Assembly (NCBI GenBank): GCA_000155695.1
Contig: DS990592.1
Coordinates: forward strand, 3,981,820-4,045,819
Source of the DNA: Verrucomicrobiia bacterium DG1235
Lineage (GTDB): Bacteria; Verrucomicrobiota; Verrucomicrobiia; Opitutales; Opitutaceae
Direction: 5' to 3'
Length of the DNA stretch: 64,000 bases
The notes beneath the pieces are model-generated. The model saw only the letters and a list, made by a program, of their open reading frames with translations, had not been told where the DNA came from and made no database searches. A program made the translations under genes and the position numbers. Position 1 is the first letter of the stretch, and the number at the start of each line of letters is the position of its first letter. Below, piece after piece: positions 1 to 64,000 of this stretch.

Positions 1-2
1 GC

Positions 3-3000
3 GTGAATAACGTCTCGTGGCCTAATGCTCTTCCGCTCGCAATCAATCAGGGAGACGAAGCCAGTGTGAAACGTTTTGGGGACGTTCGACAGTTTCTCGC
101 GATGACGGATCAGGCGCGTTGGTATCGATTTGACGTCAGGCCCGGCAGCAAGGTTTCGGTGGTCTTGTCCGAGCTTCCTGCTGATTATGATATTGTCGTT
201 TACCGAGATATAAACGCCGAGTACGAGCGCTTGCTCAAGCTCTTCAATTCGTCTGATCCCGAGGAGCAAAAGTTAGCTCTGCTCGGAGTGGAGTTCGCTC
301 CGGAATCGTTCAGTCCCGAAAGTTTCTCACCCGAATCGTTTAGTCCGGAAAGCTTCTCACCCGAGTCCTTTAGCCCAGAGAGTTTCTCTCCTGAAAGTTT
401 TTCCCCTGAGAGCTTTTCACCCGAATCGTTCAGTCCCGAGAGCTTCTCTCCGGAGTCGTTCAGTCCCGAGAGTTTTTCACCTGAAAGCTTTTCCCCAGAA
501 TCGTTCAGTCCCGAGAGTTTTTCGCCGGAGTCGTTCTCGCCGGAATCGTTCAGTCCTGAGAGCTTTTCGCCTGAATCGTTTAGTCCTGAGAGCTTCTCAC
601 CGGAGTCTTTCTCCGCTGCCCAGGTAACGAGCATGATTGGCTTTTCGGCGTTCTCGGGCTTGGCGAGCGAGGGCGTGTCGATCAACACCTTTACGCATAG
701 CGGCGAGTTCTACGTTCGCGTACGTGGTTCGAATGGAGCTTTCAGCTTGGATGCCCCGTTCAAGCTAACGGTTGTGATCGAGTCCGAGCTTTGCGAGGGA
801 ATCGTGGGTAGCAGTGAGCTGGGCGATGCTTCGCTCCCTGTGCCGGCCGCGAATGATTTTGAAACGGTTATCGTTTGGGATTCGCTGAGGACTCCAGGCG
901 AAGCGGATCTTGAGGAGAAGCTGCAAGCGTTTGCTGATCGTCCGGATGTGAACGGCGTGGTCGTTGACGTCTCGGAAGAAGACAGGGTTTTTAATGCGAA
1001 CGTGCAGGCGGATCTCAATCCCACTTGTCCCTACGCTAAGAACATCGTGGCTGAGGAGATCAAAGCGATAATAGATAGCTGGCGGGTGAAGAGCTCTCGA
1101 CTCAAGTATGTGGTGCTCGTAGGCAGCGATGATGCGATTCCGTTTTTCCGCATGTCGGACGAGGCGTTTCTGGCGAACGAGGCAAACTACATACCGCCGG
1201 TAAGGGACAGCACGCATTCGCAGTCGAGCCTGCGCTTTGGCCAGATTTTGACGCAGGATCCTTATGGAGCCGCTTGCGAGCTGAATCTTGTAACGGGCGT
1301 CTTTCCTTATCCTGAATTGGCGGTGGGTCGACTTGTCGAGACTGCGGAGGAGATTGTTTCTCAACTCGATAATTTCTCTGCGAGCAATGGTATTCTAAAT
1401 CCCACTACGGGGCTTGTGACTGGCTATGATTTCTTGGACGATGCCGCGCTCGAGATTCTCGTCGAATTCGAGGAGGCGCTTGGAGCTCCTGTCGATTCGC
1501 TGATTGCGGACGCCAGTCTCTCGCCAGACGAGGGGTGGACAGCGACTCAATTGTCCGAATTGCTTTTTGGCTCGCGGCACGACCTGATTTTCCTCGCGGG
1601 CCACTTCAGCACTGGAAGCGCGCTGGCGGCGGATTATCAAACGCGTTTGACCGCTGCTCAAGTGGTAGACTCTGGAGCGGATTTTCTGAACAGTCTGATC
1701 TTTAGCGTGGGTTGTCATGCTGGATACAATACAGTCGATGGGCACGCGATCGAAGGGATCACGAATCAGCCCGACTGGGCGCAGGCCTTCGGGCGCTTGG
1801 GGGCGACGCTAATCGCTGGAACAGGCTACCAGTATGGTGACACGGAGTTTGTCGAATACAGCGAGCGGCTTTATCTCGAGTTTGCGAGGCAGTTGCGTAC
1901 GGGAGCTGGGTCCGTATCGGTTGGCGAAGCGTTGAACAAAGCCAAGCGTAAGTACCTTGCGGAGACGCCATTGATGCGTGGCATTCACGAGAAGTCGCTT
2001 CTGCAGGCGACCTTGTTTGGATTCCCCATGCTTCAAGTGGATGTGCCTAGCGAACGTCTTGAAGATGAGTCAAGTGTACCTGATCTGGGAGTTGTACCAG
2101 TTTTAGTGCCACGCTATTCGGTCGATTTCCCCGGTTCTGGACATGCGCTTGGGCTGGAGACGGCAGGCATTAGCATCACGCCGGAACTGACGCCAAAGGA
2201 GCTCGCTCTCGATGTAGTAGGCAAGCCAGGCGAAACTGTTACGGCGCGTTGGTACGCTGGTAAGGATGGAGTGGTGAGCAACCCTGTGGAGCCGGTGCGT
2301 CCATTGGAAATATTTGGAGTATCGGTGGATGACACGCTTCTGCGCGGAGTCGGGTTTCGCGGTGGACGTTTTATGGATAGCCCGAATTTTCTACCGCTTA
2401 CGGGAGCTCCCGCGACGGAAATTCGCGGAGTGTATGGGAGCTTTTTCTCGGAGGTATATTATCCGATACAACCCTATAGCGTGAACTATTTGGGAGCGGT
2501 TTGCGGAGAGGAGCAAGGTGAGATCCTAAATGTATATCCGTCGCAATATCTTGCTAACAAGAACGGCGTTCTCGGGGGTACTTTGCGCAAGTATGATGGG
2601 ATGGATTTCCGTTTGTATTATAATAACAACAGGGAAGTTTGGGCTAATACTCACGAAGGTGAAAGCTATAATGTAATTCCCGCGTTGGCGCCGGCTCCGT
2701 CTATTGCCAAGGTGCTATCGTCCCTTAGCGAAGATGGCGCGTCGGTAGAGTTTAACATTAAGGTATTGGGAGTGCCGGCGGCTGGCATTCACGAGGCTTG
2801 GATCACATATATGTTTGCCGATCCGAGCAATTCAAACGGAGAGTGGGTTTCGCTCGATCTGTCGCAGGATAGTGAGGATTCCACCCATTGGACAGCGATC
2901 CTACCGCTAAACGGAGCTGCCCCTGAGAGTCTCCGCTTCATGGTGCAGGCTGTATCCGGAACAGGATTGGTGTCGCTTCGTACGAACTACGGGCACTACT

Positions 3001-4607
3001 TTTCCGTAGAGGTCGAAAGTACGGCCACGCGAACGCCGACGACGCTCAGCTTTCTCAGTTCGACACCTGAAAGCGGAGCTTATGGAGATACGATATCGGT
3101 CGCGACGGTATTGAAAGATCACGAAGGCAATCCGCTTGCCGAGCGTTCGGTGGGACTGCGAGTCGGGACTTCAAAGTCACTCGGTATGACTGATGAATTG
3201 GGACAGGTGAGCTTTACCTTGGACCTGACAACTCGGCCGACCACGGGTCTTATATTGCAAGCTTACTTCGAGGGCGATGTGGATCACCTGGCGAGCTCGG
3301 CTGAGGCGAATGTAGATGTTTTAAAACAGTCGACGACGCTCAGCTTCATCAATCCGCCGCGGGTATCTGAACCCGTATTAGGTTCGGGGATTGTGGTAAG
3401 TTTGGTAGATGGAGCAGGCACGCCACTTAAAGAAAGAACGGTATTCTTCCTGGTCGACTATGGATCCTCTAAAATGGGTCATTCGGTGATTACGGATCTG
3501 TCCGGTCGAGCCGACTTGGCCGAGGTCTTACTGCCTTTTGGCGAGGCGACTATTTCCGCTTATTTTAATGATATAGTACTGCCGAGTGGAGAAACGGTTT
3601 TCATTGCGGATGAATTGTACGAGCCTGCGACTCCGGTGAGTATTCGAGTTTTGATTACAGAGCCAGTGGAAACGGGAGGGCTCTTTTTCGATCCTAAGAG
3701 CGTGGATGTTAATTATCGGTCGGGCTCGTTGGCGTATCGGAATGCTAAGATTCAGGGAGGGTTGATTTTCGAAGTGCCACTATCGCCAGCGGAGATCGTC
3801 GCCGCATCGTCGAACTCCGGTTTCGTTTCCGCCTCGTTTGAGGCAAAGCTAGCGGGCGAGGTCATAGCCTCGGAGTCATTGCTTCTCAAAACATCGGGCA
3901 AGGATGATCAGGTTTGGAGCGCGAATAGCCACTTTCAAAATGGCGTATCTTCCATCTGGATACGTTGGACTGATGAGGCTCGTTTTGACACGTCGCTGAG
4001 CGAGCGTTCAGGACCGAGAGTTTCGACCTTCTATATGAGCAAGCAACGAACTGGGTACAGGTTCTATCCTCAGCCAAATGGTGGAAGCTATGTAACTCAC
4101 ATCCCCAACGGCGGTCCAAGCATCGTGGTCAAGGATGGCAAGGTCGATCTTGGCAGCAGTACGGGCCTTAGGCCGGGTAGTTTTTTCTTGTACGGAGACG
4201 TGCTGAGTTTCGTGGTCAGGGCTGAGTTGAAGGAGGGGATGGAATTTGTCACTGTCTTCGACGATTCCACTCTGCCGGACTTTACTGTAGAGGTGGTAGA
4301 GGGAGTGAATCTTCTGACGAAGACAGGTAACATAATCGTGCGGCTCGGCGCGGATGGCTCTTTTGCGGAGCCGCTCTCGGACGATCCTTCCAATCGACTC
4401 GAATGTCGCCTAGTCTTGGGTGAAAGTGAAGGCTCTCGGATTACTTCAATTTTTGGGATTGGGGATGGTCCCGGATTGGAACCCTGGACACGTGAAAAAC
4501 CAAATAACAAGCAGTATCGGAGGAGTTCGCATTCGCGAAGGTACGATGACGGAAATGGTCGATACTTTAAAATGAACGATGCCGAGAAGTTGATTCTTAG
4601 CAAATAG
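3..4607 (+). CDS. C25 (gingipain-like) cysteine peptidase with PESFS repeat, 5' partial
   Basis: The frame is open from the first complete codon and the product (1534 residues here) has no signal peptide, so the gene almost certainly starts upstream; the GTG at position 3 is only the first possible codon. Residues about 20-70 and 215-255 look like two halves of a PPC (pre-peptidase C-terminal) beta domain, with 21 PESFS repeats (residues 100-204) between them. The peptidase part has the clan CD dyad: H534 in AGHFS and C571 in VGCHAG, with the flanking AVGRL and GFPMLQVD segments usual in C25 peptidases. Two Ig-like (Big-type) domains begin near residues 1010 and 1109. The C-terminal 40 residues are basic and show no PEP-CTERM or type IX sorting motif. 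It is likely secreted or on the surface. The substrate is unknown. The family call is firm, the role is inferred. Confidence 0.8.
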   Translation: MNNVSWPNALPLAINQGDEASVKRFGDVRQFLAMTDQARWYRFDVRPGSKVSVVLSELPADYDIVVYRDINAEYERLLKLFNSSDPEEQKLALLGVEFAPESFSPESFSPESFSPESFSPESFSPESFSPESFSPESFSPESFSPESFSPESFSPESFSPESFSPESFSPESFSPESFSPESFSPESFSPESFSPESFSPESFSAAQVTSMIGFSAFSGLASEGVSINTFTHSGEFYVRVRGSNGAFSLDAPFKLTVVIESELCEGIVGSSELGDASLPVPAANDFETVIVWDSLRTPGEADLEEKLQAFADRPDVNGVVVDVSEEDRVFNANVQADLNPTCPYAKNIVAEEIKAIIDSWRVKSSRLKYVVLVGSDDAIPFFRMSDEAFLANEANYIPPVRDSTHSQSSLRFGQILTQDPYGAACELNLVTGVFPYPELAVGRLVETAEEIVSQLDNFSASNGILNPTTGLVTGYDFLDDAALEILVEFEEALGAPVDSLIADASLSPDEGWTATQLSELLFGSRHDLIFLAGHFSTGSALAADYQTRLTAAQVVDSGADFLNSLIFSVGCHAGYNTVDGHAIEGITNQPDWAQAFGRLGATLIAGTGYQYGDTEFVEYSERLYLEFARQLRTGAGSVSVGEALNKAKRKYLAETPLMRGIHEKSLLQATLFGFPMLQVDVPSERLEDESSVPDLGVVPVLVPRYSVDFPGSGHALGLETAGISITPELTPKELALDVVGKPGETVTARWYAGKDGVVSNPVEPVRPLEIFGVSVDDTLLRGVGFRGGRFMDSPNFLPLTGAPATEIRGVYGSFFSEVYYPIQPYSVNYLGAVCGEEQGEILNVYPSQYLANKNGVLGGTLRKYDGMDFRLYYNNNREVWANTHEGESYNVIPALAPAPSIAKVLSSLSEDGASVEFNIKVLGVPAAGIHEAWITYMFADPSNSNGEWVSLDLSQDSEDSTHWTAILPLNGAAPESLRFMVQAVSGTGLVSLRTNYGHYFSVEVESTATRTPTTLSFLSSTPESGAYGDTISVATVLKDHEGNPLAERSVGLRVGTSKSLGMTDELGQVSFTLDLTTRPTTGLILQAYFEGDVDHLASSAEANVDVLKQSTTLSFINPPRVSEPVLGSGIVVSLVDGAGTPLKERTVFFLVDYGSSKMGHSVITDLSGRADLAEVLLPFGEATISAYFNDIVLPSGETVFIADELYEPATPVSIRVLITEPVETGGLFFDPKSVDVNYRSGSLAYRNAKIQGGLIFEVPLSPAEIVAASSNSGFVSASFEAKLAGEVIASESLLLKTSGKDDQVWSANSHFQNGVSSIWIRWTDEARFDTSLSERSGPRVSTFYMSKQRTGYRFYPQPNGGSYVTHIPNGGPSIVVKDGKVDLGSSTGLRPGSFFLYGDVLSFVVRAELKEGMEFVTVFDDSTLPDFTVEVVEGVNLLTKTGNIIVRLGADGSFAEPLSDDPSNRLECRLVLGESEGSRITSIFGIGDGPGLEPWTREKPNNKQYRRSSHSRRYDDGNGRYFKMNDAEKLILSK
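300..614 (+). repeat. 21 tandem 15-bp units encoding PESFS
   Basis: The 315 bases encode exactly 21 copies of Pro-Glu-Ser-Phe-Ser with no amino acid change. At DNA level the units differ by synonymous codons: four proline codons, both glutamate and both phenylalanine codons, and both TCN and AGY serines. In 19 of 21 units the two serines of one unit use opposite codon classes (TCN then AGY, or AGY then TCN); the exceptions are units 16 and 21. The tract lies in the loop of the split PPC domain. Confidence 0.95.
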
Positions 4608-4757
4608 GCAGGAATTTTCCGAATCTGTGTAGTCTTAATATCATTACCAATCGAATTGTGAATTGACCCGTCAATAATGTTCACGCTTAACTTTATAAAT
4701 TGCATTCGCGGAGGCGTTTGCTTTTGAGCTAAATCTTTCTACCGCTGCAATCGCCTT

Positions 4758-5114
4758 ATGCTTACCCTTTTCGAGCAAGCTCTTGTCGTTCACCTTATAG
4801 GTGACTGGATTCTACAGAATGATTGGATGTCCGAGAACAAGCCCAATCTAAAGCATCCGGCGGCTTGGATTCATGGTTTAATACATTTTGTATTGATTAC
4901 GATTGTCCTCGGATGGGTTGCTGGATTGGCGCTTGGTTTTTTGCATATGATGATTGATACGCGTCGCCCGTTTCTCTGGTGGCGAAAGGTTTTCCGAATG
5001 ACGAGCGCAGGCGAGACTGCAACTCATGTGGCGATATGGACTGACCAAGTACTTCACGTGCTATGTCTTGCCATGTGGATACAGTTTGTCGCGCCTCTTA
5101 ATCTCGGTTTGTAG
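4758..5114 (+). CDS. DUF3307 family membrane protein
   Basis: This 118-residue protein begins with the DUF3307 signature: H12 and D16 in HLIGDW, Q20, and W23 ahead of K28, followed by HGLIH (residues 39-43) and a second LHMMID motif. Two to three hydrophobic helices (about 40-63 and 93-112) place it in the inner membrane. The conserved His/Asp pattern suggests metal or substrate binding, but the family has no assigned function that I can name. It lies 150 bases after the giant peptidase gene and 36 bases before the cNMP-binding gene on the same strand, so it may be cotranscribed with the latter. The gap upstream holds a short inverted repeat (ATTGAC, 2 bases, GTCAAT at 4662-4675) of unknown role. 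Confidence 0.7.
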   Translation: MLTLFEQALVVHLIGDWILQNDWMSENKPNLKHPAAWIHGLIHFVLITIVLGWVAGLALGFLHMMIDTRRPFLWWRKVFRMTSAGETATHVAIWTDQVLHVLCLAMWIQFVAPLNLGL

Positions 5115-5150
5115 TTTCCAACAATAGTATAAAATTCAAACACAACTTCC

Positions 5151-5534
5151 ATGAACGCACCGATTAAGTTCAATATATTAAAGCATGCGGGAGAGCCTAC
5201 TCCTTTCAGCAAAGGCAGTGTCATCTTTAAGAAGGGGGATGCCGGAGAGAGCATGTATCTGGTTTCGTCCGGCAAGGTTGACATCGTGGCCGATGGCAAT
5301 GTGGTCGAAACTCTTACTGACGGGGACATCTTTGGCGAGATGGCGTTGATCGATCATCAGGTCCGGAGCGCGGATGCGGTCGCCAACACGGACTGCGGCG
5401 TTATCTGCATCGATGAGCGTCGTTTCCTTTTCATGACAGAGAACACCCCTCAATTCGCATTGCAGATGATGCGTTTGGTGGCGGCTCGTCTTCGTGATCG
5501 CATGGCGGATTTAGAGCAAATGCAGTCGAGCTAG
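5151..5534 (+). CDS. Stand-alone cyclic nucleotide-binding domain protein
   Basis: The 127 residues are a single cNMP-binding beta-roll of the Crp type. The phosphate-binding cassette is visible as GDIFGEMAL (residues 58-66) with E63 and the conserved R72-S73 that contact the cyclic phosphate and ribose. A short C-terminal helix follows (residues 103-124), but there is no helix-turn-helix, so it is not a DNA-binding Crp homologue. It may bind cAMP or cGMP and act through a protein partner. The glutaminase gene 124 bases downstream ends in a second domain of the same family, which makes a shared signal plausible. That link is inference. Confidence 0.85.
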   Translation: MNAPIKFNILKHAGEPTPFSKGSVIFKKGDAGESMYLVSSGKVDIVADGNVVETLTDGDIFGEMALIDHQVRSADAVANTDCGVICIDERRFLFMTENTPQFALQMMRLVAARLRDRMADLEQMQSS

Positions 5535-5616
5535 GCTTCGTGATCAAGCGGCTTGAGCCTGTCCTTGCCTATTGGATCGAACGCCGCGCGTAGTTTATGC
5601 TTACGCAGCGAAGGCT

Positions 5617-5634
5617 TCGGCATGCTTTTTGCAT
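5617..5634 (+). promoter_or_regulatory. Candidate sigma-54 (-24/-12) promoter of the glutaminase gene
   Basis: GGCATG, four bases, then TTGCAT gives GG and GC dinucleotides with the exact 10-base spacing of the sigma-54 consensus (GGCACG-N4-TTGCW). It ends 24 bases before the preferred ATG at 5659. Sigma-54 control would fit a nitrogen-metabolism gene. No enhancer site was recognised, so confidence is low. Confidence 0.35.
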
Positions 5635-5658
5635 GGCCGTCACCTATTTGTAACCCCA

Positions 5659-7491
5659 ATGAACTCCTTCACTTCTTCCTTTAATAGTATTCGTGAACTT
5701 GTAATCGAAGTTTTCGAGAAACACCGCCATTTGACCGATGGAAAGGTTGCCGACTACATTCCGGAGTTGATGCGAGCCGATCCGGACTGGTTTGGCATAG
5801 CGATCACTACGGTCGATGGGCGCCAGTATTTGGTTGGGGACTCTTCTGTAGAGTTCACGATTCAGTCGATATCTAAGCCTTTTATCTATGGCCTTGCCTT
5901 GGATGCGGTTGGTTTGGAAGGCGTTCGAAAGCGGATCGATGTGGAGCCTTCGGGGGAGGCGTTTAACTCGATCAGCTTGAAGCCGAGCACTGGACAGCCT
6001 CGTAATCCGATGATAAACGCGGGGGCGATCGCGGCGACGGGTATGATATCGGCAAGCAGTGTCGAGGAGCGTTTCGGGTTTATTCGGGATCGGTTCAGCG
6101 CCTTTGCGGGAAAGCAGCTGGGATTTGACGAATCGGTCTACAAATCCGAGAGCGATACTGGTTTTCGTAATCGTGCGATCGGGAACTTGCTGAGAAATTT
6201 CGACATTCTTGAAGGCGAGGTAGATCCGGTCCTTGAGGCGTATTTCATGCAGTGCGCTTTGCTTGTCGATAGTCAGGCCCTGTCCGTTATGGGGGCGACT
6301 TTGGCGAACGGGGGCGTGAATCCGATCACTGGCAATCGCGTGCTTTCGGCGTCGTCCGTGGAGAAGGTGATTAGCGTGATGAGCACCTGTGGCATGTACG
6401 ACTACTCGGGAAACTGGGCCTTCGAGGTGGGAATCCCGGCCAAGAGCGGAGTGGGCGGGGGCATCATTGGCGTATTGCCTGGCCAATTGAGCGTCGCGGT
6501 TTTTTCGCCTTTGCTAGACGAGAATTTCAATAGCGTCAGAGGAATCGCGACCTTTCGTGATTTGTCTGCCAACTTTGGGCTGCATCTTTTTAATCGGCCC
6601 TCGCTCACGAATTATGTGATTCGGCGCAGCTACACGTTGGCGGAGTTTCAATCGAGTCGCTTCCGGCCTTTGGAGTCGCAGGATATCCTGCATCAGGAAG
6701 GGCATCGGGTGCGTATTTTCGAGTTGCAGGGAGATCTTTATTTCGGGGCTGCGGAGCGCTTGATTCATGCCTACTTGCAGGTGATCGACGATACGGATCG
6801 GGTGCTTATCGATTTGAGTCGAATTGGAAGTATCGATGATGCCACTCGCGGGGTGATGTTTCGCTTTGCCAAACAGGCGTTCGATAAGGGGAAGCGAATT
6901 GTCCTAGTGGATCCAGGACAGATATTTTCCGATAAGGAGCGCAAGAGTTTGGTGCCGATGGTATTTGTATATAACGATTGTGATGAAGCTCTGGAAGATG
7001 CGGAGGAGAATCTTCTCGCCCAGTTCGACGCTCGTTTTGCGGCAGGCGCCCGTGTGGATTTGGCGGATATGGATCTTCTCCAAGGGGTGTCTAGTGCCGC
7101 GATTGCTACGCTAAGAGAAAAGTCTGTGGAGAGTTCCTTTACCTCGGGCGACCGTATTATCAAAAACGGGGATGCGCCCGATGAATTGTTTTTCCTGGCT
7201 CGGGGAATCGTGGGAGTGAATCTCTCTGGAGGGGATGCGAAGGTTGCCAAGCAAGTGTCCAGTTTTTGTGCGGGAATGAGCTTTGGAGAGTTGGGTTTTT
7301 TGCATGGAGAAGTTCGCACCGCAGACGTAGTGGCGGTGACGGATGTCGAGGTCATCAGCCTGAGCCGAAAGTGCTTGGAAGAGTTCAGAAGCAATCACCC
7401 GCTGGACTACGGCGAAATTTTGAGGAACGTAATCCTATCGATGTCGCAGCGGCTTGTTAGGGCGAACCGCGAGGTGGCGGCGCTGCGTTAA
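5659..7491 (+). CDS. glsA: Glutaminase A fused to STAS and cyclic nucleotide-binding domains
   Basis: The enzyme hydrolyses L-glutamine to glutamate and ammonia. The N-terminal 305 residues are a serine-type glutaminase of the beta-lactamase-like fold, with the S70-I-S-K73 motif supplying nucleophile and general base and NPMINAGAI downstream. Around residues 345-440 lies a STAS domain (strand VLIDLSRIGSIDD), and the C terminus (about 480-600) is a cNMP-binding roll with E544 and R553 in its phosphate cassette. Total is 610 residues against about 310 for the plain enzyme. The ATG at 5659 is preferred over an upstream in-frame TTG at 5572, since the extra 29 residues resemble no family member. 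The regulatory tail suggests control by a cyclic nucleotide and by protein contacts. This is inference from domains. Confidence 0.9.
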   Translation: MNSFTSSFNSIRELVIEVFEKHRHLTDGKVADYIPELMRADPDWFGIAITTVDGRQYLVGDSSVEFTIQSISKPFIYGLALDAVGLEGVRKRIDVEPSGEAFNSISLKPSTGQPRNPMINAGAIAATGMISASSVEERFGFIRDRFSAFAGKQLGFDESVYKSESDTGFRNRAIGNLLRNFDILEGEVDPVLEAYFMQCALLVDSQALSVMGATLANGGVNPITGNRVLSASSVEKVISVMSTCGMYDYSGNWAFEVGIPAKSGVGGGIIGVLPGQLSVAVFSPLLDENFNSVRGIATFRDLSANFGLHLFNRPSLTNYVIRRSYTLAEFQSSRFRPLESQDILHQEGHRVRIFELQGDLYFGAAERLIHAYLQVIDDTDRVLIDLSRIGSIDDATRGVMFRFAKQAFDKGKRIVLVDPGQIFSDKERKSLVPMVFVYNDCDEALEDAEENLLAQFDARFAAGARVDLADMDLLQGVSSAAIATLREKSVESSFTSGDRIIKNGDAPDELFFLARGIVGVNLSGGDAKVAKQVSSFCAGMSFGELGFLHGEVRTADVVAVTDVEVISLSRKCLEEFRSNHPLDYGEILRNVILSMSQRLVRANREVAALR

Positions 7492-7590
7492 GCAGGGTCG
7501 ATTTTGAGATTCTCGAAATAAAACCGTCTGGTGATCGTTCTCATGAGGTAGGAGCTAAGCCATCTTTAACTGGGAGAGGTAACACCGACT

Positions 7591-8550
7591 ATGCAGATAC
7601 GAATTCGGAAAGACTGGGAAATCGGAGAAAAGGAGGCAACGAGCGAGGTGGACTATTTCAATCGGCGGCGGTTCTTGAAGGCGGCGGGTTTGAGCGCTGG
7701 GGCGCTGCTGGGAGGTTCGGTCTTGAACGGGGCGACAGGTGGGTTTCCTTCGCGGGCGAATGCGCTTTTCGCAGGGAAGGGGCTTGAGCAGACGCCTTAC
7801 GATCTGGTGACCGGGTATAACAATTTCTACGAGTTTTCGTATGACAAGAGCGGTCCGGCGAAGCTGGCGAACAAGGGCTGGAAAACGGAGCCGTGGATGC
7901 TGGAGGTGGGCGGTCTGGTAGACGCTCCCTTCAAAATGGACGTGAACGAGCTGATCAAGAAGCTCGGCGGAATTGAGCAGCGGGTGTATCGTTTTCGCTG
8001 TGTTGAGGCGTGGTCGATGGTGATTCCTTGGGATGGGTTCGAGTTGAGCAAGCTGATCAAGCTGGCGAGTCCGAAGAGCGAGGCGAAGTACGTGACATTT
8101 ACGACCTTTCTCGATCCCGAGTCGGCTCCCGGGCAAAAGGGCGGTTCAATTGATTGGCCCTATGTCGAGGGGCTGACGATAGAGGAGGCGAATAACGAGC
8201 TGTCGTTTTTGGCGACAGGGATTTTCGGGAAGCCGATTCCGAATCAGAACGGCGCTCCGATACGCCTCGTGGTTCCGTGGAAGTACGGGTTTAAGAGCAT
8301 CAAGTCGATTGTGCGAATCGACTTCGTGAAAGAGCGTCCGCTGAATACTTGGCAAGCTTTACAGCCCCGCGAGTATGGGTTCTACGCCAATGTGAATCCG
8401 GAGGTCGATCATCCTCGTTGGTCGCAGGCGACGGAGAGAATCATCGGAGGCGGCTTTTTTAGCGGGCGCAAGGATACGCTAATGTTTAACGGCTACAGCG
8501 ATCAGGTGGCTGGCATGTACAAGGGACTGAATCTGCGGCGAAATTTCTAG
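7591..8550 (+). CDS. msrP: Protein-methionine-sulfoxide reductase catalytic subunit MsrP
   Basis: MsrP is a periplasmic molybdopterin enzyme that reduces methionine sulfoxide in envelope proteins, with electrons from the membrane subunit MsrQ. The Tat signal is clear: R25-R26-R-F-L-K30 followed by an Ala/Gly-rich hydrophobic stretch. The molybdenum ligand is C137 in RFRCVEAW, and the length of 319 residues is typical. A good ribosome site (GGGAGAGG) stands 10 bases before the ATG. The stop codon is 4 bases from the ATG of msrQ, so the pair is an operon. Confidence 0.95.
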
Positions 8551-8554
8551 GGTG

Positions 8555-9163
8555 ATGGGAAGCTGGTCCCGATTTTTGAGAAGCCCGTGGGTCTTGTACT
8601 TGGGCTTGTGCAGTCCTTTGCTGCTTGTATTCATTCCAATAATACAGGGAGAAGTGGAATACTACGCGGATCCGGCGAAGTACTTGCTCGAGTTTTTTGG
8701 CAAGGCGGCAGTGATTTTGTTTATCCTTACGATGGCGGTAACGCCATTGCGGCAGTTGTTTCCTAAGGCGGAATTTACGAAGGCGTTGGCTTATCGACGT
8801 AGGCAAATTGGGGTGAGCGTATTCGTTTACGCGCTACTGCATTTCTTGCTGTACTTGCCGTATGTGGGTAGTGTGTCCGCGTTTGTGGAAGATTGGGATA
8901 AGTTGTTTATATTATCGGGGCTTTTAGCTTTGGCGCTTCTGATGGTATTGGCCGGAACGAGTAATAACCGGTCGGTTCGGCGTTTGGGCGGGAAAGGTTG
9001 GAAGCGGCTTCATAAGCTCGCATATGTGATTTTGGCTTTGATCATTTATCATCAAGCGGCCCAGGAGAAAACTGGGTTCCGCGAGACCTTGGTTTATTTT
9101 TCGATTCTATTCGTTTTGGAGGTGATACGCCTCTTTCGATATTTCAAGAGGCGTTCTGCTTGA
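8555..9163 (+). CDS. msrQ: Heme-binding membrane subunit MsrQ
   Basis: MsrQ is the inner-membrane b-type cytochrome that passes electrons from the quinone pool or a flavin reductase to MsrP. The 202-residue product has six hydrophobic segments of the ferric-reductase-like fold, including FVYALLHFLLYLPY and HKLAYVILALIIYH, whose histidines are the expected heme ligands. It directly follows msrP. A GTG at 8552 adds one residue and is an alternative start. Its stop lies 2 bases from the end of the convergent hydrolase gene at 9166, so the two transcripts meet with no intergenic space. Confidence 0.92.
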   Translation: MGSWSRFLRSPWVLYLGLCSPLLLVFIPIIQGEVEYYADPAKYLLEFFGKAAVILFILTMAVTPLRQLFPKAEFTKALAYRRRQIGVSVFVYALLHFLLYLPYVGSVSAFVEDWDKLFILSGLLALALLMVLAGTSNNRSVRRLGGKGWKRLHKLAYVILALIIYHQAAQEKTGFRETLVYFSILFVLEVIRLFRYFKRRSA

Positions 9164-9165
9164 TG

Positions 9166-11022
9166 TTAGATGGGCAGATAGCAGACGGTATTGGAAAGTA
9201 GGATCATTATAAAGATAAGGCAGGTGGTCATGGGGCCTAGATATATATTACCCGTCATGCGGAAGAAGTAGCGGTTGAAGTAGGGTAGGACGAACATCAT
9301 GGGCACGACTGCGAAGAGCAGATTGACGTAGAGCCAGCCATCGGTCCAGTAGACGGTTTTGGTGACGGCGAAGGTTACGTACTGAACGACTACGATGAGG
9401 AAGAGGCCGAGGGAGTTTCCGATTCCGGCGATCAGCATGGATTTCCATTCCGGCTGTCCTTCGGTGCGCATGGAGGCGTTGACGCGCAGCGAATTCGACA
9501 GGAAGAAGATGAAGAAGAAGGGCGCGTACATGACGAGCAGGATGAGCATCTTTGGCTGGAAGGGTCGGACGCCCATGAACCAGAAACGGTAGTCCACGTG
9601 GAGGAAATAGTAGAGAAGGAAGAGGATCAGGTAGTAGCAGATGAATAAGACCGCAGCGAGGAGGAGCGTTTTTCCTAGCTCTCGTTTTGTTATTTTGACG
9701 CCCCACATCGCGGGGGAGATGCCGCTCGTTTTTCCGTGGAATTTATAGGCGAGGAAAAAGAGGAGAAACCCGATCGAGCCATTGAATACGGCCCAGAGCA
9801 GAACGGCGTTGTTCATGCGCTGCGGGAAGAACCAGGTTTGCTGCCGGGTGGAGGCCTCGGTGAAAATTTTTTGGGAAAGCTCCGCCATGGGGATGTAGGA
9901 GAAGCAGGCGATCACGGCTCCGAGTACAAAGAGCGACCAGAAAAGGATGCGGCCGTTTCCTTTGGGTCGAGGCAGGGCCGGTGGAATTTCCTTAACGAGT
10001 GGACGGAAGAGTTCAGTGGTGAGGAAAATGCGCGCCAGTGGGATGAGTGTGATCATGGCGGTGATCAGGGAGACGAGGCTGAAGAGTTCTTTCCACTGCC
10101 AAACTTGGTCGTCGGTTGTCAGCTCGTTGTTGAAGTTGAATACTTTTTCGAAGTATTCGATTTGGTTGGCGGTGGCTTCGCGATTGTAGGGCTGGAATGG
10201 ATGCAGGAGTCGTTCGTTGTGAACGACGCGGAGGTTTCTGTCATCGATGTTTCCGTAGTAGTGCCCGATTTCCACTTCTGACACGGGACCTTCGGTTTCT
10301 GCGATGCCGGAATTGACGAGGCGAAGCGATTCTTTCGCGTAGCGCATGTCTCCATTTTTCAATACGTTTCGGTAGGCGCCTTCGTCGTAGAGGGCATAGC
10401 TGGTGCCGACGTTTGAGCGAACGTCTTTGAGAACGGAATCGAGGAAGGAAAGAACGTATCCAGAAACGAATACGGAGTGAAGCTTGCTGGGCTTTCCGGT
10501 TCGGTCGGATTCGCGTCCAAAATGAGCTGCACCTCGAATGGCTGCGTTGCCGCCAGCTGAGTGTCCGGTGGCGCCGATTCGATCTTTGTCGATATAGTTT
10601 AGGCTTGGGGTGGTGGCAGCGTAGTCGACAAGGGCGTACATGCCGTAGCCTTCCAAGGTAGCGGAGCGCGGGCTCATGGAGGCGCTCGATTGTCCCTGGG
10701 CGTAGGGATCTATGCTGGCGGTGACGAATCCACGTCGCGCGAGCTCGAGGGCGATATTGGAAAGGGCTTCTTTTGAGCGTTGGAAGCCCGGTACGACGAC
10801 GATAAAGGGGGCAGGGTTTTCGGCGGTAGCGGAGCGAGGCTTGAAGAGATCTGCGACGAGCCATTGTCCGTTTTGCGTGGGTAGGGTGATAGAGTGAACT
10901 TGTATTTTACCTCCTCCCGTTTGTATCCACGAAACCGCTGCGCTGCTCAGAAATATAACTAATAAGCAGCCGACCAGAAATTTTATATTGAATGCTCTAA
11001 CTCTCGCTTTTGTTTGGGTCAT
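9166..11022 (-). CDS. Alpha/beta hydrolase domain tethered to a multi-pass membrane domain
   Basis: The 618-residue protein starts with one membrane anchor (residues 13-32), then an alpha/beta hydrolase domain (about 40-300) with the nucleophile elbow GHSAGG (S155), then eight or so membrane helices (310-615). The hydrolase segment resembles dienelactone hydrolase/acetyl-xylan-esterase folds; with one anchor before it, it probably faces the periplasm. The membrane part is not recognised. It is the last gene of a five-gene minus-strand series starting with the TonB receptor at 17619, 57 bases behind the DcuC-like gene. A role in cleaving an ester or amide during uptake is an inference from that context. 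Confidence 0.7.
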   Translation of the reverse strand: MTQTKARVRAFNIKFLVGCLLVIFLSSAAVSWIQTGGGKIQVHSITLPTQNGQWLVADLFKPRSATAENPAPFIVVVPGFQRSKEALSNIALELARRGFVTASIDPYAQGQSSASMSPRSATLEGYGMYALVDYAATTPSLNYIDKDRIGATGHSAGGNAAIRGAAHFGRESDRTGKPSKLHSVFVSGYVLSFLDSVLKDVRSNVGTSYALYDEGAYRNVLKNGDMRYAKESLRLVNSGIAETEGPVSEVEIGHYYGNIDDRNLRVVHNERLLHPFQPYNREATANQIEYFEKVFNFNNELTTDDQVWQWKELFSLVSLITAMITLIPLARIFLTTELFRPLVKEIPPALPRPKGNGRILFWSLFVLGAVIACFSYIPMAELSQKIFTEASTRQQTWFFPQRMNNAVLLWAVFNGSIGFLLFFLAYKFHGKTSGISPAMWGVKITKRELGKTLLLAAVLFICYYLILFLLYYFLHVDYRFWFMGVRPFQPKMLILLVMYAPFFFIFFLSNSLRVNASMRTEGQPEWKSMLIAGIGNSLGLFLIVVVQYVTFAVTKTVYWTDGWLYVNLLFAVVPMMFVLPYFNRYFFRMTGNIYLGPMTTCLIFIMILLSNTVCYLPI

Positions 11023-11079
11023 TGTTGTTTGGGGGAAATGATATAAGGGATGGTTTTTTTGGGGCGAACGGCGGGTTTC

Positions 11080-12456
11080 TTATTGGAAACCCCAATGCGC
11101 TAATAGCATGACGAGCACGCCGCCGATCATTGGGACGGAAGTTCTTTTCGCGATGGCGAGTGGGGTGGTGTCAGCTGCATTGGATACAGCGATGATCACG
11201 CCTGCTACTGGGGAAAAACTGCGGAAGAGGCCGGCTGCTAATTGGCTGGGAAGTATCATCGATAGGCTGCTCAGGCCCATGGGCTTGGCGATGCCCGGAA
11301 TCATATTGGCGAAGCTGAAGAGGGATGCGTTTCCGCTTCCGGTCAGCAAGGCGATGAAGCCGATGATGAGTACGAGGGCGATGGTCATGGCTATGCCGCC
11401 CATGCCTGTGGATTCTACATTGTCGATTAGTATATCGATCAAGCCGCTCGCTTTGACGCCGATGGCGAAGACTTCTGCGGCGATGACAAGACTGACCACT
11501 TTTGAGAAGATTTCGCCCATGCCTTTGAGGAAGACGACGATTCCTTGCATGGCGTCTTTTAGGCTTCTGAGGCGGATGGCTTCGCAGCCCATTCCGACGA
11601 AGAGGCTGACGAACATAGCGGGGACGACATCGATCTGGATGCTCTTAATTCCGAGCGGACTGAATATGATTAGGAGAAAAAGGGGCAGGAGCGGGAGGAA
11701 GGCGTAGAGGAAGGGGACTGGGCTAGAGGCGGCTTGCTCGTTTTCGGGGGCGGAAAGCGTTTCCAGGCGAGTAGGAGGTTCGGAGGCGTCGCATCTTTTT
11801 TGCCAAAAATAGTGCAAGAGGGCGATGGCTGGAATGGTGACGAGGGCGATGGGAAGTTGATGGGAAACGAAGTAGTTGGTCGGAGAAAGTCCGGCCACGG
11901 TGGCGGCGACATTTGAGCCGGCGGAAGCGGGGCCGAGGTCGAGGCAGGCGGTGGTGCCGATGACGGCTGCGGCTGCGGCGGGCCGAACGCCGAGACGAAG
12001 GAGAGTGGGGAACATCGCGACGAGGAGCAGCATGGCGAGGCCTGCTGCACTGGGGATGAAAATGTTGAGCAGCTGTCCGACTATGTAGGAAAGGGCGAGC
12101 AGGAGGTAGGGGCTTTTGATCGGAGCGAGCGGTCGAATGGATAGCTGGACGAGCGCTTGCGAAGCGTGGATGTGGGACAAGTAGCGAGCGAAGCCTCCGG
12201 CTGCCATGATGATCATACCGATTCCTGCCACGCGGCTTGAGAAGCGTTCCGCGACGAGGTCGAAGAGATCGAAGCCAAACCAGCCGGTGGGCGAGCCTTC
12301 TTGGTTGATCGAAGTCGGATCAGCCGGAGAGGAAAGCAGGTGGGCGACGATGAGGAGAGCGAATCCGGACAGGAAGAGAGTGGCCTGGGTTTGGTAGCCT
12401 TTGAGAATCAGGAACAAGGTGATCGCGATGATCACTATGGCGAGGAGGAGTGTCAT
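11080..12456 (-). CDS. DcuC-family C4-dicarboxylate/anion transporter
   Basis: About twelve hydrophobic segments over 458 residues, with the family features ILPSQLAAGLFRSFSPVAGV and AADTTPLAIAKRT near the C terminus and GTTACLDLGPASAGSN in the middle. DcuC-type carriers move C4-dicarboxylates and some related acids across the inner membrane. The start at 12456 begins the first membrane helix; a longer frame upstream is only a shadow over the preceding gene. The ATG is one base beyond the esterase stop, which implies translational coupling. In this operon it would import, or exchange, the acid released by the M20 peptidase or the esterases. The substrate is not certain. Confidence 0.8.
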   Translation of the reverse strand: MTLLLAIVIIAITLFLILKGYQTQATLFLSGFALLIVAHLLSSPADPTSINQEGSPTGWFGFDLFDLVAERFSSRVAGIGMIIMAAGGFARYLSHIHASQALVQLSIRPLAPIKSPYLLLALSYIVGQLLNIFIPSAAGLAMLLLVAMFPTLLRLGVRPAAAAAVIGTTACLDLGPASAGSNVAATVAGLSPTNYFVSHQLPIALVTIPAIALLHYFWQKRCDASEPPTRLETLSAPENEQAASSPVPFLYAFLPLLPLFLLIIFSPLGIKSIQIDVVPAMFVSLFVGMGCEAIRLRSLKDAMQGIVVFLKGMGEIFSKVVSLVIAAEVFAIGVKASGLIDILIDNVESTGMGGIAMTIALVLIIGFIALLTGSGNASLFSFANMIPGIAKPMGLSSLSMILPSQLAAGLFRSFSPVAGVIIAVSNAADTTPLAIAKRTSVPMIGGVLVMLLAHWGFQ

Positions 12457-12457
12457 G

Positions 12458-13372
12458 CTATTGGGGGCGTTGGGATTCGGGATTCGCTTTTTCCAGAAGC
12501 ATGAACTTGGCCATGAGTTCGGCCGCGGAGGGAGCCATTTGCGCATTGAAGTGGCCAGCTCCGTGAACGACGACTTGATGCCAGTTTAATTCGATTTCTA
12601 GCTCGGCGGCTAAATCGACACCGGCTTGGTAATAGTATTTCCCGCGGGAGAAACGGTGTGGTCCTTGTTTTTTGGCCTGGCGGGATTGGTGAAGGTATTT
12701 GTGTCTGGGGTCTGTATCTTGGTCGCCGAGCATGATGACTAGGTTCGACTCGAGCAGGCGCGTGAGCGACTCTTTCGAATAGCCGGTGGCGCCGAAGCCG
12801 TAGGGCCATTTCACTTTTTCATCGGGAAGGGTGTACCAGCCAGCGTTTGCGGCGATGGTGAGGAGAAGGCGTTTGTCTGGGGCGAAGGAGAGCTTGCGAT
12901 GCAGGAATTGGGCGCCGGCGCTGTGGCCGAATGCGAGGTATCCGTCTGCATCGGTTTCGCGGCGAACGGTATGGATTTGCTCAAATACATCCTCGGGAAT
13001 CCTGAAGCTTGAAGCATCGCTGAGTGGGAGGGCGGGTTTCTTTTTGGAAGCGGTGATGCCGCCGAGATTGTAGGCGTCAGAGTCCGGGTAGCTCTTTTTG
13101 TTGAATTCCGGAGCGACCACGAAAAAGCCGTATTTGATGGCGAGCTTTATCCAGTTGTCTCGATACTCGTCGGCGTTTCGTTTCAATCCGTGGAAAACCA
13201 TGATCGGCGGTTGGGACGGATCGTAGGAATGAGCTTTCACGTAGAAGACCCGGACGGCTTCTCCAGTGCGAGGATTCGGAAAGGAGAAGCTCCCCATGTC
13301 AGCGTCGATCTTGCCGAACAGCGCGGAGGAGAATCCGATAAGCGCGGCGGCGATTGAGATAAGATAACGCAT
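12458..13372 (-). CDS. Secreted alpha/beta hydrolase (polyhydroxybutyrate depolymerase/esterase-like)
   Basis: A signal peptide covers residues 1-20. The mature part has the oxyanion motif VFHG (58-62), the nucleophile elbow FGHSAGA (S151) and a C-terminal VVHGAGHFN that supplies the catalytic histidine. Length of 304 residues fits single-domain serine esterases. It follows the M20 gene after 11 bases and is coupled to the dcuC-like gene. It probably removes an ester group from the imported compound in the periplasm. Polymer depolymerase is possible by family, but no binding domain is present. Confidence 0.75.
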   Translation of the reverse strand: MRYLISIAAALIGFSSALFGKIDADMGSFSFPNPRTGEAVRVFYVKAHSYDPSQPPIMVFHGLKRNADEYRDNWIKLAIKYGFFVVAPEFNKKSYPDSDAYNLGGITASKKKPALPLSDASSFRIPEDVFEQIHTVRRETDADGYLAFGHSAGAQFLHRKLSFAPDKRLLLTIAANAGWYTLPDEKVKWPYGFGATGYSKESLTRLLESNLVIMLGDQDTDPRHKYLHQSRQAKKQGPHRFSRGKYYYQAGVDLAAELEIELNWHQVVVHGAGHFNAQMAPSAAELMAKFMLLEKANPESQRPQ

Positions 13373-13383
13373 CGCGAAAACGG

Positions 13384-14517
13384 TTAGATTTGGCTGTTGC
13401 AGACCATCTCTATCGTGTCTCGAAAGGTGCGCATGCGCGGAATCAAGTCAACGGTCTCCAAGTACTCGCGGGAGGTGTGGTAGTTTCCGCCGACTGGGCC
13501 GAGGCCGCAGAGCGAGGGGATGCAAAAGGCGCTGGCGAAGGATGCGTCCGACCCGCCGCCGGAGAAGCTCCAAGTGATAGCCAGCCCGTGCGAGCTGCCG
13601 ATTTGCTTGATCTTGTCGGCGAGTTCTTCGGAGCGCTTGTTGGGAATGAGGGGCGGGCGGGTGATGCCGCCGAGCAGTTCGATGCAGATGCGTGGGTCGT
13701 CCGGCCGGAGAATCAGTTTTCGTACCGCTACGTCGATTTGGTAGGCGTCTTCCAGATCGGTGACGCGGATGTCGACTTTGCACTCTGCTAGGCTTGGTAT
13801 AGCATTTATGGATACGCCGCCTTTTACGAGGCCTGGATTTACGTTGATGCCTTTGTCCGGATTCTCGAAAGCCTTTAGGGCGAGGATGGTTTTGGCCATT
13901 TGGGTAACGGCGCAAATGCCGTTTTCCGGATCGACGCCCGAGTGAGCGCCGCGGCCGTGGAAGGTGAGGGTATAGCGGAGAATTCCTTTTCTCTGAATGA
14001 CACAGGATCCGTCCGCTCGGGCGGGTTCGGTGGTGACGACGAATTTCGCTTTTTGGGATTGTTCTTCGATGAAGGAGCGAGTGTTCGGGCAGCTGAGTTC
14101 GTGCTCGCCGTTGAAGAATATGCCGACGCTGCCTTTGAGTTTGCCCGATTGGTGGAGTTGCTCGAGGGAGTGAAGGGCCATGAGGCAACCGGCTTTCATG
14201 TCGGCGACGCCGGGGCCCGTGTAGCGTTCGTCGGTTTTCGAGAATGGGCGAGCTGCTGCGGTGCCGTCGGGGAAAACGGTATCGGTGTGGCAGAGGATGA
14301 GGATGTCGAAGGCCTCGGGGTTGCCGTTGTGGACGAAGGCGCTTTTTCCGAATTCGCCCGGAAGGGGTTCGATGTATTCGACAGACCAGCCTAGGGCTTC
14401 GAAGCGTTTGCCGAACCAAGTGGTTACTTGGTCTACGCCTTCGAGGCAACGGGAGCCTGAGTCGATATTCACCAGAAAACGGAGTTCGTCTTCGTAGGTT
14501 TCTAGATTAAAATCCAT
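13384..14517 (-). CDS. M20 family metallopeptidase (carboxypeptidase G2-like) with altered active site
   Basis: The 377-residue product matches the M20A/CPG2 layout: zinc-site H77 and D79 (CHTDTVFP), bridging D106 (GVADMK), E164 (TTEPAR), the dimer-domain GRGAHSG, and C-terminal YHTSRE. CPG2-like enzymes cut a C-terminal glutamate or similar acid from an acyl or peptide conjugate. The family block normally reading D-E-E-I-S-S-P is here E138-H139-E140-L-S-C-P, so His replaces the catalytic Glu while the zinc-bridging Glu is kept. There is no signal peptide, so it acts in the cytoplasm. It is the second gene of the GntR-linked operon. Confidence 0.85.
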   Translation of the reverse strand: MDFNLETYEDELRFLVNIDSGSRCLEGVDQVTTWFGKRFEALGWSVEYIEPLPGEFGKSAFVHNGNPEAFDILILCHTDTVFPDGTAAARPFSKTDERYTGPGVADMKAGCLMALHSLEQLHQSGKLKGSVGIFFNGEHELSCPNTRSFIEEQSQKAKFVVTTEPARADGSCVIQRKGILRYTLTFHGRGAHSGVDPENGICAVTQMAKTILALKAFENPDKGINVNPGLVKGGVSINAIPSLAECKVDIRVTDLEDAYQIDVAVRKLILRPDDPRICIELLGGITRPPLIPNKRSEELADKIKQIGSSHGLAITWSFSGGGSDASFASAFCIPSLCGLGPVGGNYHTSREYLETVDLIPRMRTFRDTIEMVCNSQI

Positions 14518-14544
14518 GATGTGATTCGGGAGGGGGGAAATGCT

Positions 14545-14568
14545 GGGGCGACGAATTCTCGCCGCCCC
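14545..14568 (-). promoter_or_regulatory. Intercistronic RNA hairpin between TonB receptor and M20 genes
   Basis: On the minus-strand transcript GGGGCGGCGA and TCGTCGCCCC pair over 10 bp (one G-U) around a 4-base loop. No T-run follows in that direction, so it is more likely an mRNA-stability or partial-attenuation element than a full terminator. Confidence 0.6.
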
Positions 14569-14610
14569 GTTTTGTTCTTAGAGGAGCTGAGTTTCTAGGA
14601 GTTGTTGGGG

Positions 14611-17600
14611 CTAGAAAACGTACTTCAGGTTCGTGTAGAACATGCGCTTGCGATTGCTGTGCAGCGATGACTCGTAGCCGATCGATTCGTCGGGATTGAG
14701 CGATGGTTCCGCGTCGAAGAGGTTGCGAACGCCAAGCGTGAGTCTGAGTCCGTCGAGGACTCCATCGTCGAACCGGTATCCGAAGCGGATGCTGGTGCGC
14801 CAGTACTCCTCGATGAGCCATTCGGTGTCGTCGGTCGCGTCTACATCGTTGTCGATGGTTTCGCTGATGTAGTTGGTTTTGATGCCAGCGGACCAGGCAC
14901 CTTTGTTCCAGCGAAGGTTTACGTTTCCTCGAAGGCGCGGGTTAATCTCGTCCTTGATTTCGCTGATGGTTGGGCCGTCGACGATTTCGGTATCATCGAA
15001 TGTATCCAAATAGCTAGCGTTGCCAGAGAGGCGGAAGCGGCCAAGGGCTTCGGCGTCGATCTCGTACTCCATGCCGAAGTCGTAGCCCTTGATGAGGCGT
15101 CCGGCTTCGTTGACGAAGGGATTGACGAAGCGAGTGATGGGGCCGGCTGGGGCGAATCCTTCGCTGGTGGCGAAGTCGATCAGCTCCTGAGTGATGGGTC
15201 CGCGCTCGACGCGAGGATCGCCGATGATGACTTGTCCCGGGCTGTAGTCAGCTGGGTTGGTGGAGAGCTGGTTGAGGATTTCTCGGTCGGCCAGGGCGAG
15301 GTCGTTTGTACCGATCGTTCCGATACGGTCGGTGACTTCGATTTCGTAATAGTCGGCGGTGAAAGTGAGGTCTTTCGCGAAGGGAGCACGCCAGACGACG
15401 CCTGCGGTTTTGGTAGTGGACTCTTCTGGGCCGAGGCCGCTGTTGCCACCTCGGAGGTCGGCGATCTGGCTCGAGCCGTCGTTTTCGGAATTGTCTTCGT
15501 CCCATTGCAGGCGGTAGCGGTCTTCGTTTCCGGTACTGAAGCGTTGTATTGGATCTGTGAGTACGGAGAGGTCGGGAGCGGTGAAGCCTTCGGCGAAACT
15601 GCCTCGGAAGAAGAGATCTGGGGTTGGGTACCAGACGGCTCCGACCTTGGGTTTTGTGATATCGCCAAAATCATCGTAGTCTTCCCAACGTCCCGCGATT
15701 TGCACTTCTAGGCGGTGCACTAGGGGGGCTCTGTTCGCTTCCCCGACGAGAGGGAGAAGCAGCTCGCTGTAGACGCCGAGGACGGAGCGTTTTGAATCGG
15801 AGTCGCCGGTCGGACTGACGCCGACCACATCTGACTCGCCTTGTGTGGTATCGTCGAAGCGGATGGTCCCGTCGATTCGTGGATCGCGATCATCCATGTA
15901 GGTTTCTTCGCGTGCTTCGAAGCCAAGGGCGAAGCCGGCGGGATTTCCGAAGAGGCTGAAGAGGTCCGGCGTGTTTGCTCGTAAGTCGTAGGAGGTGAGT
16001 TCGGTTTCGGCGGTGCGCGAAATGCTGATGAGCATGTCTTCGAAGTTGGCCGGATCGTTGACTCCGGGGCCTGCGAATACGTTGAGAGCGGATGGCGTGT
16101 CATCGGCCAGAGCGGCTTCGAGGCCGGACTTGGAGAGGCGGTTGTGGGTAACGTCGGTCGCTTCGTTGATGTTATAGCGAATGCCTGTTTCCCAGAACCA
16201 TTTTTCTTTGGCCACGCCCTTGAGGCCGACGGTGAAGAGGTGGCTATCGCTGGAGACTTCGACGAGGCGAAGGCCGAGGTCTTCGGAGCGCCAGCCGTCT
16301 AGCTGGATGTCGATGCCTTCGTCTGGAAGGGGATCGCCGTTTTGCTGGGTGATGCCGGAGAGTCGGTTTGGGTTTTCGCGTCCGTCGGCGAAGGTGACTG
16401 GTCCGAAGGGGTTCCAGTAGTTTTGGGCGGGGATGACGATGGCGTCGGAGGTGCCGATGACCACGGCGGCGCGTTGCTGATAGGTGTCCGAGGTGTAGAA
16501 GCCGTAGTCGGCGAAGAAGGTGATGTCGTCCGAAATCTCGTGATTGAGGGCGACGAAGGCGTTGGTTCGTTCGGCCTCGGAAGTGAGGGTACGGAAGGGG
16601 GCGAAATCGTAGCGTTCTTCTCTTGGAATAGTGCCATCTTCCATTTCCAGGCCGTTGGCTAAAGTTGCGGTGCCGCCAGTCTGATGAGGAGCGTTGATGT
16701 GGAAGCGGCCGGTGCCGTCGGTGATAGGCGTTCCGTTCTGGCTCAGCTCGTCGCGAGAACTTCTCAGGTCGGTTTCGAGGTTGGCGTAGACGCCGCCGGA
16801 GCTGACGTTGATGATGGAGATGTCGTCGCGGAATTTCTCTGGGACTAGGGGGCGCTTGTCGCCGTTGACGGCGTAGTCGCGGGCGGTGGCGAAGATGGGA
16901 TCGCGCTCGTATTGGCTGAGGAAGATGGAGAGTTTGGTGCGGCTTTCGTTGAAGTTGAATCCTCCGGTGTAGGAGATGATGTTTTCATCAAAATCGCTCC
17001 CTTCTTCGGCTCCATAGCGGAAGCTGATGGACTGGCCGTTGAGTTTTTCGTTGAGCTTCGTGTTGACGACGCCGGCGGAGGCGTCGGTGCCGTAGATGGC
17101 GGAAGCTCCGTCGCGCAGGACGTCGATGTTCTTGATCAAGCCGGCCGGTATGGTGTTCGCGTTGACGAGGGTGCTAGGAACTTGTCCGACGGTTTGGTTG
17201 AGAGGGTGGGAGGCGAGGCGTCTTCCGTTGAGCAGAATGAGAGTTTGGCCTGGGCCTGCTCCGCGGAGGTTGATGGAGGTCACGTCGCCGCGGGCGTCGT
17301 TGGGTCCGTCGCTGGCTTCCTCGAACTCGGGCGAGCCGGTGAAGACCATGTCGGTGAAGATTTCGCCTGGGGAAACGAAGCCTTCAGTGAGAAGCTCTTC
17401 GCCTTCGAAGGTGGTTACGGGAAGTCCGGATTCTTCTTCGAAGCGGGTGATCGAGGAGCCCGTTACGATGACCGGGTCCAGTTCGAATATGCCTTCTTCG
17501 CTGTTCTCGTCCGTTTGGGCGTTAGCGGTGAAGGAGGCGGTAAGGAGCAGAATGCCAATTCCGCCCAGAATGCGTAAAGTACGCGGGGTAAGCGATATAG

Positions 17601-17619
17601 CTGGGGTGTTAGTTTTCAT
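14611..17619 (-). CDS. TonB-dependent outer-membrane receptor
   Basis: A 1002-residue TonB-dependent transporter: signal peptide (residues about 1-34), acidic spacer, TonB-box-like DPVIVTGS, plug domain (about 55-180; INLRGAGPGQTLILLNGRR and DVLRDGASAIYGTDASAGVVN), then a 22-strand barrel ending in LKYVF with the terminal Phe needed for barrel assembly. It imports a nutrient at the expense of TonB energy. The size and plug resemble the large receptors used for organic substrates rather than siderophores. It opens the minus-strand operon, and two direct GTATAC-type sites lie 57-92 bases before its start, divergent from the GntR gene. The substrate is likely an ester/amide conjugate of an organic acid, judged only by its neighbours. 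Confidence 0.9.
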   Translation of the reverse strand: MKTNTPAISLTPRTLRILGGIGILLLTASFTANAQTDENSEEGIFELDPVIVTGSSITRFEEESGLPVTTFEGEELLTEGFVSPGEIFTDMVFTGSPEFEEASDGPNDARGDVTSINLRGAGPGQTLILLNGRRLASHPLNQTVGQVPSTLVNANTIPAGLIKNIDVLRDGASAIYGTDASAGVVNTKLNEKLNGQSISFRYGAEEGSDFDENIISYTGGFNFNESRTKLSIFLSQYERDPIFATARDYAVNGDKRPLVPEKFRDDISIINVSSGGVYANLETDLRSSRDELSQNGTPITDGTGRFHINAPHQTGGTATLANGLEMEDGTIPREERYDFAPFRTLTSEAERTNAFVALNHEISDDITFFADYGFYTSDTYQQRAAVVIGTSDAIVIPAQNYWNPFGPVTFADGRENPNRLSGITQQNGDPLPDEGIDIQLDGWRSEDLGLRLVEVSSDSHLFTVGLKGVAKEKWFWETGIRYNINEATDVTHNRLSKSGLEAALADDTPSALNVFAGPGVNDPANFEDMLISISRTAETELTSYDLRANTPDLFSLFGNPAGFALGFEAREETYMDDRDPRIDGTIRFDDTTQGESDVVGVSPTGDSDSKRSVLGVYSELLLPLVGEANRAPLVHRLEVQIAGRWEDYDDFGDITKPKVGAVWYPTPDLFFRGSFAEGFTAPDLSVLTDPIQRFSTGNEDRYRLQWDEDNSENDGSSQIADLRGGNSGLGPEESTTKTAGVVWRAPFAKDLTFTADYYEIEVTDRIGTIGTNDLALADREILNQLSTNPADYSPGQVIIGDPRVERGPITQELIDFATSEGFAPAGPITRFVNPFVNEAGRLIKGYDFGMEYEIDAEALGRFRLSGNASYLDTFDDTEIVDGPTISEIKDEINPRLRGNVNLRWNKGAWSAGIKTNYISETIDNDVDATDDTEWLIEEYWRTSIRFGYRFDDGVLDGLRLTLGVRNLFDAEPSLNPDESIGYESSLHSNRKRMFYTNLKYVF

Positions 17620-17675
17620 TTCAGCATCTATTTGGGTTGTAGGGATAAGCTGAGGGGCTGGGGCGCTTGTTTCGG

Positions 17676-17690
17676 ATTGTATACGAAATC
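17676..17690. promoter_or_regulatory. GntR/FCD operator candidate 1
   Basis: ATTGTATACGAAATC contains the TNGTATACNA core expected for FCD-type GntR regulators. It is 57 bases upstream of the TonB receptor start. Confidence 0.7.
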
Positions 17691-17696
17691 AGCAAG

Positions 17697-17711
17697 ATTG
17701 TATACGAAACT
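17697..17711. promoter_or_regulatory. GntR/FCD operator candidate 2
   Basis: ATTGTATACGAAACT is a direct copy of the preceding site (12 of 12 core bases), 21 bases away, which is two helical turns and would put two dimers on the same face. Confidence 0.7.
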
Positions 17712-17935
17712 GGAAATAGATGAGTTTTGTCAACGCTTTTTGTTTTTTGAGGATTGCTCTCGGGTTGCTTTTAGTGGTCTGTTTTCTTGCTTTTTCTGAG
17801 ATTAAAATAAGGTACAAAATTCTTATTTGTAGTTACTTACATATCAATATGCCTTCGGAAGCACTCTGAGCGTTGAGCGATAAAGCAGTTGTTAAATAAA
17901 ATTAGCTTTTTGTCTTTGTTTGGATCGATTTTTAA

Positions 17936-17948
17936 ATTGTATACGATT
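17936..17948. promoter_or_regulatory. GntR/FCD operator candidate 3
   Basis: ATTGTATACGATT repeats the same core 90 bases ahead of the GntR start, suggesting autoregulation. The 418-base divergent region otherwise holds AT-rich sequence with no gene. Confidence 0.65.
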
Positions 17949-18037
17949 GATTCAGATTCGTTTTGACCTCGATCGTATGCCGTATATCTCTTTGTTCTGT
18001 TTCACTGCCCCGACGTAAAATTTGCCCTTAATGCCAA

Positions 18038-18745
18038 ATGCGTAGCACTATCGACCCCAAGCCTTCACTCGTAGAAATATCTGCGGACATGTCTGTATCG
18101 GCGAATCTTCCCGAGCGCGTTTACGCCACCATCAAGCGAAAGATCTTAAATGGTGAGATTGCTCCTGGAGCGCGTCTTCTGGAAAAGTCGCTTTGCGAGG
18201 AGCTCAAGGTTTCGCGGACGCCGGTGCGCGAGGCGCTAAACCGTTTGGGGAACGAGGACTTGGTTTTGTTTCGGCCGCACTGCGGGTTTTTGGCGGCGCC
18301 GCTTACTGCTGACGGGGCGAGGAAGCTGAAGGATTTGCGATTGATCGTGGAATCGAAAGTGGCGGCGCTTGCGGCCTTGCGGGCTACGAAGAGCCAGATC
18401 GACGCTTTGCGCGATGCGGCGGAGATGCCGGTGGTGATTCCGGGGGATGACGAGAGTTTCGTGCGGTTTTGTCAGGCGAACTCACGTTTCCATCTCTTGC
18501 TGACACGGACGATCGATAATCAGCCACTGGAGAACATCGTGATGTCCGCACTGGACCAGTATCAGCGTCCGGCTTATCTAGGGATTGGTCGCGTGTCGGA
18601 TCGTACCAAAGCGACGAAGTGCCACCATGACATTGTGGATGCCTTGCTTGAACGCGATCCGTTCAAGGCGGAGGCGGTGATGAGCGGGCATGTGATTGGC
18701 GGCTCCGAGCGCATCATAAAGGCGCTTGTCGAGGCGGGCCTGTAG
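18038..18745 (+). CDS. GntR family regulator, FadR/FCD subfamily
   Basis: The 235-residue protein has a winged helix-turn-helix at about residues 24-90 (VYATIKRKILNGEIAPGARL, then SRTPVREALNRL, the strongest GntR signature) and an all-helical FCD ligand domain (about 95-230). FCD metal ligands are visible as FH in NSRFHLL, CHHDIVDAL and SGHV. Such regulators respond to organic acids. It is transcribed away from the TonB receptor operon and shares with it a region with three TNGTATACNA sites, so it most likely represses that operon and itself. Confidence 0.92.
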   Translation: MRSTIDPKPSLVEISADMSVSANLPERVYATIKRKILNGEIAPGARLLEKSLCEELKVSRTPVREALNRLGNEDLVLFRPHCGFLAAPLTADGARKLKDLRLIVESKVAALAALRATKSQIDALRDAAEMPVVIPGDDESFVRFCQANSRFHLLLTRTIDNQPLENIVMSALDQYQRPAYLGIGRVSDRTKATKCHHDIVDALLERDPFKAEAVMSGHVIGGSERIIKALVEAGL

Positions 18746-18749
18746 TCCC

Positions 18750-18893
18750 TTAGGTTCTTGCGAGGGCCAGAGTTCGATAATTCTGGGTTGGAGGCCCAGG
18801 GTATCGAATTCGATGCGGACGCTGTAGTGATCGTCGGCGACGCGTGATGCCAGTAAAACGGGTGGAGACTGAATGTATTGGGACCTGGGAGTT
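18750..18893 (-). pseudogene. Coding-like remnant of an unidentified gene
   Basis: Read on the minus strand, this stretch encodes about 45 residues with codon use like the real genes here, including LLASRVADDHYSVRIEF and PRIIELWP. It has no start, and its frame runs into the 3' end of the GntR gene. It looks like the leftover 3' part of a displaced gene of unknown family. The rest of the 347-base gap up to 19092 is AT-rich and shows nothing else. Confidence 0.35.
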
Positions 18894-19092
18894 TCTTTCG
18901 AACGCATCGGTTGAAACGTATTTTGGCGTATCAATATTTGGCGTTGAGGGAATAGTTGGCAACGCATGGCTTGCGCCAATTCTTCGTAAGAATCCAAATT
19001 ATTCTAAATTAAATTTATTGTTATTTTGGTTTTTGTATCGAGGATTTGGGCACAGTTGAACTGGTGTTCGACTAAGCTTAAAAAATACTATT

Positions 19093-19872
19093 ATGAAAAC
19101 TGCAATTGCTACTTCTGCAGTGGTTGCGAACTGCATTTTGGCGTCGTCTTTGATGGCTGACTATACCGCTGAGGTATCGTTAGGCTATGAGAATCTCGAT
19201 GCGAATTTCACGGGCGAAGATTTGTACATAGGTGGACTGACCTACTATACGAGTCCTCTCTCTTATATGGGAAAGACTCCCTACGATGAAGCTGCCTTCT
19301 TCAACCGAGTCGGTCAAGTCGACTTGTTCTATGGGCGGGCTACGGGGTTTGGAGATGACTTCAACAATGTGGGTTTGGCTTATGCTTACCGTTCGTCAGA
19401 GGATGCAAATGGCTACTCTGCGAGCTGGATGCATAGCGATTTGGCCAGTGACGTAAACCAGTACGAGGTCGGCTATTATCGCTACCTCGCACAAGGGTTT
19501 AGGGTCGGAGCTGACGTGAGTTTGCTGGATTATGGAAACAGCGAACTGTGGTCCTATGGCTTGAATTCCAAACGATTGTTTATTTTCGAAAATGATCGTT
19601 GGTTGTCGCTTGATGGCGGTATCGGTTGGGCGGATAACGGAGGCGACAGCGATTGGTCTCTGAACGCTCTGGCAACTTATTATCCTAATGCTCGCACGGG
19701 GCTTGGCATAGGGGCGGCAACTACGGACCGTTTCGATGACTATGATACACAAGTGTCTATGACACGATACGTTCGCGAAAACCTAGCGCTGAATGTTTCG
19801 TATAATCGTAGTTTCATCCGAGACAACAGTGATGGCGACGGCATTAGCTTCGGCGGCAAGTTCCGCTTCTAA
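19093..19872 (+). CDS. Outer-membrane beta-barrel protein, uncharacterised
   Basis: A signal peptide (residues 1-22, cleavage after SLMA) precedes about 235 residues of alternating hydrophobic/polar strands rich in Tyr, Trp, Gly and Asn, ending GDGISFGGKFRF with a terminal Phe. This is the pattern of a small outer-membrane barrel of 10-12 strands. Regularly spaced aromatic turns and acidic loops (DANFTGED, DNGGDSDW) support it. I do not recognise a named family. It stands alone between the GntR gene and a clear terminator, so it is probably monocistronic. Confidence 0.75.
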   Translation: MKTAIATSAVVANCILASSLMADYTAEVSLGYENLDANFTGEDLYIGGLTYYTSPLSYMGKTPYDEAAFFNRVGQVDLFYGRATGFGDDFNNVGLAYAYRSSEDANGYSASWMHSDLASDVNQYEVGYYRYLAQGFRVGADVSLLDYGNSELWSYGLNSKRLFIFENDRWLSLDGGIGWADNGGDSDWSLNALATYYPNARTGLGIGAATTDRFDDYDTQVSMTRYVRENLALNVSYNRSFIRDNSDGDGISFGGKFRF

Positions 19873-19896
19873 ACATCTGATCTTATAGGAATCTCA

Positions 19897-19935
19897 GGCG
19901 GCGTGCTCGAAAGGGCATGCCGTCCTTTGTGTTTG
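19897..19935 (+). terminator. Rho-independent terminator of the barrel gene
   Basis: GGCGGCGTGCTC (19897-19908) and GGGCATGCCGTC (19913-19924) pair over 12 bp with three G-U pairs around a GAAA tetraloop, followed by a T-rich run. It starts 24 bases after the stop codon. Confidence 0.8.
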
Positions 19936-19965
19936 GATACGTTGGGGTAGGCGGTGTTGTGTTTT

Positions 19966-19997
19966 ACCGCAGATGGACGCGGATGGACTCAGATTTT
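19966..19997. repeat. Short GGATGGAC-type intergenic periodic element
   Basis: A 10-base periodicity is visible (GCAGATGGAC, GCGGATGGAC, then TCAGATTTT). Similar ACCGCAGATGGAC strings recur between genes in many Verrucomicrobiota and Planctomycetota genomes, as far as I recall; there is one copy here. Confidence 0.4.
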
Positions 19998-20090
19998 GTG
20001 GAGGGTAGCTTGATAGCTGCGGAGATGAGATACGTGCCTTTCTGCCACAGGAGGTGTTTTGATTTTTGGGCGCTCTTTAGTAGCCGATGG

Positions 20091-20129
20091 GGCTCCTGCA
20101 ACGCGGTCTGCTGCGAGCTGCAACCCTAC
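20091..20129. repeat. Dispersed GCGGTCT...CAACCCTAC element, copy A
   Basis: It shares GCTCCTGCAA-CGCGGTCT on one side and CAACCCTAC on the other with the copies at 27311 and 56577, but its centre differs. Confidence 0.6.
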
Positions 20130-20172
20130 ATTCGCGAGGGAGACGGTTTCCGCGCCCGGGTAAGAAGGTGGG

Positions 20173-22839
20173 CTAGAGATCGATTTCGGTGAAGAGGGTG
20201 TCGGCGGTGGTGGAGAGCTCGAGGTGGATGGTGCCGTCGGCTTGCGGCTTTTTGTTGATGGCTGGATTGCTGAATTCGGTGGCATTGGCGCTCTCGACCC
20301 ATGTTTCGAGGTCTTGGCTGGCACGTAGTTGGAAATTGGGCACGTTTTTGAGAGTTGGACCGAATGGGTAGGTGATAGTGAGGCGGGAGTCGGTTTTCGA
20401 GAATAGGGGCTCCGGCTTGTCGTTGGGGAGAAGGGGGTCGAGGCCGAGGAGGTGTTCGGTTTGGTTGTCGAGCGAGTCGGCGTCGGGATCCGCTTCTGGC
20501 TCTGAACTGTGGCTTTGCCAGTCGATGCGTTGGCTCCAGTTGTTGTAGGTGAAGGCGGTTTGAGCGGCGGGACTGGGGTGGGCTAGGTTTGAGAAGGAGG
20601 AGGGGATAGTGAGCTCGGTTGGGAAAGTAGTGGTATAGCCGATACGGCGCTCGGCACAGGCTTGTAGAATGCGTTGAGTGACCTCCTGGGACGCATTTGT
20701 GGGGTTGCGGACGATGACGGGGATTTGGGCGGCGATGGCGGCGTCGAGCAGGTCTTCGAATGCGTCTAAGTCGGCGGTGGGTTGGAGCGTGATGAGTATG
20801 TTTTTTAGATTGTCGGAGGAGAGGAACTCTGCGTGGGCTGTTATGAGGTCGGTCGCGGTGACGTTGACGGGAGCTTCGATGGTAATGAGGCTTTTGATAC
20901 CTCTCATGCGGATTACGACGATGGAAACTTTGTTTAGGGCTTTCCAATCGTCGTCGTCGCTTAGGGTGGCGCCGTTGTATATTTGGATGGCGACCTCTCG
21001 TTGGTAGCGTTTGGCGAGGTCGGCTATGATAGGGTTGGTCCAGAAGTTGTTTGTTTGCCCGAGCGTCGCGGCTTGGCCCTGGCTGAGGTCGAGGGAGAGG
21101 GTGGGGAGGAGATCGAAGGCGAGGGCGGTGGTGAGGAGCTTTTCGATGCTGATGGCTTGGGCGGAGATATCGTCGAAGCTGTCTTGTACCCAATTGATGG
21201 TTACGCTGTTGATGGTTGGATTTTCGGCAATTTGTTGGATTTTCTCGAAATCTGGGGCAGAGGCGGAGATATCGAGGGTGGCTCCGTAGGGGAGGTGGAG
21301 TTTGTCTTCTGAATCGTAGAGCTTGGCGTGCGAGCTTAGGGTGCCGTTGGATTGGATTGTGGAGCGTACGGGGTTTCCGTAGTTGGAGAAGACGTAGCTG
21401 GCGGGTTGGGTGCGGAAGGGGGCGACGGGGAGGCCGTCGGCATTGAAGAGGGATGGGGTGGGGACGCGAGCCCAGGCGTAGCGGGCTTGGGTGGGTTCGG
21501 GGACGGATTCGGAGGCGAGGATGAGAGTTTCGCCGTCGATGGTGGCGGTGGCGGGGTCGAAGGTACCGTTTTCGCTCGCTATTTCGAAGCCGACGAGGCC
21601 GTCCTCAGCGGCGACGAGGCCGCCGTCGGCGTAGTCGAAGGAGAGGTGTAGGGAGTTGTCCACTACGGTGGTGGATCGATACAGGGGGCTGGATGCGATG
21701 AAGCCGGTTTGGCCGTAGGCGCGGGCGAGGGCGAGCTGGGCGAAGCGGTGGGCGATAGGGGCTTTGTCGCCCGGGTGGATGTTTTCGGCGTCGCCTACAT
21801 CGATAGTGGTGACGAGGCCGGTATTGGGAAGGTGGAGGGCGGAGGCTTGGGCTTCCCAGAATTCGGGAAGCTGAAGCTGCCAGTAATCATCGTAGGGGGC
21901 GAGCTGGGCGAAGTAGAAGGGGAAGTCGCCTTGCTTCCATTGGTTTCGCCAGGCGGTGATCATTTGGGGGAAGAGCTGTGAGAGCTCCTCGGCGCGGCCC
22001 ATATTTGTCTCGCCCTGGTACCAGAGGGCGCCGGCGATGGTGAAGGGGACGATGGGAGCGATCATGCCGTTGTAGTTGACGGACGGGGTTTGGTTGTCGG
22101 AGTTGCCGGTTGAGATGAAGGGTCCTTGTCCTCGGTAGTTGGCGACGCGTTCGAGGTCTGCGGCCGGGAGCCATGCCTCGCAGGAGGAGCCGCTCCAGGG
22201 GGCTTGTATTAGGCCGATGGGTACAGATAGATCCTGGAGGAGCCTTTCGCCGAACCAGTAGCCGATGGCGCTGAAGTTTCCAACGTTTGAGGGGCTGCAT
22301 TTGGTCCAGCTGGCGAGAGCCCAGTGAGGGGTGATATCTTCCTCTGGCTCGCTGGCGCTATTTTCGCCTACGACAATGAGGCGGATGTTTGGGTAGTTGG
22401 CTGCGGCGATGGCGGCGGCTCCGTCAGACACGGGAGCGGGCGGATCGCCGAAGGACCACCCGCTGAGTGGGAGCGCCATGTTTGACTGGCCGCCGAGGAG
22501 CCAGACTTCGCCGAGAAGGACGTCGGAGAGTGTGATGGTGTTGGTCGCAGTGAAGGTAAGGGTGTATCCGGTTTGTGCGGACGGTGCTGGAGGGGTGACG
22601 AGGGAGGCGGTCCATTTGCCGTTTGAGTCGGCGGTGGCGCTGGTGGTGGCGGATTCGGACCAATTGGCGGCGATGCTGACGGATTCGCCCGGATCGGCCC
22701 AGCCCCAGAGAGCGACTTCGGTGTCCTGCTGCAGGACCATGTTATTGGTGAAGATGCCGGGTAGGCTGACGTTTGCGGAGAGAGGGGGCAGGCAGGCTAT
22801 AGCGATCGCGGCTGCGATGGAAGTGAGGGAGTTTTTCAT
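20173..22839 (-). CDS. Sialate O-acetylesterase-like SGNH protein with a degenerate GH5-like domain
   Basis: Start at 22839 gives a signal peptide (MKNSLTSIAAAIAIACLPPLSA). Residues about 24-105 form a beta domain, then the SASA/SGNH esterase domain begins with GGQSNM (nucleophile S119) and includes GALWYQGETN and the PFRTQPASY end near residue 500. Such enzymes remove O-acetyl groups from sugars. Residues about 520-770 look like a GH5 TIM barrel (AKRYQREVAIQIYN, then IPVIVRNPTNAS), but the acid/base and nucleophile Glu positions read G623 (NGA instead of NEP) and N712 (VRNP instead of VTEW). The C terminus has an acidic DPDADSLDNQTE calcium-loop motif and a final beta domain. It lies directly behind the LacI gene, so its expression is probably sugar-controlled. 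The 888-residue size exceeds plain sialate esterases (about 500-650). Confidence 0.8.
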   Translation of the reverse strand: MKNSLTSIAAAIAIACLPPLSANVSLPGIFTNNMVLQQDTEVALWGWADPGESVSIAANWSESATTSATADSNGKWTASLVTPPAPSAQTGYTLTFTATNTITLSDVLLGEVWLLGGQSNMALPLSGWSFGDPPAPVSDGAAAIAAANYPNIRLIVVGENSASEPEEDITPHWALASWTKCSPSNVGNFSAIGYWFGERLLQDLSVPIGLIQAPWSGSSCEAWLPAADLERVANYRGQGPFISTGNSDNQTPSVNYNGMIAPIVPFTIAGALWYQGETNMGRAEELSQLFPQMITAWRNQWKQGDFPFYFAQLAPYDDYWQLQLPEFWEAQASALHLPNTGLVTTIDVGDAENIHPGDKAPIAHRFAQLALARAYGQTGFIASSPLYRSTTVVDNSLHLSFDYADGGLVAAEDGLVGFEIASENGTFDPATATIDGETLILASESVPEPTQARYAWARVPTPSLFNADGLPVAPFRTQPASYVFSNYGNPVRSTIQSNGTLSSHAKLYDSEDKLHLPYGATLDISASAPDFEKIQQIAENPTINSVTINWVQDSFDDISAQAISIEKLLTTALAFDLLPTLSLDLSQGQAATLGQTNNFWTNPIIADLAKRYQREVAIQIYNGATLSDDDDWKALNKVSIVVIRMRGIKSLITIEAPVNVTATDLITAHAEFLSSDNLKNILITLQPTADLDAFEDLLDAAIAAQIPVIVRNPTNASQEVTQRILQACAERRIGYTTTFPTELTIPSSFSNLAHPSPAAQTAFTYNNWSQRIDWQSHSSEPEADPDADSLDNQTEHLLGLDPLLPNDKPEPLFSKTDSRLTITYPFGPTLKNVPNFQLRASQDLETWVESANATEFSNPAINKKPQADGTIHLELSTTADTLFTEIDL

Positions 22840-22914
22840 GAGGTCTATAGTGAGAGGGGCAACTATTGGATAGTCGCTCATCGTGTCGAGCTCTGGATTG
22901 CCCGACGCGCTCAA

Positions 22915-23970
22915 CTAGACCTTGACCTTGTTGGGCAGAGAAGCTCCGTCGATCCAGGTGCCTTCCACTTTCGTGACGGTTGGATACTCGGGTAGGCCGA
23001 TTTGGTTTTGCTGGAGTTGGCCGGCTAGAATCTCGACGGCGAGTTCGCCGACTCGCTCGCAATTGTGGTAGACGCCGGCTGTTTTGCTTTCGGTTGTGAT
23101 GAGAAAAAAGTCGATATAGGCGAAGTCTTCGGGGATGCGGAGCTGAAGGGTGTCGATCGCATTCATCACGAAGGGGGCGGAGCTGATGATGACCTCCGGC
23201 TGGTATTCTTGGCGCCACTTTTCGAACTCGCTGGTGGAGATGCACTGGTCGCCGAGAGGCTTGCCTTCGAAGAGGCATATGGGGATGCGGTCTTCCTCGG
23301 GCAGGTAGAGCTGGCTGGCGAGGAGGCCGGCGGACCAGGCGTGGTTGACATAGTCGTCCCACCAGCGAGGCATGACGCAGCCGATGCGGCGGTATCCTGC
23401 GTTGAGGGCTTTGTGGAAGGCCAACTGGATGATGGAGCGCTGGTCGTTTGAGATAGTGTGCACGTGGAGGGCGGTGGGGAAGAAATCGATTTTGACCGAG
23501 CTGAACTTGTCCCACTCGAGGCTGGGCTCGCGATCCGAGCCGGGCATGTGGGAGGCGATAATCAGGCCGCGAATGCCGCGGGTGAGGAGGATTTCGTTGA
23601 TTCGCTCGTGGGAGAGGTCTGGGTTGCCCAGCCAGAAGTGGTCGACCTTGTAGCCAAGTTGTTCGGCGCGGGCGACCGCTCCCTCGTGGAAGGTGAGGTG
23701 AGCGTCCGAAGTCTTCCAGCCCCATTCGGTGTCCCAGTAGGTCACGTAGGCTAGGGGAGCGGCTTGCTGCTTTGGCGAGGAGTTTCGGCGATAGGCGACG
23801 AGGGCTCCAAGGGCGGGGTCAGGCCGATAGCCCATCTCTTTGGCGAGGGCCTGGATCTTCTCGGTAGTGGCGGCGGGAAGTCTCGGATGGTTGCGAAGCG
23901 CCATCGAGATGGTGGTCGGGTGGTAGCCCGCTTTTTCGGCTATGTCTGCGAGGGTGATTCGTTTTTCCAT
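22915..23970 (-). CDS. LacI family transcriptional regulator
   Basis: The N terminus is a typical LacI DNA-binding head (ITLADIAEKAGYHPTTISMALRNHPRLP, residues 5-32) with the hinge helix region LGALVAYRRN, followed by a periplasmic-binding-protein-like sugar domain to residue 345. The LacI-specific minor-groove signature is altered: PALGALVAYRR replaces the usual Pxx-A-LA-R-L hinge, a variant I associate with Verrucomicrobiota/Lentisphaerota LacI proteins. It precedes the acetylesterase gene by 75 bases on the same strand, so the two form a likely operon. A perfect palindrome just upstream (24024-24039) is a candidate autoregulatory operator. Confidence 0.92.
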   Translation of the reverse strand: MEKRITLADIAEKAGYHPTTISMALRNHPRLPAATTEKIQALAKEMGYRPDPALGALVAYRRNSSPKQQAAPLAYVTYWDTEWGWKTSDAHLTFHEGAVARAEQLGYKVDHFWLGNPDLSHERINEILLTRGIRGLIIASHMPGSDREPSLEWDKFSSVKIDFFPTALHVHTISNDQRSIIQLAFHKALNAGYRRIGCVMPRWWDDYVNHAWSAGLLASQLYLPEEDRIPICLFEGKPLGDQCISTSEFEKWRQEYQPEVIISSAPFVMNAIDTLQLRIPEDFAYIDFFLITTESKTAGVYHNCERVGELAVEILAGQLQQNQIGLPEYPTVTKVEGTWIDGASLPNKVKV

Positions 23971-24014
23971 GGGGCTCTTGGTTGAGGATAATCCAAGCGC
24001 TCTATGGTTAGAAT

Positions 24015-24039
24015 CTCAAGTTGAGTCTAATGTTAGACT
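24015..24039. promoter_or_regulatory. Candidate LacI-family operator
   Basis: Two adjacent inverted repeats lie 45-69 bases before the LacI start: CTCAA-G-TTGAG (24015-24025) and AGTCTAA-TG-TTAGACT (24024-24039), the second being a perfect 7+7 palindrome. Confidence 0.5.
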
Positions 24040-24151
24040 GAGTGTTCTATTTCGCAGATGATTTGTGATTTTTGGAATTCGGAGACGGATTTTTTTTGGG
24101 AGAGCTGGTGGCTGTCTGCCGCTTTTTTGTTATTGATTGGGCGGGAGTTCC

Positions 24152-24604
24152 TTAGCCTAGCAACTGTCTGAGAGGAACCATGGGCGAGAGTTTGAAGCCG
24201 TGTTTTTGGTAGAATTTCTCTGCGGCTAGGTCGTTGAAGTCAGTGAGGAGGGTGATGCGTTTGCAGCCCTGGGTTCGGGCGAGCTTCATGGCGGCTCCGA
24301 CGAGCAAGGACCCGCAGCCTTTTCCCCGAAAATCGGGGTGAACGATCATATCCTCGAGCAGGGCGGCTTTTCCGCCAAGGGCGGTGCTAATGGTGAACAG
24401 CAGACTGACCATGCCGATGACTTGGCCCTCGGGGCCTTCCGCGACCATAATTTCTCCGACATTCGGATTGGAGAGAATCATTTCCAGCCCACTCTTTTGC
24501 AGATCGTAGTCGGCGGTGAATTCAGCCTCTTGCTCGAATAATTGTCCTAGCAGCGATGCTAGGGAAGGGATGTCTTCCATTCCTGCTTTTCGTATTGAGA
24601 TCAT
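24152..24604 (-). CDS. GNAT family N-acetyltransferase
   Basis: The 150-residue protein has the GNAT order: an N-terminal strand ISIRKAGMEDIPSL, the central strand MIVHPDFRGKGCGSLLV containing the acetyl-CoA pyrophosphate loop (R-G-K-G-C-G, Q/RxxGxG/A type), and ITLLTDFNDLAAEKFYQKHGF at the C terminus. It transfers acetyl from acetyl-CoA to an amine; the acceptor is unknown. The ATG at 24604 fits the domain start; a longer frame to 24679 adds residues unlike the family. It sits 82 bases downstream of the UbiB-like gene on the same strand. Confidence 0.85.
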   Translation of the reverse strand: MISIRKAGMEDIPSLASLLGQLFEQEAEFTADYDLQKSGLEMILSNPNVGEIMVAEGPEGQVIGMVSLLFTISTALGGKAALLEDMIVHPDFRGKGCGSLLVGAAMKLARTQGCKRITLLTDFNDLAAEKFYQKHGFKLSPMVPLRQLLG

Positions 24605-24686
24605 ACTGTGGCAAACGTAGCCAGAATCGTGCCGCAAGCCCGCCGCGGCCTGAAATGAGGGCCTTGTTGTTTGTAGCAATTTGGCG

Positions 24687-26306
24687 TCAGGCGCTGCCGA
24701 TCAGGCGGTTTAGCAGGATCAATTGAAGGCGCGGCCCCATCCAGCAAAAACTGAAAGCGAGATGAGCGGTATCTAATGCGGTGAGCGGTAGGGTCTTGGG
24801 GCGAAGGTGGATCAAATTGCTCGCGAGTGTTTGGCTGAGGTAGCTGGCGATTTCCGGGGCGATCGCGTTTTCCGGATCCAATTCGTTCAGCACGCCTTGT
24901 AGGGTAAGCAGCGCTTTGCGGTAGACGAGCAGTTCTTTGCTGAAGCGAAGGCCTCTCATGCCGATGCGATCGATAAGATCGGTGGTATCGGAGAGTCTCG
25001 GGTAGCCGGCGAGAGGCATGCGCTGGAAGGCCCGTCGGACTTCCTCGTGGATAATTTCGCTCGCGTTCGGCATACTTGATGCGTTTGCGTCGCTTAGTTT
25101 GAGCAGCGAATTGGCCAGTAGTCCTTCATCGCGTAGGAGAAAAGCTGATACGATGACGATCAGTTCGTGTCGCTCTGCTGGCTGAATGTAGTCTACGAGG
25201 GCCCAATCGAGGAGCGTCACTTTGCCAGTGGTCTCGTCGACTAGTATATTTCCGGCGTGTGGATCCGCGTGAATCATGAAGACGCCGTTTTCGATGAAAA
25301 TGGGTTGTGCGATAAAGATCTGGATGAGGCGGCTTGCCAGCTTTCTTCGTTTGTCGATTTGGCCAGAAAAGGCTTCGGTGACCTTGACTCCGCTCAAGTA
25401 GCTCATGGCAGTGATCGTGCCGGTGCAAAGCTGAGGATAGAGCGTTGGTATTTGAATATCCCCTACGTTCGAGTAGATTGATTTCGCTTTGAGGAGGTGG
25501 GATTGTTCGTTCCGGTAGTCGAGCTCTGGAGCGAGGTGGTCGCGGATGTCATTGATGAGAGCGGGAAGGTCTACCGAGCGGAGAAGCTCGAAGTCGTCGG
25601 ATTGGCCGAGGTGGTGAATCAGACCGTCCCAGATGGATATCTCCTCCCAAAAATATTGATCGATCTTGGGCTTCAGGACTTTGAAGACTCCTTCTTGTCG
25701 GTCGCCCGTTTCTGGATTGGCGAATGAAAAGCGAACGATAGCTCCGACGCTTGCTTCGGAGTGGAGCATGCCTTCGAGCTCGATGGAGAAGGCTTTCATT
25801 TTGGGACCGAGCTGCTTGTGGATTTCTTCGAAAATCAGCTGTGGCTCTGCGTCGCGGATTGAGTTCTCGAGTCGGATAAGTTCGCTACGGAGGTTTTGGT
25901 CGAGCTTTGGGTTTCGGGCCATGATCTGCCCCAGTTTCTGGAGAGTCGGCATTTCCGAGATGAAGCTTACGAAGCGCTGTTCGAGGGCGAGGCTCGGACT
26001 GTCCAGCTGTTGGGCGATTTTTGGTATCAGGCGACTTGGAGGGAGATGAGATACGATGTAGCAGAACGCTTTGCGAATGATGGGTTTCCAATCCGAGTAG
26101 CAGTTCGGGAGTAGATCTTCGATAGGGAGGAGTTGGGCGGCGATTCTTCCGAAATTTTCTCGGTTGGCATCTCGCACTCTATCGATTGTTTCGTCGGCAA
26201 GGGCTTTCTCGATGCCCCATCCGGCGGGAAGATCGATATCTGGGAATGAGTTCGCGATAGTGCGGTCCTTAGATTGGTCAGCCGGCTGTTCGACGCCTTG
26301 CTTCAT
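24687..26306 (-). CDS. ABC1/UbiB/AarF family atypical kinase-like protein
   Basis: The 539-residue protein carries the ABC1/UbiB core: conserved SVGAIVRFSF nucleotide loop region (the family has an Ala-rich loop), GVFKVLKPKID with the lysine after strand 3, MIHADPHAGNILV (catalytic/metal Asp and Asn), and LLDWALVDY in place of the usual DFG. UbiB proteins are ATPases linked to ubiquinone or lipid metabolism at the membrane. The N-terminal KxGQ family motif is only weakly seen (LGQIMARNPKL). The DFG to DWA change and weak KxGQ mark it as a divergent member, so a specific role in quinone synthesis is not claimed. Confidence 0.85.
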   Translation of the reverse strand: MKQGVEQPADQSKDRTIANSFPDIDLPAGWGIEKALADETIDRVRDANRENFGRIAAQLLPIEDLLPNCYSDWKPIIRKAFCYIVSHLPPSRLIPKIAQQLDSPSLALEQRFVSFISEMPTLQKLGQIMARNPKLDQNLRSELIRLENSIRDAEPQLIFEEIHKQLGPKMKAFSIELEGMLHSEASVGAIVRFSFANPETGDRQEGVFKVLKPKIDQYFWEEISIWDGLIHHLGQSDDFELLRSVDLPALINDIRDHLAPELDYRNEQSHLLKAKSIYSNVGDIQIPTLYPQLCTGTITAMSYLSGVKVTEAFSGQIDKRRKLASRLIQIFIAQPIFIENGVFMIHADPHAGNILVDETTGKVTLLDWALVDYIQPAERHELIVIVSAFLLRDEGLLANSLLKLSDANASSMPNASEIIHEEVRRAFQRMPLAGYPRLSDTTDLIDRIGMRGLRFSKELLVYRKALLTLQGVLNELDPENAIAPEIASYLSQTLASNLIHLRPKTLPLTALDTAHLAFSFCWMGPRLQLILLNRLIGSA

Positions 26307-26492
26307 TGTTCTGTTTGGGCCTCGTTGTTAGAGAGCAATGAAACATGATAGGGAGTGCCGGCGAAACTGCAATGTCGCTTGAGTCGCCCCACCTTTTATA
26401 AGGAGCTTTTATGGATGCCAGAGGGGAAGCTGTCGCTTTGTCGATTTTGCAGGGAACAGAGTATTGAGAGTGTAGGGTGGAGCAGGGTTCGA

Positions 26493-27038
26493 CTAGTGTG
26501 GAGCGAGCTTGTTCGTCAGCTTTCCGTACACGACGTGGTCGTACCAGAGCTCGTTGACTTTCTCTACGCGCCGAAGGGTGCCTTCTTCTTTGAATCCCAA
26601 TCGCTCGGGTATGGCTCTGCTTTTCGTATTTTCGACGGCGCACCGAATCTCAAACCGCTGGAGCGAGAAGTATTTCTCTCCAATCTCCATCAAGTCCTTA
26701 ACGCATTCCGTCATGATCCCTTTTCCATGGAAATCTGCGCCAAGCCAATAGCCGATGTGTCCCGTTTTGTTTGAAGAATCGATGCTGTTGAAGGCGAGAA
26801 CGCCTGCGATATTTCCGTGGTGAAAAAGGGTAGTGTGCAGGGCTTTTGATTGGGCGAATTGAGCGAGCTGTTGGGATATGAAGTTTCGGGTGTCCTTTGG
26901 CTCTAGGGTGTTGTCGAGCCAAGGAAGCCATTGGCGAAGCATTGAGCGATTCTGGTCAGTCAGTGCGAATAGCTCGTTCGCAAACTGAGGAATAGATAAA
27001 GCGATTTTTGTACTATTGTTGATTGCGCGTGAAAACAT
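26493..27038 (-). CDS. GNAT acetyltransferase of the RimJ/RimL type
   Basis: The 181 residues follow the RimL/RimJ pattern: LTDQNRSMLRQWLPWLDNT at the start, HIGYWLGADFHGKGIMTECVKDLMEI with the acetyl-CoA loop in the middle, and RFEIRCAVENTKSRAIPERLGFKEEGTLR near the end. These enzymes acetylate N termini of ribosomal proteins or small molecules. The close E. coli relatives are RimL (ribosomal protein L12) and the SpeG/YdaF-type paralogues; the acceptor cannot be told from sequence. The normal asparagine-serine-arginine-AIxVxEKLGF motif is present with IPERLGF. Confidence 0.88.
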   Translation of the reverse strand: MFSRAINNSTKIALSIPQFANELFALTDQNRSMLRQWLPWLDNTLEPKDTRNFISQQLAQFAQSKALHTTLFHHGNIAGVLAFNSIDSSNKTGHIGYWLGADFHGKGIMTECVKDLMEIGEKYFSLQRFEIRCAVENTKSRAIPERLGFKEEGTLRRVEKVNELWYDHVVYGKLTNKLAPH

Positions 27039-27506
27039 TATTTGAAGATTCGATTGTATCTTGTTTGAACAAATTTTAAGGCGGGCAGATTGTATTTGAG
27101 AAATGGGTACATAATTGGATTTAAATGGGCTGTTTATCTGGAGTCTTCTTGTTTTTATGATTCCGATCTATATATCGAGGGTTTTAATTTTCTCTCCTTT
27201 TTCAAAAGAACCGAATTCGGTAATTGTCCTCTTTTAGAGACTGTTCGATGATGATTTTATTTTTCGAGTGTAGGGTTCGGGTTTGCTCTAGACTCGCGGT
27301 ATTTCGGTTGTAGCTCCTGCAAAGCGGTCTGGACCAAGGTCCAACCCTACTGAATGTAATTTTAGATAATCTCTCCCATCTGTTTCGAGATTAGCAGGTA
27401 TAATTTTCAGTGCTTTGGCTATTTTTGAAGTATGTGAGGTTTCAACAACTTTGGTATCCGCTTCCCCATCTTTATTAACTGTAGAATTCTGCGTAGTTTA
27501 TACGTG
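27039..27506. other. AT-rich intergenic region with one dispersed repeat
   Basis: The 468 bases hold no credible gene. Most is AT-rich; the only recognisable items are repeat copy B (27311-27350) and, at the edge, the hairpin after tamA. Confidence 0.6.
27311..27350. repeat. Dispersed GCGGTCT...CAACCCTAC element, copy B
   Basis: TAGCTCCTGCAAAGCGGTCT is followed by GGACC-AA-GGTCC, a perfect 5-bp hairpin, and CAACCCTAC. It is the most compact of the three copies. Confidence 0.65.
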
Positions 27507-27528
27507 CCCCAAAGAGGGAGCTTTGGGG
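27507..27528 (-). terminator. Hairpin after the tamB-tamA operon
   Basis: CCCCAAAG and CTTTGGGG pair perfectly over 8 bp around a 6-base loop, 1 base after the tamA stop. No long T-run follows on the minus strand, so it may be an mRNA-end stabilising or weak terminator hairpin. Confidence 0.55.
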
Positions 27529-27529
27529 G

Positions 27530-29626
27530 CTAGAAGGGGAAGCCGACGGAGAGGTGGACGGTGCCTTGGGGGTCTTGGGGACGGGGGTCGAGGTTGTGGC
27601 CGTATTCGAGGCGGACGGGGCCGATAATGGTGCTGTAGCGGAGGCCGATGCCGATGCTGCTGAGGTCTTCGTAGATGTCTAGATTTTCGGAGGGAGCCCA
27701 GACGCGGACGGCGTCGGCGAAGATGACCGCGTTTAGCTTGTTGAGGATGGGGTATTCGAGCTCGGCGTTTAGGAGGGTGTAGGCTTGTGCGGGAACGGGG
27801 GTGAGAGTGTCGTCTAGGGGACCTGCTTCTCCGCGACGGTAGCCGCGTACGGAGTTTTCGCCACCGATGGTGAAGCGTTCGTTAACGATGCTGATGTCTG
27901 AGTTGTCGATGTGGCCGCCTTTGAGGGAGATGTGGAAAATCCAGTGGCTGCCGAGTTCGCGGTGGTAGGCGGCGCCGATTTCGGGTTTGAAGAATTCGGC
28001 CTCGCCGCCGAGTTCTGTGGCGGCGTAGGTGAGGGCGGTGGTGAGCTCGTAACCGGAGTTTGGGTACAAGATGTTGTCGAGGGTGTTGCGGGTGGCGCGA
28101 AAGGAGAGGGAGCCGATGTTGGTGGGGTCTGGGGTGCTTCCGGTTCGGTCGAAGCGGATGTTCTCGGCTTTTTTGCGTTCGAAGGCGTAGTCGAGGCCGA
28201 GGTCGGTTTTGAGTTGCGGGAGGCGTTTGGAGAGTCCGGTGGAGACGCCTCGTTCTTCGCGGTCGAAGTTGAGCTCTTGGCGGCTGAGGTAGTTGGCTTC
28301 GAAGGTGCCGTTTATGTTTTCGCCTAGTATTTCTGGGATGGCGTAGCTGAGCTTTCCGCTGGTGGACTTGACGGACTGGACGGCTTGGAAGGTGAGCGAG
28401 TGGGCGCGGCCGAAGAGGTTTTCTCTGCGGGCGATGAGTCCGGCGCGGAAGCTTTCGTAGCTGCCGTAGCCGAGGAGGAGCTGGGCTTCGACGCGTTGTC
28501 CGTTGGTGTATTCGAAAATGGCTTTGCGGCCGCTTTCGCCGTCGTCCTCGTAGCGGAGGTCGATGCGGTCGAAGATGCCGAGGCTGGAGAGGCGACGGCG
28601 GGCGGATTCGACTTCGGTGATGTCGAGGGGGACGCCGGTGTCGAGGTCTGACTTGCGGTTGAGCAGGGGAAGGTGGGTATCGGTGGCTCCTCGGTGTTCG
28701 ATGCTGGTGAGGGTCTTCTTTGGTCCGCGTTGGACGTCGAAGCGCATCTTGACGGAGACGGTGTCGCCTTCTGGAGTGGCTTGTAGAATGCGGCTTGTGA
28801 CTTTCGTATCCGGGTATCCGATACGGTAGGATTCGTTTCGCAGTTGCCTGACTTGGTCCTCTACCCAGACGCGGGAGTAGTTTTCTGAGACGGGCAGGTT
28901 TTCGGGTTCGGTGGCGTCTCCGTTTCCGAGGTAGTGGACTTCGGCAGCGACGACTTTATAGAGGGGGCCTTCTGTGACGAGGAGAGCGATGTCGACGGCG
29001 CCGCTTGTCTTATCTGTTTGGATACTAGAGGTTGTGACTTTGGCGTCGGTGCGCCCGAGGGCGGCGAGGGCGACGGCGAGCTGTTTTTGGTGGTTGCCTA
29101 GGATGGTGGGGGAGTAGGACCGGTCTTTTTTTCGCGAGTAGAGGGCGGTGTCTGGCACGAAGTAGTTTAGAGCTTCTTCTTGAGGTATGGAAGCGAGGCC
29201 TTGGATTTCGATTTCGTTGTAGTAGTAGAGAAGGCCGGGGTCGATTTGGTACTGTAGTTGGGTAGCGACTACGTCTTCGGGGAGCTGTGGTTCGAAGGGG
29301 TTGGTCCAGGTGGCGGTGGCTTGGGTGTCGGAGGCTGTCTCGTAGTTGGCGGTGATGCTTGCGTCGAGGTAGCCGTTCTGGGTGAGTCGGGTGAGGAGTA
29401 GGAAGGCGCCGTCGTCGATTTTTTGGGCGTAGAGCGGGCCGTCTTCGAGCTCGAGGAGGCGTAGGGAGTTTTTGAGCTCTGCGTTTCCGAAGAGGCCGAA
29501 GCCGCCGACTTTGACAGATGCGGTGAGTGAAGGGTGAAGAGTGAAAAGTGAAATGAAGAGGAGTGCGAGTAAGAGGGCGGAGGGCTTCGAAGAAGCGAAT
29601 GCATCTCGGGTGTTTGCGGGCTTCAT
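27530..29626 (-). CDS. tamA: TamA-like outer-membrane assembly protein (BamA/Omp85 superfamily)
   Basis: A signal peptide (residues about 16-36) leads into POTRA domains (about 40-310; YNEIEIQGLASI and TLTSIEHRGATDTHLPLL) and a 16-strand Omp85 barrel with ERFTIGGENSVRGYRRGEAG (the VRGY/F motif of the L6 loop) and the terminal VGFPF. TamA works with TamB in moving proteins or lipids to the outer membrane. The start at 29626 overlaps the tamB stop by ATGA, which argues for it over a frame 6 codons longer. The 698-residue length exceeds E. coli TamA (577). Confidence 0.88.
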   Translation of the reverse strand: MKPANTRDAFASSKPSALLLALLFISLFTLHPSLTASVKVGGFGLFGNAELKNSLRLLELEDGPLYAQKIDDGAFLLLTRLTQNGYLDASITANYETASDTQATATWTNPFEPQLPEDVVATQLQYQIDPGLLYYYNEIEIQGLASIPQEEALNYFVPDTALYSRKKDRSYSPTILGNHQKQLAVALAALGRTDAKVTTSSIQTDKTSGAVDIALLVTEGPLYKVVAAEVHYLGNGDATEPENLPVSENYSRVWVEDQVRQLRNESYRIGYPDTKVTSRILQATPEGDTVSVKMRFDVQRGPKKTLTSIEHRGATDTHLPLLNRKSDLDTGVPLDITEVESARRRLSSLGIFDRIDLRYEDDGESGRKAIFEYTNGQRVEAQLLLGYGSYESFRAGLIARRENLFGRAHSLTFQAVQSVKSTSGKLSYAIPEILGENINGTFEANYLSRQELNFDREERGVSTGLSKRLPQLKTDLGLDYAFERKKAENIRFDRTGSTPDPTNIGSLSFRATRNTLDNILYPNSGYELTTALTYAATELGGEAEFFKPEIGAAYHRELGSHWIFHISLKGGHIDNSDISIVNERFTIGGENSVRGYRRGEAGPLDDTLTPVPAQAYTLLNAELEYPILNKLNAVIFADAVRVWAPSENLDIYEDLSSIGIGLRYSTIIGPVRLEYGHNLDPRPQDPQGTVHLSVGFPF

Positions 29627-32600
29627 CGTTTGAAAATGGTCCATTTGAGGTTGGCGTTGAACTCGTCGCGTTTGTCGTATTCGCCTTCGATTTCGAGGGT
29701 CTCTGTGAGTTCGTAGCTGGCTTCGATGGTTTTTTTGCCTTGGAGGGAGATGTCTTTGCCGACTTCGAGGTCGAGCTTGGAGGCGGCGTCGCTGTTTCCT
29801 CCGGTGAGTTTGCGGAAGAGGCCTTTGCCGATGAAGATGCCGAGGGTGGTGGCGGACTTTTGGGCGAGGTCTCCTTGGGCGTTGGGTACTGCTCCGGTGG
29901 TGAGGAGGAGAAGGGCGTCGACTTGGGTGAGTGCGGGGTTGGTGGTGACGCTTAGGTCTAGTTTTTCTGAGGGGCCGGTGACGTTTAGGTTAACGTCGTA
30001 TGCGAAGAGTCGGCCTTCGGCGGCGGCGTCGATTTGGAGTTCGGATGGGCGGTCGCGTGTGATGAGGGCTTGTCCGCGAGTGAGTTTGAGGGAGCTGGCG
30101 GGGAAGAAGACGCGTCCTGAATCGGCTTCTGCTTTGCCGATGAGGAGGGGCGAGCCGAGGGTGCCTTCGAGATCGAATTCGGCGGAGAGGGTGCCTTCGA
30201 AGAAGGAGTTGGAGACGCGGAGGAATTTGTCTCCGCGTATGGCGATATCTAGGCCCCATTCGTTGAAGGGTTCTTGCTCGACTGAGAAGTAGGGTGGGCG
30301 GGAGCGAGTGGTTTTTGTTTGGCTGGCGAGGAGGTCTGGCTCGACGAGGAAGAGGCCTTTGGTGAGTCGTACGTCGCCTCTGAGGGTGGTTTGCGCTTGC
30401 TGGGTGGATACGAGTTGCAGGTCAATGTCTCCGGTGAGGAGAAGGCCGCTGTCGCGGACGATTGGGAATTCTTTGCTGGAGAAGGCGATGTCTAGGGCGG
30501 GCTGCGAAATATCCGTGAGGTCGGCGGTGCCGGAGAGGGTGAAGGGGCTTTTTTCGGCGAGGCCTGTGAGTTGCTCGGCGTGCCAGACGCCGTCTTCGAA
30601 GCGGAGTTTTCCGGTGACTTTCGAGAGGGCGCCGAGGGGAGGCATGGGGCGGGTTGCGAGGTCTTCGATGAAGGCGGTGGCGGTGAGGTCGCCGGGTTGC
30701 ATCTCGGCGTCGATACGGACCTTGCCGTCGTAGCGCATGATGGGCGGGAGCCATGCCTTGAGGGTTTCCAGGTCGTTGAGGGCGAGCGAGGCGTGTCCGG
30801 TGAGGAGCTCGAGGTCGAGGGGTTGCTTTCGCTGGATGAGATCGAGGAGGCTGACTTCTCCGAGGGGTAGGGAGGCGTCTGCCTTGATTTGGTTGGCGCC
30901 GGCTGAGGCTTCGAGGGAGCGTATGGCGAGGCTGCCGGTATTGGCGAGGAGGGAGGCCTTGATGTCGCTGAGGGCGAGATTTTTGGCGGGGTTTTCGGGG
31001 TGGCGCCAGATGATGGAGGTGAGCTGCAGCTCGAAGTTTCCTTCTGGTTGGTCGAGGGTGCCGGCTAGCTGGGCGTTTACGACAGGTCGGGTGAGCGCGA
31101 TGGGGAGAAGCTCGTCGAGAGAGCTCCAGAAGTCTGGATGGGGGGATGATTGGAGTGTGAAGGAGAGGGGTGCGGTTTTGTGAACGAGGGTGTTGAGTGA
31201 TCCTTGCGCCCAATTTATGGATATGGGAAAGCGGCCTTCTGCGACGAGGATGTGTTTTGAGTCGGCTCCGATGTCGAGGTGGTCGATGATGAGACTGTCT
31301 TGATTGTTCGGATCTGAGTTGACGAGCCAGGACGCGTCGACGGAGCTTGATTCGCTCAGTGCCCATGAGGCGGATCCGGAACTGGATATTTGCGAGTCTG
31401 ATGTTGATAGGGTTGCTCGCGTATCGAGGTCTTGGATATTGATGTTGGGGAGTGGCGTTAGCAGCCAGTGGTTTAGGATACTGGGATTGAAGTCGATGGC
31501 GGACGCGTTTAGGACTAGATTTTCGGGTGAGAGTGAAAGGGAGTCGACGGCGATCTGCATGGCGTTCGCTCCGGTGATGACGAGCTCGTTTAGCTCGAAG
31601 TTTGTTTCCGTTTTTTGGATACGAGCGGTGAAGGGTTGCTCGAGAGCGAGAACGGGGGAATCTTCTAGGCTGGACAGGGTGAGTTCGTTTATGGCGAGAG
31701 TTAGGGTGTTGGCGTCTTGTTGGGAGTGTAGTTCGAGGTGGAGCTGCTCTGTTTCGTTGGAGGCGTGGAGTCGGGAACGCAGGTTGCTGGGCCGGCCTTC
31801 GATTTCGGCGGCGAGTGTAAAGGGCTGCAGTTTGGGAAGCTGGAGGGAGTTTGTGGTGAGCGAGCCGGTGAGGCTAGGGTCTTGGATAGGGCCTTCCAGA
31901 TCGAGCTCTGCGGTGACGCTTTGCCAGGCGATGTTGGGGAGGAGGGCTTGGAGGCGCTGGGACTCGTTTTTCAGTTCGAGTTGGAGGTGGGTGGGGGAGA
32001 GCGTTTTTTGTGTGAGGTCGTAGCTGCCGGTGGCGGACAGGATGGAGCCGGCGGAGCTTCTTAGCTGGAGGGAGTGAAGGGTGGCGTTTTGGCCGAGGAG
32101 GTCGAGTTGGGCATCGAGGCTAGCGATGGTGGTATCGAAGAGGGTGACGTTTGTTCCGTGTAGGCTGGTAGAGATGACAGGCAGACCGGTATCGGTGGTT
32201 GTGGTTTGCAGGGTGGCGTCGAGCTTGCCGGTGGCTTCGACGAAGGGGAGGCGTTCGAGGTCTAGCTTGGCCTCGAGCTGTGCGTTGGCGAGTGGGTTTT
32301 GCAGGCTGAAGTCGAGGATGATGGGCTGGTCGTTTTCCATGGCGAGCCATGGGAGCTCGACTTTTGCGGTGCCGATTTCGACGCGGTCGAGGGTGCCGCC
32401 TCCGGCGAGCAGGACGAGAGGGCTTTCGGGGTCGTGATTTGTATCGAATCCTGTGATACGGTATTCGAAGCGTTGGTCTTTCCAGTTGGCCGACGCGTTG
32501 ACATTCATGGATGGGGCGTCGCCCCAGAATGGATAGCGTTGGTCTAGGGTGAAGTTTTCGGAGTGGATTTCGGCGTTGGCAGGGAGGAAGCTTGTTTGGT

Positions 32601-33351
32601 CGTCGGTCCAACTGGCGGTGAGGGAGACGGGATTTGAGTTGGTGGTGACGGATCCGTTTAGTGAGATGGAGTCGGAGCTGGCGAGGAGGTAGAGCTGGGT
32701 GGCGAGCTGGAGGGAGTCGGCTTGGGCGGTGAGTTTCCAGGAGTCTGGGTCAGTAAAATCGATGGCGAGCGTAGCTGGCAGGTTTTTGGGTAGGTAAGTG
32801 AGACTTGCCGACAGGAGAGTGGGACTGAGGGTGGCTTCGGAGATGGAGAGTGTATTCTGTTCGTTGATACGAATGTTTCCCTCTTTGAGTTCCACTTGGG
32901 CGAGGTAGCGGGAGAGTTGGGTGAGGCTTTTGTTGGCGAGACTGATGATGGACTTTAGGGAAGGGGCGGACTGGGGTTGATCTGTTGGGTTGCTCGACGG
33001 TTTGGTATTGAGTAGCCAGTTTTCAACTACAACGGATTGATGCGGAGTGCTGGAGGAAAGGTGTTGTAGGACGAGCTTGCTGGGGGAGGGGAGTTGGAGG
33101 TTTTCGGCTCGAAGGGTGAGGCTTGGGTTGTCGAGGGTGAGGCCTTGGATTAGCCAGCGGTCCCATGAGGTGGCGGTTACGGTTTCGAGCTCTATGCCGG
33201 TAAGGGAGCGGGCGAGTGGCTTGGCGAGCCAGACGGACCAGACGGGGAAAGCGAGCACTGCGAGCGCGAGCAAGACGATCGCTGCGAGGGCGACGCGTTT
33301 TGCACGGCGGAAGCGTGGCGGCTTTTTGGTCTGGCTGGGCTTATCGGGCAT
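29623..33351 (-). CDS. tamB: TamB-like translocation and assembly protein (DUF490)
   Basis: The 1242-residue protein has a single N-terminal anchor (residues 17-39) and then a long series of beta repeats forming the AsmA-like groove seen in TamB. The conserved C-terminal DUF490 region is visible (about 970-1242): SGRVFFPASSLKLTRGQALIT, LLLTTGAVPNAQG and LEVGKDISLQGKKTIEASYEL, ending LKWTIFKR. TamB spans the periplasm and moves phospholipid or assists barrel assembly with its partner TamA. It is translationally coupled to tamA. It is followed upstream by the HEAT-repeat gene after 5 bases. Confidence 0.9.
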   Translation of the reverse strand: MPDKPSQTKKPPRFRRAKRVALAAIVLLALAVLAFPVWSVWLAKPLARSLTGIELETVTATSWDRWLIQGLTLDNPSLTLRAENLQLPSPSKLVLQHLSSSTPHQSVVVENWLLNTKPSSNPTDQPQSAPSLKSIISLANKSLTQLSRYLAQVELKEGNIRINEQNTLSISEATLSPTLLSASLTYLPKNLPATLAIDFTDPDSWKLTAQADSLQLATQLYLLASSDSISLNGSVTTNSNPVSLTASWTDDQTSFLPANAEIHSENFTLDQRYPFWGDAPSMNVNASANWKDQRFEYRITGFDTNHDPESPLVLLAGGGTLDRVEIGTAKVELPWLAMENDQPIILDFSLQNPLANAQLEAKLDLERLPFVEATGKLDATLQTTTTDTGLPVISTSLHGTNVTLFDTTIASLDAQLDLLGQNATLHSLQLRSSAGSILSATGSYDLTQKTLSPTHLQLELKNESQRLQALLPNIAWQSVTAELDLEGPIQDPSLTGSLTTNSLQLPKLQPFTLAAEIEGRPSNLRSRLHASNETEQLHLELHSQQDANTLTLAINELTLSSLEDSPVLALEQPFTARIQKTETNFELNELVITGANAMQIAVDSLSLSPENLVLNASAIDFNPSILNHWLLTPLPNINIQDLDTRATLSTSDSQISSSGSASWALSESSSVDASWLVNSDPNNQDSLIIDHLDIGADSKHILVAEGRFPISINWAQGSLNTLVHKTAPLSFTLQSSPHPDFWSSLDELLPIALTRPVVNAQLAGTLDQPEGNFELQLTSIIWRHPENPAKNLALSDIKASLLANTGSLAIRSLEASAGANQIKADASLPLGEVSLLDLIQRKQPLDLELLTGHASLALNDLETLKAWLPPIMRYDGKVRIDAEMQPGDLTATAFIEDLATRPMPPLGALSKVTGKLRFEDGVWHAEQLTGLAEKSPFTLSGTADLTDISQPALDIAFSSKEFPIVRDSGLLLTGDIDLQLVSTQQAQTTLRGDVRLTKGLFLVEPDLLASQTKTTRSRPPYFSVEQEPFNEWGLDIAIRGDKFLRVSNSFFEGTLSAEFDLEGTLGSPLLIGKAEADSGRVFFPASSLKLTRGQALITRDRPSELQIDAAAEGRLFAYDVNLNVTGPSEKLDLSVTTNPALTQVDALLLLTTGAVPNAQGDLAQKSATTLGIFIGKGLFRKLTGGNSDAASKLDLEVGKDISLQGKKTIEASYELTETLEIEGEYDKRDEFNANLKWTIFKR

Positions 33352-33356
33352 TTGGT

Positions 33357-34466
33357 TTAGGTGGTGAGGTGGAATGTGGTTTTGGCGATGGGAACTCCGT
33401 TTGCGAGGAGTTCGATGGTGTTGACGCCTGTGTAGTACCTACGAGTGGAGATTGGTTTCAGATGGAATTGTTTACGAAGGGTTTTAGTTTTTTTGGCGGG
33501 GAGGGTGAGGGAGCTGCCTTTAAAGACTTTGGGGGAGGTTTGTCCGTTGGCTTTCACAAGGTGGAAGCGGTAGTCGATTATGAGGTTTTGTGGGGTGGTG
33601 GCGGTGGAAGCGATTTCGGCGAGGAGGGTGATTTTCTCGCCGAGCTGGATGGCTTCTGGGGAGGCGACGAAGTTGGAAACGGAGATTTTGGGCGGACTGT
33701 ATCCGAGGAGTTTAAGACAACGGGGGTGGCCTTGTTTGACGAGGGTGCGGCAGGCGTGCGTGAGGAGTCGGCTACGATTTGGGTTGGTGGTTTGTAACCA
33801 TTTTTCCACGACATCGAGCATGAGCTTGGGTTGGTCTTTTGAGATGTCGTTTAGGTTGTTGGCGACGGATCGGCGGACGTATTCGGAGGGGTCGTCCTTC
33901 AGGAGTTCGAGCAGGGGCAGGATGGGTGAGGGATCTGCGATGAAGTCGGGGATTTGCTCGCCCCAGGGCAGGCGGGGGCGAGTGCCTTCGGAGACAAGTC
34001 GGCGGAGGTTGTGGTCGGGATCCTTGGCCCAGCGTTTTAGGTGGGGGAGCGTTTTTTTTGGTTGCTCGATGAGGAATACGCGGATGCCGAATTCGGCGGT
34101 GAAGCGTTTGGTGACTTCGGGGATCAGTTTGATGGAGGCGTCGAAGGCTTTGAGTCCGTGGCTGGAGAGGAGGGCGTTGAGGGGGAAGAATATCCATCCG
34201 TCGAGGGAGTCGTCTTCGGTGAGAATGGGGATGGGCTGGGTGGCGCGGGTGAGGGTGTCGATGGCAGTGGCGGGATCGGCGGGGAGTTCGTTCCAGAGGG
34301 TTTCGCCGATGTGTCTGGCTCGGTCTTTGAGTTCGAGGGCGTCGAGCTGGGCGAGGCAGTTCTTGACGAATCGTTTGTAGGCGAAGTCAGGATACGCGTT
34401 GTGCACGAGCTTGCCGAGTGAGCGGACGATGGCGGGGTTAAGGAAGTTTTTGAAGGGCTCGGGCAC
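33357..34466 (-). CDS. AlkD-like HEAT-repeat DNA alkylation repair family protein
   Basis: Residues 1-250 form the helical HEAT-like solenoid of AlkC/AlkD-type glycosylases (FAYKRFVKNCLAQL, RRLVSEGTRPRLPWG, DPSEYVRRSVANNLNDIS). The segment VSEGTRPRLPWG with RRSVANNLND is the AlkC-like signature of the superfamily that removes alkylated bases. The last 110 residues (about 255-369) are a beta domain (NFVASPEAIQLGEKITL, LRKQFHLKPIS) typical of the longer members. It sits 5 bases ahead of tamB in the same direction, so it may be the first gene of that operon. Catalytic activity cannot be judged from sequence alone. Confidence 0.8.
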   Translation of the reverse strand: MPEPFKNFLNPAIVRSLGKLVHNAYPDFAYKRFVKNCLAQLDALELKDRARHIGETLWNELPADPATAIDTLTRATQPIPILTEDDSLDGWIFFPLNALLSSHGLKAFDASIKLIPEVTKRFTAEFGIRVFLIEQPKKTLPHLKRWAKDPDHNLRRLVSEGTRPRLPWGEQIPDFIADPSPILPLLELLKDDPSEYVRRSVANNLNDISKDQPKLMLDVVEKWLQTTNPNRSRLLTHACRTLVKQGHPRCLKLLGYSPPKISVSNFVASPEAIQLGEKITLLAEIASTATTPQNLIIDYRFHLVKANGQTSPKVFKGSSLTLPAKKTKTLRKQFHLKPISTRRYYTGVNTIELLANGVPIAKTTFHLTT

Positions 34467-34526
34467 CGCTTTTTTAATTAGGAATTAGGAATTGGTTTTT
34501 GGAGAGGGTGGCCGCGGGCTCGAGCT

Positions 34527-35102
34527 TTAGGTTTTGGCTTTTTCTGCGGCGGCTTCGTCGAGGGCTTTTTGGTAGTCTGCCTGGCTTTGGATGGTGATGA
34601 TCTTTTGGATGGCGACGTTGGCGGGCAGGGTAATGTAGGAACCGCCGTCGGTTTTGATCTTCATGTACATTAGGGTGACGTCGTAGAGGGTGCCGTTGTA
34701 CTTTGGGTCGTTTTCGACGGAGAGTCGGTCGCCGATGCGGTAGGGAAAGGTGAAGTAGATGAGTACGCTGGCGGTGACGTTGCTGAGGATGGACCAGTTG
34801 GCGAAGAAGGCGATGCCGACGATGGCGAAGAAGGAACTGGTGGCGACGAAGATTCCTTGTATCCCAAATCCTAATACGTTTGATATGATGCCTATCGATA
34901 GGAGATAGATCAGGGTTTGGCCGACCTTTGAGATGCTGCTGGTTCGTTGGGGGGCGAAATGGTGCTTCTCTGCGGTGGCGGCTATGTAGCGTCGGAAGAG
35001 GCGTATGGAGATGTAGGTGAGAATGAGCACGAAGACGGTGATGCAGGCCTTGATGAGGCTCTCGCTGTTTTCTTCGATCAGTTTCCAGAATGTGTCTTTC
35101 AT
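34527..35102 (-). CDS. Small MscS-family mechanosensitive channel
   Basis: Three hydrophobic helices (about 15-36, 56-76, 86-113) are followed by the MscS beta domain (FPYRIGDRLSVEND, then KIKTDGGSYITLPANVAIQKII). The third helix (ASSFFAIVGIAFFANWSILSNV) matches the pore-lining helix of MscS. At 191 residues it lacks the C-terminal alpha/beta cage of E. coli MscS (286). Such short members may still gate ions on osmotic downshift. It lies between the HEAT protein (60 bases) and a divergent transporter gene. Confidence 0.88.
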   Translation of the reverse strand: MKDTFWKLIEENSESLIKACITVFVLILTYISIRLFRRYIAATAEKHHFAPQRTSSISKVGQTLIYLLSIGIISNVLGFGIQGIFVATSSFFAIVGIAFFANWSILSNVTASVLIYFTFPYRIGDRLSVENDPKYNGTLYDVTLMYMKIKTDGGSYITLPANVAIQKIITIQSQADYQKALDEAAAEKAKT

Positions 35103-35228
35103 CGGGTGCGGTTATGAAGGGGGAATGTTGATTGGTGAAGAGTGAAATCAGGATGGCGGCGGAGATTTTTGGGCGGGTACGTTTAGGGTTGTTTTTTTCG
35201 TGGTGGGCGGGCTAGTGGTGCGCGTCTG

Positions 35229-36125
35229 ATGAGTTGGGTATACGAAGCGGTGGCGAGCGCTCTTTTTCTGGGACTGTACGACGTTTTTAAGAAGCGGTCG
35301 GTGAATGGGAACGCGGTGATTCCGACTTTGTTTGTGAGCGTGTGTTGCGGGGCTGCTTTATGGGCTCCGTGGGTCGTATGGTCGGCGGTGGGCGAGATGC
35401 CGGTGGAGCTGCTGCGGGTGGAGCAGATTGGCTGGGCGGACCATGGACGGCTGCTTTTGAAGTCGGCAATCGTGGCGGTGTCGTGGGTGCTGTCGTATTT
35501 CGCTCTGAAGCATTTGCCGGTTTCAATGGCTGGCGGGATTCGGGCGACGGGTCCGTTTTGGATGCTGTTGGCGGCGGTGGCGCTGTTGTCGGAGCGGCCG
35601 AGCGGGATGCAGTGGGCGGGGATTTTGGTGACCTTGGCTTCGTTTGTGGCCTTGTCATTTGCGGGGAAGAAAGAGGGGCTGGTTTTTCACCGCAATGGCT
35701 GGGTTTTTATGATGGTGGGGGCGACTTTGGCGGGAACGGTGAGTGGGATCTACGACAAGTACCTGATGGGGACGATTGGGTATCGGGCGTCGACTGTGCA
35801 GGCTTGGTTTTCGATCTACCTGGTGGTGGTCCTCTTGCCGGTGATGGTGGGCTGGTGGAGACGGTGGTGGCCGCGCGGGGAGTTTCACTGGCGCTGGTCG
35901 ATTCCCTTGATCGGGGTGTCGCTGCTGGTGGCCGACTACTTGTACTTCGAGGCGCTAAGGGACGAGGACGCGATGATTTCGGTGGTGTCCTGCTTGCGTC
36001 GCGGGGGCGTGCTGGTGAGTTTCGCGGCTGGGTACGTGCTTTTCAAGGAGCGCAACTACCGTGCGAAGACGCCGTGCGTGCTGGGGATCCTGGCCGGGAT
36101 CGTTTTGATCGTGTTGGCCGGGTGA
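35229..36125 (+). CDS. DMT-superfamily (EamA) transporter
   Basis: The 298-residue product has ten hydrophobic helices in two EamA repeats (about 1-140 and 150-298), for example SWVLSYFALKHLPVSMAGGIRATGPFWMLLAAV and ISVVSCLRRGGVLVSFAAGYVLFKERNYRAK. EamA proteins export or import small metabolites. The substrate is not evident. The gene is alone on the + strand with no partner; its ATG has no obvious Shine-Dalgarno. Confidence 0.9.
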   Translation: MSWVYEAVASALFLGLYDVFKKRSVNGNAVIPTLFVSVCCGAALWAPWVVWSAVGEMPVELLRVEQIGWADHGRLLLKSAIVAVSWVLSYFALKHLPVSMAGGIRATGPFWMLLAAVALLSERPSGMQWAGILVTLASFVALSFAGKKEGLVFHRNGWVFMMVGATLAGTVSGIYDKYLMGTIGYRASTVQAWFSIYLVVVLLPVMVGWWRRWWPRGEFHWRWSIPLIGVSLLVADYLYFEALRDEDAMISVVSCLRRGGVLVSFAAGYVLFKERNYRAKTPCVLGILAGIVLIVLAG

Positions 36126-36160
36126 GGGGGAGCGTCTCGGGACGGGGCGAGCGCCGCGTT

Positions 36161-36874
36161 TTACCGGGAGAATTGGATGGGCATCATGAGGGAGACGTAG
36201 ACGGGCTGGCCTTCGACTCGGATGGTCTTGTACTTGATGTGGCTGACGGCTCTAAGGGCGGCTTCCTCGAAGCCTGGAGTGGAGATGGAGACGATGCGCG
36301 GATTGATGACGTTGCCGTCGGGGTTGATGATGAACTCTAGGCTGACGGCGGAGGTCTTGCCGGTGTTGATGAATTCCGTCGGGTAGAACTCGTCGAAGGC
36401 GGGCACGAAAGTGGGGAGTGGGGCTTGGTCGAGTTCGAAGGAGGGGATGACGGGGACGTCGACTTCCTTGAAGACTTCGCGGCCCATCTCGACGTTGAGC
36501 TTGTGTTCGAAGGCGATTTTGAAGGTGAAGGGTATTTTGACGCGGACGGCGATGGGCACGCCGTTTTTGGAGGCGGGCTCGAAAATCCACTCTGACGCGG
36601 CGATCATGGCGGCTAGGCCGAATTCTTCGTCGGTGGCTCGATCGACGATGGGTTCGATGACGGAACCGAACATGTCGATGGAGGCGATGATGATGGCTTC
36701 GCCTTCGATGCCGCGTGCGTAGAGCTCGGAGGGGTGGGTCGGGTCGATTTTGTAGATGGCGGCGGGCGGGATGATTTCGTCTTCTGACTTGTCCTGAGCG
36801 CGCAGGTTGGCGCTGCATCCGATTAGGAGGATGGCGAATGCGAGTACAGCGAGCTGGCGGAGCGAGTGGGTCAT
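36161..36874 (-). CDS. Lipoprotein with two TonB C-terminal domains
   Basis: A lipobox (LLIG-C20) predicts lipid anchoring after a 19-residue signal. The mature part has two TonB_C-like domains in tandem: about residues 43-130 (YARGIEGEAIIIASIDMFG, then ASEWIFEPAS) and about 150-237 (TSAVSLEFIINPDGNVINP, then AALRAVSHIKY). There is no proline-rich linker and no transmembrane anchor, so it is not a classic TonB and has no ExbBD neighbours. It may interact with receptor plugs in the periplasm; this is inference. It is 237 residues long with the ATG at 36874; the frame extends upstream only as a shadow. Confidence 0.75.
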   Translation of the reverse strand: MTHSLRQLAVLAFAILLIGCSANLRAQDKSEDEIIPPAAIYKIDPTHPSELYARGIEGEAIIIASIDMFGSVIEPIVDRATDEEFGLAAMIAASEWIFEPASKNGVPIAVRVKIPFTFKIAFEHKLNVEMGREVFKEVDVPVIPSFELDQAPLPTFVPAFDEFYPTEFINTGKTSAVSLEFIINPDGNVINPRIVSISTPGFEEAALRAVSHIKYKTIRVEGQPVYVSLMMPIQFSR

Positions 36875-36982
36875 AGAGTTGGTGGCCGGTGTAGTGGAGA
36901 TTGGATTCCTGCTTAATAATTCGACTTGCAGCCTATCGGTTTTAGTCGATTCGTCGGCTTTCTCACGTTGTTTTACGAAATA

Positions 36983-37255
36983 ATGGAGGATGAACCTATC
37001 GAGTTTCCCATTTCGGACGAGTTGGATCTGCACACGTTTCGGCCGAAGGAGGTGAAGGAGCTGTTGCCAGACTATTTCGACTTGTGCCGCGAGAAGGGGA
37101 TTTACCGCGTGCGCGTGATCCACGGAAAGGGGACGGGAGCGCTGCGGGAGTACGTGCATGCTCAGTTGCGCAAGACGGAGTCGGTGGAGCGTTTCGAGCT
37201 CGGCGACGAGACGAGCGGCGGCTGGGGAGCGACTCGGGTGTGGCTGAAGCGGTGA
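36983..37255 (+). CDS. Smr domain protein
   Basis: A 90-residue stand-alone Smr domain, with LDLHTFRPKEV (residues about 12-22) and VIHGKGTGALREYVHAQL (about 44-61), the two motifs of the MutS2 C-terminal domain and of small Smr proteins. It is a likely nicking or RNA/DNA-binding nuclease. The ATG at 36983 begins just before the domain; a longer frame from 36926 adds residues with no family match. It is divergent from the TonB_C lipoprotein. Confidence 0.85.
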   Translation: MEDEPIEFPISDELDLHTFRPKEVKELLPDYFDLCREKGIYRVRVIHGKGTGALREYVHAQLRKTESVERFELGDETSGGWGATRVWLKR

Positions 37256-37284
37256 CGGACGAAGCGTGACCTGTCTGGCGCGAA

Positions 37285-37896
37285 TTATTCGACGGTGGAA
37301 CTTTGGCGATCTTTGAGCGACTTCTTGTAGGATTCCATCTGAGGGCGCACGTGAGTGTCCATGCAGTTGGGGCAGATCGAGTGGGTGAAGTCGGCGCCGG
37401 TGCGTTCGTTGACGTATTGTTCGATTTGCTCCCAGAGGTCGCCGTCGTTGCGCACCTTTTTGCAGTAGCAGCAGATGGGTATCAAACTTTCGAGGCGGCG
37501 GACTTGCTGGTTGAAATTGAGGATGCGTTCGGCGACGCGCATGCGGTTCCAGATTTCGTCGGAGCCGATCGGCTTTTTGAGGAAGTCGTCGACGCCCGCG
37601 TTGATGGCTTGCTCGAGGTTGGGTCGGGAGCGTTTCTGGGCGGTGACGAGCACGAAATAGGTGTAGCTCTCCTTCATGCTCTCGCGGAGCTTTCTGCAGA
37701 GTTCGAGGCCGTCCATGGTCGGTAGCATCCAGTCGCTGATGACGATCTGGGGGCGTTCGATTTGGAAGGCGTCCCATGCTTCTTGGCCGTCTTCGTAGGA
37801 TTGGACATCGTACCCCAGCATGCTGGTGACGTTTTCGAGGAGGCGGCGGGTGGTTTTGTCGTCTTCGACAATATGGACTTTGAATTGGCTGCTCAT
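37285..37896 (-). CDS. Response regulator with C-terminal four-cysteine zinc ribbon
   Basis: Residues 4-120 form a REC domain with E11-D12-D13, phospho-acceptor D55 (VISDWMLP), and K108. Residues 137-185 hold a Cys motif, C142-x2-C145 and C175-x2-C178, in the frame ICxxCKKVR...WEQIEQYV...HSICPNC. This block normally sits behind PAS/REC domains in hybrid kinases and diguanylate cyclases. Here it is the only output, so it may be a protein-protein or redox/metal-sensing module. No cognate kinase gene is adjacent; the nearest is the hybrid kinase at 51137. Confidence 0.88.
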   Translation of the reverse strand: MSSQFKVHIVEDDKTTRRLLENVTSMLGYDVQSYEDGQEAWDAFQIERPQIVISDWMLPTMDGLELCRKLRESMKESYTYFVLVTAQKRSRPNLEQAINAGVDDFLKKPIGSDEIWNRMRVAERILNFNQQVRRLESLIPICCYCKKVRNDGDLWEQIEQYVNERTGADFTHSICPNCMDTHVRPQMESYKKSLKDRQSSTVE

Positions 37897-38078
37897 TGCT
37901 ACTGTTGGAATTTGTACATCGGCAGCCTAGGGTATGAGTGAATTGCTCTATGCTGATAAGTGCTAGCAGGGATCTGGATTAACAGAGTATTTACAGGTTT
38001 TCTTTGGTCTGGGACTTTTGACAAAAGGCTTCCCATCCCCTCTCAGATCCGTCACCCATTAGTTAAAATCGAGTCAGC

Positions 38079-38756
38079 ATGGCGACCAGTACCGTAGAGA
38101 ATTACATCAAGAAAATCTATACGCTTCAGTTCGAGCAGGGAGAGGGTGGAAACGTGAGTATGGGAGATCTTGCGTCTTCGTTGGATATCACTCCCGGCAC
38201 GGCGACGACGATGGTCAAGTCTTTGGCCAAGACGGGATTGGTGGGCTATGTACCGCGGGTTGGGGTGCAGCTAACGAAGGAGGGCGAGCAGTTGGCTTTG
38301 CTGGTTTTGCGCCGGCATCGATTGGTGGAGCTTTTTCTGGTGAAGGTGCTCGGCATGGACTGGCACGAGATCCACGACGAGGCTGAAGCGCTGGAGCATG
38401 TGATATCTGATCGGGTGCTGGAGCGGATCGATTTGTTGCTAGGACGGCCGGAGCTCGACCCGCATGGCGATCCGATTCCGGACGCGTCCGGGGCGATGGC
38501 GCAGCGCGATTTGCTACCGTTGGTCGATTGTCTGGAAGGGCAGCGGGTTTGCATCGGCCGGATCGAGGACCAGGAGGAGAGCTTTCTTCAGTATCTCGAG
38601 AGCAATGACCTGACGCCTGGCCAAGGGGTCTTGGTGAGCGGACATGACGAGCAAGCGGGTGTGATTTCTCTTGAGTTTTCTGGCGGCGTGACGCGGCAGC
38701 TCGGATTTGAGGCGGCTCGCAAGATTAGTGTGGAGCTGGAGGAGTCGGCTAAGTGA
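38079..38756 (+). CDS. DtxR/MntR family metal-dependent regulator
   Basis: The 225-residue product has an N-terminal winged helix (SMGDLASSLDITPGTATTMVKSLAKTGLVGY, residues about 28-60), the DtxR dimer/metal domain (RHRLVELFLVKVLGMDWHEIHDEAEALEHVIS, with the H and E residues used as ligands) and a C-terminal SH3-like/FeoA domain (about 150-222). It senses Mn2+ or Fe2+ and represses uptake genes. An isolated TTGACA (38018-38023) upstream is a possible -35 element. Its stop overlaps the GTG start of rmuC. Confidence 0.9.
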   Translation: MATSTVENYIKKIYTLQFEQGEGGNVSMGDLASSLDITPGTATTMVKSLAKTGLVGYVPRVGVQLTKEGEQLALLVLRRHRLVELFLVKVLGMDWHEIHDEAEALEHVISDRVLERIDLLLGRPELDPHGDPIPDASGAMAQRDLLPLVDCLEGQRVCIGRIEDQEESFLQYLESNDLTPGQGVLVSGHDEQAGVISLEFSGGVTRQLGFEAARKISVELEESAK

Positions 38757-40114
38757 GCGAGTGGGATTGGGTGCTTGCGCTGTTGGCAGGTTTTGCTGCG
38801 GCTTGGTTTATCCAGGCGTATCGTTTGAGAACGCCGAAAGGTTTAGCCGAGGAAGAGAAGGCTGCTCTGGAAGATGAGCTCGCTGCGGCTGCTCAGGAAA
38901 AGGCGAAGCTTGAAGAGCGTTCGCGGTCGCTCGAGGAATCGTTTGGAGGCGCGAAGGAGGAGCTTGTGCAGCTTCGGGACGAGAACACGGGCTTGAACAG
39001 AAAGCTTGCCGGAGCGGATGAGCGTATTCATTCGATGGAGACGCGAATCGCTGAGCAGAAAGCCGAGCTCGCGGAGCTGCAGAAAAAGTTGACGGCGGAG
39101 TTTGAAACGCTGGCGACGCGCGTGTTGGACGCGAATTCTGAGAAGTTCGCGATTCGCAATAAGGAGAGTATCGACAAGCTGCTGGCTCCGCTTTCGGAGA
39201 AGATAACGGATTTTCGGTCACGGGTTGAGACGACGCATGACCAGAGCGTGAAGGATAGGGCTGAGCTGGTGGCTCAGCTCAAGACTCTGGGCGAGCTGAA
39301 CCAGAAGATGAGCACGGAGGCGCACAACCTCACCACGGCGTTGAAGGGACAGACCAAGACTCAGGGGAACTGGGGCGAGTTGGTGTTAGGGACTGTATTG
39401 GAAAAGTCAGGACTGATGGAGGGGCGCGAGTATTTGACGCAGGCCAGTTTCGTGTCGGAAGACGGCAAGCGTCAGCAGCCTGACGTGTTGATCGTGCTGC
39501 CTGAGGGAAAGCATCTGGTGGTGGATGCTAAGGTGAGTTTGGTCGCCTACGAGCGTTGCGTGAACGAGGAGAGCGAGACGAAGCGCGAGGCCGCTTTGAA
39601 GGATCATATCCAGAGCGTGAAGAACCATGTGGCGGAGCTGAGCAAGAAGCGTTACGACGCGTTGTATGAAATCCAGTCGCCGGATTTCGTGCTGATGTTC
39701 GTGCCGGTGGAGCCTGCCTTTATCATGGCGATCCAGGCGGACGATACGCTGTTCGATTTTGCGTTTCGGCAGAACGTGGTGCTGGTGACGCCTTCGACGC
39801 TGTTGGCGACGCTTCGCACGGTAGCCAATATTTGGAGACAGGAGAAGCAGACGCGAAACGCCCTCGATATCGCTCAGCGCAGCGGAGCGCTTTACGACAA
39901 GTTTGTCGGCTTTTTCGAGGATATGAAGAAGATTGGCGAGCAGATTGGCCGCAGCCAGGTTGCCTATGATTCGGCGATGAACAAGTTGTCCATTGGGCGT
40001 GGAAATTTGGTGAATCAGGTGCAGAGCTTGAAGGAGCTGGGGGCGAAGGCGAAGAAGGCCTTACCTGCGGAGACGGTTGAAGGGGCGGGCGAGGAATTGA
40101 AACTCGATGGGTAG
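38753..40114 (+). CDS. rmuC: DNA recombination protein RmuC
   Basis: A single N-terminal membrane segment (residues 5-21) precedes a long coiled coil (about 30-125) and the RmuC nuclease-like domain (about 140-430): KGQTKTQGNWGELVLGTVLEKSGL, PDVLIVLPEGKHLVVDAKVSL, FVLMFVPVEPAF and TLRTVANIWRQEKQTRNA are family hallmarks. RmuC limits inversions and rearrangements at short inverted repeats. The GTG start lies inside the dtxR stop (GTGA), so the two are coupled. The length (453 residues) is normal. Confidence 0.93.
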   Translation: MSEWDWVLALLAGFAAAWFIQAYRLRTPKGLAEEEKAALEDELAAAAQEKAKLEERSRSLEESFGGAKEELVQLRDENTGLNRKLAGADERIHSMETRIAEQKAELAELQKKLTAEFETLATRVLDANSEKFAIRNKESIDKLLAPLSEKITDFRSRVETTHDQSVKDRAELVAQLKTLGELNQKMSTEAHNLTTALKGQTKTQGNWGELVLGTVLEKSGLMEGREYLTQASFVSEDGKRQQPDVLIVLPEGKHLVVDAKVSLVAYERCVNEESETKREAALKDHIQSVKNHVAELSKKRYDALYEIQSPDFVLMFVPVEPAFIMAIQADDTLFDFAFRQNVVLVTPSTLLATLRTVANIWRQEKQTRNALDIAQRSGALYDKFVGFFEDMKKIGEQIGRSQVAYDSAMNKLSIGRGNLVNQVQSLKELGAKAKKALPAETVEGAGEELKLDG

Positions 40115-40190
40115 GCGCAGCAGGTGAGGTGGCAGGTTTTCGCTTGAAACCGCTACTTTATTGGAGAACAAACTTTCGAAGAATCAGCCC

Positions 40191-40976
40191 ATGATCGTAC
40201 GTAACGAAGAGCAATACACATCAATCAAAGAGGCCGCGCAGGTCGCAGCTACGGTGCTGGACCGCATGGTCGCCCTGGTGGTGCCTGGCATGAACACGTA
40301 TGATCTTGATCAGGCCGGACGTCGTTTTATCGAGGAGCTTGGAGCGGAAAGCGCTTGCTACAAGTATCAGGTCGGTTCGCGCGTTTATCCGGCGTTTACC
40401 TGTCTTTCGGTGAACAACGAGGTGGTGCATGGGATTGGCACTTTGGAGCGCGTCCTGATGGAGGGCGATGTGATCAGCGTGGATGTTTGCACGCGTTACA
40501 ACGGCTACATTGGCGACAATTGTCGTACGGTCGCGGTGGGCAAGGTGGAGCCGGATGTGCAGCGTCTTCTGGACGTGACGGAGCAGTCGATGTATGACGG
40601 GATTCGCAACGCGGTGGCTGGAAACAAGGTCGGCAAAATTTCAAATGCGGTGCAGAAGCGCGTCGAGCGTGAAGGGTTTAGCGTGATCCGCGATTTCGTG
40701 GGGCACGGAGTGGGCAAGAGCCTGCACGAGGAGCCGCAGATTCCGAATTTCGGGCGTCCCGGCGATTACCAGCGTTTGAAGCGAGGCATGGTTCTTTGCA
40801 TCGAGCCGATGGTGAACATGGGCAAGCACAAGATCGCCATGGCGAAGGATGGCTGGACGGCGCTCAGCGCGGATGGCAGCCCGAGCGCGCATTTCGAGCA
40901 CACAGTGCTTGTGGGCGAAAATGGGCCGGAGATCTTGACGGTGCCGGAAGGCAAGGCTGCTCCGGTTTTGGCGTAG
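40191..40976 (+). CDS. map: Type I methionine aminopeptidase
   Basis: The enzyme removes the N-terminal methionine from nascent proteins. The 261 residues show the five metal ligands in order: D in SVDVCTRYNG, D in GDNCRTV, H in GHGVGKSLHEEP, E in LCIEPMVN and E in FEHTVLV. The catalytic H is in NNEVVHGIGT. The ATG at 40191 is preferred over an upstream TTG at 40161 that would add ten residues. The gene has no clear operon partner. Confidence 0.95.
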   Translation: MIVRNEEQYTSIKEAAQVAATVLDRMVALVVPGMNTYDLDQAGRRFIEELGAESACYKYQVGSRVYPAFTCLSVNNEVVHGIGTLERVLMEGDVISVDVCTRYNGYIGDNCRTVAVGKVEPDVQRLLDVTEQSMYDGIRNAVAGNKVGKISNAVQKRVEREGFSVIRDFVGHGVGKSLHEEPQIPNFGRPGDYQRLKRGMVLCIEPMVNMGKHKIAMAKDGWTALSADGSPSAHFEHTVLVGENGPEILTVPEGKAAPVLA

Positions 40977-41003
40977 CGGTTATGTGCGGTGGGCCTGTGG
41001 GCT

Positions 41004-41882
41004 TTACCGTTTGATGCCTTGTTGGGCGAGGACCTTTAGGCGTTCCGGGTCGCTGGCGGTGGTTTTGGCGACGAAGCCGCTTTTGTGGGCGAAGTGCACG
41101 TCGGGCTCGGACTCGATTTGAGTGAAGTCGAGAGCGGGGTGATCGTTGTATCGAGAAATTCCATACCCGGTGTTGCGGCGATCTGGATAGATGGTTCCGG
41201 CGGTGGTGGCGTCGATGCCTTTTTCGCGGAGGAAGTGACCGAGGCCTGCGGATGGGTCGTCGATCTGGGGGTCGGCGCGAGGGATGAAGATGAAGTCGAG
41301 GGAGCCGCCTTCGGGCGTCGCGATTTTCCAGAGCTGGTGAACTGTATCGATGGCGTCGATACGAGCTCGCGTGGAGGTGAGGTAATCGACGAGGTCTAGG
41401 CCGACGAGGCGCATCATTTCCCAGATGGGTTCGCCTGGCTGGTGCAGGTTGGCGGCGGCGAAGCGGCGGAGGAGGGTCATGTCGACGGGGGAATTGAGCT
41501 TGCCGATGATGTCCCGTTCGACGCCGAGCCATTTAGCGGTGTGGTTGGGGCCGCGGCAGTCGAACCACTCTGCGGGTTCGAGCCATTCGCAGAAGGCTTT
41601 GGCGTCTTCGTAGAGTCCGAGGTGTTTGAGCACGAGCGAGAGGGCGCAGGTGGGCGGGGTGTCGCGGGGAAATTGGTGGTGGTCGAAGTTGCCGCGTTCG
41701 GGGTCGTGCGAGTCGCCCACGTCGATGACGGCGATTTTGGGGTTGGCGATATCCGCTGGTGTGGGCTCGCGTCGCTCGATGGGGACGGGGTTTGCGGCGA
41801 GGAGGACGCAGCAGGCGAGGAGGTCGTCCTTGTGGGCGGAGCCCGGATGTGTGAGGAGGGTGGTGTAGGTGGTGTCGCTCAT
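41004..41882 (-). CDS. MYG1 family protein (UPF0160, DHH-type hydrolase)
   Basis: The 292-residue product has the MYG1/GAMM1 opening THPGSAHKDDLLACCVLL and the DHH-like block VIDVGDSHDPERGNFDHHQF (residues about 50-70). Relatives are metal-dependent 3'-5' RNA exonucleases. The usual motif near the N terminus reads H-x-D-E; here it is H-K-D-D, and the middle part departs from eukaryotic MYG1, so activity may differ. It ends near the convergent map gene. Confidence 0.75.
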   Translation of the reverse strand: MSDTTYTTLLTHPGSAHKDDLLACCVLLAANPVPIERREPTPADIANPKIAVIDVGDSHDPERGNFDHHQFPRDTPPTCALSLVLKHLGLYEDAKAFCEWLEPAEWFDCRGPNHTAKWLGVERDIIGKLNSPVDMTLLRRFAAANLHQPGEPIWEMMRLVGLDLVDYLTSTRARIDAIDTVHQLWKIATPEGGSLDFIFIPRADPQIDDPSAGLGHFLREKGIDATTAGTIYPDRRNTGYGISRYNDHPALDFTQIESEPDVHFAHKSGFVAKTTASDPERLKVLAQQGIKR

Positions 41883-41963
41883 GAGTGAGCGACGGACGGT
41901 AGAGGTGGATGGCAGTTTGGCAAGGCTTGGCCGAGCGGAATGGCAGCCGTATCCTCAGCGTCC

Positions 41964-42803
41964 TTAGAGGGCGTCTCGGCTGGTTTGCGAGTCGTCTTCG
42001 ACGTGATATTTCTTGAGGAGCTCGAGCTGCTCTTCGGATTGTTTGCTGATTTCTTCGAGGCCTTCGCGAATTTGGGCGGGCGGGGTGTCGGCCCATGATT
42101 TGGCGAGGCGCCAGGATAGGTTGTTGATCAGGCTGAGCGGCGTCTTGAGCTTTTCGACGAGGATGGACGAGAGGGGAGCGCCTCGGTATTCGGCGCTTTG
42201 TTCTCTTGCGTCTTCGTGGAGGGTTTCGATTTCGCGGTTGCGTTGCTTGAGCTCTTTTTTGAGTTCGGCGATTTGCTTTTCGAGGGATTCGGCGAGTTTC
42301 TGCTCGCTTTTGAACTGGTTGGCGTAGGTTTCGGTCTCCTCGGCGGCGGCTTTGAGCTTGGCGTGTAGCTTGTCGATTTCTTCGGGGGAGATTGCGGCGA
42401 GTTCGCTGATGCGTTCCACTTCGCCTTCCATGCGAGTGACTTCTTGTTCGAGGTCGGTGGAGCGGAGGGCCTGGCTTTCGATGAAGTGCTTCAGGTTGTC
42501 CTCTTCGGTGTTCATGCTCTTCTTCTTGAAGGCGATGGAGGCGGCGCCGAGTTTGGTTTGGTGTACCAGTTCTTGGAGCGGGTGAACGAGGCGTTTATTG
42601 AGCCGGCGGAAGACGATGGCGTTTCCGGCGAGCAGGAGAGCGAGGAAGGGAATCCAGAAGACGCCAGCCGGCAGTTGGATGATCTCGGCTATTTTTGCTC
42701 GGTAGACCTCGAGTGGGGGGAGAGCGATGAGGGTGACGATCAGCGCTTGAAGCGTGAGGCTCAGGATGAGGTGACGTTTTAGGATTGTTTTGGAGTCTTT
42801 CAC
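41964..42803 (-). CDS. Two-helix membrane coiled-coil protein, paralogue 1
   Basis: The GTG start at 42803 gives MKDSKTILKRH, which aligns with the start of the neighbouring paralogue; a longer frame to 42893 has an unrelated 30-residue extension. Two membrane helices (about 9-27 and 45-63) bracket a short loop (LEVYRAKIAEIIQLPAG), followed by a linker (LVHPLQELV, HAMP-like) and a long coiled coil (about 90-210), then SILVEKLKTPLSLINNLSWRLAK and REGLEEISKQSEEQLELLKKY. It resembles a histidine kinase that has lost its H-box and ATPase domain. No function is known. Confidence 0.6.
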   Translation of the reverse strand: MKDSKTILKRHLILSLTLQALIVTLIALPPLEVYRAKIAEIIQLPAGVFWIPFLALLLAGNAIVFRRLNKRLVHPLQELVHQTKLGAASIAFKKKSMNTEEDNLKHFIESQALRSTDLEQEVTRMEGEVERISELAAISPEEIDKLHAKLKAAAEETETYANQFKSEQKLAESLEKQIAELKKELKQRNREIETLHEDAREQSAEYRGAPLSSILVEKLKTPLSLINNLSWRLAKSWADTPPAQIREGLEEISKQSEEQLELLKKYHVEDDSQTSRDAL

Positions 42804-43104
42804 GAGAACGCTTTTTGGCTGAGTTTGATATTCGAGATTGCCGCTAATTGATCTTCGTACCGGGTAAAGGTCAAATCGTAAGGCCTCTCGCATCCAAGCC
42901 TAGGGGTTTGGAGCAATGTGAGCGTGAGCTTTGCCTTAGGCTCCTCCTAACGAGCCTGATCGTTTTGGTGGCGGGGAGCTGAGTTAAAGCTTGTCCGCTT
43001 TGACACGTCGGGCCATTGCCAGTTCCGCTAAGGTCAGTTTAGGTCGGGCCCAGGAGAGCCATCCTAGCTTGAATCGCTTTTGGTTGGATGGGGCTAGGCG
43101 CGTC

Positions 43105-43983
43105 TCAGGAGTGAGAGGATGCGCTCGTTCTGGAGATTCTCGGGCCGGCGCTTTTTATTGAAGGCCTACGGATTGCAATTCGAGCTGCGGCGTTCTCCGA
43201 GGATTTGACGTATACCTTCTGGGAGCGGGAGCTATCGATGGCTTTGATTTGGTCGAGTTGGGCTTCGCTCTTTTTGGCAATTTCGTTCAGGACGCTGCGG
43301 AGCGTGACAAGGGAATGTTCGTCCCAGTTGGCAACGAGTTGGCTCATGACGTCTCTGATTTCTTGGCTGTTTGAGCGCAGCTCGTCGAGAAGCGTGTTGA
43401 GATTCGCGCTCCCGGTTTCGTGGGCTTGGGCTGCCTGTTTGCCTGAGGTCTCGACTTGCTCTTTCAGGCTGAGGTTCTCGTGCCGGAGCTTGGTGTTGTC
43501 CTCGCTGAGCTCTTTGCGGATGCGGCCGTAGTTCGAGACGAGGTCCTCGTATTCCTCGAGTTTGGAGAAGCTTTTGTCGCGCTCTTTGCGGGTGGCGTAG
43601 AGCTCGTTTTCCATGCGCGTTATCTGGGCGGCGCGTTGTTCGGCCCGCTCCTGGTTTTGGCGGATGTACTCGCGGATGATCCGGATCTCTCGCGTTTGGG
43701 AGCTTGAGTAGAGTTCGTCGAGGTTGCCGTGAGCGCACTGGCTGGAGATGTTTTCGAGCGGCTCGGTCAGCTGCGTGTGCAGGTGCTTGAAGAGCAGGAC
43801 GAGGGCGACGATGGAGATGGTGCCTCCGAGGATCCAGATATGCTCGCTAGGCAGGCCGAGCACCGCGGCCAGGGCTTCGCGATAGGGGCTGAGGCTTTCG
43901 ATGCTGAGAACGGTTATGGAGCCTGCGACGATGAGCAGGCAGGTAAGCAGGTAGCGGTTGAGTGTAGATTTGAATGTCTTCAC
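43105..43983 (-). CDS. Two-helix membrane coiled-coil protein, paralogue 2
   Basis: The GTG start at 43983 (MKTFKSTLNRYLL) matches paralogue 1; the 36 residues of a longer frame (to 44091) are unlike it. Two helices (about 8-28 and 47-65) flank LSPYREALAAVLGLPSE, the counterpart of LEVYRAKIAEIIQLPAG. A HAMP-like linker (TEPLENIS), a coiled coil (about 95-210) and VLNEIAKKSEAQLDQIKA follow. The C-terminal tail is Ser/Arg-rich and unlike its paralogue. The family is unassigned. It lies 301 bases upstream of paralogue 1 in the same direction. Confidence 0.6.
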   Translation of the reverse strand: MKTFKSTLNRYLLTCLLIVAGSITVLSIESLSPYREALAAVLGLPSEHIWILGGTISIVALVLLFKHLHTQLTEPLENISSQCAHGNLDELYSSSQTREIRIIREYIRQNQERAEQRAAQITRMENELYATRKERDKSFSKLEEYEDLVSNYGRIRKELSEDNTKLRHENLSLKEQVETSGKQAAQAHETGSANLNTLLDELRSNSQEIRDVMSQLVANWDEHSLVTLRSVLNEIAKKSEAQLDQIKAIDSSRSQKVYVKSSENAAARIAIRRPSIKSAGPRISRTSASSHS

Positions 43984-44195
43984 GTTGAGCCGAAGTTGAA
44001 TTGTCAGTTGGTGGTTCGCCGATGCGAAAGCAGAGCGATGCGGTCGAATCTTTCGCGCCCGCGAGGCTCTGACTGAAGTTGGACTTACCATCTTTTGCGC
44101 CGCATGGCCCCTTAGGCGAGTGATAATGTTCGCCCTTACGTCTAATCACGAATCGCCTCTCTTTCTCTTGACAATCTAGAGGAGAGATCGCTTCT

Positions 44196-44216
44196 TTCTC
44201 TAGTTATTCTAGAGAA
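44196..44216. promoter_or_regulatory. PadR operator candidate before the ADOP locus
   Basis: Arms TTCTCTAG and CTAGAGAA are perfect inverted repeats separated by 5 bases (TTATT), ending 2 bases before the PadR ATG; a partial copy (TCTAGAGGAGAGA) starts at 44175. Binding would cover the ribosome site. Confidence 0.7.
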
Positions 44217-44218
44217 GC

Positions 44219-44551
44219 ATGGATAGGAAAAGCAAAAATCTACTACAGGGAACCTTGGATCTGTTGATATTGAGGGCCTTACGAGACGAGGACCGTCACG
44301 GATGGGGGATTCAGCAGCGTATCAACCAGATTGGTGCGGATGATTTGCTGTTGAATCAGGGGTCTCTTTATCCGGCGTTGGTTCGGCTTGGAACTCAGGG
44401 TTGTCTCGAGACGCAGTGGCGGGTGACTGAAAACGGGCGCCGGGCGAAGTATTACCGGTTGACTGAAGTGGGCAGAAAGCAGCTCGAGGCGGAAACTGAG
44501 CAGTGGCGTCGCTACTCGAGCGTGATCAATTTAATCCTCGAAACGATTTAG
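44219..44551 (+). CDS. PadR family transcriptional regulator (paired with ADOP permease)
   Basis: The 110-residue winged helix follows the PadR plan: LLQGTLDLLILRAL, the wing helix GWGIQQRI, LLLNQGSLYPALVRL, and the C-terminal GRRAKYYRLTEVGRKQLE. PadR proteins linked to ADOP permeases are the usual partners in Acidobacteria and Verrucomicrobiota. The palindrome overlapping the start points to autorepression. The gene is 14 bases from the permease gene, so both form an operon. Confidence 0.95.
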   Translation: MDRKSKNLLQGTLDLLILRALRDEDRHGWGIQQRINQIGADDLLLNQGSLYPALVRLGTQGCLETQWRVTENGRRAKYYRLTEVGRKQLEAETEQWRRYSSVINLILETI

Positions 44552-44565
44552 GGACGGAGTAGCTG

Positions 44566-47208
44566 ATGAGATTTTTAGCGAAGTGGATGCGACTCGTTCG
44601 CGGGGCGAATGCGAGCTGGGAGGAAGACGGTATGGAGGAGGAAATGCGTTTTCATCTGGAGATGGAGGCGGAGAGAAACCGGGCAGCTGGCATGAGCGAG
44701 GCGGAGGCGCGCCGGAAGGCTTTGGCAGCGTTTGGAAATCCGAATCGGGTGCGCGAGGACTGTCGGGACGAGCTTGGCTGGTCGTGGTTGGGGGATTTTT
44801 GGCGGGATGTTTTACACGGATTTCGAGTGCTGGGTAGGCGGAAGGGATTTGCGGTGAGCGTGGTGGCGACCTTGGGGCTTTGCCTTGGGGCGAATACGGC
44901 GTTTTTCGCGGCCTTGGATCGGTTGGTTTTCGAGGAGTTGCCGTTTGCGGATGCGGATGATTTGGTCGAGGTGTATCGAGTCGATTTGAGCGATGGCGGG
45001 GCGAAGCTGGGGTCGAATTTGTCGTTGTTCAATGAATACAGTAGTAGTGCAGATTCCTTTGAATCGGTGACGTATCAGCAGGGGAAGTGGTCGAATGTCG
45101 ATATCGGCGGGCAGGTTTTTCGCGGGAACGTCTTGAGGGTTTCGGATGGGTTTTTCGAGACCTTGGGATTGGCTGCGGCGAAGGGAGAGCCGTTGAGGGC
45201 GGAGTCCGCGGACGGGGCGGCTTGGCTGAGTCATGCGTTGTGGGAGTCGAGCTTCGGTAGGGACGAGGGCTTGCTGGGGCAGGCGATTCGGGTGGACGGT
45301 CGCGATTTTAGAATTGCAGGCATTGCGCCGTGGGAGGTGGATCGAGTGACGGAGGAGGTGTCGCTTTTTGTGAAGCTAGATCGTGCGGAGCAGGCTGCGG
45401 ATGCGGCGGACGAGGAACTACGTTCTGCAAGCGAGGGGGTGGTTTGGGCGCGGCTAGCGAAAGGGGTGACGAAAGCGGAAGCGCTGTCGGAGCTGACTGG
45501 ATTGGAGAGGCGTTTTTTGGAGAGCGCGAGCGCGGGGTATCGAAATAGCAACGACACGCATTTGAGGCGAGTAGAAGTGGGATCGGTGCAGGAAATCCGA
45601 ACGCAGTGGGCCCGCTCGCGTTTGACGCTTTTGAATGTCGGCACGCTGCTGGTGCTGGTGATCGGATGCGTGAACGTGGCGAATTTGTTGCTGGCGCAGG
45701 CGAATGCCCGTGGGGAGGAATTTTGGGCTCGAGCGATGCTTGGGGCTCGGGCGACTCGTTTGGTGAGGCAGTGCGTGGGAGAAACGTGCTTGCTGGTTGG
45801 GTTTGGATGGCTGGCGAGCCTTTGGGTGAGTTTTTTGGGTATCCGTTTTCTGGAGGCGTATTCGAGCGAATTGTTTCGGCAGAATGCAGGGATTGGCTTT
45901 GGCTGGAAGGCGTTTGGGTATTCGGCATTGGTCGCGGTAGTGGTGTCTATAGGTTTGGGCTTGGTTGTGGGTTGGAAGGCTCTGGCGGCTTCGCGGCGGG
46001 CGGAGAGCGCTCGATCGGCGGTGCAGGCGACGCCCAGTCGCGCGGCGAATTGGGCGCGTTCGAGTTTGGCGATTTGGCAGACGGCGTTTACGCTGGCGTT
46101 GTTGATTGGCGGCGGCTTGTTGATTAAGAGCTTCTATTTGGTGACGAGCCAGGATTATGGGTTTGACGAGGAGGATCTAGTGACGGGACGTATCCATTTG
46201 ACGGATGCGGCGTACGAAGACGATGCGTTGAGGGAGGGCTTTAAGGACAGGTTATTGGAGGTATTGGGAGCGCATGCAGATGTGGAGGGTGTGGCGCTTT
46301 CTACGATTATCCCGACCTATGGCTATCCGGACCGGCTGGTGGCGAAGCATGATGCGGTTGAGGGGGAGGCGCGTCGGCGAGCGTCGTTTGGGTATGTATC
46401 GGCCGGGTATTTGCGAACGATGGGGATTGGTCTGTTGGCGGGGCGGGATTTCGCGGACGAGGACGCGTTTGGGTGGCAGACACCGCTGTTGGTGGACGAG
46501 CGATTTGCGGAGACGCATTTTCCGGGGGAGAACGCGATAGGGAAGCGGGTTCGTTTGGGCGGGCGGCCGCGTAACGAGAACAATTGGCCGGTGATTGTGG
46601 GAGTGGTGGAGACGGCGCGGCAGGCGAGTATCGAGGGCGAGCTAGGGCTGCCGATGGTTTACCTGCCGCTTAAGGGGTCGTGGGTGACGGAGTTCAGCGT
46701 ATTCGTAAAGTCGAGACGCGAGAGCGGGGTGGCGCTGCGGTTGATTGCGGAGGAAGTGGCGAAGCTGGACGGGCGGTTGCCGGTTTACCGGAGCGGGTCG
46801 ATGGAGGCGGTGCTGGCGGAGAGTTTGGCGGGGCGTCGCGGCTTGCTGTGGCTTTGCATGGGTATGGGAGCGGTGGCTTTGGCTTTGAGCGCGGTGGGGG
46901 TTTATGGGGCGTCGGCGTTTCGGGTGTCGCAGCGCTTGCGGGAGTTTGCGATTCGGCTGGCGATTGGGGCGACGGAGTCTCGGGTGATTCGGACGAACGT
47001 GGCGGCGGATATGCGTTTGGCTGCTTGGGGACTGGCTCTGGGACTTTTGGTGGCGTGGCAGGCGAGCCGATTTTTGGCGACTTGGCTGTACGGGGTGGAG
47101 GCGTTTGACTGGCAGACGTATGCGATCCTGACCAGCGGGGTGGGCGTGGTCTATGCGGTGTCGAACTATTTGCCGAGTCGGCGTGGGGTGAGGGCGGCGC
47201 GGTTGTAG
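44566..47208 (+). CDS. ADOP family permease (FtsX/MacB-like, duplicated)
   Basis: The 880-residue protein has the ADOP architecture: a short N-terminal segment (RFHLEMEAERNRAAGMSEAEARRKALAAFGNP is the ADOP-specific head), a membrane helix, MacB-like periplasmic domain (about 120-330), a first FtsX-type group of helices (about 345-490), a second periplasmic domain (about 500-740) and a second FtsX group (about 770-880). It belongs to the orphan ABC-permease group without an own ATPase; likely exports a lipid or peptide, or transmits a signal. The ATG has a short GGAG site. Confidence 0.92.
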   Translation: MRFLAKWMRLVRGANASWEEDGMEEEMRFHLEMEAERNRAAGMSEAEARRKALAAFGNPNRVREDCRDELGWSWLGDFWRDVLHGFRVLGRRKGFAVSVVATLGLCLGANTAFFAALDRLVFEELPFADADDLVEVYRVDLSDGGAKLGSNLSLFNEYSSSADSFESVTYQQGKWSNVDIGGQVFRGNVLRVSDGFFETLGLAAAKGEPLRAESADGAAWLSHALWESSFGRDEGLLGQAIRVDGRDFRIAGIAPWEVDRVTEEVSLFVKLDRAEQAADAADEELRSASEGVVWARLAKGVTKAEALSELTGLERRFLESASAGYRNSNDTHLRRVEVGSVQEIRTQWARSRLTLLNVGTLLVLVIGCVNVANLLLAQANARGEEFWARAMLGARATRLVRQCVGETCLLVGFGWLASLWVSFLGIRFLEAYSSELFRQNAGIGFGWKAFGYSALVAVVVSIGLGLVVGWKALAASRRAESARSAVQATPSRAANWARSSLAIWQTAFTLALLIGGGLLIKSFYLVTSQDYGFDEEDLVTGRIHLTDAAYEDDALREGFKDRLLEVLGAHADVEGVALSTIIPTYGYPDRLVAKHDAVEGEARRRASFGYVSAGYLRTMGIGLLAGRDFADEDAFGWQTPLLVDERFAETHFPGENAIGKRVRLGGRPRNENNWPVIVGVVETARQASIEGELGLPMVYLPLKGSWVTEFSVFVKSRRESGVALRLIAEEVAKLDGRLPVYRSGSMEAVLAESLAGRRGLLWLCMGMGAVALALSAVGVYGASAFRVSQRLREFAIRLAIGATESRVIRTNVAADMRLAAWGLALGLLVAWQASRFLATWLYGVEAFDWQTYAILTSGVGVVYAVSNYLPSRRGVRAARL

Positions 47209-47240
47209 GGAAGGTGTATAGGCAGAGGAGTCGCGGGCTT

Positions 47241-47267
47241 CCACCTTCGTCGAGGCTTCGGCGGACA
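47241..47267. repeat. CCTTCGTCGAGGCTTCGGCGGACA-type intergenic motif
   Basis: The sequence around CGAGGCTTCGGCGGACA resembles short GC-rich strings that recur between genes in Verrucomicrobiota, as I recall them. A related piece (CCAAGGCTTCG) lies inside repeat copy C at 56577. There is no second full copy here. Confidence 0.3.
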
Positions 47268-47312
47268 GGGAAGGCACCGCGCTACGTTTGGATCTGTCTT
47301 ACTCAAAACCTT

Positions 47313-48752
47313 CTATTTTAGGGAGAAGACTTTGGGGCTGGGGAGGCGAAGGAGGGTGACGTCGACAATGGTTGTGCGGAAGGTTTGGATGAGGGCTCGG
47401 ATGTTTGTGGGGGTGAGCTTGATGCTGAGGGGGGCGAATTCGATATCGTCGGACTTGTCTTCGTGGGCGGTGATTTCGAGGTGGACGGTGGGGACTCTGT
47501 CGAGGAGCTCGGTCCACTTTTTGGAGCGTTTGTTGAATTTCTGGGTGCGCAGGTAGAAGGTGATGGTGCCTTTGTTTTTCTTGTTGAGGTGCTTGTCCTC
47601 GATCATGTGTTCGAGCTTGTTTTTTCTGGTTCCGGGCGGGGTGGATTTGATGGTGATATCGAAGTCGCTGATTTCCGTTCCGAACTGGTCTTTGAGGCGG
47701 AAGATGAGCTGGGCGTGTCCTTCGTACTGGCTTTGCTTGTTCCACTCGAGGGCGCTCCAGCGGAGTTTGGCGGCTCGTTTGAAGGTTTGCTGGCGGGCGG
47801 TTTCGAAGCTCTCAGCGGTGGCCGCGTAGGCGTCTTCGTCGTATTCAGTGGCGAGGGCTTGTTTGACGAGGGGGACGATTTCCTTGCGATTGTCGCTGCC
47901 GGTGACGATGCCGATGTCTTCGCCGAAGTGGGCGGTTTCGTAGGCGATGAAGTAGGGGACGGCTTGGCGTTCTGAGGCGACGTCGCTGAGGTCGAATTGG
48001 TAGATTGAAGAGGTGTCTAGTAGCTCGTCGCTTTTGCGTTGGGAGATGAGGTTTTTGAGTTTGTTGATGCTGATCGAGTAGGCGGAGTCGACTGGGGCGA
48101 CGCGGAGGAAGTTGTAGTTGAGATTGCCTGCGGAGGTGCGGACGGTGTTGTCGGAGGAGTCTTCCTTAACGTAGCGAATGGGAATGTGACGCATGGAGGA
48201 GAGGGTTTGGGACCCGATGAGGCAGAATTCCTGGACTTGGTAGTCGTGATACATGTCGTTGCCGGCGTCGATGAAGTGGGCGTGCAGGTCGATGGTCTTG
48301 GAGGAGCCGAATTCGAGCTCGTCGAGGACTCGCACGCCGCGCCCGGTGCCTTTGAAGAAGCGGGCCCAGCGGGCCATTTGTCCGCGCCCGATATGAGCGA
48401 GTCCGCTGCCGAAGTTTGCTCCGGCGAGGTGGACGAGGTTGTGGATGGGGCAGGGCTTGGGGCTGTAGAGCTTGATCCAGTTTCTGACGACGAGGGCGCC
48501 GGTGCTGTGGATGATGACGTGGAAGCCGTCGGCAAGCTTAGCGGATTGGGATTGGAGGGCGCGCTCCATGGCGAAGCTGACGTCGTCGAGGGCGATCCCG
48601 TCGCTGAGGGAGATCCAGCGGCTGAGGTTGATGTCGAGGACTTCGGCTCCGAAGTGGGAGCGGAGTTCTGAGGGCAGGGTGCCGTAAATGGTTTCGGCGG
48701 TGTTGCTGGATCCTTCCGACGAGTATCCGTGAATGAGAACGATAGGTAACAT
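47313..48752 (-). CDS. PGAP1/lipase-like alpha/beta hydrolase with C-terminal beta domain
   Basis: Residues 1-260 form an alpha/beta hydrolase: IVLIHGYSSEG (oxyanion region), nucleophile elbow H82-S83-T-G85 in VIIHSTGAL, and LVHLAGANFGSGLAHIGRG, a feature of PGAP1-like lipases. Residues about 260-480 form a beta-rich domain of unknown type. The product has no signal peptide and probably acts in the cytoplasm or on the inner face of the membrane. It is a likely lipase/esterase; the substrate is unknown. The elbow uses IHSTG instead of GHSxG. Confidence 0.75.
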   Translation of the reverse strand: MLPIVLIHGYSSEGSSNTAETIYGTLPSELRSHFGAEVLDINLSRWISLSDGIALDDVSFAMERALQSQSAKLADGFHVIIHSTGALVVRNWIKLYSPKPCPIHNLVHLAGANFGSGLAHIGRGQMARWARFFKGTGRGVRVLDELEFGSSKTIDLHAHFIDAGNDMYHDYQVQEFCLIGSQTLSSMRHIPIRYVKEDSSDNTVRTSAGNLNYNFLRVAPVDSAYSISINKLKNLISQRKSDELLDTSSIYQFDLSDVASERQAVPYFIAYETAHFGEDIGIVTGSDNRKEIVPLVKQALATEYDEDAYAATAESFETARQQTFKRAAKLRWSALEWNKQSQYEGHAQLIFRLKDQFGTEISDFDITIKSTPPGTRKNKLEHMIEDKHLNKKNKGTITFYLRTQKFNKRSKKWTELLDRVPTVHLEITAHEDKSDDIEFAPLSIKLTPTNIRALIQTFRTTIVDVTLLRLPSPKVFSLK

Positions 48753-49022
48753 AGCAGGCTGGGTTGGGAAGTTGGTGAACGAAGAGGGTCGAACTTAGTT
48801 CATATTCAATGATTTAGAAAGCTTGGAATCGTGCGAACTTATAGTGGTGATTAATTTTTATCGCATTAAACATGCCGTAATTAAGTAAATGTAATCCCTT
48901 AGCGCGTGAGTTTACGGGTACCAGTACCTTTGGTACCTAGCGAAGGCCTGCAGGGTGTAAGAGCGTCCTTGAAAAACGCTCTCCTTAAGTTCTGATACAG
49001 ACTCTCGATATCCCTTAGAGTA
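48753..49022. promoter_or_regulatory. Divergent promoter region with structured leader
   Basis: The 270 bases separate the lipase-like gene and the TonB receptor. The first half is AT-rich. Near the receptor, GTACC-TTT-GGTAC (48924-48936) and AGAGCGT / ACGCTCT (48960-48966, 48976-48982; 9-base loop) form hairpins 40-100 bases upstream of the start. No known riboswitch core is recognisable. Confidence 0.45.
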
Positions 49023-51140
49023 ATGAAAAGCCCCCTTGAGTTTATAAAACTGATGCGACCTGAAATGGGTCGGATGGCTTTTTGCGTTATTTTGGCCTTT
49101 GGCGGTTTCTCTGTTTTTGGGCGGGATGACTTGGACATCGCGTCTCTTTCTTTGGACGAGCTGATGGAGGTGGAGGTGACGACTCCGGGCAAGGTGCCTG
49201 AGGCGATACGCGATACGCCGGCGAGCGTGTATCTGGTGAGCCGGGATGATATTGAGACTTTTGGCTACTCGAATTTGACGGAGGTTCTCGAGAATGTGCC
49301 CGGCTTCTACAACATTGATAACTACACGGGTGTCAGTGGGAATTTTGGGGTGCGGGGCTATTGGAATGGTCGTTCTCAGAATAGCAGTGTTGCGATTTTG
49401 GTGAATGGGGTGCCTCAGATGCGGCCTGACTTGTTCGCGACTCCGATGGAGGGGATAAACGTGCCGGTGGAGGCGATTGATCGTGTCGAGGTTTCGCGGG
49501 GTCCGAATAGCGTGGTTTACGGGAATGGCGCTTTTTTCGGAGCGATCAACATCATCACGAACGACTCGTACAGCGACGATCAGTTGAGCGTGACTTCGGG
49601 GACAAATGGAACTTCGCGGGTAGTGGGTCGTTTGTCTGAGTTTGGAGACGACTTCCATGTGATTTTCAATGCGGGCTTTTCGACGACTGACGGTCACGGC
49701 CACGACTTGCTGGACTTGGTGAGCGAGAATCGTCGGTTTTTGCTTCCGTCTTATGGTGTGGAGGAAGGGAACTCTTCTCTTGCCGGCCGGCTTGAGCAGC
49801 AGTCGGGGTTTGTCCAGTTGTCTGGCGCTTGGCGTGACTTGTACTTCGACTATAGTTTGAACGATGCTGAAGTGGAGTCTTTTTCGGGATTTCCGGCTGT
49901 GGTGGACGGGAATCTTCGTTCGAGTAGCAGTTCGCGGTTTTTGGTGGGGGGTAATATTTCGTTTAGCGATCAGTTAAGTTTGGATACGCGCCTGACTTAT
50001 CTTTCGTTTTTGAGCGAGGAAGATTACGACGCTTTGCATCCTGATTTCGTAGGGGTGAACACGCGTGACTTTGACAACTGGGAGCTGGAGTCGCTGATGA
50101 CTTATGATCGGAGCGAGTCTTTGCGTTTCATCGCGGGGGTCAATTTGCAGCGTATGCAGAATTTCTACGAGTTTACGGATGTGCCTGACGTGGGTCTGAT
50201 CCGGGAGTCTGTCGTGATCGACGAGCGAGATTTGCGTTCCTTGTTTGGTCAGGTTAGCTACCAGTTTGCGGAGCCGTTTCGTTTGGTGGCGGGCTATCGG
50301 GTCGAGGAGATGCTTGGTTTCGATCGGTTTGTCTTCGAGGCCGAGCCGGTGGACGGCACTCCGCTGCCCGGGTGGGAGAAGGGAAATTTTAACAATGGGA
50401 CGCCGCGGGTCTCGCTGATCTATCAGCCGAACGAATCTCAAGTGCTGAAGGTGATGATCGGTGATGCGACGAAGATTCCTAATTTCAATGATCCCGGATT
50501 CAATACGGAGAAATCGCGTACCACGGAAATCAACTACACTTGGACGACGGAGTCTGTCCTGATTAGCGCGAGCGTCTTCCGCAACGAGTTGAGCGATTTG
50601 TTGATCCAAACCTTGGATATTGAGGTTTCGGGTTTGATCGACACGGATCTTTTGAGTGGTGGCGAGGTTGAGACTGAGGGAATCGAGATTTTGGTTCGTA
50701 AGAGTTTCTCGGATACGATTCGGGGCGAATTGGGTGTGACGTGGCAGGACTCTGAAAATGCTCAGACTCCAAATCAATTATTGAGCTACTCGCCGGAGCT
50801 GGTCGCTCATGGGAAAATATCTTACCACAAGGGTGATTTTTCCGCGTCGGGTCTGGCGCGCTTCGTCGACGAGATGAGTTCGTTCTATAATCTGGATACG
50901 GATTCGTCTCCGTTGTTTGTAGGTGGATTTTTCGGAGACGCGGTCGATAGCTATTTTGTCGCGGACGTGAATATGCGTTGGGATAATGTTTGGGAGGACG
51001 TCTATTTGAATCTGCGCATTTCAAACGTATTCGATACTGAGATACGCTATCCCAACAATCCGATTAATGGTTTGCTCCTTGATCGAGGAAACATCGGTCT
51101 CGATCGTCGCGTCGCATTGACTGCTGGGATTCGCTTTTAG
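49023..51140 (+). CDS. TonB-dependent receptor
   Basis: A 705-residue receptor, with signal peptide core at about residues 18-31 (the start may be at Met11 or Met15), an acidic TonB-box segment (LSLDELMEVEVTTPGK), plug (about 45-170; DTPASVYLVSRDDIETFGY, NLTEVLENVPGFYNID, AIDRVEVSRGPNSVVYGNGAFFGAINIIT) and a barrel ending in RVALTAGIRF. It belongs to the VTTPGK-type class that often accompanies YfiR/CHASE8 kinases. The gene is convergent with such a pair and overlaps the kinase gene by 4 bases. The ligand is unknown; the plug is like those of vitamin or metal-complex receptors. Confidence 0.93.
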   Translation: MKSPLEFIKLMRPEMGRMAFCVILAFGGFSVFGRDDLDIASLSLDELMEVEVTTPGKVPEAIRDTPASVYLVSRDDIETFGYSNLTEVLENVPGFYNIDNYTGVSGNFGVRGYWNGRSQNSSVAILVNGVPQMRPDLFATPMEGINVPVEAIDRVEVSRGPNSVVYGNGAFFGAINIITNDSYSDDQLSVTSGTNGTSRVVGRLSEFGDDFHVIFNAGFSTTDGHGHDLLDLVSENRRFLLPSYGVEEGNSSLAGRLEQQSGFVQLSGAWRDLYFDYSLNDAEVESFSGFPAVVDGNLRSSSSSRFLVGGNISFSDQLSLDTRLTYLSFLSEEDYDALHPDFVGVNTRDFDNWELESLMTYDRSESLRFIAGVNLQRMQNFYEFTDVPDVGLIRESVVIDERDLRSLFGQVSYQFAEPFRLVAGYRVEEMLGFDRFVFEAEPVDGTPLPGWEKGNFNNGTPRVSLIYQPNESQVLKVMIGDATKIPNFNDPGFNTEKSRTTEINYTWTTESVLISASVFRNELSDLLIQTLDIEVSGLIDTDLLSGGEVETEGIEILVRKSFSDTIRGELGVTWQDSENAQTPNQLLSYSPELVAHGKISYHKGDFSASGLARFVDEMSSFYNLDTDSSPLFVGGFFGDAVDSYFVADVNMRWDNVWEDVYLNLRISNVFDTEIRYPNNPINGLLLDRGNIGLDRRVALTAGIRF

Positions 51141-53050
51141 CGATCAAGCCACTTGTGGATAATTAGGTTGAGGCGTTCGGTGTTGAATGGCTTTGGGAGA
51201 AAGTCGTCCATGCCCGCTTCGAGGCACTGTTGGCTTCCACGTGTCGTGACGTGGGCGGTCATGGCAATTATCGGAGTGCGGTAGCCTCCGTTTTCGAGTT
51301 TTCTGAGTTCTTTGGCGGTGTCGTAGCCATTCATATTCGGCATCTTTATGTCGAGTATGATGAGGTTGAAGTTCTCTTTCTTTGCCAGTTCGATTGCGTC
51401 CATGCCGCTGCGGGCGCATACGACTTCGTGGCCGCAGCTGGTGAGCATGGATTCGCCGAGCTCTAGATTGACGAGCTGATCGTCGACGAGGAGGACTTTG
51501 CCTTTCTTGCCGGATTTGGTGATGTGCAGTGCAGGGGCGATGCTTGGATCGGGGTCGATTTCGTTGCTGAAATTGACGGGTACTTCTATCCAGAAGACGG
51601 AGCCGACACCTTTATCGCTGTTGAAGCCAATTTGACCGTTCATCGCCTCAACTATTTTTTTGGTGATGGCGAGTCCGAGCCCGAGTCCGCTGTATTGGCG
51701 GGTGAGGCTGACGTCGATTTGAGAGAATGGCTTGAAGACTTTTTCACGGTCTTCTTCGCTTATCCCTATTCCGGTATCCTGAACTTCGATACGTAGCAGG
51801 GCATCGTGATCTGCGGTTTTGTCGATAAATGTAAGGATCTTGATACTGCCTGACTCTGTGAATTTTACAGCGTTTGCTACAAGGTTGAGCACGACTTGCT
51901 GGAGTTTAACTCGATCGGCGGAGAGGGTGTTTTTTTCTTTGAAGGCATCGTTTCCGAACTGGTGCTGGCAGGTCATGGTAACGCCTTTGCTCTTCGCTTG
52001 TCTTTCGAGCAGATTGATGACGTTTTGGCAAAGCCGCTGGTAGTCGACAGGTTCGAGTGTGAGGTTGACGATACCTCGTTCGAATCGACTGTAGTCGATG
52101 ACGTGGTCGATAAGGTCCTGCAGGTGAGTGGCGTATTGTTTGACGAGTCCGAGCTGTTTTCGGTCTTCGGCTTCGGCTGTTTTTCGAAGGAGGATCTCTA
52201 CGTATCCGATAATTGGATTCAGTGGAGTTCTCAGTTCGTGGCTGATGACGGAGAGGAAGTCGTCCTTGGCTCTACTTGAGGCTTCCGCTGTTTCCTTTGC
52301 GAGAACGAGTGCGTCTTCGCGCTTTTCGATTTCGGCCATCATCTCGTTGAAGGCGTCCACGAGTTGGCCGGTTTCGTCGTCGCTGATGCGTTTCTGGCGT
52401 GTGGAAACGTCGTGATCTTCGGTGATGCGCCGAGTGGTTTTTGCGAGCTCGGTGATTGGGCGCAGGATGCGTTCGCTGAGTCGGCTAGCGAGTACGATAG
52501 CTGTTAGTATCGATGCGAGCACGAGCACGACGAACATGATGAGCCGGCCGTAGATGAACGAGGTTATTTCTTCGATGTTGGCCTTTAGTACGATGTGGGC
52601 GTAGTAGGGGCCATTGAGTGCGATCGGCGCTTTAACGATGAGGTGCTGTCCGTTGAATCCTGTCTCTGTCTTGAGATCGGGCGGGGCGATGCGTGTGTCT
52701 TCTCCCGTTTTCCGGTAGGAGGTGAAGAGGCGGCCGTCGGGGAGGTAGACGCCGGCGCTGACGACGGATTTTTGTTGTGAGAGTGCGGAGAGGATTTCGC
52801 TGCCGTCTTTTGGGTCGTCGAAAATGATAGCTGCGTCGATGGTAGACGCGATCATGCGGGCGGAGGTTTGGTGTTCCGCGAGAAGGCGTGACTTGAAAGA
52901 GCTGAGTTCGACGAGGAAGGAGGCCAGCATGGAGATGAAGGTGACGAAGCCGGCGACGAGGGAGATAAGGACGATGAGTTTTCTACGCAGAGATAGCTTG
53001 TGATAGCTCTTCACCATTTTGGGGGTATTTTTCTGGCTCACGCTGCTCAT
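51137..53050 (-). CDS. Hybrid histidine kinase with CHASE8 sensor and receiver
   Basis: The order in 637 residues is: membrane helix (25-46), periplasmic CHASE8 sensor (about 47-170; ARMIASTIDAAIIFDD is diagnostic), second helix (about 172-194), HAMP (195-245), HisKA with H271 (SVISHELRTPLNPI), HATPase (NLVANAVKFT, DTGIGI, GLGLGLAI), and REC with phospho-acceptor D567 (LIILDIKMPN). No helix-turn-helix follows, so output probably goes through an unlinked partner. The ATG lies in the yfiR stop (ATGA). YfiR is the expected regulator of the CHASE8 domain. Confidence 0.93.
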   Translation of the reverse strand: MSSVSQKNTPKMVKSYHKLSLRRKLIVLISLVAGFVTFISMLASFLVELSSFKSRLLAEHQTSARMIASTIDAAIIFDDPKDGSEILSALSQQKSVVSAGVYLPDGRLFTSYRKTGEDTRIAPPDLKTETGFNGQHLIVKAPIALNGPYYAHIVLKANIEEITSFIYGRLIMFVVLVLASILTAIVLASRLSERILRPITELAKTTRRITEDHDVSTRQKRISDDETGQLVDAFNEMMAEIEKREDALVLAKETAEASSRAKDDFLSVISHELRTPLNPIIGYVEILLRKTAEAEDRKQLGLVKQYATHLQDLIDHVIDYSRFERGIVNLTLEPVDYQRLCQNVINLLERQAKSKGVTMTCQHQFGNDAFKEKNTLSADRVKLQQVVLNLVANAVKFTESGSIKILTFIDKTADHDALLRIEVQDTGIGISEEDREKVFKPFSQIDVSLTRQYSGLGLGLAITKKIVEAMNGQIGFNSDKGVGSVFWIEVPVNFSNEIDPDPSIAPALHITKSGKKGKVLLVDDQLVNLELGESMLTSCGHEVVCARSGMDAIELAKKENFNLIILDIKMPNMNGYDTAKELRKLENGGYRTPIIAMTAHVTTRGSQQCLEAGMDDFLPKPFNTERLNLIIHKWLDR

Positions 53051-53607
53051 TCTTTGACGAGTCTGGCGGCGAGCCTCAGGAGTTTGGCGCGGTAGTCTAT
53101 GCCGCGGCGCTCGGAGTTATCCAGTTGGATTTCGAAGCCGAGGCGGCGTTGACGTTTCACTAGGTTGACCAGTCCGCCCTGTTCGAGGAAGCCTTCGAAG
53201 GTTCCGATCAGGACGACGGGTTTGTTTTCGAGCTTCCGGATCAGGCGGGGGATTTCCGCGGGTTCCGGCTTGTTGAAAAAGATGGCGTGAAAGGAGGCGA
53301 GTTCCTCGGCTGTCATCTCTGAGTGCGCGTGCTTGACGATGTAGCGACCTTGAAATCGAGGATCTGCGAGCAGATTCTGAAATGCTTCAAGCGATTCGGC
53401 TGAATTGAATACGCCGATTCGCCTTGGTTCGGCGGGGTCGGCATTTTCCGTTTCCGGCCACTCGGTGAAGCTGAGCAGCTGGAGGGTCATCGCTGCTTCC
53501 ACGGTTGCTTGTTCGACGGGTTGCGAATGGGCGAGGGCGGCGAGCTTGCATACGAGCAAGCACGCAACAGCGTAGGCTGTCCTTTTTCCACTCGAAAAGA
53601 GGTTCAT
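53047..53607 (-). CDS. YfiR family periplasmic regulator (DUF4154)
   Basis: A signal peptide (residues 1-28) precedes a YfiR domain: VEAAMTLQLLSFTEWPET, IGVFNSAE, then LEQGGLVNLVKRQRRLGFEIQLDNSERRG and LLRLAARLVKE. In Pseudomonas YfiR binds the periplasmic CHASE8 domain of the diguanylate cyclase YfiN/TpbB and represses it. Here the coupled gene has the same CHASE8 sensor but a histidine-kinase output. It should therefore modulate this kinase. The two are a transcription unit convergent with the TonB receptor. Confidence 0.88.
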   Translation of the reverse strand: MNLFSSGKRTAYAVACLLVCKLAALAHSQPVEQATVEAAMTLQLLSFTEWPETENADPAEPRRIGVFNSAESLEAFQNLLADPRFQGRYIVKHAHSEMTAEELASFHAIFFNKPEPAEIPRLIRKLENKPVVLIGTFEGFLEQGGLVNLVKRQRRLGFEIQLDNSERRGIDYRAKLLRLAARLVKE

Positions 53608-53993
53608 CGATTAGCGCGCAGGTTGGATTCCTGAGGTTGAATTGAAATTTAAATACACAGCTTGGGAGGTCGATCTAGGCGCCTGTCTTGCCGGTTTGGG
53701 AAAGGTGGCGGTGTTTTGCCTGTTCGCAAATGGAGCGATTGCTTTGCAGCTAGCGGGCGGGCGGTTTTTTAGATCGGGAATTTGAAATGCAATTACCTGA
53801 GATTTTTGAGAGAGCGGGTATATCGAAAGTTCGTCCAGCCAATAGGTTAGACATTAGATGATTTCACTCTGCTGGGGGATCGCGAGCACTTTTCGGTACT
53901 TTCTAGGTCGTTGAGAAAATGCGTTGTGAAAATTGCGTGGCGGCGCGGTCGCGACTCAGTTTTTTTCGTACGAGAGTCTACAAGTAACATATT
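53608..53993. other. Intergenic region without a recognisable gene
   Basis: The 386 bases separate yfiR and the flavin oxidoreductase, which are divergent. I see no open frame with coding character and no strong hairpin; it probably holds the two promoters. Confidence 0.6.
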
Positions 53994-55052
53994 ATGAGCG
54001 AATTAACTGATCCGATCAAAATAGGAGCCTGGGAGCTCTCGAACCGCGTTGTAATGGCGCCCCTCACTCGAACACGGGCGAGCGAAGGCAGAGTACCGAA
54101 CGCATTGATGGCAGAATACTACGGGCAGCGCGCGGGTGCGGGAATGATACTTTCCGAGGCTACGAGTGTGACTGCGATGGGCGTGGGGTATCCGGATACG
54201 CCGGGGATCTGGTCCCGCGAGCAGGTGGAAGGCTGGCGCGCGGTAACGGATGCGGTGCATGCGAAGGGCGGCACGATTCTCCTGCAGCTTTGGCATGTGG
54301 GTCGGATCTCGCATTCGAGCCTGTTGGACGGGGCGTTGCCGGTGGCTCCGTCGGCGATCGCGGCGGAGGGGCATGTGAGCCATCTGCGTCCAATTACGAA
54401 TTACGAAACGCCGAGAGCGCTTGAGACGAACGAGATTCCTGGGATCGTGGAAGCCTACCGGAAGGGAGCTGAGAACGCGAAGCTGGCAGGGTTCGACGGG
54501 GTGGAAATCCACGGTGCGAATGGTTATTTGCTAGACCAGTTTTTGCAGGACGAAACCAACGAGCGCACGGATTCTTACGGTGGTTCGGTGGAGAACCGGG
54601 CTCGACTGCTTCTTGAGGTTACGGATGCGGCGATAGGCGTCTGGGGAGCGGATCGCGTGGGCGTGCACCTCGCTCCGCGCCGGGATGCGCACGATATGGG
54701 AGATTCCGAACCGTCGGCGACTTTTGGATACGTAGCGGATCAGCTTGAAGAGCGAAAGATCGCCTTCATCTGCACGCGTGAACATTTTGGAGAGGACAGT
54801 ATTTCTCCGCTTATCAAGAAGCGTTTCAGTGGAGCGTACATCGCGAACGAGAATTTTACGCCGGAGTCGGCGAAGGCAGCGGTGTCGGCTGGGCAGGCGG
54901 ATGCGGTGGCGTTTGGAAAGCTGTACATCGCGAATCCTGATCTTGCTGAGCGAATTGCGATCGGGGCGGATCTCAACGAGCCGAATCCTGATACTTTCTA
55001 TTCCGAGGGAGAGGTGGGCTATACGGACTATCCTTTTTTGTCGGAGTCGTAG
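53994..55052 (+). CDS. Old yellow enzyme family NADH:flavin oxidoreductase
   Basis: The 352-residue FMN TIM-barrel protein has the OYE marks: PIKIGAWELSNRVVMAPLTRTRA, LWHVGRISH, FDGVEIHGANGYLLDQFLQDETNERTDSYGGSVENRARLL (active-site His/Asn HGAN) and VAFGKLYIANPDL. OYEs reduce electrophilic alkenes, nitro compounds and N-ethylmaleimide with NAD(P)H; the closest named group is NemA-like. It is monocistronic and ends 6 bases from the convergent HAAS gene. Confidence 0.95.
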   Translation: MSELTDPIKIGAWELSNRVVMAPLTRTRASEGRVPNALMAEYYGQRAGAGMILSEATSVTAMGVGYPDTPGIWSREQVEGWRAVTDAVHAKGGTILLQLWHVGRISHSSLLDGALPVAPSAIAAEGHVSHLRPITNYETPRALETNEIPGIVEAYRKGAENAKLAGFDGVEIHGANGYLLDQFLQDETNERTDSYGGSVENRARLLLEVTDAAIGVWGADRVGVHLAPRRDAHDMGDSEPSATFGYVADQLEERKIAFICTREHFGEDSISPLIKKRFSGAYIANENFTPESAKAAVSAGQADAVAFGKLYIANPDLAERIAIGADLNEPNPDTFYSEGEVGYTDYPFLSES

Positions 55053-55058
55053 AGCGAT

Positions 55059-56039
55059 CTAGTAGAGGCGTCGTTTTCCTAGCAGTTTGATGCGATAAAG
55101 GTTTCGGCCGATTTCGTAGAGGCTGACTAGGAGGACGATGTTGAGGGTAACGCTGATGGAGGTGTTTACCCAACTGACGAGTTGGCTGGCTTGCTGGGCT
55201 TTGTCTTCTGGCAGGTTGGCCAGCTGGAGGAAGGGATCGACGTGGCGGAGGTGGTAGACGATCCACGCGGTTCCGGCGGCGAGAGCCGCGTGGACGGAGA
55301 GGGTGGCGGCGCTCCAGTAGGGTTTGACGATCTGGTAGGCGTAGAGGAGTATTGAGACTATTGATACAAGGTTTATCCACGGGAGGAAGGTGGCGGCCTC
55401 TTCGACGAGTTTGAGTTGGAGGAATTTCGGCGGCTCGCCGCTGATGGCCTGGGCGACGCTGGTGAGGAAGCCGTTTATGAAGAGGAGGAAGAGGGATGTG
55501 AAGACGAGGCCAGCGATGGAGTTTGCCCAAGGTTCGTGTTCCCATTTGAGCTGGGGGTCGGGAAGTTCCTCGGGCTTCCATTTGGCGAGGTGGGATTGGG
55601 CATTTAGGGCGCGACCGAAGTAGTGGAATACGAGGGTGACGCTGGCGAAGCCGAGGAGGCAGGCTTCGAGGATGCGGCCGAGAAGATCGAATGGCGAGAG
55701 GTAGAAGGTGCCGTTTGCAACAGCGGTGATGACGGTGGCGGAGGTGATGGCTACGGCGATGCCGATGAGGGCGTAGCGAAGGGTTAGCTTGAAGAGCGGG
55801 TAGGCATCCTCGTCGATGAGGACGCGTCGGTCGTGGTAGCGGGAAGCGACGAGGGTGGGGTGTTCTTGGGTACGGAGCCAGGCGAGGATTTCCGGTTCGG
55901 TGGCTTGGGAGGTTGGCTTTCCGTTGGCGGATTCGAATTCTTCCTCGAGGAGGGTTTGCAGCTCCTCGCCGAGGTCTTCGCGTTTGGCGCGGGGGAGGTT
56001 GGTTTTGACGGCGTTTAGGTAGGCGGCGATCCAGTTCAT
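55059..56039 (-). CDS. HAAS-type membrane protein paired with PadR
   Basis: The N-terminal 75 residues match the HAAS/permease-prefix domain (AAYLNAVKTNLPRAKREDLGEELQTLLEEEFESANGK), which in this family couples to an adjacent PadR regulator. Six membrane helices follow (about 85-326). The 326-residue protein has no transport motif I recognise. The start at 56039 overlaps the padR stop by ATGA, so the two are coupled. It probably forms a membrane sensor or anchor that modulates the regulator; this is a family-based inference. Confidence 0.75.
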   Translation of the reverse strand: MNWIAAYLNAVKTNLPRAKREDLGEELQTLLEEEFESANGKPTSQATEPEILAWLRTQEHPTLVASRYHDRRVLIDEDAYPLFKLTLRYALIGIAVAITSATVITAVANGTFYLSPFDLLGRILEACLLGFASVTLVFHYFGRALNAQSHLAKWKPEELPDPQLKWEHEPWANSIAGLVFTSLFLLFINGFLTSVAQAISGEPPKFLQLKLVEEAATFLPWINLVSIVSILLYAYQIVKPYWSAATLSVHAALAAGTAWIVYHLRHVDPFLQLANLPEDKAQQASQLVSWVNTSISVTLNIVLLVSLYEIGRNLYRIKLLGKRRLY

Positions 56040-56347
56040 GTTTCTTGGGAGTTGGAGAGTTTTTCGATAGAGGCTTCGAGTTGTTTCCACTCGGTTTGCA
56101 GTTCGGCGAGGAGTTCGAGTCCTTCTGGGGAGCTGAGGTAGTAGCGGCGTTTGCGGCCTTCTTCCGACTTGCCCCAGCGGCTGGTGAGGAGGCCTTGCTC
56201 CTCGAGTCTGCGGACGAGCGGGTAGAGGGTGCCTTCGTCGACTTCGAGTCCTACTGCGGCGAGTCGCTTGCGCAGGGAGTAGCCGTAGGCCTCTTGGCGC
56301 AGGGCGGCGAGGGCGGCCATGATGAGGCTGCCGCGTCGGAGCTCCAT
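56036..56347 (-). CDS. PadR family transcriptional regulator (paired with HAAS protein)
   Basis: The PadR core starts MELRRGSLIMAALAAL, then YGYSLRKRLAAVGLEVDEGTLYPLVRRLEEQGLL and GRKRRYYLSSPEGLELL, 103 residues. The ATG at 56347 has a GGAAAG site 8-13 bases ahead and fits family length; upstream ATGs at 56377 and 56386 would lengthen the product by 10-13 residues, and the most distal lies inside the palindrome. The perfect palindrome 38 bases upstream argues for autoregulation. Confidence 0.9.
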   Translation of the reverse strand: MELRRGSLIMAALAALRQEAYGYSLRKRLAAVGLEVDEGTLYPLVRRLEEQGLLTSRWGKSEEGRKRRYYLSSPEGLELLAELQTEWKQLEASIEKLSNSQET

Positions 56348-56384
56348 GCGAATCTTTCCGAAGCGAGGTGATACCATGTGACGC

Positions 56385-56405
56385 ATACTATGTGAAGCAT
56401 AGTAT
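56385..56405. promoter_or_regulatory. PadR operator candidate before the PadR-HAAS locus
   Basis: ATACTATG and CATAGTAT are perfect 8-bp arms around a 5-base spacer (TGAAG). The geometry is the same as at the other PadR locus (44196-44216), with different sequence. Confidence 0.7.
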
Positions 56406-56472
56406 TAAGGCGTCAAGTCGGAATTCCTTTGGTTGTTGAAGTTGAGCCGCTGGGTTTGGGAGTGTTGTCAAG

Positions 56473-56506
56473 TCGGCCTGTGGCCGAGTAGGTGTCGCGG
56501 AGCGAC
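56473..56506. repeat. Two tandem mini-hairpins (REP-like)
   Basis: TCGGCC-TGT-GGCCGA (56473-56487) and GTCGC-GGA-GCGAC (56494-56506) are perfect short hairpins with 3-base loops, 6 bases apart. It looks like a REP/RAYT-type element, but no RAYT transposase is in the window. Confidence 0.5.
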
Positions 56507-56576
56507 GTCAGGGTCTGAAATGATCGAGCGTGTTAGGAGTTCGCTCTGGTGATCGGGGTGATAGGATTTGGTTGAT

Positions 56577-56634
56577 GCGGTCTGGACCAACGGACTACGC
56601 CAAGGCTTCGATCGTCATGAGGTCCAACCCTACG
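56577..56634. repeat. Dispersed GCGGTCT...CAACCCTAC element, copy C
   Basis: GCGGTCTGGACC and GGTCCAACCCTAC are as in copy B, but the GGACC/GGTCC arms are separated by 32 bases instead of 2, an insert ending in CCAAGGCTTCGATCGTCATGA. Confidence 0.65.
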
Positions 56635-56662
56635 GGGAGCCGTTTAATATTTACTGGTGTTC

Positions 56663-57625
56663 CTAGTTTTTGGCGAAGGTTTGCCAGGCGTTTTCGACTT
56701 CGCTCGCGTCGAGGTCTCCGGCGAAGATGAGCATGCGGTAGCGGAGGGTGTAGGTTTGGCCAGGTTCGAGGGTCCAGTCAGTGGTTTTTGTGGGGGCGAA
56801 ATTGACGAAGAGCTGGCCGTCGTGGTTTTCTTTTGGCCAGATGCGTAGGGGCTCGGGGTGGTTGTAGTTGCTGGGGTGTGACATGAGGGCGAGGCCGGCG
56901 TTGGCGCCATCGACTTCGCCTTGAGCGATGACCCAGCGGGCGAGGCTGCCGTCCGAGCCTTCGCGTGGAATGCCTTCGGAGGTGAGGACGGAGCTGTTTT
57001 CGCCGTTCCAGACTTCGGTGGCGCGCCAGCCGAGGCCGCCGTAGCGGTATTCGATGATTCTGAATGGATCGTCGGTGGCGCAGGTGTACTCGCAAGTCAG
57101 GTCGAGCAGGTATTGCTGTGGACTATCGGTTGCGGAGAGGGCGATGGTTTGCAGTTCGTTGAGGGCGACGGTTTCGCTGCCGTCTTCGTTGAAGACGACG
57201 TGCTCGTGCTTTATCTGGATTTCAGTTTCGTGGGCGGTTTCTACCTTATTCTGCAGTCCGGCGAAGCGGACGGCACCTTGTTTTTTGGCGAGGTTCCAGA
57301 AGTCGATTTCCCTTCCGCGGAAGGAGGTATGTGTCCAAGGATTCCAAATACCGTAGTGGTGGTAGTGATCGTCAGGCTGGATTTGGGTGAGTCGCTGGCC
57401 CGCTCTTGTATTCACCGGATGGAGAAAACCGCTTCTGGCATAGGCGGGATTCTGTCCCTCGGGAGCGGGGTAGACGGCGTGTTGGTAGCCTAGAAGGGTT
57501 TGGCCTTCGGCGGTGATGAAATCGTATCGGCCTTCTTGGTCTACTATTGAGAGGTAGGCTTTGGGCTGCTTTTGGCAGGCAGTTAGGGCGAGAAGGGGTA
57601 GGATGAGAAGAGGCGCGTATTTCAT
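56663..57625 (-). CDS. DUF6807 ('PmoA family') lipoprotein
   Basis: A lipobox (LTA-C17) gives a lipoprotein of 320 residues. The rest is a beta-rich domain with HYHHYGIWNPWTH (residues about 86-98), FAGLQNKVETAHETE and WTLEPGQTYTLRYRMLIFAGD, as in DUF6807 proteins that databases call PmoA family by old misnaming; they are not methane monooxygenase subunits. They probably act on polysaccharides, since they accompany glycan-degradation genes. The start follows the stop of the alpha/beta hydrolase by 7 bases, so they are cotranscribed. A longer frame upstream is a shadow of that gene. Confidence 0.82.
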   Translation of the reverse strand: MKYAPLLILPLLALTACQKQPKAYLSIVDQEGRYDFITAEGQTLLGYQHAVYPAPEGQNPAYARSGFLHPVNTRAGQRLTQIQPDDHYHHYGIWNPWTHTSFRGREIDFWNLAKKQGAVRFAGLQNKVETAHETEIQIKHEHVVFNEDGSETVALNELQTIALSATDSPQQYLLDLTCEYTCATDDPFRIIEYRYGGLGWRATEVWNGENSSVLTSEGIPREGSDGSLARWVIAQGEVDGANAGLALMSHPSNYNHPEPLRIWPKENHDGQLFVNFAPTKTTDWTLEPGQTYTLRYRMLIFAGDLDASEVENAWQTFAKN

Positions 57626-57632
57626 GATGGCA

Positions 57633-58496
57633 TCAATGAGTGGCGAGATGAGAGTGGAGGAAAGTATTGATGATGTCGAGTCGGGTGGCGTCGTAGAAGC
57701 GTGGGCCACCATGGGCGCCACCGCGGATGATTTCAAGATGGGTCGGGATGCCGAGTTCTTTGCATTTTCCCCAGAGCTCCAGGGATTGGTTGACGGGCAT
57801 CTGTGGATCTTGGTCGCCGTGCATGATGAAGACGGGACAGGAGTGTTCGGAAACATAGTGTATTGGGCTAGCCAATACGGCGGCTTCTTTGGTGTCGGCG
57901 ATGGGGCCGCCCAGAAGGAGTTCGAGGGCGGGGGCGCGGACGTTGAGGCCGTGCGGGGTGGATTGGGAGAGGATAGTGGTGAGGTTGTGAGCGCCGAAGA
58001 GGGCGACGACGGCTTGGATGTCGGAGGAGGTGTCGAGGTGAGCGCCGAGGGTGCCTTCGAGGTAGGGATCGTGGGAACTGAGGCCGACGAGGGCGGCGAG
58101 GTGTCCGCCGGCGGAGTCGCCAGCGATGACAAAGGTGTTGGGGTCGAGGTGGAGTTCCGCGGCGTTGGCGCGGAGGTAGCGGATGGCGGCTTTGATGTCG
58201 TGGATGAGGGCGGGGAAAGGAGCTTCGGTGCTGAGGCGGTACTCGACGCTGGCGATGGCCCAGCCGCGCTCGGTCATGGCTTCGATGCCGACGGAGTCTT
58301 TGGTTCCGCCGCGCCAGGCGCCGCCGTGGGTCCAGACGATGAGGGGAGCGGGTGTTTGGTTGTTAGCCGGGAGGTAGAGGTCGAGGCGGTGGGCGGGATT
58401 TGTGGAATCAGCGACGTAGAGAATGTCGCTTTGGGTGGGGGCGGCTTGCAGGGTGGCGGTGGCGAGCACGATGGCTATGAGGATGCGGGGTAGCAT
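57633..58496 (-). CDS. Secreted alpha/beta hydrolase (carboxylesterase/BD-FAE-like)
   Basis: A signal peptide (residues 1-19) precedes a hormone-sensitive-lipase/BD-FAE-like domain: HGGAW (57-61), GDSAGGH with S128, IMHGDQDPQMP (catalytic Asp) and RGGAHGG (catalytic His). Length of 287 residues is typical. Such enzymes remove acetyl or feruloyl groups from plant or algal polysaccharides. It forms an operon with the DUF6807 lipoprotein, which fits glycan deacylation, though no sugar-binding domain is present. Confidence 0.85.
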   Translation of the reverse strand: MLPRILIAIVLATATLQAAPTQSDILYVADSTNPAHRLDLYLPANNQTPAPLIVWTHGGAWRGGTKDSVGIEAMTERGWAIASVEYRLSTEAPFPALIHDIKAAIRYLRANAAELHLDPNTFVIAGDSAGGHLAALVGLSSHDPYLEGTLGAHLDTSSDIQAVVALFGAHNLTTILSQSTPHGLNVRAPALELLLGGPIADTKEAAVLASPIHYVSEHSCPVFIMHGDQDPQMPVNQSLELWGKCKELGIPTHLEIIRGGAHGGPRFYDATRLDIINTFLHSHLATH

Positions 58497-58584
58497 GAGC
58501 GGGGTATGCTCGGGGAGTTTGGCGAAGTTTTGGGAGAGGGCAAGAAGGGGGTGAGGTAGTTCTAAAGAGTGGGATTATTCTTTG

Positions 58585-60147
58585 TTAGGGGATGGAGATG
58601 CCGCGGCGTTCTAGGAGGCTGCCTTCGGCGAGGTAGAGGTCGATGAGGGCGAGGCGGTAGGAGATGAGTGCCTCCACTTCTTGGATACGGCTGGCGAGGA
58701 GGTCGCGGCGGGCGGCGGCGACTTGGAGAGCGGTGGTGGAGCCGACTTTGAGGCGTTCGACTTCGCCTTGTACGGTTTCGGCGAGGTGGAGGCGGATTTC
58801 GGCGGTGGCTTCGATTTGCTGGCGGGCGCGTTCGACTTCGTTGGCGGCGAGGCGGACGTCGAGCCGGACGATTTGCTCGTGGTTGAGGACGGCGTCGGCG
58901 GCTTGTTCGCGGTTGGCGCGGGCGAGAAGGTCGCGGCCGCGGGTAGCGGCGTTGCCGAGGAAGTGGTTGAAGCGGAGGCCGGCGGTGACATCGTAGCTGT
59001 CCTCTTGGATGTTTTCGAAGGAGTCGAGGAAGGTGTCGGCGTAGCCGGTTTTGCCGAGGGTGACGAAGAGGTCGAGACGGGGGAGGAGTCCGTTGCGGGT
59101 GACGACGGTTTCGAGTCGGTCTTGGGCGAGGCGGAGTTTGGCTTCGTTGAGGTCGGGACGTTTTGTAAGTGCGAGGTCGATACGGGCTTCGATTTCGTGC
59201 AGGGGCTCGTGGTCGACGTCGGGGTTGCTGATGGCGTCGATTTGGAAGTCGATGTCGCCGTCGAGATTGGCGTTGAGGAGGCGGACGAGGCGGAAGCGTT
59301 GCGCGTCGAGGCGGGCGTTGGCGTCGATGAGGGCGCTTTCGCGGCGGGCGACTTCGCCGCGGGAGAGGGCTCCGTCGGTTTGGGAGAGGGAGCCGACTTC
59401 GATGCGGCCGGCGATTTCGTCGCGTTCGCGGCGGGCCAGTTCGAGGGAGCTTTTGAAGATGGTGATTTCTTCGCGGGCGAGAACGTATTGCCAGTAGGCG
59501 GTTTCCACTTCGGCTACGAAGGCTTCGGTGAAGCCGCGCAGTTCGTATTGGCTGGCCAGTGTATCCATTTGGGCCTGACGGATGGAGGCGAGGTTGACGG
59601 AGGGGCCGAAGCCGCGGAGGAGGGATTGGGTGACGCTGAGGCCGAGGCGGGCTTCCTGTTGTTCGGGGGTTCGGTTGGAGAGGGAGCGATCTTGTTCGAG
59701 GGAGACTTCGACATCGGTGCCGGTGGCGAGGGTTTGGCGGATGCCGATCTCGCCGGAGGCGTCGCGTCCGGTAACGGAGAATTGTTCGCCGGTGGCGCGG
59801 GAGTTTTCGGAGACTTCTTCTTCACCCGCTTGGAGGACTCCGTAGAGCTCCGGCTGGAACTGGCCGCGCTCGATGAGTTCGAAGGCACCGGTGCGGATGG
59901 GTTCCAGAGTTTGGATACGCAGTTCTCTGTTTCGCTCGAGGGCGGTGAAAACGGCGTCTTCGACGGAAAGGGTTAGGTAGTCGCCGTCGCGGTCGAGCGG
60001 CTTAGGCTCCCATTCGATAAAGAGGGTGACAGAACGATCTTCGCTGGTGACGCTGATGGTCACGGGGTCGAGTGGTGGCGTTTTGGATACGGAGGCGCAG
60101 CCGCTGAGGAATGCGGTGGCGAGGAGGATTGAGAGGGAGGGTTTCAT
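58585..60147 (-). CDS. TolC-family outer-membrane efflux lipoprotein
   Basis: A lipobox (LSG-C17) precedes two OEP domains (about 60-285 and 300-510), the TolC/OprM helical barrel: [71 protein letters not shown] and [41 protein letters not shown]. It is the outer-membrane duct of the RND pump and is coupled to it by an ATGA overlap. The length (520 residues) is usual. Confidence 0.93.
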
Positions 60148-63100
60148 TGAGCGGCACGGCTGCTGCGCTTGCTGTGGACGATGGAATAGACGACGGGAGT
60201 GAGGAGGAGGGTAATGGCGGTGGAGCCGATGAGTCCGCCGATGACGGCGCGGGCGAGGGGTGCCTGAGCGTCGGCGCCTTCGCCGATACCGAGGGCGAGA
60301 GGAAGGAGTCCGAGCACGGTGGTAAGGGTCGTCATGAGAATGGGTCGGAGGCGACGTCGGCCCGCTTCGGCGACGGCATCGCGCGCTCCGGTGCCTTCGA
60401 GGCGGAGTTGGGACGCTTGGTCGACGAGGAGTATTGAATTATTAACTACTATTCCTCCCAGCATGATACAGCCGATGCCTGACTGGAGATTCATGGTGGT
60501 GCCAGTGAGAATGAGGGTGAGGATGACGCCGATGGCAGCCATGGGGACGGCGACCATGACAATGGTCGGGTCGCGCAGGGATTCGTATTGGCAGGCGAGG
60601 ACCATGTAGACGAGCATGATGGCGAGGCCGAGGGCGATGAAGAGTTCGTCGAAGGTTTTTTGCTGTTCTTCGAAGGAGCCGGTGATGCGGAAGACGTAGC
60701 CGGCGGGGCGGGGGATTTGGTTGAGGAGGGCGTCGATTTCGGCGGAGACGTCGCCTAGGGGGCGTTCGCCAATATCGGCGTCGAGAGTGACGAGGCGTTG
60801 TTGGTCGCGGCGTTCAATTTCTTCCGGAGCGCGGCCGAAGTCGGAGGTGACGAGGTTGCGCAGGGCAACCAGTTCGCCGGAGGCGGTGCGCAGGGTGAGG
60901 TCGAGGACTTCGTCGATGGAGAGGTGCTCGGCATTGGCCATCTGGACGAGGATGCGGTAGGAGTTGCCCTCGGTGCGGTAGTCGCCGGCGCGGGAGCCGG
61001 CGATGGCGGTTTGCAGGACTTCGGAAACGTCGCGGGCGGAGAGGCCGAGGTCGGCGATCTTATCGCGGTCGATGGCGATTTCCTGGCGTGGGGAGCCATC
61101 GTCGAAGCTCGTGTCGACGTCGGTGACGCCTTCGATTTGCTCGATGCGAGCTTTGGCTTCGAGGGCTAGCTTTTCGAGAGTGGGAATGTCCGGTCCGCGG
61201 ACTTCGACTTCGATGCCTTGGCCGCCGCCGCCGAGGAGGCGGTTGAGGAGGTTTTGTCCGCGCGGAGCCCAGGCGCCCGCTTCCATGCCAGGGATTTTTC
61301 CGTTGAGGAGCTGGCGCAGGTCTTGGGCGATTTCTTCGTTGGAGCGTTGGCGCTGGCTGGCGGGGACGAGGTTAAAATTGATGCTGGCGCCGTCGCCGCG
61401 CACGTTGGTGACGTGGGATACGGCTTCCGGTACGGCGGGGATGGCGATCTCTTCAATGCGTTTGGCGAGTGTATCGACAATTTCGAGACGCGTGGAGGTT
61501 TCGGCACGGGACCAGACGTTGACTTCTCCTTCGTCGCTCGGCGGCATGAATTCGCTGCTGATGAGGGGAGCGAGGAAGTAGCTGAGGACGAGAGTGGAAG
61601 CGGCGCTGATAAGGACCCAGCGGCGGTGGCGCAGGGCTTTATTGAGGAGGCGTTTGTAGCCGAGTTCGAGGGATTGGAACCAGCGTTCCGAGGTTTCGGA
61701 AAGTTTGCGGAAGGGGCTTTTTTTCTTCTCGTCGGAAGAGATGTTTGCTCGCAGAAGTTTGGCCGAGAGCATGGGCACGAGGCTGAGGGAGACGACGAGC
61801 GAGCAGATGAGGGAGAAGGAGACAGTGTAGGCCAGTTCGCGAAATAGGATTCCGGATACGCCCGGGACGAAGATGAGGGGGAGGAAGATGACGAGGGTGG
61901 TGATGGTGGAAGCGACGATGGCGGCGGCCACTTCGCGGGCTCCATTTGAGGAGGCGATTTGAGGCGGCTCGCCTTCTTCGTCGCGGCGGCGGAAGATATT
62001 TTCCAGGACGACGATGGAGGAGTCGACCATCATGCCGACGCCGAGGGCGAGTCCGCCTAGCGACATGAGGTTGAGGGTGAAGCCGCCGAAGTAGAGCAGG
62101 GCGAAGGTGGAAATGATTGAGATGGGGATGGCTAGCGATATGACGAGGGTGGAGCGCCAGTCGCGTAGGAAGAAAAGCAATACAAGGATGGCGAGGCCTC
62201 CGCCGTAGAGGACGGAGCGGGCGACGTTTTGGATGGAGCGTTCGATGAAGTTGCCCGAGTTGGAGACGGGGACGATGTTGATGAGCGGGAAGTCTTTGTT
62301 GGTGCGGTCGATCTCTTCGAGGATGGCTTGGGAGACTTCGACGGTGTTGGCGTTGTCCTGTTTGCGGATGGCGACGCGGATGCCTTGCACGCCGTTTACG
62401 CGGACGATGCGGGTTTCTTTTTCGTAGGTGTCGCGGACGGTGGCGACTTGGTCGAGGGTGACGACGGTGCCGTCTCGCGTATCCACGACGGTGTTACGGA
62501 TCTGGGCGAGGTTTTGGAATTGGGCGGGGGCGCGGAGGGAGACTTCGTAGCGGCCTTCTTGGATGGAGCCCGAGGGGCGGTCTAGGTTTGAGTCGCGTAG
62601 GGCTTGTAGGATTTGGTTGAGGGGGATGCCGAGGGCTTGGAGGCGCTGGCGGTCGATCTCGACGCGGATTTCGCGGTTGAAGCCGCCCCAGAGGTCGACT
62701 TGGGCGACGCCCGGGACGCGGGAGAAGCGGAAGCGGATTTCGTTGTTTATGATGTCGGTGAGTTCGATGGGGTCGATGTCTCCGGAGACGCCGAGGATGA
62801 CGACGGGGAAGGAGTCGACATCGAATTTGGAGACGCGGGGGCGTTCGATGTTGTCCGGGAGCTCGTTGATTTCGTCTTCGAGGGTGGCTTGTAATTCGAG
62901 GGCTGCGGAGTCGATATTGGTGCCCCATGAGAAGCGGACGCGCACGCGGGAGCGGCCTTCGCTGGAGCGGGAGGTGACTTCTTCGACGCCTGGGACGGTG
63001 GATACGATTTCCTCGATGATTTGGGTGACGAGGGTTTCCATGACCTCGGGGCTGGCGCCCGGGTAGCTGGTATTGATGGTAACGGTGGGTAGCTCGATGC

Positions 63101-63215
63101 TCGGGAAGAGGTCGATCTTGAGTCGGGCGAGGGAGACGGCGCCGAGGACCACCACGATGAGGGTGACCATGGTGGTGAAGATGGGGCGCTTAACGCTGAA
63201 GTCTGGGAGGCTCAT
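60144..63215 (-). CDS. RND efflux pump inner-membrane transporter (HAE1/AcrB-like)
   Basis: The 1023-residue protein has the RND order: TM1 at the start ([27 protein letters not shown]), large periplasmic loop, helices 2-7, second loop, helices 8-12. The RND hallmark block is present as [26 protein letters not shown], with a single Asp (VDSS instead of VDDA), and a later [23 protein letters not shown]. It exports drugs, dyes or lipids powered by protons. It is coupled by ATGA to the fusion protein upstream and to the TolC-like protein downstream. The substrate is unknown. Confidence 0.94.
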
Positions 63216-64000
63216 CGGGAGAGGTCTATGGGGTCGCCTTCGGGGATGGTGATGGGGGAGCCGTCGTCGAGCAGGTGTTGGCCGAGGACGACGACGCGTC
63301 CGGAGAGGTTTGCGTCGAGGATTTCGACGGAATTTTCCGAGCGGATGCCGGTTTTGACCGGTTGCCAGCGGACGGATTGGGCGTCGTCGGAGACGAGGAA
63401 GGCGCCTTCTTCGGCGCCGCGGCGGGTGAGGGCGGCGTAGGGAATGACGGTGGCGTCTTCGACGCGCTTGAGGGTGATGTCGGCGCGGACGAACATGCCC
63501 GGCTTGAGGGCGCCGTCCGGGTTGGCAAGGGAGAGCTCGACGCGGGCTTGGCGGCTGCTTTCGCGGAAGACGGGGGAGATGCGGTCGATTTTGCCTTCGA
63601 AGATTTTGTTGGGGAAGGCGTCGGTTGAGAAGTGGGCGGGTTGGCCGGGGCGGAGGGAGCCGTAGTCGCGTTCGGTGACGAAGATGACGGCGGTGATGGG
63701 GTCAAGCTCGACGATGAGGAGGAGGGGTTCGTTAGCGGAAACGGTTTCGCCTTCGTCGATGTAGCGTTCGGCGACGACGCGGCGATCTTCGTCGCCCGCC
63801 CAGTCTGCGGTGATGCGGGTGTAGCCGAGGCGGATGCGGGCGGACTCGAGGGAAGACTCGGCGCGGATGACTTGTGCTTCGGCGACTTTGACTTGGGCTT
63901 GGCGGGCGAGGAGCTCGGCCTGGACGTTGTCGTACTCGGTTTCGGAGGCGATGCCCCGTTCGCGGAGAGTGGTTGTGCGCTGGTCGGCGCGGAGGGTTAT
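63212..64000 (-). CDS. RND membrane fusion protein, 5' partial
   Basis: The frame is open to the window edge, so the N terminus is missing. The 262 residues seen include the coiled-coil hairpin return ([35 protein letters not shown]), the lipoyl half ([20 protein letters not shown]), the beta-barrel ([31 protein letters not shown]) and the membrane-proximal part ending [10 protein letters not shown]. Fusion proteins connect the RND pump and outer-membrane duct. The stop overlaps the pump start by ATGA. A short open frame from Met at 63496 is only the end of this gene. Confidence 0.9.

Follow-up and report, generated by a model that had tools for sequence, protein, structure and literature searches.

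A run of 21 perfect PESFS pentapeptides encoded by Verrucomicrobiia bacterium DG1235 is one member of a family of repeat arrays that is common to two phyla and near-fixed in copy number, an observation that points beyond the initial annotation of the tract. The reading that we favour, with a probability of roughly 55%, is that of a length-constrained loop array beside a C25-type peptidase, its DNA renewed by recombination, with the relic of a dimer kept in this lineage. The tract lies in a 64,000-nucleotide stretch of DNA that was analysed as a whole and is called the window here; its features are collected in Table 1.

Table 1. Features of the window around the PESFS array (positions within the window).
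Feature	Position	Strand	Remarks
3' part of a 2736-codon open frame (L002, G000:C6)	3–4607	+	Starts upstream of the window
PPC-like β-sandwich, N-terminal half	3–299	+	Ends GVEFA just 5' of the array; predicted from alignment and the fold match of homologue L034; boundaries approximate
Antisense open frame, 162 amino acids	200–688	−	Spans the array; regarded as a side effect of the repeat
PESFS array, 21 units (105 residues)	300–614	+	Predicted to be looped out of the PPC-like domain; placement from the homologue model
PPC-like domain, C-terminal half, AAQVTSMIGFSAF to the FYVRVRG strand	615–780	+	Predicted; end approximate
C25-type peptidase region	840–2066	+	Pfam Peptidase_C25 match 1056–1370; alignment A6
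Candidate catalytic His (LAGHFS)	1602–1604	+	Invariant in 8 of 8 aligned sequences, window included
Candidate catalytic Cys (VGCHAGYN)	1713–1715	+	Invariant in 8 of 8 aligned sequences, window included
Ig-like Big_1-type stretch	3087–3242	+	Below the Pfam cut-off

The predicted host domain and its neighbours

The array is predicted to be a loop-out of a PPC-like β-sandwich, anchored at both ends. This rests on an AlphaFold model of the PPC and array part of L034, a Chloroflexota homologue (mean pLDDT 59; most PPC blocks about 62–88), whose best structural match is the ColG s3b collagen-binding domain (1nqd; Z 11.4, rmsd 2.7 over 101 residues). The modelled fold is accordingly that of the PPC and collagen-binding domains of secreted proteases, from which the host domain differs in three respects. 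It encloses a repeat loop of 80–105 residues, it precedes the peptidase region rather than following it, and the Pfam PPC profile is absent both from the four families matched by the window frame at E 0.1 and from the seven matched by the 2725-residue protein at E 0.05. Block means of pLDDT within the array are about 35–42 in the L034 model and 28–40 in a model of the window's PPC, array and C25 parts (mean pLDDT 51), so that the array is left with no reliable predicted structure, which counts against reading it as a rigid element or one of measured length.

Downstream of the array the protein resembles gingipain-type C25 peptidases: the window frame matches Peptidase_C25 (PF01364) at 27.1 bits against a cut-off of 23 (residues 352–456), and the candidate His and Cys, which may be the catalytic dyad, judging from the clan CD motif, are both invariant. 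The match is partial (profile positions 52–143 of 374), and it is unlisted in the Pfam scan of the 2725-residue protein at E 0.05. To our knowledge, gingipains carry no such array. Surface Ig-like, HYR and Chlam_PMP matches lie above the Pfam cut-off 5' of the array, with sub-threshold matches to β-helix and Big_13 families, and from this domain make-up the host protein is probably secreted. NCBIfam gave no match at E 0.1, nor did PDB sequences match the family profile at E 0.01. By eye, the frames further downstream in the window (5151–7491) resemble a protein that binds cyclic nucleotides and a glutaminase with regulatory domains attached by fusion.

Silent diversity and serine codons in the window

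All 21 PESFS units are in frame and none is altered, as the initial annotation had stated. It had also described heavy silent diversity beneath the perfect protein repeat, and 20 of the 21 units are indeed distinct as 15-mers. Since 20.2 distinct units are expected when codons are drawn at random from the rest of the same ORF, the silent sites of this array are near saturation; mean codon identity between pairs of units is 0.329, against 0.356 for random draws. Longer periods of 30, 45, 75 and 90 bases are superimposed on the 15-bp tandem.

The two serines of each unit are not encoded independently. With a for TCN-AGY, b for AGY-TCN and c for TCN-TCN, the units run abababbbababbabcababc, that is, eight a, eleven b, two c and no AGY-AGY. 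The earlier count of one TCN and one AGY serine in 19 of 21 units, and two AGY in none, is therefore exact, and the complementarity exceeds chance both by Fisher's test (P 2.2e-4) and by the probability of at least 19 mixed units of 21 under independent classes (binomial P 3.3e-5, with an AGY share of 0.37 in the ORF). Every a unit is followed by a b unit (8 of 8; P 0.001 with unit order permuted).

Homologous arrays in two phyla

Genome contigs were scanned with a pattern that required repeated PExFS-like units. Nine of the 29 stretches recovered were assigned to the family (eight from Chloroflexota, one from Opitutales); the other 20 were dropped by eye, and L017, L023 and L024 showed no run. 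Because the pattern asked for repeated units, the uniformity of nine of the 13 loci compared below is partly selected by the search; their copy number is not. Searches of drawn genomes, whose counts include the window's own genome, recovered G020 among relatives (2 of 57 at E 1e-5), G747 and G803 from the class (3 of 384) and, in a search of the taxonomic family at E 1e-40, 3 of 252 genomes, the third being a fragment in G465. An array-free C25 profile built from alignment A6 matched 2 of 223 genomes drawn from the order, both of which carry the array; G958, found with the array-free profile, shows no difference from L014 in the 4035 bases that were aligned. Only the window's own genome was recovered from a phylum-wide draw of 387, and there were no matches in seven congeners, none in plasmids by tblastn, and no relatives in a scan with the window protein. 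Carriage on a plasmid was rejected on the tblastn result. Within what was searched, with Chloroflexota covered through the contig pattern scan, the family is rare and patchy. Neither the array nor its repeat strings were found in print within the open-licence literature searched.

Two further sequences stand apart. The G465 fragment (L038, contig C507) has its PPC part joined in frame to the late C25 region; the array is missing from this partial homologue, as are the motifs GHFS and GCHSG, through either a deletion or misassembly of the bin. An IMG/VR contig from the viral scan (L041, positions 1–120) has eight identical 15-bp repeats that read PEAFS in one frame; it was rejected as a look-alike because its repeats are perfectly identical as DNA and it has no family context.

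Near-fixed copy number and lineage-specific motifs

Thirteen loci were compared: the window, G020, L014, the eight Chloroflexota loci, G747 and G803. In all of them, across order, class and Chloroflexota, the array occupies the matching place between E[FY]A and xAQ, flank anchors that the script required. Ten of the 13 arrays have exactly 19 units, including all eight from Chloroflexota, and the others have 16 (G020), 20 (G747) and 21 (window). The number is thus not invariable, and half of the ten arrays with 19 units come from close relatives. Across the 13 loci compared, the arrays do not behave as variable-number tandem repeats of the contingency type, whose copy number differs among close relatives. 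A tree of the flanks, computed from 12 rows (L021, with a 3' flank of four residues, was left out, and L020 fills 48% of the columns), separates the window, L014 and G020 from the other nine rows on a branch with support 100/99. Arrays of 19 units are found on both sides of this branch, and about 1.4 changes per column separate the window from the nearest Chloroflexota rows.

The motif is lineage-specific and most arrays are nearly uniform. The Chloroflexota arrays use PEAFS; G020 has 15 PEAYS and a final PEAYA; G803 has PAAFS in 17 of 19 units; PAQFS makes up only 14 of the 20 units of G747; and L014 combines 17 PESFS with one RPNFA and one RPNWA. These last two, units 2 and 16, retain the aromatic and the small last residue. 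Summed by hand over the 13 arrays, 246 of 247 units have an aromatic residue at position 4 and all 247 have Ser or Ala at position 5. Twelve of the 13 arrays contain neither Lys nor Arg. Unit 13 carries an Asp variant in five Chloroflexota loci, as PDAFS in L011, L016, L021 and L031 and as ADAYS in L020; common to two Chloroflexota lineages, this Asp possibly marks a functional position.

Silent turnover within the Chloroflexota arrays

Among the arrays of L009, L011, L016 and L031, pN is 0–0.004 and pS 0.68–0.82 in all six pairs, and the flanks of the same pairs have a lower pS of 0.26–0.48 in 6 of 6. These homologous arrays lend strong support to the protein-level purifying selection that had been suggested for the window's tract. 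Of the results named at that stage as refuting the idea, some were obtained: serine pairing is random in the nearest homologue, and other homologues have a different motif. A matched codon test, which takes residues shared among P, E, A, F and S and asks whether the codon differs, places the array above the flanks in all six pairs (Fisher P < 0.01 in four; not significant in the remaining two, P 0.14 and 0.08), and the array also exceeds the highest 95-codon stretch of flank in each pair.

This turnover is uneven along the array. When L021 is added to make five close loci, the end units prove stable (on average 4.0 of 5 codons identical in the first and 4.6 in the last), and most interior units do not keep most of their codons; unit 13 keeps its Asp in four of the five loci with only 1.9 of 5 codons identical. 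Two of the ten pairs share off-register DNA runs of 53 and 59 bases (P 0.007 and 0.003) and shared 15-mers stand out in two others (P 0.037 and 0.030), all uncorrected for the number of tests; run length shows no excess in eight of the ten close pairs, and the remaining six pairs have neither excess at 0.05. In some comparisons the serine classes of the array change as a block, in others not. Between L009 and L034, the serine class has changed at 18 of 19 array positions against 4 of 16 in the flanks; between L026 and L034, the corresponding figures are 0 of 19 and 6 of 22. A codon orthology test over the 45 pairs of same-length arrays yields four with P < 0.05, the lowest at 0.0075. We infer that the Chloroflexota turnover reflects recombination within the array, with sequence and length under selection.

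Origin of the serine pairing

The TCN/AGY anticorrelation, which the initial annotation wished to see followed into other strains, does not recur in the one homologue that can show it. The main motif of 11 arrays has Ala or Gln at position 3, which leaves L014, the nearest homologue, as the sole array able to test the pairing. Its 17 PESFS units comprise eight AGY-TCN, six TCN-TCN, two AGY-AGY and one TCN-AGY, which is random pairing (Fisher P 1.0), and complementarity as a general rule was rejected. Nor do the serine classes of the window and L014 fall into a clear register: at the best offset, 2, they match at 22 of 34 positions. Codon context was rejected as a cause, since no strong enough serine preference beside E, F or P was found in the window's long open frames, of which 34 that do not overlap were used, with the array gene included and the array itself excluded.

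Judging from the codons themselves, the complementarity in the window appears to be the remnant of a 30-bp dimer, peculiar to this lineage. Type-a units share TCG in 7 of 8 and AGT in 7 of 8 (P 0.006 for AGT), which together with the unfailing succession of a by b preserves one part of the earlier proposal, two ancestral unit types; the other part, free mixing of 15-bp types, is less well supported than a 30-bp dimer. Against the dimer, a recent spread would predict that the codons for P, E and F follow the a/b type, and they do not (P 0.47, 0.17 and 0.65). According to published work, codons do cross from one serine island to the other, and codon models are affected by such jumps (PMC7954308). 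The pairing would persist because such crossings are slow, not because the pairing is selected.

The Ser-Asp repeats of staphylococcal adhesins, described as varying in number, are an earlier example of repeat DNA in which TCN and AGY codons mark the unit (PMC3324548). The present array, whose motif is PESFS, is not a Ser-Asp dipeptide array, and it differs from those repeats also in forming a predicted domain loop, in its host protein and in its near-fixed number. Protein repeats are described as diverging fast between copies early and being conserved later (PMC5120217), a pattern that the uniform arrays seen here do not resemble.

Alternative explanations

Codon choice may instead have been selected for difference between neighbouring units, preventing slippage and deletion, with the TCN/AGY alternation as part of it. 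Such selection would fit the near-fixed copy number. In four of the 13 arrays, those of the window, L014, L040 and L011, neighbouring units resemble one another less than when unit order is shuffled (lower tails, taken as one minus the upper tail, of about 0.002, 0.014, 0.015 and 0.046), and against random codon draws the lower-tail P is 0.028 or less in 5 of 13. The trend is nevertheless reversed in L026 and L034 by the shuffled-order, random-draw and column-permutation tests alike, and in L009 and L031 by the random-draw test. When codon columns are permuted singly, P is 0.08 for the window, only L011 and L040 of the 13 fall below 0.05, two arrays are significant in the opposite direction, and the z scores summed by hand over the 13 arrays and divided by root 13 come to about −1.2. 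The close Chloroflexota arrays, moreover, turn over all the same. Support for reduced slippage, which the initial annotation had allowed for, is thus mixed; anti-slippage selection is weakly hinted at, and as the explanation of the arrays we think it unlikely.

The silent turnover could be largely an artefact of metagenome assembly, with the arrays otherwise evolving one unit at a time. Of the eight Chloroflexota records, seven are titled MAG and the eighth uncultured, and short reads are poorly suited to assembling a repeat array of 285 bases. Length is what misassembly should upset first, yet all eight loci have 19 units; the end units, too, hold most of their codons and unit 13 its Asp in four of five close loci, and it is the interior that differs. 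We rate this account as distinctly improbable.

A recent neutral minisatellite expansion, in frame by accident, would account for the tandem 15-bp structure with its 30-, 45-, 75- and 90-base periods and is rejected as very improbable, because silent sites are near saturation with the amino acids unchanged and homologues in another phylum keep the array. A role of the nucleic acid itself, as antisense protein, RNA structure or binding site, has the open antisense frame in its favour and is barely credible given a perfect sense protein over nearly saturated silent sites; an RNA element was rejected, with no Rfam match at the gathering threshold in positions 1–5000 of the window.

A proposed mechanism

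A length-constrained loop array renewed by recombination, as we favour, would work as follows. The tract would be one lineage's form of a pentapeptide array, mostly [P][E/A][S/A/Q][F/Y][S], projecting as a loop from a PPC-like β-sandwich that adjoins a C25-type cysteine peptidase region. Selection would hold both the unit sequence and the total length. The array may serve as a spacer or as a contact surface of fixed reach. Gingipains cleave at Lys and Arg, and since these residues are absent from 12 of the 13 arrays, a peptidase of that specificity would not cut it. Recombination within the array would renew the DNA, either by conversion or by unequal exchange with selection then restoring the length, and at times would exchange the motif of almost every unit. 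In the window's lineage, a 30-bp dimer of a TCN-AGY unit and an AGY-TCN unit would have spread through the array, further type-b units being added and the two TCN-TCN units perhaps arising as hybrids.

The five-residue period recalls the pentapeptide repeat proteins, whose family motif is A(D/N)LXX. Small and hydrophobic residues are spaced otherwise in that motif, and membership was rejected since the Pfam pentapeptide-repeat profile matches neither the window frame nor the 2725-residue protein.

Significance

Perfect coding repeats are often young or of variable number. Here the count and the character of the unit are held over deep time, as the silent DNA saturates and the motif becomes lineage-specific. 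Concerted evolution without drift in copy number, across phyla, with recombination continually rewriting the DNA while the count stays near 19, may tentatively be taken to mark a length-measuring element, hitherto undescribed, in secreted proteases of the C25 type, a proposal to which we give worse than even odds. The serine classes act as a slow marker of unit history that is lost at ordinary silent sites. The arrays raise the question of the function, next to a protease, of a 95-residue loop whose length is near-fixed, and they offer a natural system for how selection fixes repeat number and for conversion versus unequal exchange as the means by which units are renewed.
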